NCBI GenBank assembly: GCA_023150845.1 | Contig: JAKLKD010000037.1 | Location: forward strand, 1-36,348 | Direction: 5' to 3' | Length of the DNA stretch: 36,348 nucleotides | Source of the DNA: Myxococcota bacterium | GTDB lineage: Bacteria; Myxococcota_A; UBA796; CAJQPC01 | Shown here: positions 1-36,348 of the stretch, piece after piece | How the letters are laid out: each line of letters opens with the position of its first letter | Numbering within the stretch: position 1 is the stretch's first letter | The notes under the pieces: model-generated | What the model was told of the DNA's origin: nothing | The model's database searches: none | The model's input: only the letters and a program-made list of their open reading frames with translations | Program-made: the position numbers and the translations under genes

Positions 1-8
1 CCTGATCG

Positions 9-1160
9 ATGCGCTGGGCCCCGACCCTCCTCCTCCCGCCGCTCGCCCTCGCGGCGGCGGCTTGGAGCGCGCCGACGGCCCAGTCCACCGCCCCGGGGGC
101 CGCCGCTGAGGCCCTCGTCGCCGCGCAGTGCAACCTCTGCCACCGCGCCGCGGAGGTCCCCCGGGCGGGCCTCACCGAGTCCTGTGAGGGCTGCCACGCC
201 TGGATTCGGGAGACTTCCGCGAGCCCCACGGCCCGCGCCCAGGCCCTCACCTTGTTCCCGCTCTGGCCTCGGTACGAAGAGAACGTCCAGAGCTACCTCC
301 AGGTCCCCGACCTCGACGCCGCCATGGCCAGGCTCCGCCCCGACTGGGCGCGCCGATACCTGGAGAACCCCCACGACCTCCGGCCCAACCTCCCCGAGAC
401 CATGCCGCGGCTCGGGCTCTCCCCGGAGGCCCTCGACACCCTCGCCTCCGCCTTCGGCCGCGCGACCGTCCCCGCGCGACCCTCCCTCGAGCCCGCTCGT
501 GTGGCCGAAGGCGAGGCGCTCTTCGTGAGCCGTGGCTGCACGGCCTGCCACACCTTCGGCGGCCAGCACACGACCGCCGCCGTCGCCGCCGCGCCAGACC
601 TCGCCTTCGCCCGGGAGCGCCTCACCCCGGACATGGCCGTGGCCTGGATCCTCGACCCCCGCGCCGTCGCCCCGACGGCCACCATGCCCAACATGGGGCT
701 CACCGAGGCCCAGGCCCTCGCCGTCCGCGACTACCTCTGGCTCACCGACCCCGGCGGCGTCGCCCCCGCCGATCCGTTACCGCTCCCCCCTCCAGTTGAC
801 AGGCCGGTGTCCTGGGCGGAGGTGCAGTCCGAGGTGTTTGGCAAGATCTGCGCCCATTGCCACATGAACCCCGCGCTCAATGAGGGGCGCGCGGGGCCGG
901 GCAACGACGGCGGCTTCGGCTGGGCCGCCACGGGCGTCGAGCTCGAGACCCGCGAGGGCGTGATGGCCGTGGCGGACAAGATCCCCGCCGCGCTCCTGCG
1001 CCGCCGAGACGAGGCCCGCCGCGACGTGCTGCGGCCTGGCGAGCGCCCCCTCCATGTGGTTAGGCCCGACTTACCTGGAATGCCCCTCGGCCTGCCCCCG
1101 ATCGACGACGAAGACACCGCCCTGGTGCTCGCTTGGATCGCCCAGGGGATGCCGGAGTAG
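9..1160 (+). CDS. Tetraheme c-type cytochrome, exported
   Basis: Predicted periplasmic electron carrier of 383 residues. An N-terminal hydrophobic signal (about residues 1-24) is followed by four CxxCH heme-attachment motifs: CNLCH at 41-45, CEGCH at 59-63, CTACH at 177-181 and CAHCH at 281-285. The first two lie close together in a small N-terminal module. The region 165-245 looks like a mono-heme cytochrome c domain, with a TMPNMG segment that could supply the distal Met ligand. The fourth motif is in a C-terminal domain. An in-frame TGA lies at positions 3-5, so the ATG at 9 is the first possible start; that TGA may also be the end of an upstream gene, which would make the two translationally coupled. 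The redox partner is unknown. Export and heme binding are well supported; the specific role is not. Confidence 0.85.
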   Translation: MRWAPTLLLPPLALAAAAWSAPTAQSTAPGAAAEALVAAQCNLCHRAAEVPRAGLTESCEGCHAWIRETSASPTARAQALTLFPLWPRYEENVQSYLQVPDLDAAMARLRPDWARRYLENPHDLRPNLPETMPRLGLSPEALDTLASAFGRATVPARPSLEPARVAEGEALFVSRGCTACHTFGGQHTTAAVAAAPDLAFARERLTPDMAVAWILDPRAVAPTATMPNMGLTEAQALAVRDYLWLTDPGGVAPADPLPLPPPVDRPVSWAEVQSEVFGKICAHCHMNPALNEGRAGPGNDGGFGWAATGVELETREGVMAVADKIPAALLRRRDEARRDVLRPGERPLHVVRPDLPGMPLGLPPIDDEDTALVLAWIAQGMPE

Positions 1161-1190
1161 TTGCGAGGGGAGCGTCGGTTGTGGTATCAT
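1161..1190 (+). promoter_or_regulatory. Candidate sigma70-type promoter for the HEPN pair
   Basis: TTGCGA at 1161-1166 and TATCAT at 1185-1190 are separated by 18 bases. The -10 element ends only 6 bases before the ATG at 1197, so transcription would start at or next to the start codon and the mRNA would be leaderless or nearly so. No purine-rich ribosome binding site is visible before the ATG, which agrees with this. The reading comes from sequence pattern alone. Confidence 0.45.
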
Positions 1191-1196
1191 GGCTCC

Positions 1197-1553
1197 ATGA
1201 GAACCATCCCCGAAGCAGACATCGTCGCGCTCCTCGACGGCGTAAAGGCGCAGTTCCCCAACGGCGCTGGGGAGGCCGTAGACCACTGGGTCATCAAGCA
1301 AGGCCTCGACTCCACGAACGCCCCGGCGATCTGGGTGTGGGTAATCCTGAAGGACGCCTTGGCGAGCCGGGTCAGCGACGTGCTCGTGGTGAACCGTATC
1401 CGCGATCTGATTCAGGACTGTCTGTTCAACAAGCTCGACGTCTACTTTGACTTTGGGCTTGGTGTCTATGTCTCCTTTCGTAGCGTGAGCGAGCAAGCCG
1501 AGGCGTTGGCAGTCCATGATCGGCCCCGACGTCGCGCGGCGGGCGCCCGATGA
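1197..1553 (+). CDS. Small protein paired with a HEPN-domain protein
   Basis: Encodes 118 residues with the ATG at 1197. An in-frame TTG at 1161 would add 12 residues, but it falls in the likely promoter. The stop overlaps the start of the next gene (ATGA at 1550-1553), so the two are almost certainly co-translated. Visible features are a strongly hydrophobic/aromatic strand (AIWVWVILKD) followed by an amphipathic helix with regularly spaced Arg, Asp and Leu, and a second aromatic strand (VYFDFGLGVYVSF). This gives a compact alpha/beta look. I do not see the GS..RG nucleotidyltransferase motif that MNT antitoxins carry, so a MNT assignment is not supported. The context suggests the partner of the HEPN protein in a toxin-antitoxin-like or regulatory pair. 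Base composition is visibly less GC-rich than in neighbouring genes. Confidence 0.7.
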   Translation: MRTIPEADIVALLDGVKAQFPNGAGEAVDHWVIKQGLDSTNAPAIWVWVILKDALASRVSDVLVVNRIRDLIQDCLFNKLDVYFDFGLGVYVSFRSVSEQAEALAVHDRPRRRAAGAR

Positions 1554-2044
1554 GCCTTCATGACGACCTGCTCCGGCAGGCCGGTCAGCTCGCGCGAAGT
1601 GAACCACGGCGGCCCAAGCAGGCGAGTTTACGACGCGCGGTCTCGACGGCGTACTACGCGCTGTTTCATCTGCTCATCTTTGAGGGCTCAACCGTGATGA
1701 GCCCGATGAACGAGCCTCAGCTCCGGGTGATCGTCGCCCGGGCCTTCCAGCACGGGGCGATGAAGGCCGTCGCCTCGGACGTGAGCAAAGGTAAGTTCTC
1801 CAAAGGGTATGGAGACCTTGGGCTCGCGCCTTCGCCTCAGCTCAGGAGCGTCGCACGCACGTTTTATGGCCTTCAAGAGAAACGGCACGAGGCCGACTAC
1901 GACATCGGCGCGTCGTTCACCCGAGATGAGGTGCTCAAGCTCGTAGAGCAGTCGGAGCAGGCGTTTAAGGACTGGAAGCAGATTCGCAGGACAAGAGAGG
2001 CGATGGTGTTCCTCCAGTCCATGCTCCTCAAAGGCCGTGATTAA
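1550..2044 (+). CDS. HEPN-domain protein
   Basis: Encodes 164 residues, starting inside the stop of the upstream gene. The N-terminal motif LRRAVSTAYYALFH (27-40) and the KRHEADYD segment (111-118), both within helical sequence, are typical of the HEPN superfamily (PF05168-like), small four-helix proteins often found in toxin-antitoxin, defence and stress loci. Many HEPN toxins are ribonucleases with an Rx4-6H motif. I do not see a clean copy here (RH are adjacent at 112-113; RAFQH has only three intervening residues), so RNase activity cannot be claimed. The lower GC content and isolated two-gene arrangement suggest a mobile or accessory module. The HEPN fold call is fairly firm; the function is open. 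Confidence 0.75.
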   Translation: MSLHDDLLRQAGQLARSEPRRPKQASLRRAVSTAYYALFHLLIFEGSTVMSPMNEPQLRVIVARAFQHGAMKAVASDVSKGKFSKGYGDLGLAPSPQLRSVARTFYGLQEKRHEADYDIGASFTRDEVLKLVEQSEQAFKDWKQIRRTREAMVFLQSMLLKGRD

Positions 2045-2050
2045 CGCGGC

Positions 2051-2542
2051 TCACTCCACCGTGGCGTCGATCTCGTTCGAGGAGTTGCCTTGGGCGTCCT
2101 CGATGCGCGCGGTGAGGCTGTAGGACTCCGTGGTGTCTACGCCGGAGATCGCGCAGATGACCTCGTCGTCCTCGATGTAGCAGGCCTCGCCTTGGCCATC
2201 TTGGTCGAACTTGTCGACGAGCTCGCTCGGCGTGCCGTCCACGACGCCGACGCTGAGCTTCACCTCGCCGCCGGGCACGTCGCCCTCCTCGTCGCAGAAG
2301 CTGAGGCCGAGCTCGATCACGTCGCCGATGTTGGGGTAGTCGGCGAAGGCGGCGCGGTGGTCGGTGATCACCGGGGCGCCGGGCTCACCGCAGGCGGGGC
2401 CGGTGTCGTCACCGCCGCCACCGCCGCTGTCGATCACGAAGGAGTCGTTGACCTCGTTGTAGCTGCCGCCGCGGTTGAAGAACGGGTCTTCACCTTTGCA
2501 GCCGACGAGGAAGGCGAGCAGGGGGAGCGTCATCTTGCGCAT
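2051..2542 (-). CDS. Hypothetical lipoprotein
   Basis: Encodes 163 residues starting at the ATG at 2542, with a GAGGG ribosome binding site a few bases upstream. The short basic and hydrophobic signal ends in the lipobox LVGC, with the lipidated cysteine at residue 15. A Gly/Asp-rich flexible linker (about residues 38-48) is followed by a single predicted beta-sandwich-like domain of about 110 residues, with cysteines at 51, 83, 122 and 131 that could form disulfides and a final strand typical of Ig/cadherin-like folds. I recognise no family. It ends 6 bases from the convergent HEPN gene. Likely located at the outer membrane or cell surface. Confidence 0.75.
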   Translation of the reverse strand: MRKMTLPLLAFLVGCKGEDPFFNRGGSYNEVNDSFVIDSGGGGGDDTGPACGEPGAPVITDHRAAFADYPNIGDVIELGLSFCDEEGDVPGGEVKLSVGVVDGTPSELVDKFDQDGQGEACYIEDDEVICAISGVDTTESYSLTARIEDAQGNSSNEIDATVE

Positions 2543-2615
2543 CGGGGGCCCTCATTCGTTGAGCGGCCAGGGGGCCGCGCCCGCTACAGCATAGCAGGCG
2601 CGGCCCAGGAGGCGA

Positions 2616-3539
2616 TCAGGGCTTGTAGGTGTTGGAGCTCGACGCGGTCTGGGACTTGCCGCCGTAGACCGTGGCGTTGGTGCCCGAGGCGAGGTTGGCG
2701 TTGCCGCCCAGGATCGCCGCCTGGGCGCCCGTGGCGCTGTTCCCGTAGCCGCCGACGACCACGGAGCCCTTGCCCGAGGCCTCGTTGGACTCGCCGCCGG
2801 TGACCGTCGCGGCGATGCCGCTCGCGGTGCTCGCGCTGCCGCCGGTCACCGAGGAGTAGGTGCCCTCGGTGATGTTCGCCGTGCCGCCGCTGATGGCGCT
2901 GCCCTCACCCTCGGCGATGTTGCCGAAGCCGCCGCTGACCGAGACCCAGGGGCCCGCCGACCAGTTCTCGAGGCCCGCGAGGAAGGAGCCGTAGCTCTCC
3001 CAAGAGTGGCCCATGCCGACGATGAGGTTGTGGCTGCCCGTGCGCGTGGAGCCCGCGGAGCTGGCCTCGTTGTAGCCGACGACGAGGTTGCCCAGGCCGT
3101 TGACCTCGCCGTCCGTGGCGCCCGCGCCGCTGCGGACGTGCACGTTGACGCCCTCAAAGATGACGTCGCTGCCGGAGACGTTGACGGCGCCGCCGAGGCC
3201 CGCGGGGTAGTTCTGGGCGATGACCCAGTCTTCAGTGGTGAAGCCAGCGCCCTCAAGGTCGGCGATGGCGTCGCCGAGGTCGGTGAGGTCGCCGTCGATG
3301 GAGGTGACGCTGTCCTCGACGGCGGTGAGGCCGCCCTGCAAGGCGACCACCTGGGTCTCCAGCTCGCCGATGCGGGTGTTGGACTCGTCCAGAGCCGTCG
3401 CGAGCGCTTCGACCTGCGCCGTGAGCGCGGCGAGCTCCGCGTCACCGTTGCCGGTGTCGTCTTTGTCGCCGCAGCCCCCGAGGAGGGCGGTGGTGGAGAG
3501 CGCGGTGAGAGAGATCAGCGAACGGCTCAGCAGGGACAT
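2616..3539 (-). CDS. Coiled-coil lipoprotein with YadA-head-like beta-roll repeats
   Basis: Encodes 307 residues. I chose the ATG at 3539 because a strong GGAGGCGAG ribosome binding site lies just upstream and a signal peptide follows at once; the longer open frame to 3716 has neither. The lipobox LGGC places the lipidated cysteine at residue 23. Residues about 35-97 are heptad-like (Leu/Val with Glu, Asp, Gln) and should form a coiled coil. Residues about 198-300 hold seven repeats of about 15 residues with the pattern xxGGxxNxAxGxxxx, like the left-handed beta-roll of trimeric autotransporter (YadA/Hep_Hag) heads. The order (lipid anchor, stalk, head) reverses the usual design, in which a C-terminal beta barrel anchors the protein. 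A trimeric surface adhesin or structural fibre is my inference. Confidence 0.8.
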   Translation of the reverse strand: MSLLSRSLISLTALSTTALLGGCGDKDDTGNGDAELAALTAQVEALATALDESNTRIGELETQVVALQGGLTAVEDSVTSIDGDLTDLGDAIADLEGAGFTTEDWVIAQNYPAGLGGAVNVSGSDVIFEGVNVHVRSGAGATDGEVNGLGNLVVGYNEASSAGSTRTGSHNLIVGMGHSWESYGSFLAGLENWSAGPWVSVSGGFGNIAEGEGSAISGGTANITEGTYSSVTGGSASTASGIAATVTGGESNEASGKGSVVVGGYGNSATGAQAAILGGNANLASGTNATVYGGKSQTASSSNTYKP

Positions 3540-3836
3540 CGTCTTCTCGCCTCCGTAGGCGCGGACGCGCCTGGAATGTACAAGCTCCATACTATACCGA
3601 CGGAGCGGGCGGGTTGGCGAGTCCTTGACAAGTTGGGATCGTTTTGCGCGGCAGCCGAGGCGCGTCTGAATCGGCCCAGAGCGCGCCTGACACCGGCTGG
3701 ATGGCCGATCCTTCATCCGCGGAGATCTTGACGCCGCTCAGCCAAGGCGGCGGAGGATCTCTCCCCCAAGGGCGCACGGCCCTGGCCGGACGGCGCCGCG
3801 GCGAGTACATCGGGGGGCCAACCGCTCGGAGTGACT
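3540..3836. other. Intergenic region without a recognised gene
   Basis: About 297 bases between the divergently transcribed beta-roll lipoprotein and the queD-like gene. It should hold both promoters, but I see no convincing -35/-10 pair. I found no repeats, RNA gene or credible short ORF. Confidence 0.5.
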
Positions 3837-4274
3837 GTGCCCCGCATCACCTGCACCCGGCTGCTCGCGTGGGACGCCGCCCACCGCATCCCACGCCACG
3901 AGAGCAAGTGCGCCGCGCTCCACGGCCACCGCTACACCGCCGAGATCACCTGCGCCGCCGAGGCCCTGGACGACCGCGGCCGGGTGATCGACTTCGGCGT
4001 GGTGAAAGCGCGGGTCGGCGAGTTCATCGACACGCGCTGGGACCACACGGCGATCCTGATGAAGGGGGACCCCGACCCCGTCGCCCAGGCCGTCGCCGCC
4101 TCCAACGCCGAGAAGGGCCGCCCGGTGTACTGGCTCGACGGACCGCCGAGCGCGGAGCTCCTCGCCGCGGAGCTGGGCCGGGTCGCCACGGAGCTCCTCG
4201 CCTCCAGCGGCGTCAGCGTCGTGAAGATCCGCCTCTGGGAGACGCCGAACAGCTACGCCGACTGGGAGCCCTGA
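3837..4274 (+). CDS. queD: 6-carboxytetrahydropterin synthase / PTPS family (QueD-like)
   Basis: Encodes 145 residues if started at the GTG at 3837, which has GGAG at 3828-3831 at good spacing; the GTG at 3831 would add two residues. The family converts 7,8-dihydroneopterin triphosphate to 6-carboxy- or 6-pyruvoyl-tetrahydropterin, the first committed step toward queuosine and related deazapurines. The zinc ligands are visible as H16, H29 and H31 (in the LHGHRY motif). C25 is the likely catalytic cysteine, H70 lies in the WDH motif, and E135 lies in the WETP segment that binds the pterin. No other queuosine genes (queC, queE, queF) are in the window, so the exact substrate is not fixed by context. 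The length is slightly above the usual 120-140. Confidence 0.88.
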   Translation: MPRITCTRLLAWDAAHRIPRHESKCAALHGHRYTAEITCAAEALDDRGRVIDFGVVKARVGEFIDTRWDHTAILMKGDPDPVAQAVAASNAEKGRPVYWLDGPPSAELLAAELGRVATELLASSGVSVVKIRLWETPNSYADWEP

Positions 4275-4291
4275 GCCTCGGCCTTGAGTAA

Positions 4292-4306
4292 ACTTACAAT
4301 GTAAGT
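4292..4306. promoter_or_regulatory. 15-bp perfect palindrome between convergent genes
   Basis: ACTTACA at 4292-4298 and TGTAAGT at 4300-4306 form a perfect 7-bp inverted repeat around a single A. It is an AT-rich spot in GC-rich surroundings, wedged between the ends of the queD-like and PhoX-like genes. The form resembles a TetR/MarR-type operator, but no promoter-facing gene start lies near it. The one-base spacer rules out a normal terminator hairpin. Confidence 0.5.
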
Positions 4307-5572
4307 CTATCGCGCCTTGGGGAAGGGGCCGCGCACGGCGAGGGTGACGCCGTCGCGCTGGAGGTTCAAGAACATCACCTGGCCGTCGGGGGAGAAGCAG
4401 ACCCCCGCCATCTCTTGGCCGGTGAGCGCGTTGTGGGCGAGGTCGTAGAGCTCCCCCTCGGGGGTGAGGCCCATGAGGCGGTCGTCGCGGTCGCCGTCCT
4501 CACAGAACAGCACGTCGCCCCAAGGCGCGATGACGCAGTTGTCGGGCATGTTGAGCCGGGCGCGGTCCTCGGACTGCACGAGCAGGCGCAGCTCGTTGCG
4601 GACGAGGTCCAAGGAGAAGATCTGCCCGAGGTCGAGGGGGCCGCCGGAGGTGGCGCAGAAGACCACGCTGTGCGCGCCGTCCCCGGCGAGGCCCTCCCCC
4701 CGGCGCACGATGGCCGCGCCGAGCTTCCGGGCCTGCTCGCGGCAGGGGATCGTCTCGGCGCTGGGGTCGGGGAGGGTCACCCAGCGCACCAAGAGGCGCT
4801 GGCCCTCGGTGAGCCCGACGCCGAGGTCAAACCCGGGCTTGCCCAAGATCGCCATGGCCTGGAGCTTGCCCGGGCCGAAGGGCGCCGCCGGGGAGTCGGG
4901 CACGAAACGATAGAGCGCCGAGTCGGGGTGGTCCTCGGTCATGACGGCGATGTGCTCGGGGAAGGTCCAGGCCACGGCCTCCCGGCGGAAGCGCCCCATC
5001 GCCCGCTGGGGCCGGGCGGGGAGCAGGCGGTCGTCGGTGGGCAGGCACAGAAACGCCCAGCCGTGGCCCGCGGAGTCGGTCTCTTCGCAGGAGAGCCAGC
5101 CCCACGGCGAGGCGCCGCCGCCGCAGTTGTTCTCGGTCCCGGCGAGCACCATGCGGCTCTCACGCAGGCTGAGGGTCGTCGGGTCGATGAGCAGGCGGCT
5201 CACCCCGCCGTAGACCTTGGGGTCGAAGGCCTCGGCGGGCGGCTGGCCCTCGGGCCACCAGCGGCGGATGGGGAGGCCGACGAGCTCGTGGTTCCGCAGG
5301 AGCGCCCAGCTCCCGCCGGGGCCGACGAAGCAGCCCATGCCGTCGGGCGCCCCGGGCATGGGGTAACCGTCGCTCATCACCTCGCCCGCGCGCTGGATCA
5401 CCGTGGCGGTGAAACCTTCAGGCAGCGAGAGCGGGCCGCCGTCTTGGGGCTTGACCAGGGGGCCGAAGCGCGGCGAGGCGGCGGCGCGGCGGTGCAGGCC
5501 CAAGGCCGAGAGGGCGAAGAGCGCGGCGGCGGAGCGCCCGAGCGAGCGGCGGCTGAGGGTCATGGTGCTCAT
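4307..5572 (-). CDS. PhoX-like (DUF839) Tat-exported protein
   Basis: Encodes 421 residues. The N-terminus carries a twin-arginine type signal (SRRSLG at residues 7-12, then a hydrophobic stretch and an Ala-rich cleavage region near 30), as expected for PhoX, a calcium- and iron-dependent alkaline phosphatase exported folded by Tat. Family signatures visible are LLRNHE (91-96) and the Cys/Gly-rich segment ending in LSCEE (150-164). The C-terminal half reads as beta-propeller-like strands with a CVIAPWGDVLFCEDG segment. Some DUF839 proteins are not phosphatases, so the enzyme activity is inferred. A second ATG at 5563 would give a start three residues shorter. It is transcribed in the same direction as the pseudouridine synthase gene, 47 bases downstream of it. 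Confidence 0.82.
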   Translation of the reverse strand: MSTMTLSRRSLGRSAAALFALSALGLHRRAAASPRFGPLVKPQDGGPLSLPEGFTATVIQRAGEVMSDGYPMPGAPDGMGCFVGPGGSWALLRNHELVGLPIRRWWPEGQPPAEAFDPKVYGGVSRLLIDPTTLSLRESRMVLAGTENNCGGGASPWGWLSCEETDSAGHGWAFLCLPTDDRLLPARPQRAMGRFRREAVAWTFPEHIAVMTEDHPDSALYRFVPDSPAAPFGPGKLQAMAILGKPGFDLGVGLTEGQRLLVRWVTLPDPSAETIPCREQARKLGAAIVRRGEGLAGDGAHSVVFCATSGGPLDLGQIFSLDLVRNELRLLVQSEDRARLNMPDNCVIAPWGDVLFCEDGDRDDRLMGLTPEGELYDLAHNALTGQEMAGVCFSPDGQVMFLNLQRDGVTLAVRGPFPKAR

Positions 5573-5619
5573 GTAGCGCGGCCGGGGCGGGGTCGTCGGC
5601 GACGATTCGCGGCCAGGGC

Positions 5620-6264
5620 TCAGGCCGGGGCGAGGGGGCTCCCGACCCGGGCGGCCAAGGCGGTGAGGTCGTCGGGGAGCGGGCAGACGACACGCAGGGG
5701 GCGCCGGGTCTTGGGGTGCTCCAGGCTCAGGGACCAGGCGTGGAGCGCGAGGCGCGGCCAGAGCCCCCCGGCGGCGCCGCCGTGGCGGTGATCCCCCAAG
5801 AGCGGCAGCCCGGCCTCGGCGGCCTGCACGCGGATCTGGTGGGTGCGCCCGGTCTCTAAGGCCAGCTCGATGGCGGCGAGGCCGTCCCCTTGGCTCAGGC
5901 GACGGCAGCGGGTGAGGGCGGGCAGGCCCTCCACCGCGCTCTCCCAGCGGCCCTCCGCCGGGGGCTCGCCGACGACGCAGGCCCAGTAGCGGCGCTGGAT
6001 GAGGTGCTCCCGGAAGCCCTGGGCGACGGCGGCGTTGGCCCGGGGGTCGAGGGTGAAGAGCACGAGGCCCGAGGCCGGGGTGTCGAGGCGGTGGTGCAGG
6101 GCGAGGCGGGGGTAGCGGCGGCGGAGGCGGTCGTAGAGGTTGTCGCCGCCGCCCCGCGGCGCCTGGGTGGGGAGGCCGGAGGGCTTCTCCACGATGAGGA
6201 TCACGCCGTCGTTGTGAAGCTCCCTGACCTCAGCCTGGGCGGGATCCTGTGCTTGTCTCGACAT
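5620..6264 (-). CDS. RluA-family RNA pseudouridine synthase
   Basis: Encodes 214 residues, the size of the short RluA/TruC-like enzymes without an S4 domain. It should isomerise uridine to pseudouridine in rRNA or tRNA. The catalytic aspartate is D61 in the HRLD motif (58-61), followed by TPASGLVLF. The second signature, ETGRTHQIR, is at 137-145. The N-terminal strand ILIVEKPSGLPTQ is the usual substrate-binding start of the fold. The target uridine cannot be told from sequence. The gene is divergent from pilT with about 107 bases between them. Confidence 0.88.
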   Translation of the reverse strand: MSRQAQDPAQAEVRELHNDGVILIVEKPSGLPTQAPRGGGDNLYDRLRRRYPRLALHHRLDTPASGLVLFTLDPRANAAVAQGFREHLIQRRYWACVVGEPPAEGRWESAVEGLPALTRCRRLSQGDGLAAIELALETGRTHQIRVQAAEAGLPLLGDHRHGGAAGGLWPRLALHAWSLSLEHPKTRRPLRVVCPLPDDLTALAARVGSPLAPA

Positions 6265-6371
6265 TCTGGGTCAGCCTTGGGGTCGGGGGATCACGGCAGG
6301 GGGTGTAGACTCTGCGCTCGTCGAAGGGAGAGGCCGCCGCCTCGCCCCGGGTCCGCAGGAGGTCGTCCCCG

Positions 6372-7478
6372 ATGAGCGTTCGTATCCATGAGCTGCTGGT
6401 TCAGGCCATTGAGCAGGGGGCGTCGGACGTCCACCTCTCCTCGGGGGAGGTGCCCTGTCTGCGCATCAACGGTGAGGTCGTGCGCCTCGACCTGCCGCCG
6501 CTGGGCCCGGACGACGCGAAGCGCCTCGCCTACTCGGTGATGACCGAGAAGCAGAAGGTGCTGTTCGAGAAAGAGCTGGAGGTGGACTTCTCTATCGGGC
6601 TCAAGGGCCTCGCGCGCTTCCGCGTGAACGCCTTCAACCACGCCCGGGGTGTCGGCGTGGTGATGCGGCAGATCCCCTCCAAGGTGCGCACGCTGGACGA
6701 GCTGGGCAGCCCGCCGATCTTCAAGCGCATCGCCGAGATGCGAAAGGGCCTCGTCCTGGTGACCGGGCCCACGGGCTCGGGCAAGTCCACGACCCTCGCG
6801 GCGATGATCGACTACATCAACAAGAGCCGCCACGAGCACATCCTCACCGTCGAGGACCCCGTCGAGTTTGTGCATGAGCCCGACAAGTGCATCATCAACC
6901 AGCGTGAGGTCGGCAGCCACACCCGCTCGTTCTCCGCGGCGCTGCGCTCGGCGCTCCGTGAGGACCCCGACGTCATCCTCGTCGGCGAGCTCCGCGACCT
7001 CGAGACCATCTCTCTGGCGCTCACGGCCGCGGAGACCGGCCACCTCGTCTTCGGCACCCTGCACACCAACTCCGCGCCGGAGACCGTGAACCGCATCATC
7101 GACGTGTTCCCCCACGAGCAGCAGTCCCAGGTGCGCACGATGGTGTCCGAGGCGCTGATGGCCGTGGTCACCCAGAACCTCCTGCCCAAAGCGACGGAGA
7201 AGGGCCGGGTGGCCGTGCACGAGATCATGATCGTGAACGCCGCGGTGCGAAACCTCATCCGTGAGAACAAGCTCTTCCAGATTCAGAGCGTCATGCAGAC
7301 CGGCAAGATGGACGGAATGCAGACCATGGAGGACCACCTGCGCGACCTCGCCCTGCGCCGGGTGATCACCCGCAAGCTGGCGATGACCGTCGCGAACAAC
7401 CCGCGCATGTTTGACGACGAGGAGTCGCGCTCGACGACGGGTCGGCCGCCCGGGGCGCCGCGGCCGCCGGGGCGTTAG
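6372..7478 (+). CDS. pilT: PilT-type twitching motility ATPase
   Basis: Encodes 368 residues, the normal PilT length. PilT is the hexameric cytoplasmic ATPase that depolymerises type IV pili and powers retraction and gliding/twitching. Visible are the N-terminal PAS-like domain (SDVHLSSGEVPCLRINGEV, residues 18-36), Walker A GPTGSGKST (132-140), the Asp box around EDPVEF, Walker B-like DVILVGELRD, a His box near HLVFGTLHTN, and AVRNLIRE (291-298), a version of the AIRNLIRE motif typical of PilT retraction motors. An AGGAGG site precedes the ATG. It stands alone here without pilB or pilC. Its 3' end overlaps the convergent alkC stop codon. The tail after 345 is Arg/Pro/Gly-rich and probably disordered. 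Confidence 0.93.
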   Translation: MSVRIHELLVQAIEQGASDVHLSSGEVPCLRINGEVVRLDLPPLGPDDAKRLAYSVMTEKQKVLFEKELEVDFSIGLKGLARFRVNAFNHARGVGVVMRQIPSKVRTLDELGSPPIFKRIAEMRKGLVLVTGPTGSGKSTTLAAMIDYINKSRHEHILTVEDPVEFVHEPDKCIINQREVGSHTRSFSAALRSALREDPDVILVGELRDLETISLALTAAETGHLVFGTLHTNSAPETVNRIIDVFPHEQQSQVRTMVSEALMAVVTQNLLPKATEKGRVAVHEIMIVNAAVRNLIRENKLFQIQSVMQTGKMDGMQTMEDHLRDLALRRVITRKLAMTVANNPRMFDDEESRSTTGRPPGAPRPPGR

Positions 7479-8584
7479 TCCGGCGCCCGCAGCGTGAAGT
7501 CCACGCCGCCGACGCGGTCGCCGCTCACCAAGAGGCTCAATCGGGCCGGGCCGGGGCGCAGGGTGCGGGTGGTGACCTCACGGAGCTTGTGGTTGAGGCG
7601 CAGCGCCAAGGGCTCGCCGGGGGTGATCGTCGCGGTGAGGCCCTTAAACACCTTCTCTGAAGGGCGCTCAGGCCGGGCTCCCGGCGTCTGGAGCGCATAG
7701 TCGATCACCAAGGGCTGGGAGACGTCGCCCTCGAGGGTGGCGCTCAGCGTGAGGGTGTCGCCGATCCAGGCCTCGGTGAGGTTCAGGCTCAGCGCCGTGA
7801 GCCGCACCTTGGGCGCCTCAAAGCCGAGCAGCGCCAGGGCCTCGGGCTGGCCTTGTTTGACGAGCATCCGCAGCGCGTGGCGCACGACCCAGAGGCGGTC
7901 CTCAGAGGCGCCGTGAAGCCAGGTCCGGGCGACGGCCAGGGCGCGCTCGGGGTGGTCCTTCGTGACGTCGTTGAGGTGGTTGGCGACGCTCTTCCGGACG
8001 TAGAGCGCCGGGTCGTCCTTGAGCCGCTCCAAGACGGCGAGGCCGGGGCCGGGGTCGGTGATCAAGGCCGGGACGCGGCCGCCCCAGGGCAGGCGGGGCC
8101 GGGCGCCTTCAGAGGCGAGGCGGCGCTGGTGAACGTCGTCGGAGACCGCCCAGCGGTGCATCGCCGCCCAGGCCAGCTCGGGGTGGTGGTGGAGGTAAGG
8201 CCGCACGGCGAACTCGGCGGAGAAACGCCGGGTCAGCTCCCCCAAGGCCGACAAGGACCGCGCCGGGTCGCCGAGGCCGTGGACCTCGACGACGTGGAGC
8301 AGAGGCCAGATCGCCACATGCTGGCCCACGGCCTCCTCCCCGTCGATGGCCGGGGGCGCGGCGGCGAGCAGGCGGTCCACGGCGGCGGGCCACTCCGCGG
8401 GCAAGGCGCGGCGAAGGGCCTCGGCGATGTGGGCCACCCGGCCCTTGAGCTCCAAGGCGGCGAGGCCGTCGGTGGCCTCGGCGACGAAGCGGGTGAGCGG
8501 GAACGACGGATCGACCTGCCGCTGCCGCTCGCCGAGGGCGGCGACGACGGACGGGTTGAACCACTCTTTGAACGGCTCGGCCAT
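7475..8584 (-). CDS. alkC: AlkC-type DNA glycosylase with Ig-like domain
   Basis: Encodes 369 residues. The ATG at 8584 is chosen because GAGGAG lies about 9 bases upstream; the frame stays open to 8731 but that stretch is Arg/Pro-rich and not protein-like. AlkC removes alkylated bases such as 3-methyladenine. The HEAT-like repeat domain covers about residues 1-255, with family signatures RLASEGARPRLPWG (155-168) and YVRKSVANHLND (195-206). Residues 260-369 are beta-rich and match the Ig-like domain described for the AlkC-alpha branch, which helps grip DNA. The stop codon overlaps that of convergent pilT. An 18-bp operator-like palindrome sits 138 bases upstream of the start (8722-8739) and might control it. 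Confidence 0.88.
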   Translation of the reverse strand: MAEPFKEWFNPSVVAALGERQRQVDPSFPLTRFVAEATDGLAALELKGRVAHIAEALRRALPAEWPAAVDRLLAAAPPAIDGEEAVGQHVAIWPLLHVVEVHGLGDPARSLSALGELTRRFSAEFAVRPYLHHHPELAWAAMHRWAVSDDVHQRRLASEGARPRLPWGGRVPALITDPGPGLAVLERLKDDPALYVRKSVANHLNDVTKDHPERALAVARTWLHGASEDRLWVVRHALRMLVKQGQPEALALLGFEAPKVRLTALSLNLTEAWIGDTLTLSATLEGDVSQPLVIDYALQTPGARPERPSEKVFKGLTATITPGEPLALRLNHKLREVTTRTLRPGPARLSLLVSGDRVGGVDFTLRAPD

Positions 8585-8980
8585 GGGGGGCTCCTCGGGT
8601 GGGGAGCATAACGGGCGGGGGCGACGCCTGGCGACGGGCCGACGAGGTGCAGGCTCCAGAGGCGCCCAGGACACCGCCCGGGAGGCCTGCTCGGGAGGCG
8701 CTCGCTCCGACATGAAGTCTTCACTGAACATGTTCAGCGAGGCGATGAGGCCGTCCCAAACGCGCTGCTCGGGGGGCTGCGGGCGATCGGGCGAAGGGCT
8801 TGAGCTGAAGGTGCGGGGAGTGGTCTTGGCGTCCTCCTGGTGGTGAGCGCGCGGTGTTTATCTCGCCCAGCGCCCAGAAACATCCCAGACACAATCCCGC
8901 AAGACCTCAGCAACCCTCCGGCCGCAGCTTGATGGGGCGAGGCGCGGCCACCAACCCCCGCGCCCACACCGGAGCCGCTC
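8585..8980. other. Intergenic region between alkC and the stress operon
   Basis: Nearly 400 bases between two divergently transcribed units, with no convincing gene. Open frames through it are Arg/Pro/Ser-rich products of GC-rich DNA. The one distinct element is the palindrome at 8722-8739. A GGAG ribosome binding site for the next gene is at 8971-8974. I see no clear -35/-10 pair. Confidence 0.55.
8722..8739. promoter_or_regulatory. 18-bp operator-like palindrome (site 1)
   Basis: Positions 8722-8739 read CACTGAACATGTTCAGCG: two 8-bp arms around AT, perfect for the inner seven bases of each arm. The AAC-N2-GTT core is like those bound by TetR-family repressors such as the KstR group. It closely resembles the double site at 11536-11566 on the other side of the sensory operon, which argues that one regulator reads all of them. 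The regulator gene is not in the window. Confidence 0.55.
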
Positions 8981-9541
8981 ATGTCCACCGAGACCCCAGA
9001 GACCCCCTCCTCTTCGACCCCCTCCGCCGACGGCGGGCGCTGCGCGAAGGGCGCCAAGGGCGCGCGCCGGGGCCGCCGACTGTTCCGCCTGTTCTTGTTG
9101 TTCTCCGCCGTGGGCGCCGGGGCGTTCTTCTTGCCCCGGGCCTTCGCGGGCGGCGGCTGGGGCGGGGAGCACGGCTGCCACCAGAGCGCCCAGAGCGCTG
9201 AAGACCTGCGGGAGCGCGCGGAGTGGGGCGCCTCGTGGTTCTACGACGAGGTCGACGCCACCGACACCCAGCGCGCCCAGCTCGACGCCCTGCTCGACGA
9301 GGCCGCGCCCGTGGCCTTCGGGTTCAAGCAGGAGTCCAAGGCGCTCAAGGGCCAGCTCGCCGACGCGCTCAGCGCCCCCCAGGTGGAGCGCGCGGCCTTG
9401 GAGGAGGTCCGCCTCGACGGCCTGGACCTCGCCGATCGCGCCACGGCCAAGGGCTTCGACTGGCTGGCGCGGGCGGCGACGATCCTCACCCCCGCCCAGC
9501 GAGACGGCCTGCGCGGGGAGTGGGACGCGCGCCATCGTTGA
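8981..9541 (+). CDS. CpxP/Spy-like (LTxxQ) membrane-anchored protein
   Basis: Encodes 186 residues, first gene of a three-gene sensory operon, with GGAG just upstream of the ATG. A Ser/Thr/Pro-rich and then basic N-terminus (to about residue 33) leads into one hydrophobic segment (about 34-56) that acts as signal or anchor. The exported part is all helical. Near its end is LTPAQRDGL, matching the LTxxQ motif of the CpxP/Spy/CnrX-like family that senses or chaperones proteins and binds metals in the periplasm. A His/Cys-containing segment (GGEHGCHQ, about residues 61-68) follows the membrane segment and could bind metal. Gene order with an OmpR-type regulator and kinase mirrors the cpx and related metal/envelope stress systems, so it probably tunes the kinase. 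Confidence 0.72.
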   Translation: MSTETPETPSSSTPSADGGRCAKGAKGARRGRRLFRLFLLFSAVGAGAFFLPRAFAGGGWGGEHGCHQSAQSAEDLRERAEWGASWFYDEVDATDTQRAQLDALLDEAAPVAFGFKQESKALKGQLADALSAPQVERAALEEVRLDGLDLADRATAKGFDWLARAATILTPAQRDGLRGEWDARHR

Positions 9542-9557
9542 CGCGGAGGCCAGGACC

Positions 9558-10286
9558 ATGCAGGCTCTCGGGCTGATGCCGAACCCCCGCCTGCTCATCG
9601 TCGACGACGATCAGCGCCTCGCCGCGCTGCTCGTCGCGACGCTCACCCCACGCGGCTTCGTCGTCGAGCACCGCGCCGACGCCGCCACGGGCCTGCCCGC
9701 CGCCCTGCACGGCGGCTATGACGCCCTGCTCCTCGACCTCACCCTCCCCGACGGCGACGGTCTCTCGATCTGCCGCGCTGTGCGGGCCGTCTCCGACCTC
9801 CCGATCCTCATGCTCACCGCCCGTGGGGACGAGCTGGACCGCATCATCGGCCTTGAGCTCGGCGCCGATGATTACCTGCCCAAGCCCTTTAACCCCCGAG
9901 AGTTAGAGGCCCGGGTGCGGGCGATCCTGCGCCGTCGTCTGCCCGCCGCCGCGCCGCCGCCGCCAGCCCCGAGCCCGACGGTGTGGCGCTTCGGCCGCAT
10001 CACCATCGACCTCGACGCCCGGGAGCTGCGTGTGGACGGCGCGCCCCGCCGCCTCACGAGCCACCAGCTCGACCTCATCATCGCCCTCGCGCGGAAGCCG
10101 GGCCGGGTGCTCAGCCGGGATCAGCTCTTGGAGGAGCTCGGCGTCGAGGAGGACAGCTTCGACCGCAGCGTCGACGTGACGATCTCGCGGGTGCGTGCCG
10201 CCATCGAGGACAACCCCAAGGAGCCCCGCTGGATCCGCACCATCCGCGGCGTCGGCTACAGCTTCACGCCCACCGATGACCCATGA
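9558..10286 (+). CDS. OmpR/PhoB-family response regulator
   Basis: Encodes 242 residues. Residues 10-125 form the receiver domain: the acidic triad D16-D17-D18, the phosphoacceptor D60 in LLLDLTLPDGDG, the switch Thr in LTARG, and the conserved Lys in YLPKPF. A Pro/Ala-rich linker leads to a winged helix-turn-helix (about 142-238) with the typical end RTIRGVGYSF. A GGAGG site precedes the ATG. It overlaps the kinase gene by 4 bases (ATGA at 10283-10286), so the pair is translated in a coupled way. It presumably controls its own operon and envelope stress genes; direct target sites are not identified. Confidence 0.95.
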   Translation: MQALGLMPNPRLLIVDDDQRLAALLVATLTPRGFVVEHRADAATGLPAALHGGYDALLLDLTLPDGDGLSICRAVRAVSDLPILMLTARGDELDRIIGLELGADDYLPKPFNPRELEARVRAILRRRLPAAAPPPPAPSPTVWRFGRITIDLDARELRVDGAPRRLTSHQLDLIIALARKPGRVLSRDQLLEELGVEEDSFDRSVDVTISRVRAAIEDNPKEPRWIRTIRGVGYSFTPTDDP

Positions 10287-11527
10287 TGTCCCGCCGCCTC
10301 GCCCATCATGTGTTTGTTCACCTGCTGCTCGTGGGCGCGGCCTCGGGCCTCGCCGCGTTTGGGGTGGCGCGGCTCCTGGCCCCGGAGCGGGTGGAGGTGC
10401 CCGCGCCCCTGCGCGCCGGGGTGGAGCGCCTCGCCACCACGCTCCCCGACACAGACGACCCGGCCTTCCCCGCCGCGCTGGACGCCCTGGGGGCCGAGCT
10501 TGGCCTTCATCTGTGTTTTTTTGAGCGCGAGGCCACAAAAGGCGTCTGCACCGGCCCGGAGCTCCCGCTCGGTCGAGACGGCTGGTTTTACGCGAACGGA
10601 CAGAGCGGCTATCGCCTGCGCCTCAACGATGGCCGCGCCGTGGTCGGATCAAACGCTACGCCGTCTCGTGGGGCGCCGGGCCGGGTCGCCTTGGCCTGGC
10701 TCGCCGCGCTCTTGGGACTCGCCTTGGGGAGCTGGCTCCTCGCCCGGCGGGTGACCCGGCGTCTGGAGCGGGTGGAGCAGGCGATGGAGCGCTGGGGCGA
10801 GGGTGACTACACCGCCCGGGCGCCGGTCTGGGGCAACGATGAGGTCGCGCGCCTCGCCCAGAGCTTTAACCGCGCCGCGGATCAGGTACAGTCCCTCGTG
10901 GAGACCCAGCGCCGGGGCCTCGCCAGCGCGTCCCACGAGCTGCGCAGCCCCTTGGCACGCCTGCGCCTCGCCGTGGACCTGCTCGCTGAAGACGCCCCCG
11001 CTGAGCGCGTCGCCTTCGCCGAGGGCGCGACCCGAGACATCGAGGAGCTCGACGCCTTGGTCGGTGACCTCTTGCTCTCGGCCCGCGTACAGTCGGCCCC
11101 GGCCCGGGCCCCGGTCGACCTGCACAGCCTCGCCGCCGAGGAGGCCCAGCGCGCCGGGGCGACGACGGACCTCCACCCAGTGACCCTCCGCGGCGACGGC
11201 CCCGCCCTGCGCCGGATGCTGCGAAACCTCCTGGAGAACGCCCGGCGTTATGGCGGTGAGGGGGAGGTGCTCCTCAAGGTGGGCGCGGCGCCGGACGGCT
11301 CGGCCTGGGTGGAGGTGCTCGACCGGGGCCCCGGCGTGCCCGACGAGCTGGCCGAGCGGGTGTTTGAGCCCTTCTACCGCCCCGCCGGGCACGACGAGGG
11401 CCGCGACGGCGGCGTGGGCCTCGGCCTGGCCTTGGTTCGGCAGATCGCCCGCGCCCACGGCGGCGAGGCCCGGGTGACCCCTCGGGACGGCGGCGGGGCG
11501 CGGTTTGTGGTGGAGGGGCTGCGGTGA
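10283..11527 (+). CDS. Membrane sensor histidine kinase
   Basis: Encodes 414 residues. TM1 at about 10-32 and TM2 at about 133-154 flank a periplasmic sensor domain of about 100 residues containing two cysteines (C78 and C89). A HAMP domain (155-207) links to the dimerisation/phosphoacceptor helix with SHELRSPL at 217-224, so H218 is phosphorylated. The ATPase domain shows NLLENA (N box, 315-320), DRGPG (G1, 347-351) and GVGLGLAL (G2, 377-384). This is the cognate kinase of the overlapping response regulator and most likely senses the same envelope or metal stress as the upstream LTxxQ-like protein. All key catalytic residues are present. Confidence 0.95.
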   Translation: MMSRRLAHHVFVHLLLVGAASGLAAFGVARLLAPERVEVPAPLRAGVERLATTLPDTDDPAFPAALDALGAELGLHLCFFEREATKGVCTGPELPLGRDGWFYANGQSGYRLRLNDGRAVVGSNATPSRGAPGRVALAWLAALLGLALGSWLLARRVTRRLERVEQAMERWGEGDYTARAPVWGNDEVARLAQSFNRAADQVQSLVETQRRGLASASHELRSPLARLRLAVDLLAEDAPAERVAFAEGATRDIEELDALVGDLLLSARVQSAPARAPVDLHSLAAEEAQRAGATTDLHPVTLRGDGPALRRMLRNLLENARRYGGEGEVLLKVGAAPDGSAWVEVLDRGPGVPDELAERVFEPFYRPAGHDEGRDGGVGLGLALVRQIARAHGGEARVTPRDGGGARFVVEGLR

Positions 11528-11533
11528 AGGGGG

Positions 11534-11568
11534 CTCACTAAACACGTTCAGTGAATATGTTTAGTGAG
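11534..11568. promoter_or_regulatory. Double operator-like palindrome / hairpin (sites 2 and 3)
   Basis: CTCACTAAACA at 11534-11544 and TGTTTAGTGAG at 11558-11568 form a perfect 11-bp inverted repeat with a 13-base loop. The same stretch can be read as two overlapping 18-bp sites related to site 1: 11536-11553 and 11549-11566, sharing CAGTG. It begins 7 bases after the histidine kinase stop. As RNA it could fold into a hairpin, but no T-tract follows, so a classic terminator is unlikely. An operator for a TetR-like repressor is the better guess. Confidence 0.55.
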
Positions 11569-11713
11569 CACGAGGCTGGCCTGCCCAACCTGAGCGCCGG
11601 GACAACGCTCACCCAGCGCGCCGCGATGGCGGGCTCAAGAGCTGGCGCAAAAACTCCCCTCGGGGCCGGTCGCCGCGCCGCGTGGAGGGCCCAGACGAGC
11701 GGCGACCGCCCGC

Positions 11714-12073
11714 TCACCCCTCGTCGGGTGGCCACCCCAGCTTCAAACGCGCCGCCGCCGCGTCTGTGCTCATCGCCTCGTTGGGGTGAAGCACACGGAC
11801 ATCGGGCCAGGCGCTTGGCGGCTGATCGTCGATCAGCAGGTTGGGCTTGGGCAAAAACGCCACGAACAGCTCGGCGATGCCCAGGCGCTCGGCGACCCCT
11901 CGGGCGTAGTCCGCGCCGCCGGAGGACCAACAGTAGGCCACGACGGCCTCTTCCGCGCAGAGCAGACGCAGGCGCTCAATCACCCCGGTGATGGGGATCT
12001 GGCGGCTGCCGTAGGAGCGCACCAGGGTGTCGTCTACGTCCACATAAATCACCAGCGGCCGACGCGGCCTCAC
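11714..12073 (-). CDS. Short HAD-superfamily hydrolase
   Basis: Encodes 119 residues, a compact HAD-like phosphatase or nucleotidase core. Motif I is DVDDTLV (12-18), with D12 the probable nucleophile and D14 the acid/base. WSSGG (about 49-53) fits the motif II position, and LLIDDQ is the acidic motif near the end. The protein is shorter than most HAD enzymes and has no cap domain. It begins inside the stop of the DUF1704 gene (ATGA overlap at 12070-12073), so the two are translated together and may act on a shared pathway. The substrate is unknown. Confidence 0.8.
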   Translation of the reverse strand: MRPRRPLVIYVDVDDTLVRSYGSRQIPITGVIERLRLLCAEEAVVAYCWSSGGADYARGVAERLGIAELFVAFLPKPNLLIDDQPPSAWPDVRVLHPNEAMSTDAAAARLKLGWPPDEG

Positions 12074-13140
12074 CCCAACACCGCCGGGGTCGGCTGGGGC
12101 GTGACCAGGCCGGCGTCGATCCAGGCGCCGACGGGGTCATCGACGCTCACCTTGCCGACGAAGAGGTGCTCCAGGGGGCGACCGGCGGCGCAGTAGGCGC
12201 GGATGCGGCGCAGGCCGGTGTAGTAGACGACGTCTTTGGCGTAGACCCCGGGCTCCTCGGGGTCGGCGAGGCCCCGCTTGAGGCGCTCGGTGATGGTCCA
12301 GGCGAGGCCCGCGCCGCCGACGGAGGACACGCGCTCGTGCAGGGCGCGGAAGCCGAGGGTGCGCCCCCAATGTACGGCCTGCACGACGACACCTTGGCGC
12401 CAGGCCGTGCCCGGGGAGATGACCCCGGCGCGCTCCTCGGCGTAGAGGGCGAGGCCCTCCTCGGTCTCTAAGGACTCGGGCAGGCCCGTCGCGAAGAGGC
12501 GCAGGGGCTGGCGGTAGCCGTTCTCGGCGCGGCGGACGTGCACGTCGATCTCATGCGCGATGAGCCGCCGCACGTCCGAGGCGCGAAAGGTGGCGTGGGG
12601 CGTGACCCGGACGGCGCGGTGGGCGCCATCGACGAGCACACGGGCGGCCATCACCGGGTCGAGCTCGACCCGCCAGCCGACGAGGCCACGCTCCCGCAGC
12701 GCCCCCTGGAGGGCGTCGGCCATCTCGAAGGCGCTGACGGTGTGGGCGCTGCGCTCGTGCTCCCGGGGCTCGTTTCGCGCGGCGTGTAAGGTGTCGGCGT
12801 CGGGGTACCACCCGCTGTGCTGGGCCAAGGCGTCAAAACGCGCCGGGGTGCGGTCGCGGAGCGCGAGGATGAACAGCCGGGTGCCCTCGATGGCGCGGCG
12901 CAGCACGAGCCCGAAGGGGTGGTCCTGGGGCGGCTGCAGCCGGTCGAGGCCCCGGAGCTCGTCATCGGCCCAGTCCGCGGGCTGGTACTGGTAGCGCGGG
13001 GGCTCCCCCATCGCGAAGTTCGCCTGGGCGTCCCGCGCGTTTAGGGGGTTGAGATAGCGGGAGAACACCACACGCTCAAAGAGCTGGTGGAGGGCGAGGT
13101 CGGTCTCAACGACGCGGGGCGGGAGGGGAGGGCTGGTCAC
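12070..13140 (-). CDS. DUF1704 / MATCAP-type zinc metallopeptidase
   Basis: Encodes 356 residues. The HExxxH zinc site is HEIDVH at 196-201. The QEGLA-like motif appears as TEEGLALYAE (226-235) and supplies the third ligand in the family PF08014, which includes eukaryotic MATCAP tubulin tyrosine carboxypeptidases. The bacterial members are mostly uncharacterised ('flavohemoglobin expression-modulating QEGLA motif' proteins). A C-terminal helical part contains YYTGLRRIRAY. It is co-translated with the downstream HAD gene by a 4-base overlap. Peptidase chemistry is a sound inference from the motif; the substrate is unknown. Confidence 0.85.
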   Translation of the reverse strand: MTSPPLPPRVVETDLALHQLFERVVFSRYLNPLNARDAQANFAMGEPPRYQYQPADWADDELRGLDRLQPPQDHPFGLVLRRAIEGTRLFILALRDRTPARFDALAQHSGWYPDADTLHAARNEPREHERSAHTVSAFEMADALQGALRERGLVGWRVELDPVMAARVLVDGAHRAVRVTPHATFRASDVRRLIAHEIDVHVRRAENGYRQPLRLFATGLPESLETEEGLALYAEERAGVISPGTAWRQGVVVQAVHWGRTLGFRALHERVSSVGGAGLAWTITERLKRGLADPEEPGVYAKDVVYYTGLRRIRAYCAAGRPLEHLFVGKVSVDDPVGAWIDAGLVTPQPTPAVLG

Positions 13141-13283
13141 GGGGGGATCATACGCTCCGCGCGGCCCAGCGGCTCATCCTGGGCGAGGAGCGGGTCCAGG
13201 GGGCGCCGAGCTGTGGAGCCCCGCGCGCCTGGGCTGGGCCTCGGGGGCTTGTGCCGACCGCGCCCGGGCGCTACGCTCGCCGC

Positions 13284-14144
13284 ATGAACCTCGACGGCCT
13301 CACCCCCTCCGATCTCCGCGCCGCCCTGCCCTCCCTGCTGGACGGGGCCGTAGACGCCCCCGACGAGACCCGCGCCCTGCTCGGCGAGGTCGCCGAGGCG
13401 ACCCTGAGCGCCGCCGATGACGAGGCCCTCGCGGCGACGCTCCGGGCCTTCGCCGCCGCCGGGAGCGCCTGGACCACCTGGCCCGCGGACCCCTTCGCCC
13501 GGCGGCTCTCCCGGGCGTGGCTCGGCGCCATGACCCGCGGCGCGACGGTCCACGGCCTGCATCACCTCGACGCCTTGGACGGCCGCCCCACCCTCTTTGT
13601 CGGCAACCACCTGAGCTACGTCGACACGAGCGTGCTCGACCTGCTGCTCGCCGCCCACGGCCGCGCCGACCTCGCCGACCAGCTCCTCGCCGTCGCCGGG
13701 CCCAAGGTCTACAGCGCCCCCTTCCGCCGCCTCGCCGCCATCGCGCTCAACACCCTCAAGACCCCGCAGTCCACGACCTTAGACGGCAACGACGCCTCCT
13801 TGAGCCTCCGCGAGGTCGCCGCCTTGGCCTTGGGCGCGCTCAAAGAAGCCGAGGCCTGGCGCCAGTCCCGCGGCCCCGTCGTGCTCTACCCTGAAGGCAC
13901 CCGCAGCCGCGACGGCGCCCTCGGCCCCTTCTTGCCCGCCGCCGCCCGTTACCTGCGCGGCGCGGCCTGGGTCGTGCCCGTCGTGGTGCGGGGCACCGAC
14001 GCGCTGTTCGGGCGGGACGAGCGGTTTCGGCCTCAGCCGGTGCAGGTGGCCTTCGGCGAGGCGTTTGACCCGGGGGCGGTGGTCGGTGACCCGAAGACGG
14101 CGGCCTTGGAGGAGGCGAGGCGGCGGGTGTTGGGGGTGATGTAA
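13284..14144 (+). CDS. PlsC-type 1-acylglycerol-3-phosphate acyltransferase
   Basis: Encodes 286 residues from the ATG at 13284; the open frame continues upstream to a GTG at 13251 without better signals. It transfers an acyl chain to a glycerolipid or related acceptor. Motif I is NHLSYVD (108-114), an NHx4D-type catalytic site with H109 and D114. Motif III, YPEGTRSRD (202-210), binds the phosphate. An N-terminal helical region of about 85 residues precedes the acyltransferase domain, longer than in E. coli PlsC, so it may be a lipid-remodelling or ornithine-lipid-type relative instead of the housekeeping enzyme. It stands alone and borders the AT-rich island downstream. Confidence 0.87.
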   Translation: MNLDGLTPSDLRAALPSLLDGAVDAPDETRALLGEVAEATLSAADDEALAATLRAFAAAGSAWTTWPADPFARRLSRAWLGAMTRGATVHGLHHLDALDGRPTLFVGNHLSYVDTSVLDLLLAAHGRADLADQLLAVAGPKVYSAPFRRLAAIALNTLKTPQSTTLDGNDASLSLREVAALALGALKEAEAWRQSRGPVVLYPEGTRSRDGALGPFLPAAARYLRGAAWVVPVVVRGTDALFGRDERFRPQPVQVAFGEAFDPGAVVGDPKTAALEEARRRVLGVM

Positions 14145-14187
14145 GGCGCCACTCCGCGTGAAGGAAGTAACTTTCTTCTTAAAGATA

Positions 14188-14214
14188 TTGACGCCCCGAT
14201 AAGTATGATATAGT
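14188..14214 (+). promoter_or_regulatory. Candidate promoter of the AT-rich island
   Basis: TTGACG at 14188-14193 and TATAGT at 14209-14214 give a near-consensus sigma70-type pair, although the 15-base spacer is short. It lies 34 bases before the ATG of the small ORF, leaving room for a leader with the GGAGG ribosome binding site seen just before that ATG. Confidence 0.45.
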
Positions 14215-14247
14215 GCACTCGATGAAACCGAACCAACTGGAGGATTC

Positions 14248-14433
14248 ATGAGCAAGCGAATCCAGACCCCCTCTCTTCCAGAAGGCTTCTTTCAGAGACA
14301 GTTTCCAGCATGGTCGAACGATCAAATGAATAATGTTTTGGAGAAATGTGACCAAGCTCGTGAGACTGCGAGGGCCTACACGCATCAATCTTCAATGGTA
14401 AACTCTGCGGATATGCTGGTGAAGTGTCGATGA
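14248..14433 (+). CDS. Small hypothetical protein, possibly the frameshifted 5' end of the next gene
   Basis: Encodes 61 residues with excellent initiation signals: GGAGG 5 bases before the ATG and a promoter-like pair upstream. The sequence is hydrophilic, with an aromatic N-terminal half (GFFQRQFPAW) and a helical middle. I recognise no family. Two readings are possible. It may be an independent small or leader protein. Alternatively it is the N-terminus of the downstream peptidase gene, interrupted by a +1 shift near 14419-14425: the peptidase frame is open from 14423, has no start codon before 14510, and reads as plausible protein straight on from this ORF. I cannot decide between them from one sequence. 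Confidence 0.55.
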   Translation: MSKRIQTPSLPEGFFQRQFPAWSNDQMNNVLEKCDQARETARAYTHQSSMVNSADMLVKCR

Positions 14434-14471
14434 GTCCAACGTCCTTAAGCCTGAGGATGCTGCCTTTCACG

Positions 14472-14511
14472 AAAGATGCCTTCCTGAACGAAGTCAGGAA
14501 GGCATCTTTTT
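14472..14511 (+). terminator. Perfect 16-bp hairpin with T-tract, masking a ribosome binding site
   Basis: AAAGATGCCTTCCTGA (14472-14487) pairs perfectly with 14494-14509 around a 6-base loop ACGAAG, and the right arm runs into five Ts. By shape it is a strong intrinsic terminator or attenuator. The right arm contains AGGAAGG (14496-14502), a ribosome binding site correctly placed for the TTG at 14510, so folding would also block translation of the peptidase gene. It lies inside the extended open frame of that gene. Confidence 0.65.
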
Positions 14512-15973
14512 GCCCAATGACAGGCCAATATGTAGTCAAGTGGAGTACATTGGCCGTTATCTTGGGCACGAATCGCTTAACGCGGCCACCATGCTCGTCG
14601 AGTATCCGTATATCGACAGATATTATCTTCATGACTTCCAAAACTACTACTCCACGGCCCTGGTCATTCCCAACCACCGAACAAGTCGGGTACATTTTTT
14701 CGCCGCAGAACTCGGCCAGAGTATTCATGGGGAGTGCTTTGAGCCAGACCAAATCATCGATCGACAAAAGTATCTCCAATCAGTTTACATCGGATTCGTG
14801 GTCATTCGACCGATTCCTGCTGCGCCAATTGGTCGAACCGTAATCCGTCCATGGTATGACTCAGGGCGATGTTTCGGGCCAACCCCATCTCCGCCGCACA
14901 GAGTTCATCTGGCTGGATTCAACTTAAAGGCGTATGGAACACCTTTTCATCAGCAGGATTCAGTAGTCGGAGCGTGTGCAACTGCAGCAGTCTGGATGGC
15001 CGTATCCCATCTTTCGGGCACAGAAGGGACTCGCCCCATAACACCGGCGATGATCACACTTGCTGCCGGAAAAAGCTCTCCAGAAAGGCGGCTATTTCCT
15101 GCGGCAGATGGATTTACGCGTCAACAGATGGCGGCGGCATTAATCGACGCCGGCTTTCCACCTGAGGCCGTGAAATCTAAGGATAAGTATCTCTTCATAG
15201 CACTGCTTAAGATATACCTACGTTCCGGCTTTCCAGTCATCCTTATACTTCACATCGGTTCCATGAGCGGCGAGCACCACGCGGTCACCCTAATCGGTTT
15301 TCGCGAGGCGGAAGACAATATCGCCATCACGATGAAAAACAGAAATGGCCAACCAATCAACTATCACACAAGGGGTGTTGGGAACTTCTACATTCACGAT
15401 GATCGGATAGGCCCCTATCGCTCTGCCATTATCGACAGCAATCATGATGCGCTGGGAACCCTATGCCTCTTAGATGACAGGGATGATGACTCAATAGACT
15501 ACTCTGATTTCGCGCTAATTCCGTTGAATCCAAAAATTCGACTCACGGCAACCGATCTAGTTAACGCATCCACAGAACTGGAGCCACTGCTTCGGGCGTC
15601 TCTGCCACTTTTGACGACCGAGATCGAAGAAGAGGGGAAAGTTTTGTTTACCTCAGAGCCATACTTCACTACATGCGGTGAGTACATGGCGAATCTACTC
15701 AAGTCGACCATAGTCGGCTTGCCTGCAAGTCGCAAGGTACGTATTGCAAGCAGTCTATCCTTATCCCGAAATATTGGAATTGTTAGATTGTTCGTCAACG
15801 GAACCTGGTTTCTAGACGCGATATACGATTCTACGGAATCTATCCGACAGGAGAGCGGAAGATTTTCAGGGCTGGTTTGCTGCATCCCGCACGATAACAT
15901 TTTAGAATACTTCGAAAAATTCTTCTCCGCGCGTCGAAACGACCCAACAACCATGTGTGTTCATGTTTTATGA
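14510..15973 (+). CDS. Predicted papain-like cysteine peptidase of an accessory island
   Basis: Encodes 487 residues if begun at the TTG at 14510 (AGGAAGG 7 bases upstream); the first ATG is at 14591 (residue 28). The N-terminal part (about 10-115) has an acidic/aromatic region (VEYPYIDRYYLHDFQNYY) and the segment VYIGFVVIRPIP followed by IGRT. The middle has the hallmarks of a papain-like fold: QQDSVVGACATAAVWMA with C156 as likely nucleophile, GEHHAVTLIGF with H256 or H257 as likely base, and HDDRIGPY (296-303), which may give the Asp. The C-terminal 170 residues are of unknown fold. There is no signal peptide, so it is probably cytoplasmic. From memory this layout recurs in uncharacterised bacterial proteins, but I cannot name a family. 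It may be the 3' part of a frameshifted gene starting at 14248. Composition indicates transfer. Confidence 0.7.
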   Translation: MPNDRPICSQVEYIGRYLGHESLNAATMLVEYPYIDRYYLHDFQNYYSTALVIPNHRTSRVHFFAAELGQSIHGECFEPDQIIDRQKYLQSVYIGFVVIRPIPAAPIGRTVIRPWYDSGRCFGPTPSPPHRVHLAGFNLKAYGTPFHQQDSVVGACATAAVWMAVSHLSGTEGTRPITPAMITLAAGKSSPERRLFPAADGFTRQQMAAALIDAGFPPEAVKSKDKYLFIALLKIYLRSGFPVILILHIGSMSGEHHAVTLIGFREAEDNIAITMKNRNGQPINYHTRGVGNFYIHDDRIGPYRSAIIDSNHDALGTLCLLDDRDDDSIDYSDFALIPLNPKIRLTATDLVNASTELEPLLRASLPLLTTEIEEEGKVLFTSEPYFTTCGEYMANLLKSTIVGLPASRKVRIASSLSLSRNIGIVRLFVNGTWFLDAIYDSTESIRQESGRFSGLVCCIPHDNILEYFEKFFSARRNDPTTMCVHVL

Positions 15974-16165
15974 TCTGAATACGAAAATACTTTCTCACCA
16001 AGAGAGTGGGAATACATCAATCCAGAAATCGCGCTAATCCAGGGTATTCATCGACAGACATACGCATTGAAACGTTCCCCACCTGAGCATAGGATACAGA
16101 CGGAGGCACCTGACGCCCCTCGGGGGCCGCTAAGGCGGAGTGAGCGACCCCGCCCGCGACCCCGC

Positions 16166-18064
16166 CTACTCCTTCTCCAGGTAGGTGTAGCCCTCAAGGC
16201 TCAAGGAGTAGGCGTTCATCAGGGACTTGGACTGCTCCAAGGTCAGCGCACCGTCGCGCAGGGCGCGCTCAGCGGCTTTACGCACGCGGCCCACGAGCTC
16301 GACCTTGTTGTACTCCATGTAGGCCAGGACCTCGTTGACGGTGTCGCCCTCGAGGACGTGGTCGATGTGGTAGCCGCCGTTGGGGTCTACGGAGAGGTGC
16401 ACGGCGTTTGTGTCGCCGAAGAGGTTGTGCAGGTCACCCAGCACCTCTTGGTAGGCGCCGACCAAAAACAGCGCCAAAAAATAGGGCTGGTCGTTGGGGG
16501 CGTGCAGCTCAAGCACGTCCTTGATGTCGCGCAGGTCGATGAAGCGGTCGACCTTGCCGTCGGAGTCGCAGGTGATGTCGGCGAGCACGGCGCGGCGGGT
16601 GGGCTCCTCGTGCAGCCGGTGAATGGGGCACACGGGGAAGAGCTGGCTGATGGCCCAGGAGTCCGGCGCGGACTGGAACACGGAGAAGTTGCAGTAGTAG
16701 ATGTCGGCGAGCTTCCGCTCCAGGCGCAGGAGCTCGTCAGGGACGTAGCTCTGGCGGCGGACGTGCTGGAGGATACGCCCGCAGATCTGCCAGTGGAGGT
16801 GCTCCAGGCGCGCCCGGGCCTCAAGCCCCATGAGGCCCATGTTGAACGCCGTGCGGGCCTCCTCGCGGGCCTGCATGATGTCGTGGTAGACCTCCTGGAA
16901 GTTCCGCGCGTTGAGGTTGTCGTAAGACTCACGCATGAGCTTCAAGGGCTCGGGGTCGTCCTCGTTCACCTGGGCGGGCTCACCGTCCAAGGGGAGCTGT
17001 GAGACGCCCAGCACATCAAACACGAGCACGGCGTGGTGCGCGACCATGGCGCGGCCGGACTCGGTGATGATGTTGGGGTGGGGGATGCCCATCTTCGTGC
17101 ACGCCTGGCCGATGTTTGAGACGACGTCGTAGGCGTACTCTTGCTCCTCGTAGTTCATGGAGCTGTCGAAGTTTGTGCGGCTTCCGTCGTAATCGACGCC
17201 CAGACCGCCGCCGACGTCGAAGAAGCCCATGGGCGCGCCGAGCTTGTGCAGCTCGACGTAGGTGCGGGCGGCCTCACGCAGGGCGTCCTTGAAGGTGCGG
17301 ATCGCCGAGACCTGGGAGCCGATGTGGAAGTGCAGGAGCTGCAGGCAGTCGAGGTAACCCGCGGCGCGGAGGCGCTCGACGACGGCCACCATCTCCCGGG
17401 CGGTGAGCCCGAACTTCGCCGTGTCGCCGCTGGAGGCCTCCCAGCGGCCCTTGCCGGGCTGGGACAGCTTCGCCCGCACGCCGATGTTGGGGCGGATGTT
17501 CAGGCGCTCGGCCACCTGCAGGATGAGCTCGACCTCGGAGAGCTTCTCGACGACGAGGAAGGGGCGCCGCCCGAGGCGCTGGGAGAGCAGCGCCGTCTCG
17601 ATGTACTCCTCGTCCTTGTAGCCGTTGCAGACGATGACGGCCTCGGGGTCGTCCAAGAGCGCCAGCACGACGAGGAGCTCGGGCTTGCTGCCGGCCTCCA
17701 GTCCCATGTGGTGCTGGCCCGCGAAGCGCACGAGGTCCTCGACCAAGAAGCGGTTCTGGTTGACCTTGATCGGGTAGACCCCGCGGTAGTGCCCCTGGTA
17801 GCCGTACTCCTCGATGGCCTTGTTGAAGACCTCGGCGAGCATGTCGATGCGGCGGCGCACGATGTCGGTGAAGCGGAGCAGGATCGGGGTGTCGATGCCC
17901 CGCCCCTGCAGCTCGCGGACCAGCTCGTGCAGGTCGATCCCGCCCATGCCCGGACCGGCGGGGGTGACCACCAGGTGCCCCTCGTCGTTGGCGTCAAAGA
18001 AGCCCTGCCCCCAGCGGGGGATGTTGTACAGGTCGAGGCTGTCCTTGGTGGTCCAGGTCTTCAT
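16166..18064 (-). CDS. speA: Biosynthetic arginine decarboxylase
   Basis: Encodes 632 residues, the usual SpeA length, from the ATG at 18064; the frame is open further upstream but the added residues do not resemble SpeA. It decarboxylates arginine to agmatine, the entry to putrescine and spermidine, using PLP. K100 in YPIKVNQ (97-103) is the Schiff-base lysine. HFHIGSQ (245-251) and the Gly-rich phosphate-binding GGGLGVDYDGS (285-295) belong to the alanine-racemase-fold barrel. The C-terminal TCDSDGKVD segment gives the catalytic Cys and Asp of the partner-subunit active site. No agmatinase is adjacent. It is transcribed in the same direction as two membrane protein genes that end 91 bases before it. 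Confidence 0.95.
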   Translation of the reverse strand: MKTWTTKDSLDLYNIPRWGQGFFDANDEGHLVVTPAGPGMGGIDLHELVRELQGRGIDTPILLRFTDIVRRRIDMLAEVFNKAIEEYGYQGHYRGVYPIKVNQNRFLVEDLVRFAGQHHMGLEAGSKPELLVVLALLDDPEAVIVCNGYKDEEYIETALLSQRLGRRPFLVVEKLSEVELILQVAERLNIRPNIGVRAKLSQPGKGRWEASSGDTAKFGLTAREMVAVVERLRAAGYLDCLQLLHFHIGSQVSAIRTFKDALREAARTYVELHKLGAPMGFFDVGGGLGVDYDGSRTNFDSSMNYEEQEYAYDVVSNIGQACTKMGIPHPNIITESGRAMVAHHAVLVFDVLGVSQLPLDGEPAQVNEDDPEPLKLMRESYDNLNARNFQEVYHDIMQAREEARTAFNMGLMGLEARARLEHLHWQICGRILQHVRRQSYVPDELLRLERKLADIYYCNFSVFQSAPDSWAISQLFPVCPIHRLHEEPTRRAVLADITCDSDGKVDRFIDLRDIKDVLELHAPNDQPYFLALFLVGAYQEVLGDLHNLFGDTNAVHLSVDPNGGYHIDHVLEGDTVNEVLAYMEYNKVELVGRVRKAAERALRDGALTLEQSKSLMNAYSLSLEGYTYLEKE

Positions 18065-18155
18065 CGGTGTGGGTCGCTCCGCGCGCAGGAGGTTCAGGGG
18101 GCGCCCATGTATCCTCCCCCGGCCCCACGCGCCCGAAGGCTTCACATGGCCGCCG

Positions 18156-19994
18156 TCACCTTCTGCCGCCCCGCTCGTGGACCCCAGGATCAAAGGTCGG
18201 ACTCGCCGAGCGTTTGGCCCGGAGCGCCTGGGAGCCGTCCCCCGGCTGCACCTCCCGCGGCCAGGTCCAGGGCGGGAGCTGGACCTCGGTCCGCCCGCTC
18301 CAGCCCGACGTGGCGTAGACCATCGCCCGGGGGCCGCGGTGCACCGGCTTGCCGAAGAGCTGCTCCATCAGCCGCTGGGTGCCGCTGAACAAGGCCCGCA
18401 GCGGGAGGGGGTAGTGCTCCTGATCGACGACGACGTGGCTGAAGCCACGATCGATGAGGGCCTGGAGATCCTCGGCCTCAAAACGCCAGGTCCCGCTGAG
18501 CCGGGCCTCCTCGTACGCCATGAGCCCGGCGAGGAAGCTGTTCTCGGCGACGAGGCGGTCCCACTCCGGCGGGCGCACCCGGTCCACCCAGGGGGCGTGA
18601 CCGCTCAGCAGCTTCTTGCGGTGAAAGAGCTGGTAGATGAGCGGGGTCTGGGTGCTCGCCACCTTGGGCGAGAACGGGAGCTGGAGCAGCACCTCACCGG
18701 GCAGCGCCGCCAGGGGCGCGTAGGTCTGCGGCGGCAGCGCGACGACGCTCTGGCTCACCTGCACGGGCTCGCTCTGGAGCCGCATCGACAGGGTGAACGA
18801 CGCCGCGATCGCCGCCGCGAGCCAGGCGGGGGCCTTCACCCGCCCCAAGGCCGCCGCCCCGAAGGCGAAGAGCGCGAGGTGGCTCATGACGAGGTGCCGG
18901 TGGGGCCACCACATGCGCCGCAGCGGCGCCGCGAGGCCGTAGATCGCCTCATACAGCGGCCCGTTTGTGCCCAGAGCGAGCGCAAAAAACAGCGCCCCGA
19001 CGAGCCAGAGGCCGAGGCTCTGCCCGGCGCGCTCGTCCTTCCCCCGGAAGAGCTGCACGAGGCCCAGGCCCCCCAAGAGCAGCGCGGGCAGGGGGAGCGC
19101 CTGGTACTCGGCGCGCCCCGACGGCACCGCGACGGGGATGAGGGGGCTCATGCTGTCCAGCACGGCCTCGGGGTGCGGGAAGGCCTCGGCGCTGCCCGGC
19201 ACGAGGCCCCAATTGGATAGGTAGACCCAGAGCAGGGGCGACACGAGGCCCAAGGAGAGCGCCCCGGCGCCGAGCACATGGCGCCAAGGAGTCGCCTCCC
19301 GCCGCAGCGCCCGCCCCAAGGTCAGCGCCCCCAAGGCCAAGGCCAAGAACAGGCCGTGGTACCAGTAGAGCCCCGCCGCCGCCGCCGTCAGCGCCCCGGC
19401 GGCCAAGGCCCGCCCCCGGCTCGGGCGGTGCAAGAGCGTGAGCCAGGCCGCGAGGCCGCCCACCAGAAAGATCAGGTTCGCCTGGGAGAACCTCCCCGAG
19501 CCCAGCTCTTGGATGGCGTAGGCCGAGGTGCCGACCCCCGCCGCGCAGGCCAAGGCCGCCCAGGGCCCGGCCCCCGCCGCTCGACCGAGCGCCCAGCCCG
19601 CGAGGCCGTTGCCCACCCAGACCGCCCCGGCGTAAGCGGCGACCCCGACAGGCCAGCCCCACAAGAGGTGAAAGGGCAGGTAGAGGAGCCCCTCGGAGCC
19701 GTTCCCCGCGAGCCAGGGCGCGTCGCCATAAGGCCAGTAATAAGCGTCGTTGTGCACGAGGCTCTGCCCCGCGGCGAGGCGCTCGGCGACCCAGACCAAG
19801 AGCCAGTGGTTGCCCAAGCAGTCAGGGTGGTGCCAGTCCCCGACGAGCACCCGCCCCGGCGCGCCCAAGGCGCGGCCCAGGCGCTCCACGGCCAAGCCTA
19901 CACAGAGCGCGACGGCGACGGCGGCGGCGGCCCACGGGAGCCGCTCCGATGCCTCACCAACTTCAGGGCGCTCCAAGGGCCGCTCAGCGCTCAT
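18156..19994 (-). CDS. Polytopic membrane protein, GT-C glycosyltransferase-like
   Basis: Encodes 612 residues with about ten hydrophobic segments between residues 20 and 400, then a soluble C-terminal domain of about 170 residues. The first extracytoplasmic loop has acidic and aromatic residues (VGDWHHPDCLGNHWL and a later DAYYWPYGD) in the place where GT-C enzymes (ArnT/PMT/YfhO-like) keep catalytic acids, so a polyprenyl-sugar transferase or a lipid/glycan-processing enzyme is plausible. It overlaps the end of the upstream related gene by 11 bases, which indicates one transcript. The C-terminal 30 residues are basic and low-complexity. No specific substrate can be named. Confidence 0.72.
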   Translation of the reverse strand: MSAERPLERPEVGEASERLPWAAAAVAVALCVGLAVERLGRALGAPGRVLVGDWHHPDCLGNHWLLVWVAERLAAGQSLVHNDAYYWPYGDAPWLAGNGSEGLLYLPFHLLWGWPVGVAAYAGAVWVGNGLAGWALGRAAGAGPWAALACAAGVGTSAYAIQELGSGRFSQANLIFLVGGLAAWLTLLHRPSRGRALAAGALTAAAAGLYWYHGLFLALALGALTLGRALRREATPWRHVLGAGALSLGLVSPLLWVYLSNWGLVPGSAEAFPHPEAVLDSMSPLIPVAVPSGRAEYQALPLPALLLGGLGLVQLFRGKDERAGQSLGLWLVGALFFALALGTNGPLYEAIYGLAAPLRRMWWPHRHLVMSHLALFAFGAAALGRVKAPAWLAAAIAASFTLSMRLQSEPVQVSQSVVALPPQTYAPLAALPGEVLLQLPFSPKVASTQTPLIYQLFHRKKLLSGHAPWVDRVRPPEWDRLVAENSFLAGLMAYEEARLSGTWRFEAEDLQALIDRGFSHVVVDQEHYPLPLRALFSGTQRLMEQLFGKPVHRGPRAMVYATSGWSGRTEVQLPPWTWPREVQPGDGSQALRAKRSASPTFDPGVHERGGRR

Positions 19995-21630
19995 CCGTCA
20001 CCTCCAGCCGCCAGCACAGCCAGTCTGTCCCGTCCCGCAGGATCGGCTCTCCGAGGCTCATCGTCAGGCTCTCCCGGGCGATCTTCCAGCGCGGCGGCGG
20101 CCAGCCGCGCTTGTGCAGCGCCACGAAGCGGAAGCCTTGGGCGCGCAGCCCGGCGAGGTCCGCCTCGGTGAACCGCCGCGGCGCCTGCTCTCCGGGCTCC
20201 ATGAGCGCCCGCGCCCAGGAGAGGAGGGGATCCGCGGCCACCCGCGCCCCGAGGGAGGGGTCCTGCAGGTGGCTCAGCGCCATGTGGAAGAGGATCGGGC
20301 GCTCGTGGCCGAGCTGCTCCACCTGGTAGTTGAGGTGCTGCACCGCCGCGGGCTGGATGGGCAGGTCGAGCACCGCGCCCTGCTCGGGCAAGGCGCCCAA
20401 GGCGAGGCTCGGGGCCCGCGGCACGGGGCTGTACTCGGCGACAGGCCAACGGGCCGCCCGCTGATTCTCATATGCCGTGGCGGTTAAAAAAACTATTGCC
20501 GATATAATTTGTGTCATATAAAAACTTTTTATCTGTATATATTTGACACAGTCGATAATTCTTGATGCCGCACAGACGCCCGCCAACGAAAACACACAGA
20601 GCAGCCGATCGGGCCAATGAAACCAGCCCAGAACCGGCACAGACTGAAGCCACACAAACGGCGCCCAGGCGGCCTCCATCCGCGGACCGGGGGTCCACAG
20701 CCCCGGCGAGGGCCCCAAGGCGAGCACCCAGGCCCCGAGGAGCCCCAAGAGCGCGCCGACCCCGAGGCGGCGGTCCTCCGGCCGCAGGGTCCAGGGCAAA
20801 AAAAGCAAGGAGAGCAAGACCAGCACCCCGGGGCGCACCGAGCCCCAGGACAACCAGCCGAGCAGCCCCACCGAGGCGCGCCAGGCCGTCTCGACGGCGA
20901 AGTCCCCCTCGTCCATCGCCCTCACCCCGGCCGCCCGGCTCAAGAAGGTGAAGACCCAGGGCCCCGCCACGACGGCGCAGGCCACGGCGGCCTCCCCCCA
21001 GCGCCGCCAGGCGCCCTTGGGCGCCCCTCGGGGCAAGAAGGGCGCCAAGAAGGCCAAGCAGAGAGCGCAGAGCAGGCTCAGCTCCCAGGAGACGAAGAGC
21101 AGGAGCGCCCCGGCGAGGCCCGCCCAGACCGGGCCGAGCTCACCACGCCAGACCATGAGCGCGGCGCCGAGGGCCAAGGCGACGAAGCCGAGGCCGACCT
21201 GCTCCGGTCTCCCGCCCATGAGGTGGTGCAGGATGAAGGGGTCGAGCTGCAGGAGCAGGCCCGCGACGGCGGCCCCCAGCGCGGAGGCGCCGATGGAGCG
21301 CGCCAAGAGCTGTCCGCCGAGCCCCGCGACGACCCCATAGAGCGCGCAGCTCAGGTTGTAGGCCGAGACGAGGCCGAGGCTCGGCGAGAGCAGGCCAACG
21401 AGCCAGACGTCGAGCCAGCCGCCGACGATAGGCATGAGGTCGACGCCGTCGGGGAAGCCGATCCAGGGGCTGCGCGTCAGCGGCCCCCGGGCGGCGCTCC
21501 AGCCCGTCCAGAGGTGACCGGCGAGGTCTACGGAGAAGCGCCCGAAGGCGCCGTGCCGGGCCTGAGCGAGCGCGAGGAGCGGCAGCGGGAGCGCGCTGAG
21601 CCAGAGCAGCGCGCGGGTGAGCCAGTGCAT
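19984..21630 (-). CDS. Polytopic membrane protein, GT-C-like, with an AT-rich patch
   Basis: Encodes 548 residues with about ten to eleven transmembrane segments and a C-terminal soluble domain of about 160 residues, the same plan as the downstream gene that it overlaps by 11 bases. The first outside loop contains FSVDLAGHLWTGW and later FPDGVDLMP, acidic residues in the position of GT-C catalytic loops. The pair look like paralogues acting together, perhaps in surface glycan or glycolipid assembly. Oddity: residues about 356-386 (DNA about 20473-20565) are encoded by a patch of about 25% GC. The patch still encodes a sensible loop and transmembrane helix (SFYMTQIISAIVFLTATAYEN), so the gene is probably functional. 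Confidence 0.72.
   Translation of the reverse strand: MHWLTRALLWLSALPLPLLALAQARHGAFGRFSVDLAGHLWTGWSAARGPLTRSPWIGFPDGVDLMPIVGGWLDVWLVGLLSPSLGLVSAYNLSCALYGVVAGLGGQLLARSIGASALGAAVAGLLLQLDPFILHHLMGGRPEQVGLGFVALALGAALMVWRGELGPVWAGLAGALLLFVSWELSLLCALCLAFLAPFLPRGAPKGAWRRWGEAAVACAVVAGPWVFTFLSRAAGVRAMDEGDFAVETAWRASVGLLGWLSWGSVRPGVLVLLSLLFLPWTLRPEDRRLGVGALLGLLGAWVLALGPSPGLWTPGPRMEAAWAPFVWLQSVPVLGWFHWPDRLLCVFSLAGVCAASRIIDCVKYIQIKSFYMTQIISAIVFLTATAYENQRAARWPVAEYSPVPRAPSLALGALPEQGAVLDLPIQPAAVQHLNYQVEQLGHERPILFHMALSHLQDPSLGARVAADPLLSWARALMEPGEQAPRRFTEADLAGLRAQGFRFVALHKRGWPPPRWKIARESLTMSLGEPILRDGTDWLCWRLEVTDER
20481..20560. other. AT-rich patch inside a GC-rich coding region
   Basis: Only 20 of 80 bases are G or C (25%), while the gene on both sides is near 70%. 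It contains a 7-bp inverted repeat TGTGTCA (20510-20516) / TGACACA (20544-20550), and between them AAAAACTTTTT. The reading frame is intact. Possible explanations are local gene conversion, an internal AT-rich regulatory element, or an assembly artefact. Confidence 0.7.
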
Positions 21631-21765
21631 CGGACCATTGTGCCACGGCCCGAGGGCGGTGGCGCGGGACCGTAGAGTCTGCCGCGCTGAGCGTCAACTC
21701 GGACCCAAGCGTGTGCCGACCCATCGGGGGCTTGAGGTCAGGCCAGAGGGTACGTCGTCCGCTAA

Positions 21766-22052
21766 GCGTGCGGCGTGCGGAGAGCACCGGGCAGCGAACA
21801 GCGAGCAGCGAACAGCGAGCAGCGAGCAGCGAACAGCGAACAGCGAGCAGCAAGCTGCGTGCGGCGAACTGCGTGCGGCGAACTGCGTGCGGCGAACAGC
21901 GAACAGCGAGCAGCAAGCTGCGTGCGGCGAACTGCGTGCGGCGAACTGCGTGCGGCAAACTGCGTGCGGCGTGCGGCGAGCACCGTGCGGCGTGCGGCGA
22001 ACACCCTGCGGCGAACACCGAGCACCGTGCGGCGAGCACCGTGCGGCGAGCA
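21766..22052. repeat. Array of 41 tandem heptamers
   Basis: From 21766 to 22052 the DNA can be divided without any slip into 41 seven-base units of the pattern GCGNRCN. The main variants are GCGTGCG, GCGAACA, GCGAGCA and GCGAACT, with rarer GCAAGCT, CCGTGCG and CCGAGCA. Units 10-18 (21829-21891) are repeated exactly as units 19-27 (21892-21954), a 63-bp tandem duplication. The array is intergenic, between the start of the GT-C-like gene (21630, leftward) and the end of the esterase gene (22075, leftward). Open frames through it are simply products of the repeat. The form recalls the heptanucleotide short tandem repeats known in cyanobacteria. Confidence 0.9.
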
Positions 22053-22074
22053 GGCGGTCAGCGCGGCGCGGCCA

Positions 22075-23892
22075 TCACCAGCGGCGGGTGAGCTCCAAGG
22101 TCTGCCACTCCGTCGTGATGAGCAGGCCCTCGATGGTCAGCTCCCCCATAGCGTCCGCCGTCGCGGTGCCGCGCTGCTCGCCGAAGCTCCAGTCCACGAC
22201 CTCGCCGGGCTGGGTCTGGAAGGCGTTCACCCGGCGGGGGGTCACGTTGACCGTCGCGGGCAAGGCGCCGTTGGGCAGGTCTCCCGTCGTGGGGTAACCG
22301 CTCGCCGGGGGCGCGCCGCCGGGGCCGTCGAGGGCGCGTAGGGGGATCGACCAGCGGTCCAGGGCGTCGATCAAGGCCGTGGAGTCCCAGCGCAAGCCGC
22401 GGTTCAAGGCCCCGGCGAGCTCCCCGGTCCAGCCCGTGTCCCCGGCGACGGCCTCGTCCCCAGAGTAGGCCGTCTCGTCGTCGTAGGGGCGCAGGCCGTT
22501 GCCGCTCCCGTCGCCGGGGTCACCGTCGAGGGCGTAGCTGGAGAAGGCCGGGAAGCTCTGGCTGAGGCGTAAGGAGGCCTCGGGGTCCGTCGCCAGGTCC
22601 CAGCCGCTCGTCCACCAGACGGGGCCGAGCACGGGGTCCAAGGCGTAGTGGCTGGCCTCGTCCCAGATCAAGAAGTGCCCGACGTGCTCGGCCTGGAGGG
22701 CCTCCGCCCAGCTCACCCCGGTGAGGGGGCTCGGGAACAGCACCGTCGAGAACAGCACGTTCGCGTCATCTTTGCCGTGTTTGTAGAGGATGAACTGGCG
22801 CCGGGCCTCGTGAGAGCGCTGCAGCCAGTCCGTGAGGTCCTGCTCCTCCCAGACCGAGGCGCCGGTCTCCCCGGGCAAGGCCTCGTCCATGGTGCCCCAG
22901 AGCCCCGAGAGCTGAGCCTCTCGGGAGGGGCGGTGCAGGAGCGGCACGGTCTGGGCGTGTAAGGACTGGACCATGTTGAAGTGCCGGGCGTGCATCACCG
23001 CCAGGGTGACCGCCCCGGCGCCGCCCATGGAGTAGCCGCTGAGGCTCACGCGCTCGGGGTCGGCCTCGGGGTGCTGCTGGAGCGCCCACTCCAGGAGGTG
23101 CAGCACGCGGCGCTGGGTGTAGGGCAGGACCTCTCCCGAGGGCGCGCCGTCGGGCAGGCTCGTCGCGTAGCCGAACCAGAAGCTCACGTCGGGGTCGCTG
23201 GGGTTGAGGAGCACCGTCGTCGTCGAGCAGGCCGGGTTGGGGCTCGCGCCGAGGCCGTGGAGCACGACCGAGACGGGGGCGGGGTCGGCGGCGGTCGCGG
23301 CGCTGGGCACACAGAGGATCGCCGAGAGGCCACGCCCGGCGTTCCCTGGGCTGTCGAGCCACTCGTCGGTCGTCTGCACCAGGCGGTAGCGGGTCCAGCC
23401 CGCGCCGGTCTCCGTAGAGACGATGGTCGGCGGCGGCGGGGTGATGGTGTCGAGCACCTCGATCTGGACGTCTTGGCGGACCTCGGTCACGCCGTCCGTC
23501 GCCACGAGGGTCACGGTCCAGGCCTGGCCGCCCTGGATGGAGTCGGGGATGAAGCTCAGGGTGGCCGTCGGCTCGTCCCAGCGGGCGCCGGGGGGCAGGT
23601 TCAGGGCGAAGAGGCGGGCCGGGCGGCTGAGGCTCGCCGAGAGCGCCAGGGCCTCGCCCTCGTCGAGGCTCACCGCGTCGAGCACGGTGAGCGCCAAGGG
23701 GGGCAGCTCGCCGGTGTCCCCGGTCTCGCTCGTGTCCCCGGTGTCGCCGGTCTCGGCCGTCTCGCCGGTCTCGTCGGTGACGCCGCTGTCCCCGCCGGTC
23801 TCTTCGGTGGAGGCGCTGTCGGTGGCGCTCTCGGCGGGGGCGTCTTTGGTGCCCGCGCAGGCGAGAAGCAGGGCGAAGAGGGGGGCGGTCAT
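22075..23892 (-). CDS. Lipoprotein esterase with Asp/Thr/Gly linker and Ig-like domain
   Basis: Encodes 606 residues from the ATG at 23892, chosen for a GGAG site upstream and the immediate signal peptide; the open frame beyond it runs through the terminator of the tRNA. Lipobox LLLAC gives the lipidated C12. Residues 20-62 are a low-complexity linker of Asp, Thr, Gly, Glu and Ser, typical of myxobacterial surface lipoproteins. About 65-150 is a cadherin-like beta sandwich. The alpha/beta hydrolase domain follows: oxyanion region LHGLGA (211-216), nucleophile S288 in GYSMGG (286-291), and H406 or H415 as base. It resembles feruloyl/PHB-depolymerase-type secreted esterases. The C-terminal region (about 430-606) may be another binding domain. 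Confidence 0.82.
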   Translation of the reverse strand: MTAPLFALLLACAGTKDAPAESATDSASTEETGGDSGVTDETGETAETGDTGDTSETGDTGELPPLALTVLDAVSLDEGEALALSASLSRPARLFALNLPPGARWDEPTATLSFIPDSIQGGQAWTVTLVATDGVTEVRQDVQIEVLDTITPPPPTIVSTETGAGWTRYRLVQTTDEWLDSPGNAGRGLSAILCVPSAATAADPAPVSVVLHGLGASPNPACSTTTVLLNPSDPDVSFWFGYATSLPDGAPSGEVLPYTQRRVLHLLEWALQQHPEADPERVSLSGYSMGGAGAVTLAVMHARHFNMVQSLHAQTVPLLHRPSREAQLSGLWGTMDEALPGETGASVWEEQDLTDWLQRSHEARRQFILYKHGKDDANVLFSTVLFPSPLTGVSWAEALQAEHVGHFLIWDEASHYALDPVLGPVWWTSGWDLATDPEASLRLSQSFPAFSSYALDGDPGDGSGNGLRPYDDETAYSGDEAVAGDTGWTGELAGALNRGLRWDSTALIDALDRWSIPLRALDGPGGAPPASGYPTTGDLPNGALPATVNVTPRRVNAFQTQPGEVVDWSFGEQRGTATADAMGELTIEGLLITTEWQTLELTRRW

Positions 23893-24148
23893 AGAGGCTC
23901 CGAGGCTGCCGCGCGGCGGGCGTGGTGGCGAGGCCATTGTAGCCGGGCGCCGCTCGTCTTTAGGCGACGGGCCCCCGGAGGGTGCGCGCTGGGCGCAGAC
24001 ACGACCTCGCGCGGCGCTGAGAGGCCCACAGCGCCTCGTAGAGCGCTCGCCGCCTCCTCCGCCGACCCCGAGGGCCTCCAGGCCCCGAGGCGCGCTCCTG
24101 GGGCCGCCCAGGGCCGCGGTGGTCCACCCGTCGCACAACCCAGAGCAC

Positions 24149-24179
24149 AAAAAGCCTCGCTGGCGGACCAGCGAGGCTT
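24149..24179 (-). terminator. Intrinsic terminator of tRNA-Ala
   Basis: Reading the minus strand, AAGCCTCGCTGG pairs perfectly with CCAGCGAGGCTT (12 bp) around a 4-base loop, followed by a run of Ts (As at 24149-24153 on the plus strand). It begins 3 bases after the tRNA CCA end and is a textbook Rho-independent terminator. Confidence 0.9.
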
Positions 24180-24181
24180 GA

Positions 24182-24257
24182 TGGTGGAGCAAATGGGACT
24201 CGAACCCACGACTTCTACGATGCGAACGTAGCGCTCTCCCAACTGAGCTATTGCCCC
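24182..24257 (-). tRNA. tRNA-Ala (anticodon CGC)
   Basis: A 76-base tRNA on the minus strand with the CCA tail encoded (24182-24184). The acceptor stem GGGGCAA/TTGCTCC contains the G3:U70 wobble pair that identifies tRNA-Ala, with A73 as discriminator. The anticodon stem CTACG/CGTAG encloses TTCGCAT, giving anticodon CGC for GCG codons, which suits a GC-rich genome. The T loop TTCGAGT and the D arm AGCTCAGTTGGGAGAGC are normal. Confidence 0.96.
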
Positions 24258-24268
24258 AAGCAGGCTCT

Positions 24269-24296
24269 TGTTAACCGGCGGCCTCGGCGGCGTCAA
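24269..24296 (-). promoter_or_regulatory. Promoter of tRNA-Ala
   Basis: On the minus strand TTGACG (24291-24296) is followed after 16 bases by TTAACA (24269-24274), and the mature tRNA begins 11 bases later. The spacing and position are as expected for a strong tRNA promoter. Confidence 0.65.
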
Positions 24297-24320
24297 CCCC
24301 CAATGCGCCCCGGGGATCGC

Positions 24321-24440
24321 CCCTGTGGATTCCCTGTGGACAACTCAGGGCTCGTTCTTGGCGTCGATCGGAAACCCGCTCCCAAAGCGGCGCTTCGATC
24401 GACGCCCGTCATCCACCGTGTTGTCAAGCCTGTGGATCAC
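24321..24440. other. DnaA-box-like repeats and cruciform-forming inverted repeat
   Basis: Three CCTGTGGA copies occur at 24322, 24333 and 24429. Each begins a near match to the DnaA box complement TGTGGATAA: TGTGGATTC (24324-24332), TGTGGACAA (24335-24343) and TGTGGATCA (24431-24439). Between them GGCGTCGATCG (24360-24370) and CGATCGACGCC (24396-24406) form a perfect 11-bp inverted repeat, with a nested CCGCT/AGCGG stem. The stretch is intergenic and lies next to a parS-like site. It may bind DnaA; a true origin is not shown. Confidence 0.4.
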
Positions 24441-24494
24441 TCGTCTCCAGCGGGCCCCGTGGAGCCGCCCGCGGAGCCCCCTGCGGAGCGCGGG

Positions 24495-24510
24495 CGTTCC
24501 ACGTGGAACA
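24495..24510. promoter_or_regulatory. parS-like ParB binding site 1
   Basis: CGTTCCACGTGGAACA matches the bacterial parS palindrome (TGTTNCACGTGNAACA) at all but the first base; the inner GTTCCACGTGGAAC is a perfect 14-bp palindrome. It lies just downstream of the end of the MopE-like lipoprotein gene, in non-coding DNA. Confidence 0.8.
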
Positions 24511-24514
24511 CCTC

Positions 24515-25504
24515 TCACTTCCGGTCGAAGGAGAAGGTGCCGTCGTACTTCACGGTGAAGCTGGAGATGGTCGTCGTGCCCGAGGTCTCGCCGTCGAGGG
24601 TGGCGTCGCCGCTCATCTCGCCGGTCCACTCCGCGGAGATGAAGCCCGAGGCGTCCACCTCACCCGTGGCCGAGTCGTCGGAGTTGATGTCGCCGGTCAT
24701 GGTCACGGTCTGCTCACCGAAGAAGGCCAAGGTGCCCGCGAAGGTGCACTTCATGGTGCCGGTGATCATCGGGCTCTTGGTGATGTCGATGGTCGCCGTG
24801 CCCTTGCCGGTACAGACGTCCTTGGCGAAGCCGCCGTCGACGTTCAGGGTGAGGTCGCCCTCGTAGGTGCCCGACCAGTCGGTCTCGCAGCCGGTCTTGG
24901 GGTTGCGGGTGGCGTCGTCGTCGTCACAGTCCGTGCCGTCGGCGAGCAGGCCCTCGGGCTGGGCGCAGGCGAGGGTGGGCTCGTCGCCGTTGCCGTAGCC
25001 GTCGCCGTCCGCGTCGGGGTAAAACTCGGTCTGGCTCGACGCGAGCACGTCGTCGTCCGCGTCGTTGGAGGCGCCGTCACAGTCCTCGTCGACGCCGATG
25101 CCCGCGTCGTCACAGACCTCGTCGGCGTCGGGGTTGATCGCGGCGTTCGTGTCGTCACAGTCGCCGTCTACGCTCACGGAGCCCTCGGGCTGGGCGCAGG
25201 CGACCACGGCCTCGCCGCCAAAACCGTCGGCGTCGCCGTCGAGGTAGTAGGTGGTGCCGTCGGTGGCGTCCTCGTCGATCTCGTCGTCGCAGTCTTGGTC
25301 CGCGCCGTCACAGACCTCGGGGTTGCCAGGGAAGCGGCCCGCGTCCGCGTCGTCACAGTCGACGCCCTCGACCGAGCCGTCGCCGTCGTTGTCTACCCCG
25401 GCGCTGGAGGTGTCGTCCGTCGGCGTGCTGGTGTCATCCAGCTCGACAGAACCGCCCTTACACGCGCCCAGACCCATCAGAAGAAACAGCACGATCCGCG
25501 ACAT
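24515..25504 (-). CDS. MopE-like Asp/Cys-rich repeat lipoprotein
   Basis: Encodes 329 residues from the ATG at 25504, preceded by GGAGGAG. Lipobox GLGAC gives the lipidated C15. Residues about 37-207 carry Asp-rich repeats with paired cysteines (patterns like DGDG, DCDD and VCDG) of the putative metal-binding MopE motif (PF11617-like), which probably bind calcium and are cross-linked by disulfides. Residues about 208-329 form a separate beta-rich domain, resembling lipocalin-like or all-beta lipoprotein modules. Likely a surface protein. It is the third gene of a leftward run with the small membrane protein and FG-GAP lipoprotein, although 24 bases separate it from the gene before it. Confidence 0.82.
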   Translation of the reverse strand: MSRIVLFLLMGLGACKGGSVELDDTSTPTDDTSSAGVDNDGDGSVEGVDCDDADAGRFPGNPEVCDGADQDCDDEIDEDATDGTTYYLDGDADGFGGEAVVACAQPEGSVSVDGDCDDTNAAINPDADEVCDDAGIGVDEDCDGASNDADDDVLASSQTEFYPDADGDGYGNGDEPTLACAQPEGLLADGTDCDDDDATRNPKTGCETDWSGTYEGDLTLNVDGGFAKDVCTGKGTATIDITKSPMITGTMKCTFAGTLAFFGEQTVTMTGDINSDDSATGEVDASGFISAEWTGEMSGDATLDGETSGTTTISSFTVKYDGTFSFDRK

Positions 25505-25528
25505 AGTGAACTCCTCCACTCAGAGCTC

Positions 25529-25774
25529 TCACTGTGACCGATCTTTTGTGCCTTGTCCGGATCGACTCAAAACTTCAGCGCGGCGGCGCGCCCGGACCAG
25601 CTCGTGCACCCCGCCGATGAGGGCCAGGAGGTCGCAGAGGCCGAGCCAGACGACGCCACGCAGGCCCAGGGTGGGGCCGATCACGACGGTCGCGGCGAGG
25701 GCGGTGAGGATCAGGGCGGCGGCGACGACCGCGCCCCAGTCAAGGCGCGCGCTGAAAGAGGAGGTTGCCGACAT
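25529..25774 (-). CDS. Small two-helix membrane protein
   Basis: Encodes 81 residues with two hydrophobic segments (about 14-35 and 39-56) and a basic C-terminus. The start lies inside the end of the FG-GAP gene, overlapping it by 35 bases in another frame. The amino acid composition fits a real inner-membrane protein better than a shadow, since the opposite-strand and third-frame products are low-complexity. No family is recognised and the ribosome binding site is weak, so its reality is probable, not certain. Confidence 0.55.
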   Translation of the reverse strand: MSATSSFSARLDWGAVVAAALILTALAATVVIGPTLGLRGVVWLGLCDLLALIGGVHELVRARRRAEVLSRSGQGTKDRSQ

Positions 25775-27110
25775 TCTTGTCCCAGGTGGTGACCAAAAGG
25801 TCGCGAGGGGCGGGGGCCAAGGCCGTCGCCGTCCAGGCGCCGGGGCCGGAGATCCAGCCGTCCGCGCTCACGGCGCCGACGACGGAGGTGACCGGGGCGC
25901 GGCCCGGCACCGCGGCGAGGCCGACGCCGCTCAGGGTGACCTCCTCCCGGTGGGAGCCGTCGAGGTCGGCCCAGGCCAGGGCCTCGTAGACGACCTCCCG
26001 GGCCGTGGTGGCGCTGGGGGTGGGGGAGAGGCCCGCGCCGTCGTTGAGGTAGAGCCGGCCGGCGCCCCACCAGCTCCCGGCGAAGAGGTCGAGGTCCCCG
26101 TCGCCGTCGACGTCCTCCAGGCTCAGCGCCGACTGGTACGCGGCCTCGTCCTTTGAGGTCCAGCAGAGCGAGAGCTCCGGGCCGCACCAGGCGCGCACGA
26201 CGCCAGGGCCGCCGAGCTGAAGGTTGTCGGAGATGACGAGGTCCAGGGCCCCGTCACCGTTCACGTCGCCCCAGTCCACGGTGTTGCCCTCGTAGGGGCC
26301 CAGGTCCTCGGGGGCCTCCCAGCTCGGCGTCGGGGCGGGCAGGCCGCCCTCGTTGAGGTAGACCGTGTGGGGGTCGCCGAGGTTGGCGATGGCGAGGTCC
26401 AGGGCCCCGTCGCCGTTGAGGTCTACGAAGGCGACGTCCATGGCGTGCCGGTCTCGCTCCGTCGTCCAGGCCGGGGCGAGGCCGAGGTCCCCGGCGCCGT
26501 CGTTCAGGTAGAGGCAGGAGCGGCCCGGGGGGTTCTTGTAGGGCTCACCCACGGCGACGGCGAGGTCGAGGTCCCCGTCGCCGTCGATGTCGCCCAAGGC
26601 GTTGGAGAAGCTGAAGAGGCCCTCCGCCGTCCACGAGGGGCTGGGCTCCAAGGCGCCGCCGAGGTTCATGAAGCGCTCGACGCCGCCGGGCTCGGTGAAG
26701 CGGCCCGGGCCCAAGAAGCGGGAGACGACGACGTCCTCCAGGCCGTCCCCGTCGAGGTCACCGACGCTGAGGTGGCCGTAGTACTCCTGGGTGTCGGACA
26801 TCCACGAGGCCGTGGTCTCCAAGACGCCGCCGTCGTTGCGGTAGAGGCGCAGGGGCCCCGGGGTGATGTCGTTGCCGTTGGCGACGAGCAGGTCGAGGTC
26901 GCCGTCTTGGTCGATGTCGAGGAGGCCGATCCCCGTCGCGACGTCGAGCTCCGTTGACTCCCAGGCCTCGTCGAGGGACAGGTCGGGCCAAGGAGGGGCG
27001 GCGCTGTCCTCGGGCGGCGAGTCCACGACGGACTCAGGCGGGGCGGAGCCGTCCGCCGGGGCCTTGCCTCCGTCGTCACCGAGTTTGCAGGACAGGAGCC
27101 AGAAGAGCAT
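25740..27110 (-). CDS. FG-GAP/VCBS repeat lipoprotein
   Basis: Encodes 456 residues. It is built of repeated units containing calcium-binding loops such as DIDQDGDLDL, DLDGDGLEDV, DIDGDGDLDL, DLNGDGALDL and DVNGDGALDL, the FG-GAP/VCBS (PF13517) pattern that folds into a beta propeller. The signal is unusually short: MLFWLLSC puts a lipobox cysteine at residue 8, and a stop codon in frame just upstream rules out a longer start. Residues 9-40 are a Pro/Asp/Ser linker. Probably a surface-exposed structural or adhesive protein. It is divergent from the pseudouridine synthase gene with only 33 bases between, which hold a CTAGGCCTAG palindrome (27126-27135). Confidence 0.83.
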   Translation of the reverse strand: MLFWLLSCKLGDDGGKAPADGSAPPESVVDSPPEDSAAPPWPDLSLDEAWESTELDVATGIGLLDIDQDGDLDLLVANGNDITPGPLRLYRNDGGVLETTASWMSDTQEYYGHLSVGDLDGDGLEDVVVSRFLGPGRFTEPGGVERFMNLGGALEPSPSWTAEGLFSFSNALGDIDGDGDLDLAVAVGEPYKNPPGRSCLYLNDGAGDLGLAPAWTTERDRHAMDVAFVDLNGDGALDLAIANLGDPHTVYLNEGGLPAPTPSWEAPEDLGPYEGNTVDWGDVNGDGALDLVISDNLQLGGPGVVRAWCGPELSLCWTSKDEAAYQSALSLEDVDGDGDLDLFAGSWWGAGRLYLNDGAGLSPTPSATTAREVVYEALAWADLDGSHREEVTLSGVGLAAVPGRAPVTSVVGAVSADGWISGPGAWTATALAPAPRDLLVTTWDKNVGNLLFQRAP

Positions 27111-27143
27111 AAACGTAGGATAACGCTAGGCCTAGGCGCGTGG

Positions 27144-28226
27144 ATGCAGGAACTTGACGGGGCGCTGGACCCCCTCGGTGATGAGGCGGCGGCGCCGACA
27201 GAGCAGGCGGAGGACGCCGAGGCGGACGAGCCCGCCGAGGTCGTCCCCGACGCCCCGCGGGTGCTGCGGGTGGACCCCCGCGACGCCGGGATGCGGGTGG
27301 ACGTCTACCTCAGCCTGCGCTTTGAGGGCTGGTCCCGGAGCCGGGTCGCCACGTCGATCCGCACGGGGCAGGTGCGCTCGGAGCAGCGCGCCCTCAAGCC
27401 GTCGAGCACGATCCGCGCCGAGGAGCGCCTCGTGCTGGACATCCCCCGCCTCGCGCCCCGGGGGCCCAAGCCGCCCCACCCGCCCGTGGTGCACGAGGAC
27501 CGCCGCCTCGTGGCCTTCAACAAGCCGCCGGGGATGCTCGCCCACCCCGTCGGGCGCACCTTCGTCTGGGGCCTCATCAACCTCGCCCGGGAGCTCTACC
27601 CCAACGAGGAGCTGCACCTCCTGCACCGCCTGGACAAGGAGACCTCGGGGCTCATGGTCCTCGCCCGGGACGACGACGCCAACCGCCTGCTCAAGCGGGC
27701 GTTTAAGGACCGCCGGGTCGAGAAGCGTTACCTCGCCTTGGTGCGTGGGCTCGTGCCCTGGGAGGAGCGGGAGGTAGACGCGCCCATCGGCCAGGCCATC
27801 GACTCGCCGATCTTGCTCAAGCAGGGGGTGCGGGACGACGGGGCGAGCGCCCAGACCCGCTTCCGGGTGATCTCGCGGCACCCCGAGCGCCAGCTCACCC
27901 TCGTGGAGTGCGCGCCGAAGACGGGGAGGACGCACCAGATCCGGGTCCACCTCGACTACATCGGCTTCCCCATCTTCGGCGACAAGATCTACGGCCAAGA
28001 CCCCGAGGTGTTCTTGAGCCTCTACGCCGAGCGGCCCCTCCCCGACCTCCAGGCCCGGCTGGGCCACCCGCGCCAGTGCCTCCACGCCGCCACCCTCAGC
28101 CTGCCGCACCCCGACGGCGGCGAGGTCACCTTGGTCGCGCCCTTGGCGGAGGACATGGTGGCGCTGATCCAGCCCGAGATGTTCCACGTGGAACACAGCG
28201 ATGACCCCGCGGACGCGCCGCGCTGA
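27144..28226 (+). CDS. RluA/RluD-type pseudouridine synthase with S4 domain
   Basis: Encodes 360 residues. An acidic, probably disordered leader (about 1-38) precedes an S4 RNA-binding domain (about 48-100) and the catalytic domain. D164 in HRLDKETSGL (161-170) is the catalytic aspartate, and KTGRTHQIRVH (about 259-269) is the second signature. This domain order is that of RluC/RluD, which modify 23S rRNA, but the target here cannot be assigned. The last residues read PEMFHVEH because the 3' end contains a perfect parS palindrome (28180-28195), so this coding end is shaped by a partition site. The second RluA-type gene in the window (5620-6264) lacks the S4 domain. Confidence 0.9.
   Translation: MQELDGALDPLGDEAAAPTEQAEDAEADEPAEVVPDAPRVLRVDPRDAGMRVDVYLSLRFEGWSRSRVATSIRTGQVRSEQRALKPSSTIRAEERLVLDIPRLAPRGPKPPHPPVVHEDRRLVAFNKPPGMLAHPVGRTFVWGLINLARELYPNEELHLLHRLDKETSGLMVLARDDDANRLLKRAFKDRRVEKRYLALVRGLVPWEEREVDAPIGQAIDSPILLKQGVRDDGASAQTRFRVISRHPERQLTLVECAPKTGRTHQIRVHLDYIGFPIFGDKIYGQDPEVFLSLYAERPLPDLQARLGHPRQCLHAATLSLPHPDGGEVTLVAPLAEDMVALIQPEMFHVEHSDDPADAPR
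28180..28195. promoter_or_regulatory. parS ParB binding site 2
   Basis: TGTTCCACGTGGAACA is a perfect 16-bp palindrome and a full match to the parS consensus. It lies within the last 50 bases of the RluD-like gene. Together with the site at 24495-24510 it gives two parS within 3.7 kb, as expected in an origin-proximal partition region. Confidence 0.9.
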
Positions 28227-28373
28227 CCCGGGGGCGATCGGGCCTCCCGCCGAGCCCTGCGGGGAGCGCCGGAGCTTGAAGGCGCGCTTCGGCGAGGCCG
28301 CGGAGAAGTCTCGCACCCTCGCCGCCGATGTGGCATCACCGGGGAGTACGGCGCCGCGGCGCCCGGAGCGACG

Positions 28374-29543
28374 ATGAACCAGCCCCAGCCGACCCCGCCC
28401 CTCGCGCTCTTGGGGGCCGCGGCGGCCCTCGCCCCCTTCACGGGGAGCATGCCCATCCCGACGCTCACCTCGGTCGGCGAGGAGCTGAGCGCGCGGCCTG
28501 AAGAGGCCACCCGGGTCATCAGCGTCTTCTTCTTGGCCTTCGCGACCTCGATGGTGCCCGCGGGGGCGCTCTCGGACCGCGTGGGGCGGCGCCCCGTGGC
28601 CATCGCGGGCCTCACGCTGCTCGCGGTCTCCAGCGTCGCCGCCGCCCTCGCGCCGACCTTAGAGACCCTGCTGGTCGCCCGCTTCTTTCAGGGCCTCGGC
28701 GCGGCGGCGCCGATGAACCTCACCCGCGCCGTCATCCGGGACGGGGCCTCGGGAGACGAGGCGACCCGGGCGATGTCCGTCGTCTCCGTGTTCCAGTCGG
28801 CGGGGCCGGCCATCGCGCCGATCGCCGGGGCGCTCCTCGGCTGGCGTGTCGGCTTCGGCGCGCTGTCCGTCGCGGCGCTGCTCTTGGTCGGGCTCTCGAC
28901 CTGGCGCTGGAACGAGACCCTGCCGCCGGGGCCCAAGACCTCGCCCTTCAGCCAGCTCCACCACCTCGGCGGGGGGCCCTTCATCCCCTTCGGCGTCGCG
29001 CTCACGGCCTTGTCGTCGATCTGGTTCAGCTTCGTGGCCATCGCCCCGGCGGCCTTCGTCGGCTCAGGTTGGCTCACCCAGCAGGGCCTGGGGCTGATGC
29101 TCACCGGGGTCGCCTTCAGCCTCGTCGGCGGCGCCACGGCCGCGCAGGTGAGCCTCAAGCGGGGCCTGAGCAGCGACGGGGTGCTGCGGGTGGGCGCGGC
29201 GATCGTGCTCCTCAGCGGCGTCGGGCTCGCGGGGATGAGCCTCGCGGCGCCTGGGCTGCTCCCGCCCTGGATCGCCCTCTTCTTCGCCTACGCCTTTGGC
29301 AACGGCATGATGACGCCGCCTGCGGTGATGCGGGCCTTAACCGTGCCGTCCTCGGCGGCGGGGGTGGCGTCCGCGCTCATCGGGGCCGTGCAGCTCCTCG
29401 GCGGCGCCTTGGCGGCGGAGCTCGTGCCCCGGCTGACGGACAGCCTGCTCACGAGCTTCGCCTGGGTCACCCTGGTCTGCCTCGGCGTGATGGTGGGCGC
29501 GCTCTCGTGGGGCTCGGCGCGGCTCAAGACCGCCGCCGCTTAG
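28374..29543 (+). CDS. MFS transporter, Bcr/CflA-like drug exporter
   Basis: Encodes 389 residues with about twelve hydrophobic segments. The loop 2-3 signature appears as GALSDRVGRRPV (about residues 63-74), and the later segment ARFFQGLGAAAPMNLTRAVIRD is typical of the Bcr/CflA drug:H+ antiporter branch. It should export a small hydrophobic compound using the proton gradient. GGAG lies just upstream of the ATG. It ends tail to tail with the ThDP operon, overlapping its last codon by 4 bases, so it is not co-transcribed with it. Confidence 0.87.
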   Translation: MNQPQPTPPLALLGAAAALAPFTGSMPIPTLTSVGEELSARPEEATRVISVFFLAFATSMVPAGALSDRVGRRPVAIAGLTLLAVSSVAAALAPTLETLLVARFFQGLGAAAPMNLTRAVIRDGASGDEATRAMSVVSVFQSAGPAIAPIAGALLGWRVGFGALSVAALLLVGLSTWRWNETLPPGPKTSPFSQLHHLGGGPFIPFGVALTALSSIWFSFVAIAPAAFVGSGWLTQQGLGLMLTGVAFSLVGGATAAQVSLKRGLSSDGVLRVGAAIVLLSGVGLAGMSLAAPGLLPPWIALFFAYAFGNGMMTPPAVMRALTVPSSAAGVASALIGAVQLLGGALAAELVPRLTDSLLTSFAWVTLVCLGVMVGALSWGSARLKTAAA

Positions 29544-32020
29544 CCGTCCCGAGCGCAGCGCACGTCGAGGAGCACCTGGCGCCCCTCGGCGCGGGCCAAG
29601 GTCAGGGCCTCGGCGAGGGCCGCGGGCACCTCATCGGGGCGCTCCACCCGGCGGCCGACGGCCCCGCAGGCCTGGGCGATGAGGCGGATGTCGAGGTCGT
29701 GGCTGAAGTCGCAGAGCTCAAACCGGCCCGTGCGCGCCGCCCAGCCCTGGGGGTGGGAGCCGCGGGTGCTGCGCTTGATGGTGCTCCAGGCCTGGTCGTT
29801 GAAGACGATCATCACGAGGCCCAGGCCCTCCTGGGCGGCGACGGCGTGGGCGGAGAGCGGGGTGTTGAAGAGGTAGGAGCCGTCGCCGACGGCCACGACG
29901 ACGTCGCGGTCCGGCGCCGCCATGGCCCCGCCCAAGGCCGCGCCCAAGGACCAGCCCAGGCCGCTGGCGACGCTGTTCTCAAACCAGCTCGCCGGGGTGC
30001 GCCGGGGCACGAGGGTCGGGTCGAGGGGGTACTCGTTGAAGATCACGTGGTCGTCGTCGATGGCCTGGCCGACGCACCAGGAGAGGTAGCGTTTGCTGAT
30101 GGTCGGGAGCGCCGCGTCGGCGGCGGCGGCGGCGCGGGCGGAGCTGAACACCTGCTGGTGGCGCGCGGCGAGGCGGGCGCCCTCGGCGGCGAGGCGGGCG
30201 GCCGGGAGGTCGAGGCCTTGGGCCAAGGCGCGTAGGGTCTGGGCGGGGTCCCCGGCCAAGGCGAGGTCCACGGGGAAGCCGCGCAGGGGCAGGTCGGCGA
30301 AGAGCGGGTCGACGCCGATGGAGATCACCCGGGGCGCCCGGGGGAGCTTGGCGTGGGCCGGGATCCAGGGGACGGGGCACTCCACGGCGAGGATGAGGTC
30401 GGCCTCTCCCACCTCGGGCATGGGGTCGAAGCCGAGGTGGTGCTCATCTTCGGTGGGGAAGTTGAAGAAGTTCCGCTTGCCGTGCTCGATGACCCCGGCC
30501 CCGGCGGCGCGGGCGAGGCGCACCAAGGCCTCGGGCCCGCCGGGGTGGCGGCCGAGGTCGGCGGTGACAATCAAGACCCGCCGCGCCCCACGCACCCAGG
30601 CCCGGGCGGCGTCGAGGGCCCCGGCGTCGGGCAGCCGAGCGCGCTCGGGGCGCTGGCGGGCCTCGGCGGGCACGGCGCTCGCCGCCACGGGCTCACAGAG
30701 GGGCTCCTTGGGCAGAGTGAGGTAGACCGGCCCCCGGGGCTCGCTCTCGGTGATCGCCAGGGCTCGGTCGAGCACGGTGTCGAGCGCGTGGGGGGAGCGC
30801 AGCTCGTAGTCCCACTTCGTGAACTCCCGGAAGCTCGCGGCCTGATCGAAGCTCTCTTGGCCCCACTGGACGAAGTTGCTGCGCACGCCGTCTTTGCCCG
30901 ACTCGTAGAGCGGGGTGCGACCGGCCAAGGCCAGCATCGGCGCCCGGGCCCGGCGGGCGTTGATGAGCCCGAGGCCCATGTTCGCCGTGCCGACGTTCAC
31001 ATGCGCCATCACGGCCTGGGCCCGGCCCGTGAGCAAGGCGTAGCCGTGGGCCATGGCCACCGCCGTGTTCTCGTGGGGCGCGGGCACCACCCGCAGGGGC
31101 AAGGCGCCGTCGTGCTCGTGGGCGTAGTGGGCCAAGGCGTCGATGATCGGCGTGAAGTCCGTGCCGGAGTTCGTGAACAGGGCCTCGACACCCCGGAGCT
31201 GGAGCAGGTCGAGGAGCCGCCGGGCGCAGCTCCCCTCGCCGAGCTGGACCTCGGCCAGGGGGTCGGGGCGGGCCCGGTCGTCGTCCGGGGCCCGGGCGTC
31301 GCGCAGGTGCCCGACGAGGGCCCGGGTGAAGGCCTCGGGCTGGTCGAGGTTCGAGAAGTGTGAGGCGCCGGGCAGGTTCACCAGGCGCGCCGTGGGCACG
31401 GCCTGGGCGATGGCCGTGAGCAGGGGGTCCGTCGGCGTCACCGGGTCGAGGGGGCCGCCGATGAGCAGGGTCGGCACGTCGACCTGGGCGAGCAGAGGGC
31501 GGTAGTCCACCGCGAACATGACCTCCCAGCAGCGGAGGTAGGCCGCGGGCTCCTTGGCGCTCTCGCCGTCGATGAGGGCCTGGACCACGGCGGGGTCCGT
31601 CGTCGGCGCGAAGAGGCCCGGCACGCTCCAGGCGGAGAAGCCCGGCAGGCCCCGGGCGGCGAGCTCCCCGGTCACCCAGGCCACGCGCCCGGCGCCGTCG
31701 GCCATGTACGCCCAGGAGTTCGCCAAGGTGAGGGAGCGCACCCGGCCCGGGGCCTGGGCGTAGACCTCCAGGGCCACCACGCCGCCCATGGACAGGCCGA
31801 CGAGGTGGGCCCGGGTGTAGCCCTCCTCGTCCATCGCCGCGAGGACGAGGCGCGCCATGGCCGCCACGGAGACCTCCTCGACGGGGAGGCTGAGGTCCAC
31901 CGCGCGAACGGCGTAGCGGCCCGCCAAGGCGTCACGCTGGGGCGCCCACTGGTCGGGCACCCCGCCGACGGCGTGGAGGAACAGCACCAGCTCACGGGGG
32001 CGAGGAGAGGACGAGGGCAT
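29540..32020 (-). CDS. Fusion of alpha/beta hydrolase and thiamine-diphosphate enzyme
   Basis: Encodes 826 residues as one continuous frame. Residues about 8-240 are an enol-lactonase-like alpha/beta hydrolase: S77 in GLSMGG (75-80), D192 and H221 form the triad. Residues about 255-826 are an acetolactate-synthase/benzoylformate-decarboxylase-type ThDP enzyme: the cofactor-activating glutamate is E317 in APHENTA, ThDP/Mg binding is GDGSYLF (712-718) with ND at 741-742, and NVGTANMGLGLINARRA belongs to the Pyr domain. It should act on a 2-oxo acid. Glyoxylate carboligase lacks this Glu, so that identity is unlikely. The gene is last in an operon with a barbiturase-like and a ureidoglycolate-lyase-like enzyme (13-base gap), which suggests that it finishes the breakdown of a ureido compound. 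Confidence 0.87.
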   Translation of the reverse strand: MPSSSPRPRELVLFLHAVGGVPDQWAPQRDALAGRYAVRAVDLSLPVEEVSVAAMARLVLAAMDEEGYTRAHLVGLSMGGVVALEVYAQAPGRVRSLTLANSWAYMADGAGRVAWVTGELAARGLPGFSAWSVPGLFAPTTDPAVVQALIDGESAKEPAAYLRCWEVMFAVDYRPLLAQVDVPTLLIGGPLDPVTPTDPLLTAIAQAVPTARLVNLPGASHFSNLDQPEAFTRALVGHLRDARAPDDDRARPDPLAEVQLGEGSCARRLLDLLQLRGVEALFTNSGTDFTPIIDALAHYAHEHDGALPLRVVPAPHENTAVAMAHGYALLTGRAQAVMAHVNVGTANMGLGLINARRARAPMLALAGRTPLYESGKDGVRSNFVQWGQESFDQAASFREFTKWDYELRSPHALDTVLDRALAITESEPRGPVYLTLPKEPLCEPVAASAVPAEARQRPERARLPDAGALDAARAWVRGARRVLIVTADLGRHPGGPEALVRLARAAGAGVIEHGKRNFFNFPTEDEHHLGFDPMPEVGEADLILAVECPVPWIPAHAKLPRAPRVISIGVDPLFADLPLRGFPVDLALAGDPAQTLRALAQGLDLPAARLAAEGARLAARHQQVFSSARAAAAADAALPTISKRYLSWCVGQAIDDDHVIFNEYPLDPTLVPRRTPASWFENSVASGLGWSLGAALGGAMAAPDRDVVVAVGDGSYLFNTPLSAHAVAAQEGLGLVMIVFNDQAWSTIKRSTRGSHPQGWAARTGRFELCDFSHDLDIRLIAQACGAVGRRVERPDEVPAALAEALTLARAEGRQVLLDVRCARDG

Positions 32021-32033
32021 GTGGGGCTCCAGC

Positions 32034-33164
32034 TCAGCGGGCGCGGACGATCATCGCCAAGGGCCCGCCACCTTGGGGGCCGTGGTGCTCAGCGCGGGTG
32101 GACACATAGACGCGGGTGTCGCCTAAGGTGGCGGCGAGCACCGACGACAGCACGCAGCGGGAGTAGCGGGTGTCGGAGATGTCGTCGTCGCTGAGCATGG
32201 TGTGGCGTCGGCCCCGCACCGTGCCCCGGGCGTCGGCCTCGCTCTTCGCAAAGACCCCGACGATGCGGTTGACCTCGGCGGGGTCCGGCGGCGCCCCGAG
32301 CTGCAAGCCTAAGCCCCGGGCGACGGCGTGGATCCCGGCCACGTCGAGGAGGTCGCTCAGCACGCCGTGGCCGATCTGCAGCTCGCCGTCGGCGTAGGCG
32401 CTGTTGGCGAAGGCGAGGAGCTCCGTGCGGCGGAGGCCCGGCTTGGCGCTGCAGGAGGCGATGGCCGAGTAGTGGCGGTAGTCGCTGAGCACGACCTCGT
32501 CGCTGAGGTCCTCGCGGCGCACCTCACCCAAGGCCAAGGCCACGCCCAGGGCGCTCGCCCCGCGGGAGTAGGCCATGTCACAGCGGAAGGGCGCGCCCCG
32601 GCGGGCGGCGGCCTCGGCCTCGGCGTGGGTGAAGCTGGGGATGGCGCCCTTCATCTGGATGAGGTGCACGTCGCTGGGGTCATCGACGCCCAGCTCCTGC
32701 ACCAAAGCTTGAACGGCCCGGGCCGTCTCCTCGATCTGGGGCATCCGGCCGATCTCGCCGGGCTCAAACTCCCGGGTGTAGCCAACGGCGACGGTGAGGC
32801 GCTTCTCGGCCCGGCGATCGGCGGGGCTCGGTGCCTGGGGCAAGGCGCCCTCCCGCACAAACACGATCATGTGGGGGGTGACGACCCCCTCGGTGCCGCC
32901 GGAGAAGGAGAACACCACACGGTCCTGCACCGCCTCGGGGGGCACGCCGAGGCGCGCGCCGAGCAGGCGCTCCAGGGCCCCCATCGCGAGGTCCCGGGTG
33001 AAGTCGTTCCGCCCGCCGTTGCCTTCGGTCTTGCCGAGCACACAGACGACGTCCTCCGCCCGCACCTCCCCCCGGTCGAGGAGCCCCTTGAGGCCGGACA
33101 CGTCGCCGGGGCCCCGGGTCTCAAAGTTGAACGCCCGGACGCGGAGCCCCGTCGCCCCCGACAT
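32034..33164 (-). CDS. Ring-opening amidohydrolase (barbiturase / cyanuric acid hydrolase family)
   Basis: Encodes 376 residues, the normal size of the AtzD/TrzD/barbiturase family, three homologous domains that hydrolyse an amide bond in a cyclic ureide. Signatures are GKTEGNGGRNDFTR (44-57), SGGTEGVVTPH (88-98), SRGASALGVALALGE (200-214) and HHGPQGGGP near the C-terminus (360-368). By analogy with AtzD, three Ser-Lys pairs can be proposed: K45 with S88, K172 with S237 or S239, and K307 with S356. The family splits between barbiturase and cyanuric acid hydrolase plus unknown members; I cannot say which this is. It starts directly after the stop of the upstream gene, so the two are coupled. 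The neighbouring lyase favours a carbon-containing ureide over cyanuric acid. Confidence 0.9.
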   Translation of the reverse strand: MSGATGLRVRAFNFETRGPGDVSGLKGLLDRGEVRAEDVVCVLGKTEGNGGRNDFTRDLAMGALERLLGARLGVPPEAVQDRVVFSFSGGTEGVVTPHMIVFVREGALPQAPSPADRRAEKRLTVAVGYTREFEPGEIGRMPQIEETARAVQALVQELGVDDPSDVHLIQMKGAIPSFTHAEAEAAARRGAPFRCDMAYSRGASALGVALALGEVRREDLSDEVVLSDYRHYSAIASCSAKPGLRRTELLAFANSAYADGELQIGHGVLSDLLDVAGIHAVARGLGLQLGAPPDPAEVNRIVGVFAKSEADARGTVRGRRHTMLSDDDISDTRYSRCVLSSVLAATLGDTRVYVSTRAEHHGPQGGGPLAMIVRAR

Positions 33165-33779
33165 CTACGCCGCCGCCGGGGCGCTGAGCCCGCGCAGGCT
33201 GACGTGAAGCTGGACCCCCGTGCGCTCGAGGATGTTGATCTTGAAGACGTCGCCGGTGTTCATCTCGCTGGCGCTGCCTTGGGCAGCCAGGGCCGCGACG
33301 ACCTCCTCGCTGTTCGCCGTGAGCACGGTCACCGGGCGGTCCAGCGCCATCGGGAAGTCGTGCCAGGTGCCCTCGTGGATCATGATGCCCGTGCCCGGGG
33401 GCAGGATGAAGGCCCGCACAGACTCCAGCTCCGGCAGCTCGGCGTCGACGTTGGGCTTGCCGAGCACCATACAGAGGGGCGCGTCGCCGAGGCCCACGAA
33501 GAGCTGGGTCATGCGCAGGTGGCGCTCCAGCCAGGTGATCTCGCCGGGCCGGGGGTGGATGCGGGCGGTGCGGATGACGGCGCGCTCGTGGTAACGGAAC
33601 GGCAGGTTGAAGCCCTCCTCCACGGCCCCCTTGTAGAACGGGATCGACAGCCCCGCCTTGGGCACGTCGGTGCCGATGAACTCCCCGTACTCCGCGGTGT
33701 TCTCCCGGGTGGCGTACACCACGGGGATCTCCAGGGCGCGGTGGACAGGGACGAACGCGCTCTGCGTGCTGTCGGTCAT
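33165..33779 (-). CDS. Ureidoglycolate-lyase-like protein
   Basis: Encodes 204 residues, first gene of the operon. It resembles the AllA/ureidoglycolate lyase family (PF04115), cupin-like enzymes that split ureidoglycolate into glyoxylate and urea. Supporting segments are ERHLRMTQLFVGLGD (85-99), the AFILPPGTG strand (about 123-131) and GTWHDFPMALDRPV (137-150), with H140 in the expected active-site position. No other allantoin genes are near, so the true substrate is probably the ureido acid produced by the barbiturase-like enzyme downstream. It has a GAGAGG-like ribosome binding site. The fold call is firmer than the exact reaction. Confidence 0.78.
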   Translation of the reverse strand: MTDSTQSAFVPVHRALEIPVVYATRENTAEYGEFIGTDVPKAGLSIPFYKGAVEEGFNLPFRYHERAVIRTARIHPRPGEITWLERHLRMTQLFVGLGDAPLCMVLGKPNVDAELPELESVRAFILPPGTGIMIHEGTWHDFPMALDRPVTVLTANSEEVVAALAAQGSASEMNTGDVFKINILERTGVQLHVSLRGLSAPAAA

Positions 33780-33896
33780 AGGGGCCTCTCGTAGGGGGAA
33801 GGCTCAGTATGCCGACTCGCCACCAAGGCGTCAAGCGAGGGGGTCTGTGTGGGATGTGGGGCGCGGAGCGGGCCTCTGACGCCGATCAGGCCCGGC

Positions 33897-35756
33897 TCAC
33901 TCCACGAACCAGGGGCTCGACCAGGCCGCGCCGCCCTCGGCGTCGATGACCCGCACATAGAGCCGCTCCCCGGCCTTGAGCCCGGTCAGCCGGGTCTCGA
34001 CCAGGGCCATGCCCTCGGGGCGCTCGCCGAGCGGGCTCACCACGCCGTCCCGCACGAGCTCCACCTTCACCCCCGCCGCCCCGGAGACCACCCGCACGGC
34101 GAGGTCGTGGTCCCCCGGCGGCACGACCTGGCCCATGCCCGCGCCGCCCAAGGCCACCCGCAGGGCGATCCGGGCGCCGTTCGTGGCGAAGGTGCGCCGC
34201 TCCAGGATGGCCGCGTAGACCTCGTCCGCCGTGGGCGGCCCGTCGATGGCCCCGTCGAGCCAGATCCCCGTGAGGCCGCCTTGGCCCGCGGCGAGCTGGG
34301 CGAGGCCCGGGTGCCCGTCGTGGCCGTCGCTGCCCCCCAAGAAGCCCAGGCGGTAGCCCTTCGCCAAGGCGTCGAGCACGCTGTGCCCCGGGGTGTAGCC
34401 CTGGATTCGCCCCGGCGTGTCGGGGCCCTCGCTGGAGCCGTGCACGCTCACGAGCTCTACCGAGGGCTCCAGGCGGGGGTCCGGGGTGAAGCTCCAGTCC
34501 GTGACGACGGGGCCGCCCGCGGTGTGGTGCGGGACGGTGATCGCCCGCTCACCGCTCAGGGACGCCCAGAGCTCCGTCGGCGTGTCCGTGCGGGGGTCGA
34601 GGCAGGAGCGCAGCGCCCCCGGCGCGCCGAAGAACACGACGTGGCGGTGCCCATACCGCCACGAGGTCCACTCAAAGCCCGCCAAGGCGAGCACCCCCTC
34701 GGCGGCGGCCACGGCGTCGAGCACCCGCTGGTAGAGCGCTGGGTGCTGGTCCAGCGCGCGCAGCCCCCAGTGGTCGTGGTCGGTGATGGCGACGACGTCG
34801 AGCCCGGCGACGTCCCGGGCGTAACGGATCACCGCCGCGGGGTCCCCGGTTCCGTCGGAGAGCCCGGTGTGCACCTGGAGGTCGGCCCAGACGAGGCGCG
34901 GCGCCCCTGGCCGCACCACGATGGGCTCCCCGGTGGCGACGGCGCGGCCCTCCACCACGGCCTGCACGGCGTAGACGCCCTCGGCCCGCGGGGTGAACGG
35001 CACCCGCAGCGCCCCGGACTCGGGCAAGGTGACCGTCGTGGGGAGCCCAAGGGCGGGGTCGGCGCGCAGGCCGACGAGGAGCGGGCCCCGGGCGGGGTTG
35101 CCCGAGACGTCCACCAAGGCGAGGCGGAGGGACGCGGCCTCCCCCGGGCGGGCCGTCGATGGGGTGACCACCCGCATCCCGGCGGGGTCGCCGCCGACCA
35201 CCCGTAGGGGCAGCTCCTCGTCCAAGAGCCGCCGCACCCCATCGCCGTCGCCGTCGATGGCGACCCGTAGGGCGTCGGTCTCATCGGCGTAGCGGTCCAC
35301 CTGGGCCTGGGCGCTGCCCGCGCCGTAATGCACCCGGAGCAGCTCCCCGGCGCGCAGGGCGCGGCTGGGGTGGATGAACAAGAGCGTCGGCTCCGGGTGC
35401 GACAGGCGCAGCTCGACGCCCTCGGGGCCGGTGACCGTCGTGTAGCCCGGGGCGTCCGGGGCGGTGACCTGGGGCGGGCTCCAGCCCCAGAACGGCGGGG
35501 CCTGAAACGCGATGAAGCCGTCCTTGGCCACACCCAGCGCGCCGATCTCGACGGTGAACACCCACGCGCCGCGGCCCCCGGCGACGACCTCCTCGGGCCC
35601 GGAGATCAGGCGCAGGCGCCCCGCGCCGTCGGAGGGGTGACGAGGCGCCGCGAGGTCGGCCAGGAGCGTGTCGTGGAGGTCCCTCGGGGGCGCCTCGGCG
35701 TCCTGGGGCGGTGGCGCCGAGGCGCAGGCGAGGAGGAGCGGCAGGGCGGCGGTCAT
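33897..35756 (-). CDS. PHP-domain lipoprotein
   Basis: Encodes 619 residues from the ATG at 35756, chosen because the lipobox LLAC (C11) follows directly; the open frame continues to 35813 but adds a poor signal. After a Pro/Glu linker come about 250 residues of beta-sandwich-like modules. The PHP phosphoesterase domain follows: DLQVHTGLSDGTG (292-304), TDHDHWG (325-331), FEWTSW (361-366), a VPHHTAG motif and GGSDGHDGHPG, all with metal-binding His and Asp residues as in DUF3604-type proteins. It likely hydrolyses a phosphate ester outside the cytoplasm. A beta domain closes the protein. It is divergent from the ferredoxin gene with 71 bases between. Confidence 0.82.
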   Translation of the reverse strand: MTAALPLLLACASAPPPQDAEAPPRDLHDTLLADLAAPRHPSDGAGRLRLISGPEEVVAGGRGAWVFTVEIGALGVAKDGFIAFQAPPFWGWSPPQVTAPDAPGYTTVTGPEGVELRLSHPEPTLLFIHPSRALRAGELLRVHYGAGSAQAQVDRYADETDALRVAIDGDGDGVRRLLDEELPLRVVGGDPAGMRVVTPSTARPGEAASLRLALVDVSGNPARGPLLVGLRADPALGLPTTVTLPESGALRVPFTPRAEGVYAVQAVVEGRAVATGEPIVVRPGAPRLVWADLQVHTGLSDGTGDPAAVIRYARDVAGLDVVAITDHDHWGLRALDQHPALYQRVLDAVAAAEGVLALAGFEWTSWRYGHRHVVFFGAPGALRSCLDPRTDTPTELWASLSGERAITVPHHTAGGPVVTDWSFTPDPRLEPSVELVSVHGSSEGPDTPGRIQGYTPGHSVLDALAKGYRLGFLGGSDGHDGHPGLAQLAAGQGGLTGIWLDGAIDGPPTADEVYAAILERRTFATNGARIALRVALGGAGMGQVVPPGDHDLAVRVVSGAAGVKVELVRDGVVSPLGERPEGMALVETRLTGLKAGERLYVRVIDAEGGAAWSSPWFVE

Positions 35757-35827
35757 GATGATTGAGCGTAGCCCGCACAAAGCGCGGCGCCCAAGGGATA
35801 TGCTACAGGCCACGCCCAGGAGAGACG

Positions 35828-36289
35828 ATGACGCCCTTCGGCATCCGCAAGAAGCTCAAGAGCCTGCTCAACCCCGACGGAGGCCGCTCGGAGATCGTGC
35901 GGCACACGATCACCCTGCTCTTGCCCGACGGCTCCGAGAAGGTGCTCACCACTGAAGAGCACTACTCCATCCTCATGGCCGCCGACGCCAACGGGATCAC
36001 CATCTCGACGGGCCGCCGCGCCGGGGGCACCTGCCCCGACGGCCACTGCGGCCTCTGCCGCCTGGAGGTCCTCGACCAGACCGGCCTGAGCGCCATGAAG
36101 TCCGGCGAGAAGGACTCCTTGGAGGACCACGCCGCCGGTCGCCCCCACGAGGGTCGCCCCCGGGAGCCGGGCCCGCCGCTCACCCCGAACACCCGCCTGG
36201 GCTGCCACGCGAAGGTGCTCGGCTCAGGCGCCCGGATTCAGGTGCCCGCGCTGTTCACCATGGAGGACATCAAGGGCGCCGAGGGCTGA
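35828..36289 (+). CDS. 2Fe-2S ferredoxin, plant/vertebrate type
   Basis: Encodes 153 residues from the ATG at 35828, with AGGAGAG upstream; the frame is open to 35762 but without signals. Cluster ligands are C69, C74 and C77 in GGTCPDGHCGLC, with the fourth C126 in LGCHAKV, the usual Cx4Cx2C...C arrangement. A charged insertion of about 30 residues lies between the third and fourth ligands (about 88-120). It is a soluble electron carrier; its partner is unknown. Confidence 0.87.
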   Translation: MTPFGIRKKLKSLLNPDGGRSEIVRHTITLLLPDGSEKVLTTEEHYSILMAADANGITISTGRRAGGTCPDGHCGLCRLEVLDQTGLSAMKSGEKDSLEDHAAGRPHEGRPREPGPPLTPNTRLGCHAKVLGSGARIQVPALFTMEDIKGAEG

Positions 36290-36348
36290 GGGGCGCGCGC
36301 CGCCGCCACAGCGCCGCGAGGCCCAAGAGCGCCGCGAAGGCCGAGGCC
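36270..36348 (-). CDS. C-terminus of a gene cut by the window edge, MYXO-CTERM-like
   Basis: On the minus strand, a frame entering at 36348 and ending in TGA at 36270-36272 encodes 25 visible residues: a hydrophobic helix (ASAFAALLGLAALW), then RRR and a short Pro/Arg tail. This resembles the transmembrane plus arginine cluster of MYXO-CTERM protein sorting signals. It overlaps the end of the ferredoxin gene by 20 bases. The rest of the gene lies outside the window, so it is tentative. Confidence 0.4.
   Translation of the reverse strand, partial: ASAFAALLGLAALWRRRAPLSPRRP

Follow-up and report, generated by a model that had tools for sequence, protein, structure and literature searches.

A conserved gene cassette combining a Toblerone-fold cyclic amide hydrolase, a ureidoglycolate-lyase-like protein and a ThDP enzyme: a possible route for cyclic ureide or imide catabolism

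Introduction

What brings together, on one strand of a myxococcotal contig, the genes for a cyclic amide hydrolase, a cupin protein resembling ureidoglycolate lyase and an alpha/beta-hydrolase fused to a ThDP enzyme? The genes lie in a stretch of 36,348 nucleotides (the window), which constitutes contig C444 of a 7.1-Mb assembly. The Toblerone-fold family to which the first of these enzymes belongs is rare, and most of what is known of it concerns man-made triazines; a clade tied to a ureidoglycolate-lyase-like (UGL-like) partner, in organisms without a known role in herbicide breakdown, would suggest that the fold has a natural substrate. A first-pass annotation, made from the sequence alone, had read the three genes as a ureide catabolic operon in which a ring is opened, urea is released and the resulting 2-oxo acid is passed to the ThDP enzyme. 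Our literature search found no paper describing the cassette, and none in which barbiturase or cyanuric acid hydrolase (CAH) is named together with thiamine or ureidoglycolate lyase.

Gene Organization

All three genes lie on the minus strand and begin with ATG. The first in the operon (33165..33779) encodes the 204-residue UGL-like cupin protein and is followed, at a gap of 0 bp, by the gene for the 376-residue Toblerone-fold cyclic amide hydrolase, hereafter the ring opener (32034..33164); a further 13 bp (32021..32033) separate this from the gene for the 826-residue ABH-ThDP fusion (29540..32020). Residues 1-245 of the fusion (31286..32020) form the alpha/beta-hydrolase (ABH) domain and residues 256-826 (29540..31255) the ThDP enzyme domain. 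The proteins share 92.6-93.1% amino acid identity with those of a sister genome, a metagenome-assembled genome (MAG) labelled Myxococcota (locus L007), and dN/dS across the three genes is 0.14-0.18 (0.14 for the UGL-like gene). Such values at about 93% identity indicate that all three ORFs are real genes under purifying selection and that long antisense ORFs are not the signal. The UGL-like frame of the sister locus (L007 6243-6857) contains a TAG codon some 20 residues before the end of the window protein, which could reflect an error in the assembly or a slightly truncated protein.

Directly upstream of the cassette is a gene for a CehA/McbA-type metallohydrolase (33897-35813, minus strand; NF038032, 84.8 bits against a cut-off of 80); ORF clustering found no family common to this position in the other loci carrying the set. 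On the opposite side, a Bcr/CflA-like MFS efflux gene (28374-29543, plus strand) converges on the fusion gene and overlaps its end by 4 bp, and a homologue at the matching position was seen in just one other set locus, that of the sister genome. The same clustering revealed no recurring transporter or regulator beside the set.

The Ring Opener Forms a Separate Clade

The ring opener matches the AtzD/TrzD family (PF09663) with 411.5 bits against a cut-off of 25, and its AF2 model (pTM 0.86) aligns with 5t13 in Foldseek at a TM of 0.86. Its best PDB matches are CAHs, it is homologous to barbiturase 5hwe, and it passes the NCBIfam CAH cut-off (376.3 bits against 360), as does its counterpart from Acidithiobacillus caldus (372), a member of the same altered clade. 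When 12 UGL-linked ring openers were placed in a tree with AtzD, TrzD, Moorella CAH, an enterobacterial plasmid protein and barbiturase, they formed a clade of their own with 100/100 support and a stem of 1.49 changes per site. All three Ser/Lys/Arg sets of CAH are kept in the clade, and every member has Ser239 and Lys172, the equivalents of the Ser226/Lys156 dyad, which we propose as the catalytic pair for ring opening. Three loops are altered in 12/12 members, with a KGAI insertion after the glutamine-x-lysine motif (Lys172), SAK-P-(G/A) at Ser239 and S-T-R at Ser355, in place of the SGG/SAG loops of CAHs; Lys241 and Arg357, beside catalytic serines, are equally invariant. In the alignment with Azorhizobium CAH, Ser239 corresponds to Ser226 and Gly243 to Glu230, a residue described as absolutely conserved in the family (PMC4051656), and this position is Gly or Ala throughout the clade. 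Arg201 is kept at the domain-B arginine position, where barbiturase 5hwe has Asn.

Because the clade is separate, its loops are altered and the reported-invariant Glu is missing, cyanuric acid hydrolase is not a safe name for the ring opener, and NCBIfam cut-off-based annotation probably mislabels the clade in this way. In the structures from Moorella, contact with the substrate is made by the residue that follows Ser347 (PMC6557486); together with the new cationic side chains in the loops, this suggests a substituted, probably anionic, ring as the substrate. We infer its acidity from two side chains, one of which, Arg357, sits in the STR loop that the AF2 model renders at low confidence (residues 356-363). 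Ordinary-clade ring openers were also seen on two enterobacterial plasmids (L035 7716-17795 and L036 5981-11073) with fdrA, DUF1116, DUF2877 and carbamate kinase genes, a gene set resembling the allFGH oxamic transcarbamylase set (PMC11326118); one of the two lies near a mercury resistance operon.

The UGL-Like Protein and the ABH-ThDP Fusion

The UGL-like protein scores 46.2 bits against the Pfam ureidoglycolate lyase family (PF04115, cut-off 23) and conserves the ERH..Q and WHDFP motifs. It lies far below the NCBIfam ureidoglycolate lyase equivalog cut-offs (at best 34.8 against 212 bits), and for this reason its reaction may differ from that of ureidoglycolate lyase. A short relative found at two loci (L068 and L071; 25-31% identical) does not in our view prove a ureidoglycolate intermediate. 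On a Novosphingobium plasmid, a remote relative (L038 8001-8591; 34-35%) adjoins genes for a luciferase-family monooxygenase, a methyltransferase and an FAD oxidase, in a stretch with no ring opener.

The ABH domain of the fusion matches Abhydrolase_1 (PF00561) with 57.8 bits, its triad S77/D192/H221 being invariant in eight homologues. The ThDP domain reaches 568.6 bits against NF006203/PRK08327, passing the cut-off of 456, and Glu317 of its PHENT motif is likewise invariant in eight homologues. Both Glu317 and His340, which resembles His70 of benzoylformate decarboxylase (BFD), align with their counterparts in BFD-type 4q9d, and the top Foldseek matches of the domain are BFD-type (pTM of the whole-fusion model, 0.59). 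In sequence and modelled fold, the ThDP domain is thus nearest to benzoylformate decarboxylases. The ThDP-activating Glu is replaced in glyoxylate carboligase.

Relatives of the ThDP domain on two alphaproteobacterial plasmids lie near 2-hydroxyacid oxidase, aldehyde dehydrogenase (ALDH) and ketopantoate-reductase-like (KPR) genes, and one on a third plasmid lies near an XDH-type enzyme, an alpha/beta hydrolase and an amidohydrolase. Taken with the BFD-type character of the domain, these plasmid neighbours favour a reading in which the ThDP enzyme decarboxylates a 2-oxo acid and KPR handles that acid and its 2-hydroxy form. The neighbours of PRK08327 genes in genome contigs are mixed and too varied to name a substrate.

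The family assignments of the first-pass annotation are largely upheld by these comparisons. The PF04115 match confirms its ureidoglycolate-lyase-like protein, and the Abhydrolase_1 and PRK08327 scores its hydrolase-ThDP fusion; its argument that E317 speaks against glyoxylate carboligase gains from the retention of the Glu and from the kinship with benzoylformate decarboxylases. Its placement of the ring opener in a barbiturase/cyanuric-acid-hydrolase family holds at the level of PF09663 and is too specific as a name, given the separate clade and altered active-site loops.

Conservation of the Cassette

Searching genome contigs with the fusion protein gave 23 relatives, and either the full set or its ring-opener/ThDP part is present in ten of these (L007-L016). 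The UGL-like, ring-opener and (ABH-)ThDP genes are contiguous in eight loci (L007, L008, L010-L014 and L016), always in this order wherever the contig allows; in L015 the set is split by a contig end only and continues in L088. The locus L009 has no UGL-like gene, and a genome with the same ring opener and fusion (G342) carries its UGL-like gene elsewhere (L042). In L013 the ThDP enzyme following the ring opener (8001-9632) is missing the ABH domain; the fusion is therefore not universal and is a variable part of the set. Labels of the set loci include Myxococcota, Obscuribacterales/Melainabacteria, Blastocatellia, an unclassified bacterium and a ‘Proteobacteria’ MAG, such MAG names being possibly unreliable. 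A small HMA-type protein with a CxxC metal-binding motif is encoded downstream of the cassette in two MAGs (L014 10567-11019 and L016 8910-9485).

The UGL-like protein and the ring opener are the stable core of the set. In a sample of 379 genomes of Myxococcota, five encode a full-length ring opener (G000, G069, G265, G327 and G342) and close UGL-like genes (E < 1e-90) are present in the identical five, a co-occurrence with a Fisher p of 9e-11 that ignores relatedness and includes two genomes of the same genus. A short ring-opener match was all that was found in one genome of the 379 (G200), and a remote UGL relative (E ~1e-32) occurs in two further ones. G265 has the UGL-like and ring-opener genes without an adjoining ABH-ThDP gene and represents a third arrangement of the core pair. 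There (L030 6278-9116), GGT-like and PanE-like genes are divergent from the pair, with a LysR regulator and a YdcZ-type exporter nearby; both were rejected as members of the set, the former as an ordinary GGT-like protein and the latter for its 21% identity to the set KPR.

A fourth gene accompanies the set in some genomes. KPR-like genes (TIGR00745) of one subfamily lie upstream of the UGL-like gene in L010, L011, L016 and L088, downstream of the fusion in L008 and, in G342, beside the UGL-like gene at L042, apart from the ring-opener/fusion pair. A profile of this subfamily found close members in six cassette genomes (those of L008, L009/G342, L010, L011, L015 and L016), distant matches only in L012, L013 and G265, and no match in G000, G069 and G392; with no or distant matches only, the set-specific KPR is absent from the window genome, the sister and the L012-L014 genomes. 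That the linkage is repeated in differing arrangements, the split genome G342 included, speaks for KPR as a member of the pathway, even though the gene is missing from the window genome.

The cassette is thus genuine and widespread, and consists of known enzyme families plus one clearly separate clade. The ORF list agrees with the first-pass annotation on three minus-strand ORFs separated by 0 and 13 bp, and its operon claim is sustained by contiguous same-strand genes whose set is conserved elsewhere. The search for co-occurrence that it had called for shows the set recurring across several phyla, so that the null of no conservation beyond the source genome fails. Its three genes are real and linked; the KPR of six other genomes was missed, as were the standing of the UGL-like/ring-opener pair as the stable core and the separate clade of the ring openers.

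Other Gene Contexts of the Core Pair

On A. caldus megaplasmids, a UGL-like/ring-opener pair (57-61% and 52% identical) shares an operon with genes for a three-subunit Mo-hydroxylase, XdhC, DUF4089, an AtzE-type amidase, HpxZ and a GGT-like protein. Among the PDB matches of this last protein is 5hft, which we take to be the Klebsiella oxamate amidohydrolase HpxW. The operon, which includes LysR, was located at L033 4845-16147 (A. caldus SM-1 megaplasmid) and also in L034, and is a candidate for a complete pathway in a culturable species. No partner gene of the operon has a homologue in the window or in other ABH-ThDP loci; a match was seen for GGT alone, in G265 (L030).

UGL-like genes are present in six more genomes of the cyanobacterial phylum to which G389 belongs, one of them as a partial match. 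Two (G469 and G594) carry a PuuE-like gene followed by the UGL-like gene, XDH FAD and FeS/Mo genes, XdhC and a MocA-type gene, and in two others (G486 and G414) the UGL-like gene adjoins a PuuE-like gene. PuuE-like/UGL-like/XDH operons of this phylum lie at L067 7813-14984 and L068 7869-14599, in genomes with no HIU hydrolase or OHCU decarboxylase. At 165 bits, the PuuE-like protein falls well short of the 425 bits set as the PuuE cut-off. Of 17 genomes with close UGL-like genes, 12 carry the ring opener and lack the PuuE-like protein, and in five it is the other way round (p 1.6e-4, a value that ignores relatedness). Read most simply, this mutual exclusion means that one lyase is served, in the same or a similar role, by either of two unrelated cyclic amide hydrolases, and the exchange is a direct handle for finding the substrate. 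Both contexts support ureide catabolism, and they strengthen the logic of ring opening followed by urea release put forward in the first-pass annotation.

Proposed Pathway and Alternatives

We tentatively favour, at somewhat short of an even chance, a conserved catabolic cassette for a cyclic ureide or imide that is probably acidic. The Toblerone-fold enzyme would open the ring hydrolytically through the Ser239/Lys172 pair, and the UGL-like cupin enzyme would eliminate urea from the ring-opened 2-ureido acid to give a 2-oxo acid. This would then be decarboxylated by the BFD-type ThDP domain, the fused serine hydrolase acting on an ester-, thioester- or C-C-type product or precursor, and in genomes with KPR, the KPR-like enzyme would interconvert 2-oxo and 2-hydroxy acids. 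We infer these four reactions, their order and an acidic substrate; what we observe is the genes and their linkage, the active-site residues, the clade, and a PuuE-like amidohydrolase taking the place of the ring opener in cyanobacteria. A narrower and more doubtful version is an undescribed pathway for a carboxylated cyclic ureide such as orotate, oxonate, alloxanate or the 5-hydroxyhydantoins, with a PuuE-exchangeable opener of the Toblerone clade, a UGL-like urea-releasing lyase and an ABH-ThDP decarboxylase. Among the papers listed for oxonate or allantoxanate degradation, most were oxonate-model and drug papers, and none dealt with bacterial ring opening.

The steps of the cassette run parallel to the allantoin-glyoxylate branch of E. 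coli, and it could be that allantoin (purine) catabolism is carried out here by non-orthologous enzymes, the ring opener standing in for allantoinase, the UGL-like protein taking allantoate and/or ureidoglycolate as its substrate, and the ThDP enzyme and KPR replacing glyoxylate carboligase and tartronate semialdehyde reductase. KPR shares a fold superfamily with the latter, the cyanobacterial UGL-like genes co-occur with XDH genes and a protein of the PuuE (allantoinase) family, and this protein and the ring opener exclude one another. We nevertheless consider this unlikely, as we do the classical urate/allantoin route, since HIU hydrolase is missing in 16/17 UGL-like genomes and OHCU decarboxylase in 19/20 searched (G000 included), the PuuE-like protein scores so low, and the Glu lost in glyoxylate carboligase is kept. 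The sole genome with both enzymes (G391) also has adjoining AllB and allantoicase genes, in a cluster at L087 7519-10766, in addition to the cassette, which is on a different contig. An oxidative pyrimidine route seems less probable again. In it a Mo-hydroxylase would yield barbiturate or a 5-substituted form, the ring opener a ureidomalonate-type acid, and the UGL-like protein would be the missing ureidomalonase that frees urea. The XDH-type genes adjoining the UGL-like gene in A. caldus and two cyanobacteria fit such a route, as does homology to barbiturase 5hwe; however, the A. caldus Mo-hydroxylase has no counterpart at the ABH-ThDP loci, the ring opener keeps Arg where barbiturase has Asn, and malonate would leave the ThDP enzyme and KPR no obvious role.

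The null that the first-pass annotation set for itself, an ordinary CAH beside functionally unrelated genes, draws on the NCBIfam score and the CAH structures among the best PDB matches. We regard it as improbable in view of the long-stemmed clade with its altered loops, the Gly or Ala in place of the reported-invariant Glu, the lack of AtzE or HpxZ homologues in ABH-ThDP loci and the strict co-occurrence with the UGL-like gene. Just as improbable is an intracellular metabolite repair or biosynthetic cassette acting on a cyclic imide and a 2-oxo acid, without ureide catabolism. ThDP enzymes, KPR and serine hydrolases also serve in anabolic chemistry, and neither transporters nor regulators recur next to the set, but in A. 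caldus the core has Mo-hydroxylase, AtzE and HpxZ genes as neighbours, and in cyanobacteria the UGL-like gene is linked to PuuE-like and XDH genes.

Comparison with Known Systems

Each component of the proposed catabolic cassette departs in some respect from its nearest described relatives. With AtzD, TrzD and barbiturase the ring opener has the Toblerone fold in common, and it keeps the CAH Ser-Lys-Arg sets, but the KGAI, SAK-P-G and S-T-R loops, the lack of a Glu230 equivalent and other gene neighbours set it apart. The UGL-like protein shares with AllA an above-cut-off Pfam match and the LERH...Q and H...WH core; it is some 20-30 residues longer, has WHDFP in place of WHH and falls below the curated AllA cut-offs. 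The ThDP domain resembles the benzoylformate decarboxylase type and PRK08327 in its aligned Glu317 and His340, its fold matches and its profile score, whereas the N-terminal ABH fusion was not seen in 13 more distant PRK08327 loci (L017-L029). In the order of its chemistry, namely ring opening, loss of urea or amine, a ThDP step and a reductase, the cassette is like the E. coli allantoin-glyoxylate branch and the Klebsiella HpxWXYZ oxalurate module, and in A. caldus the core stands with AtzE, HpxZ and GGT-like genes. The enzymes of the window are, however, not orthologous to those of either system, and HIU hydrolase and OHCU decarboxylase are nearly always absent.
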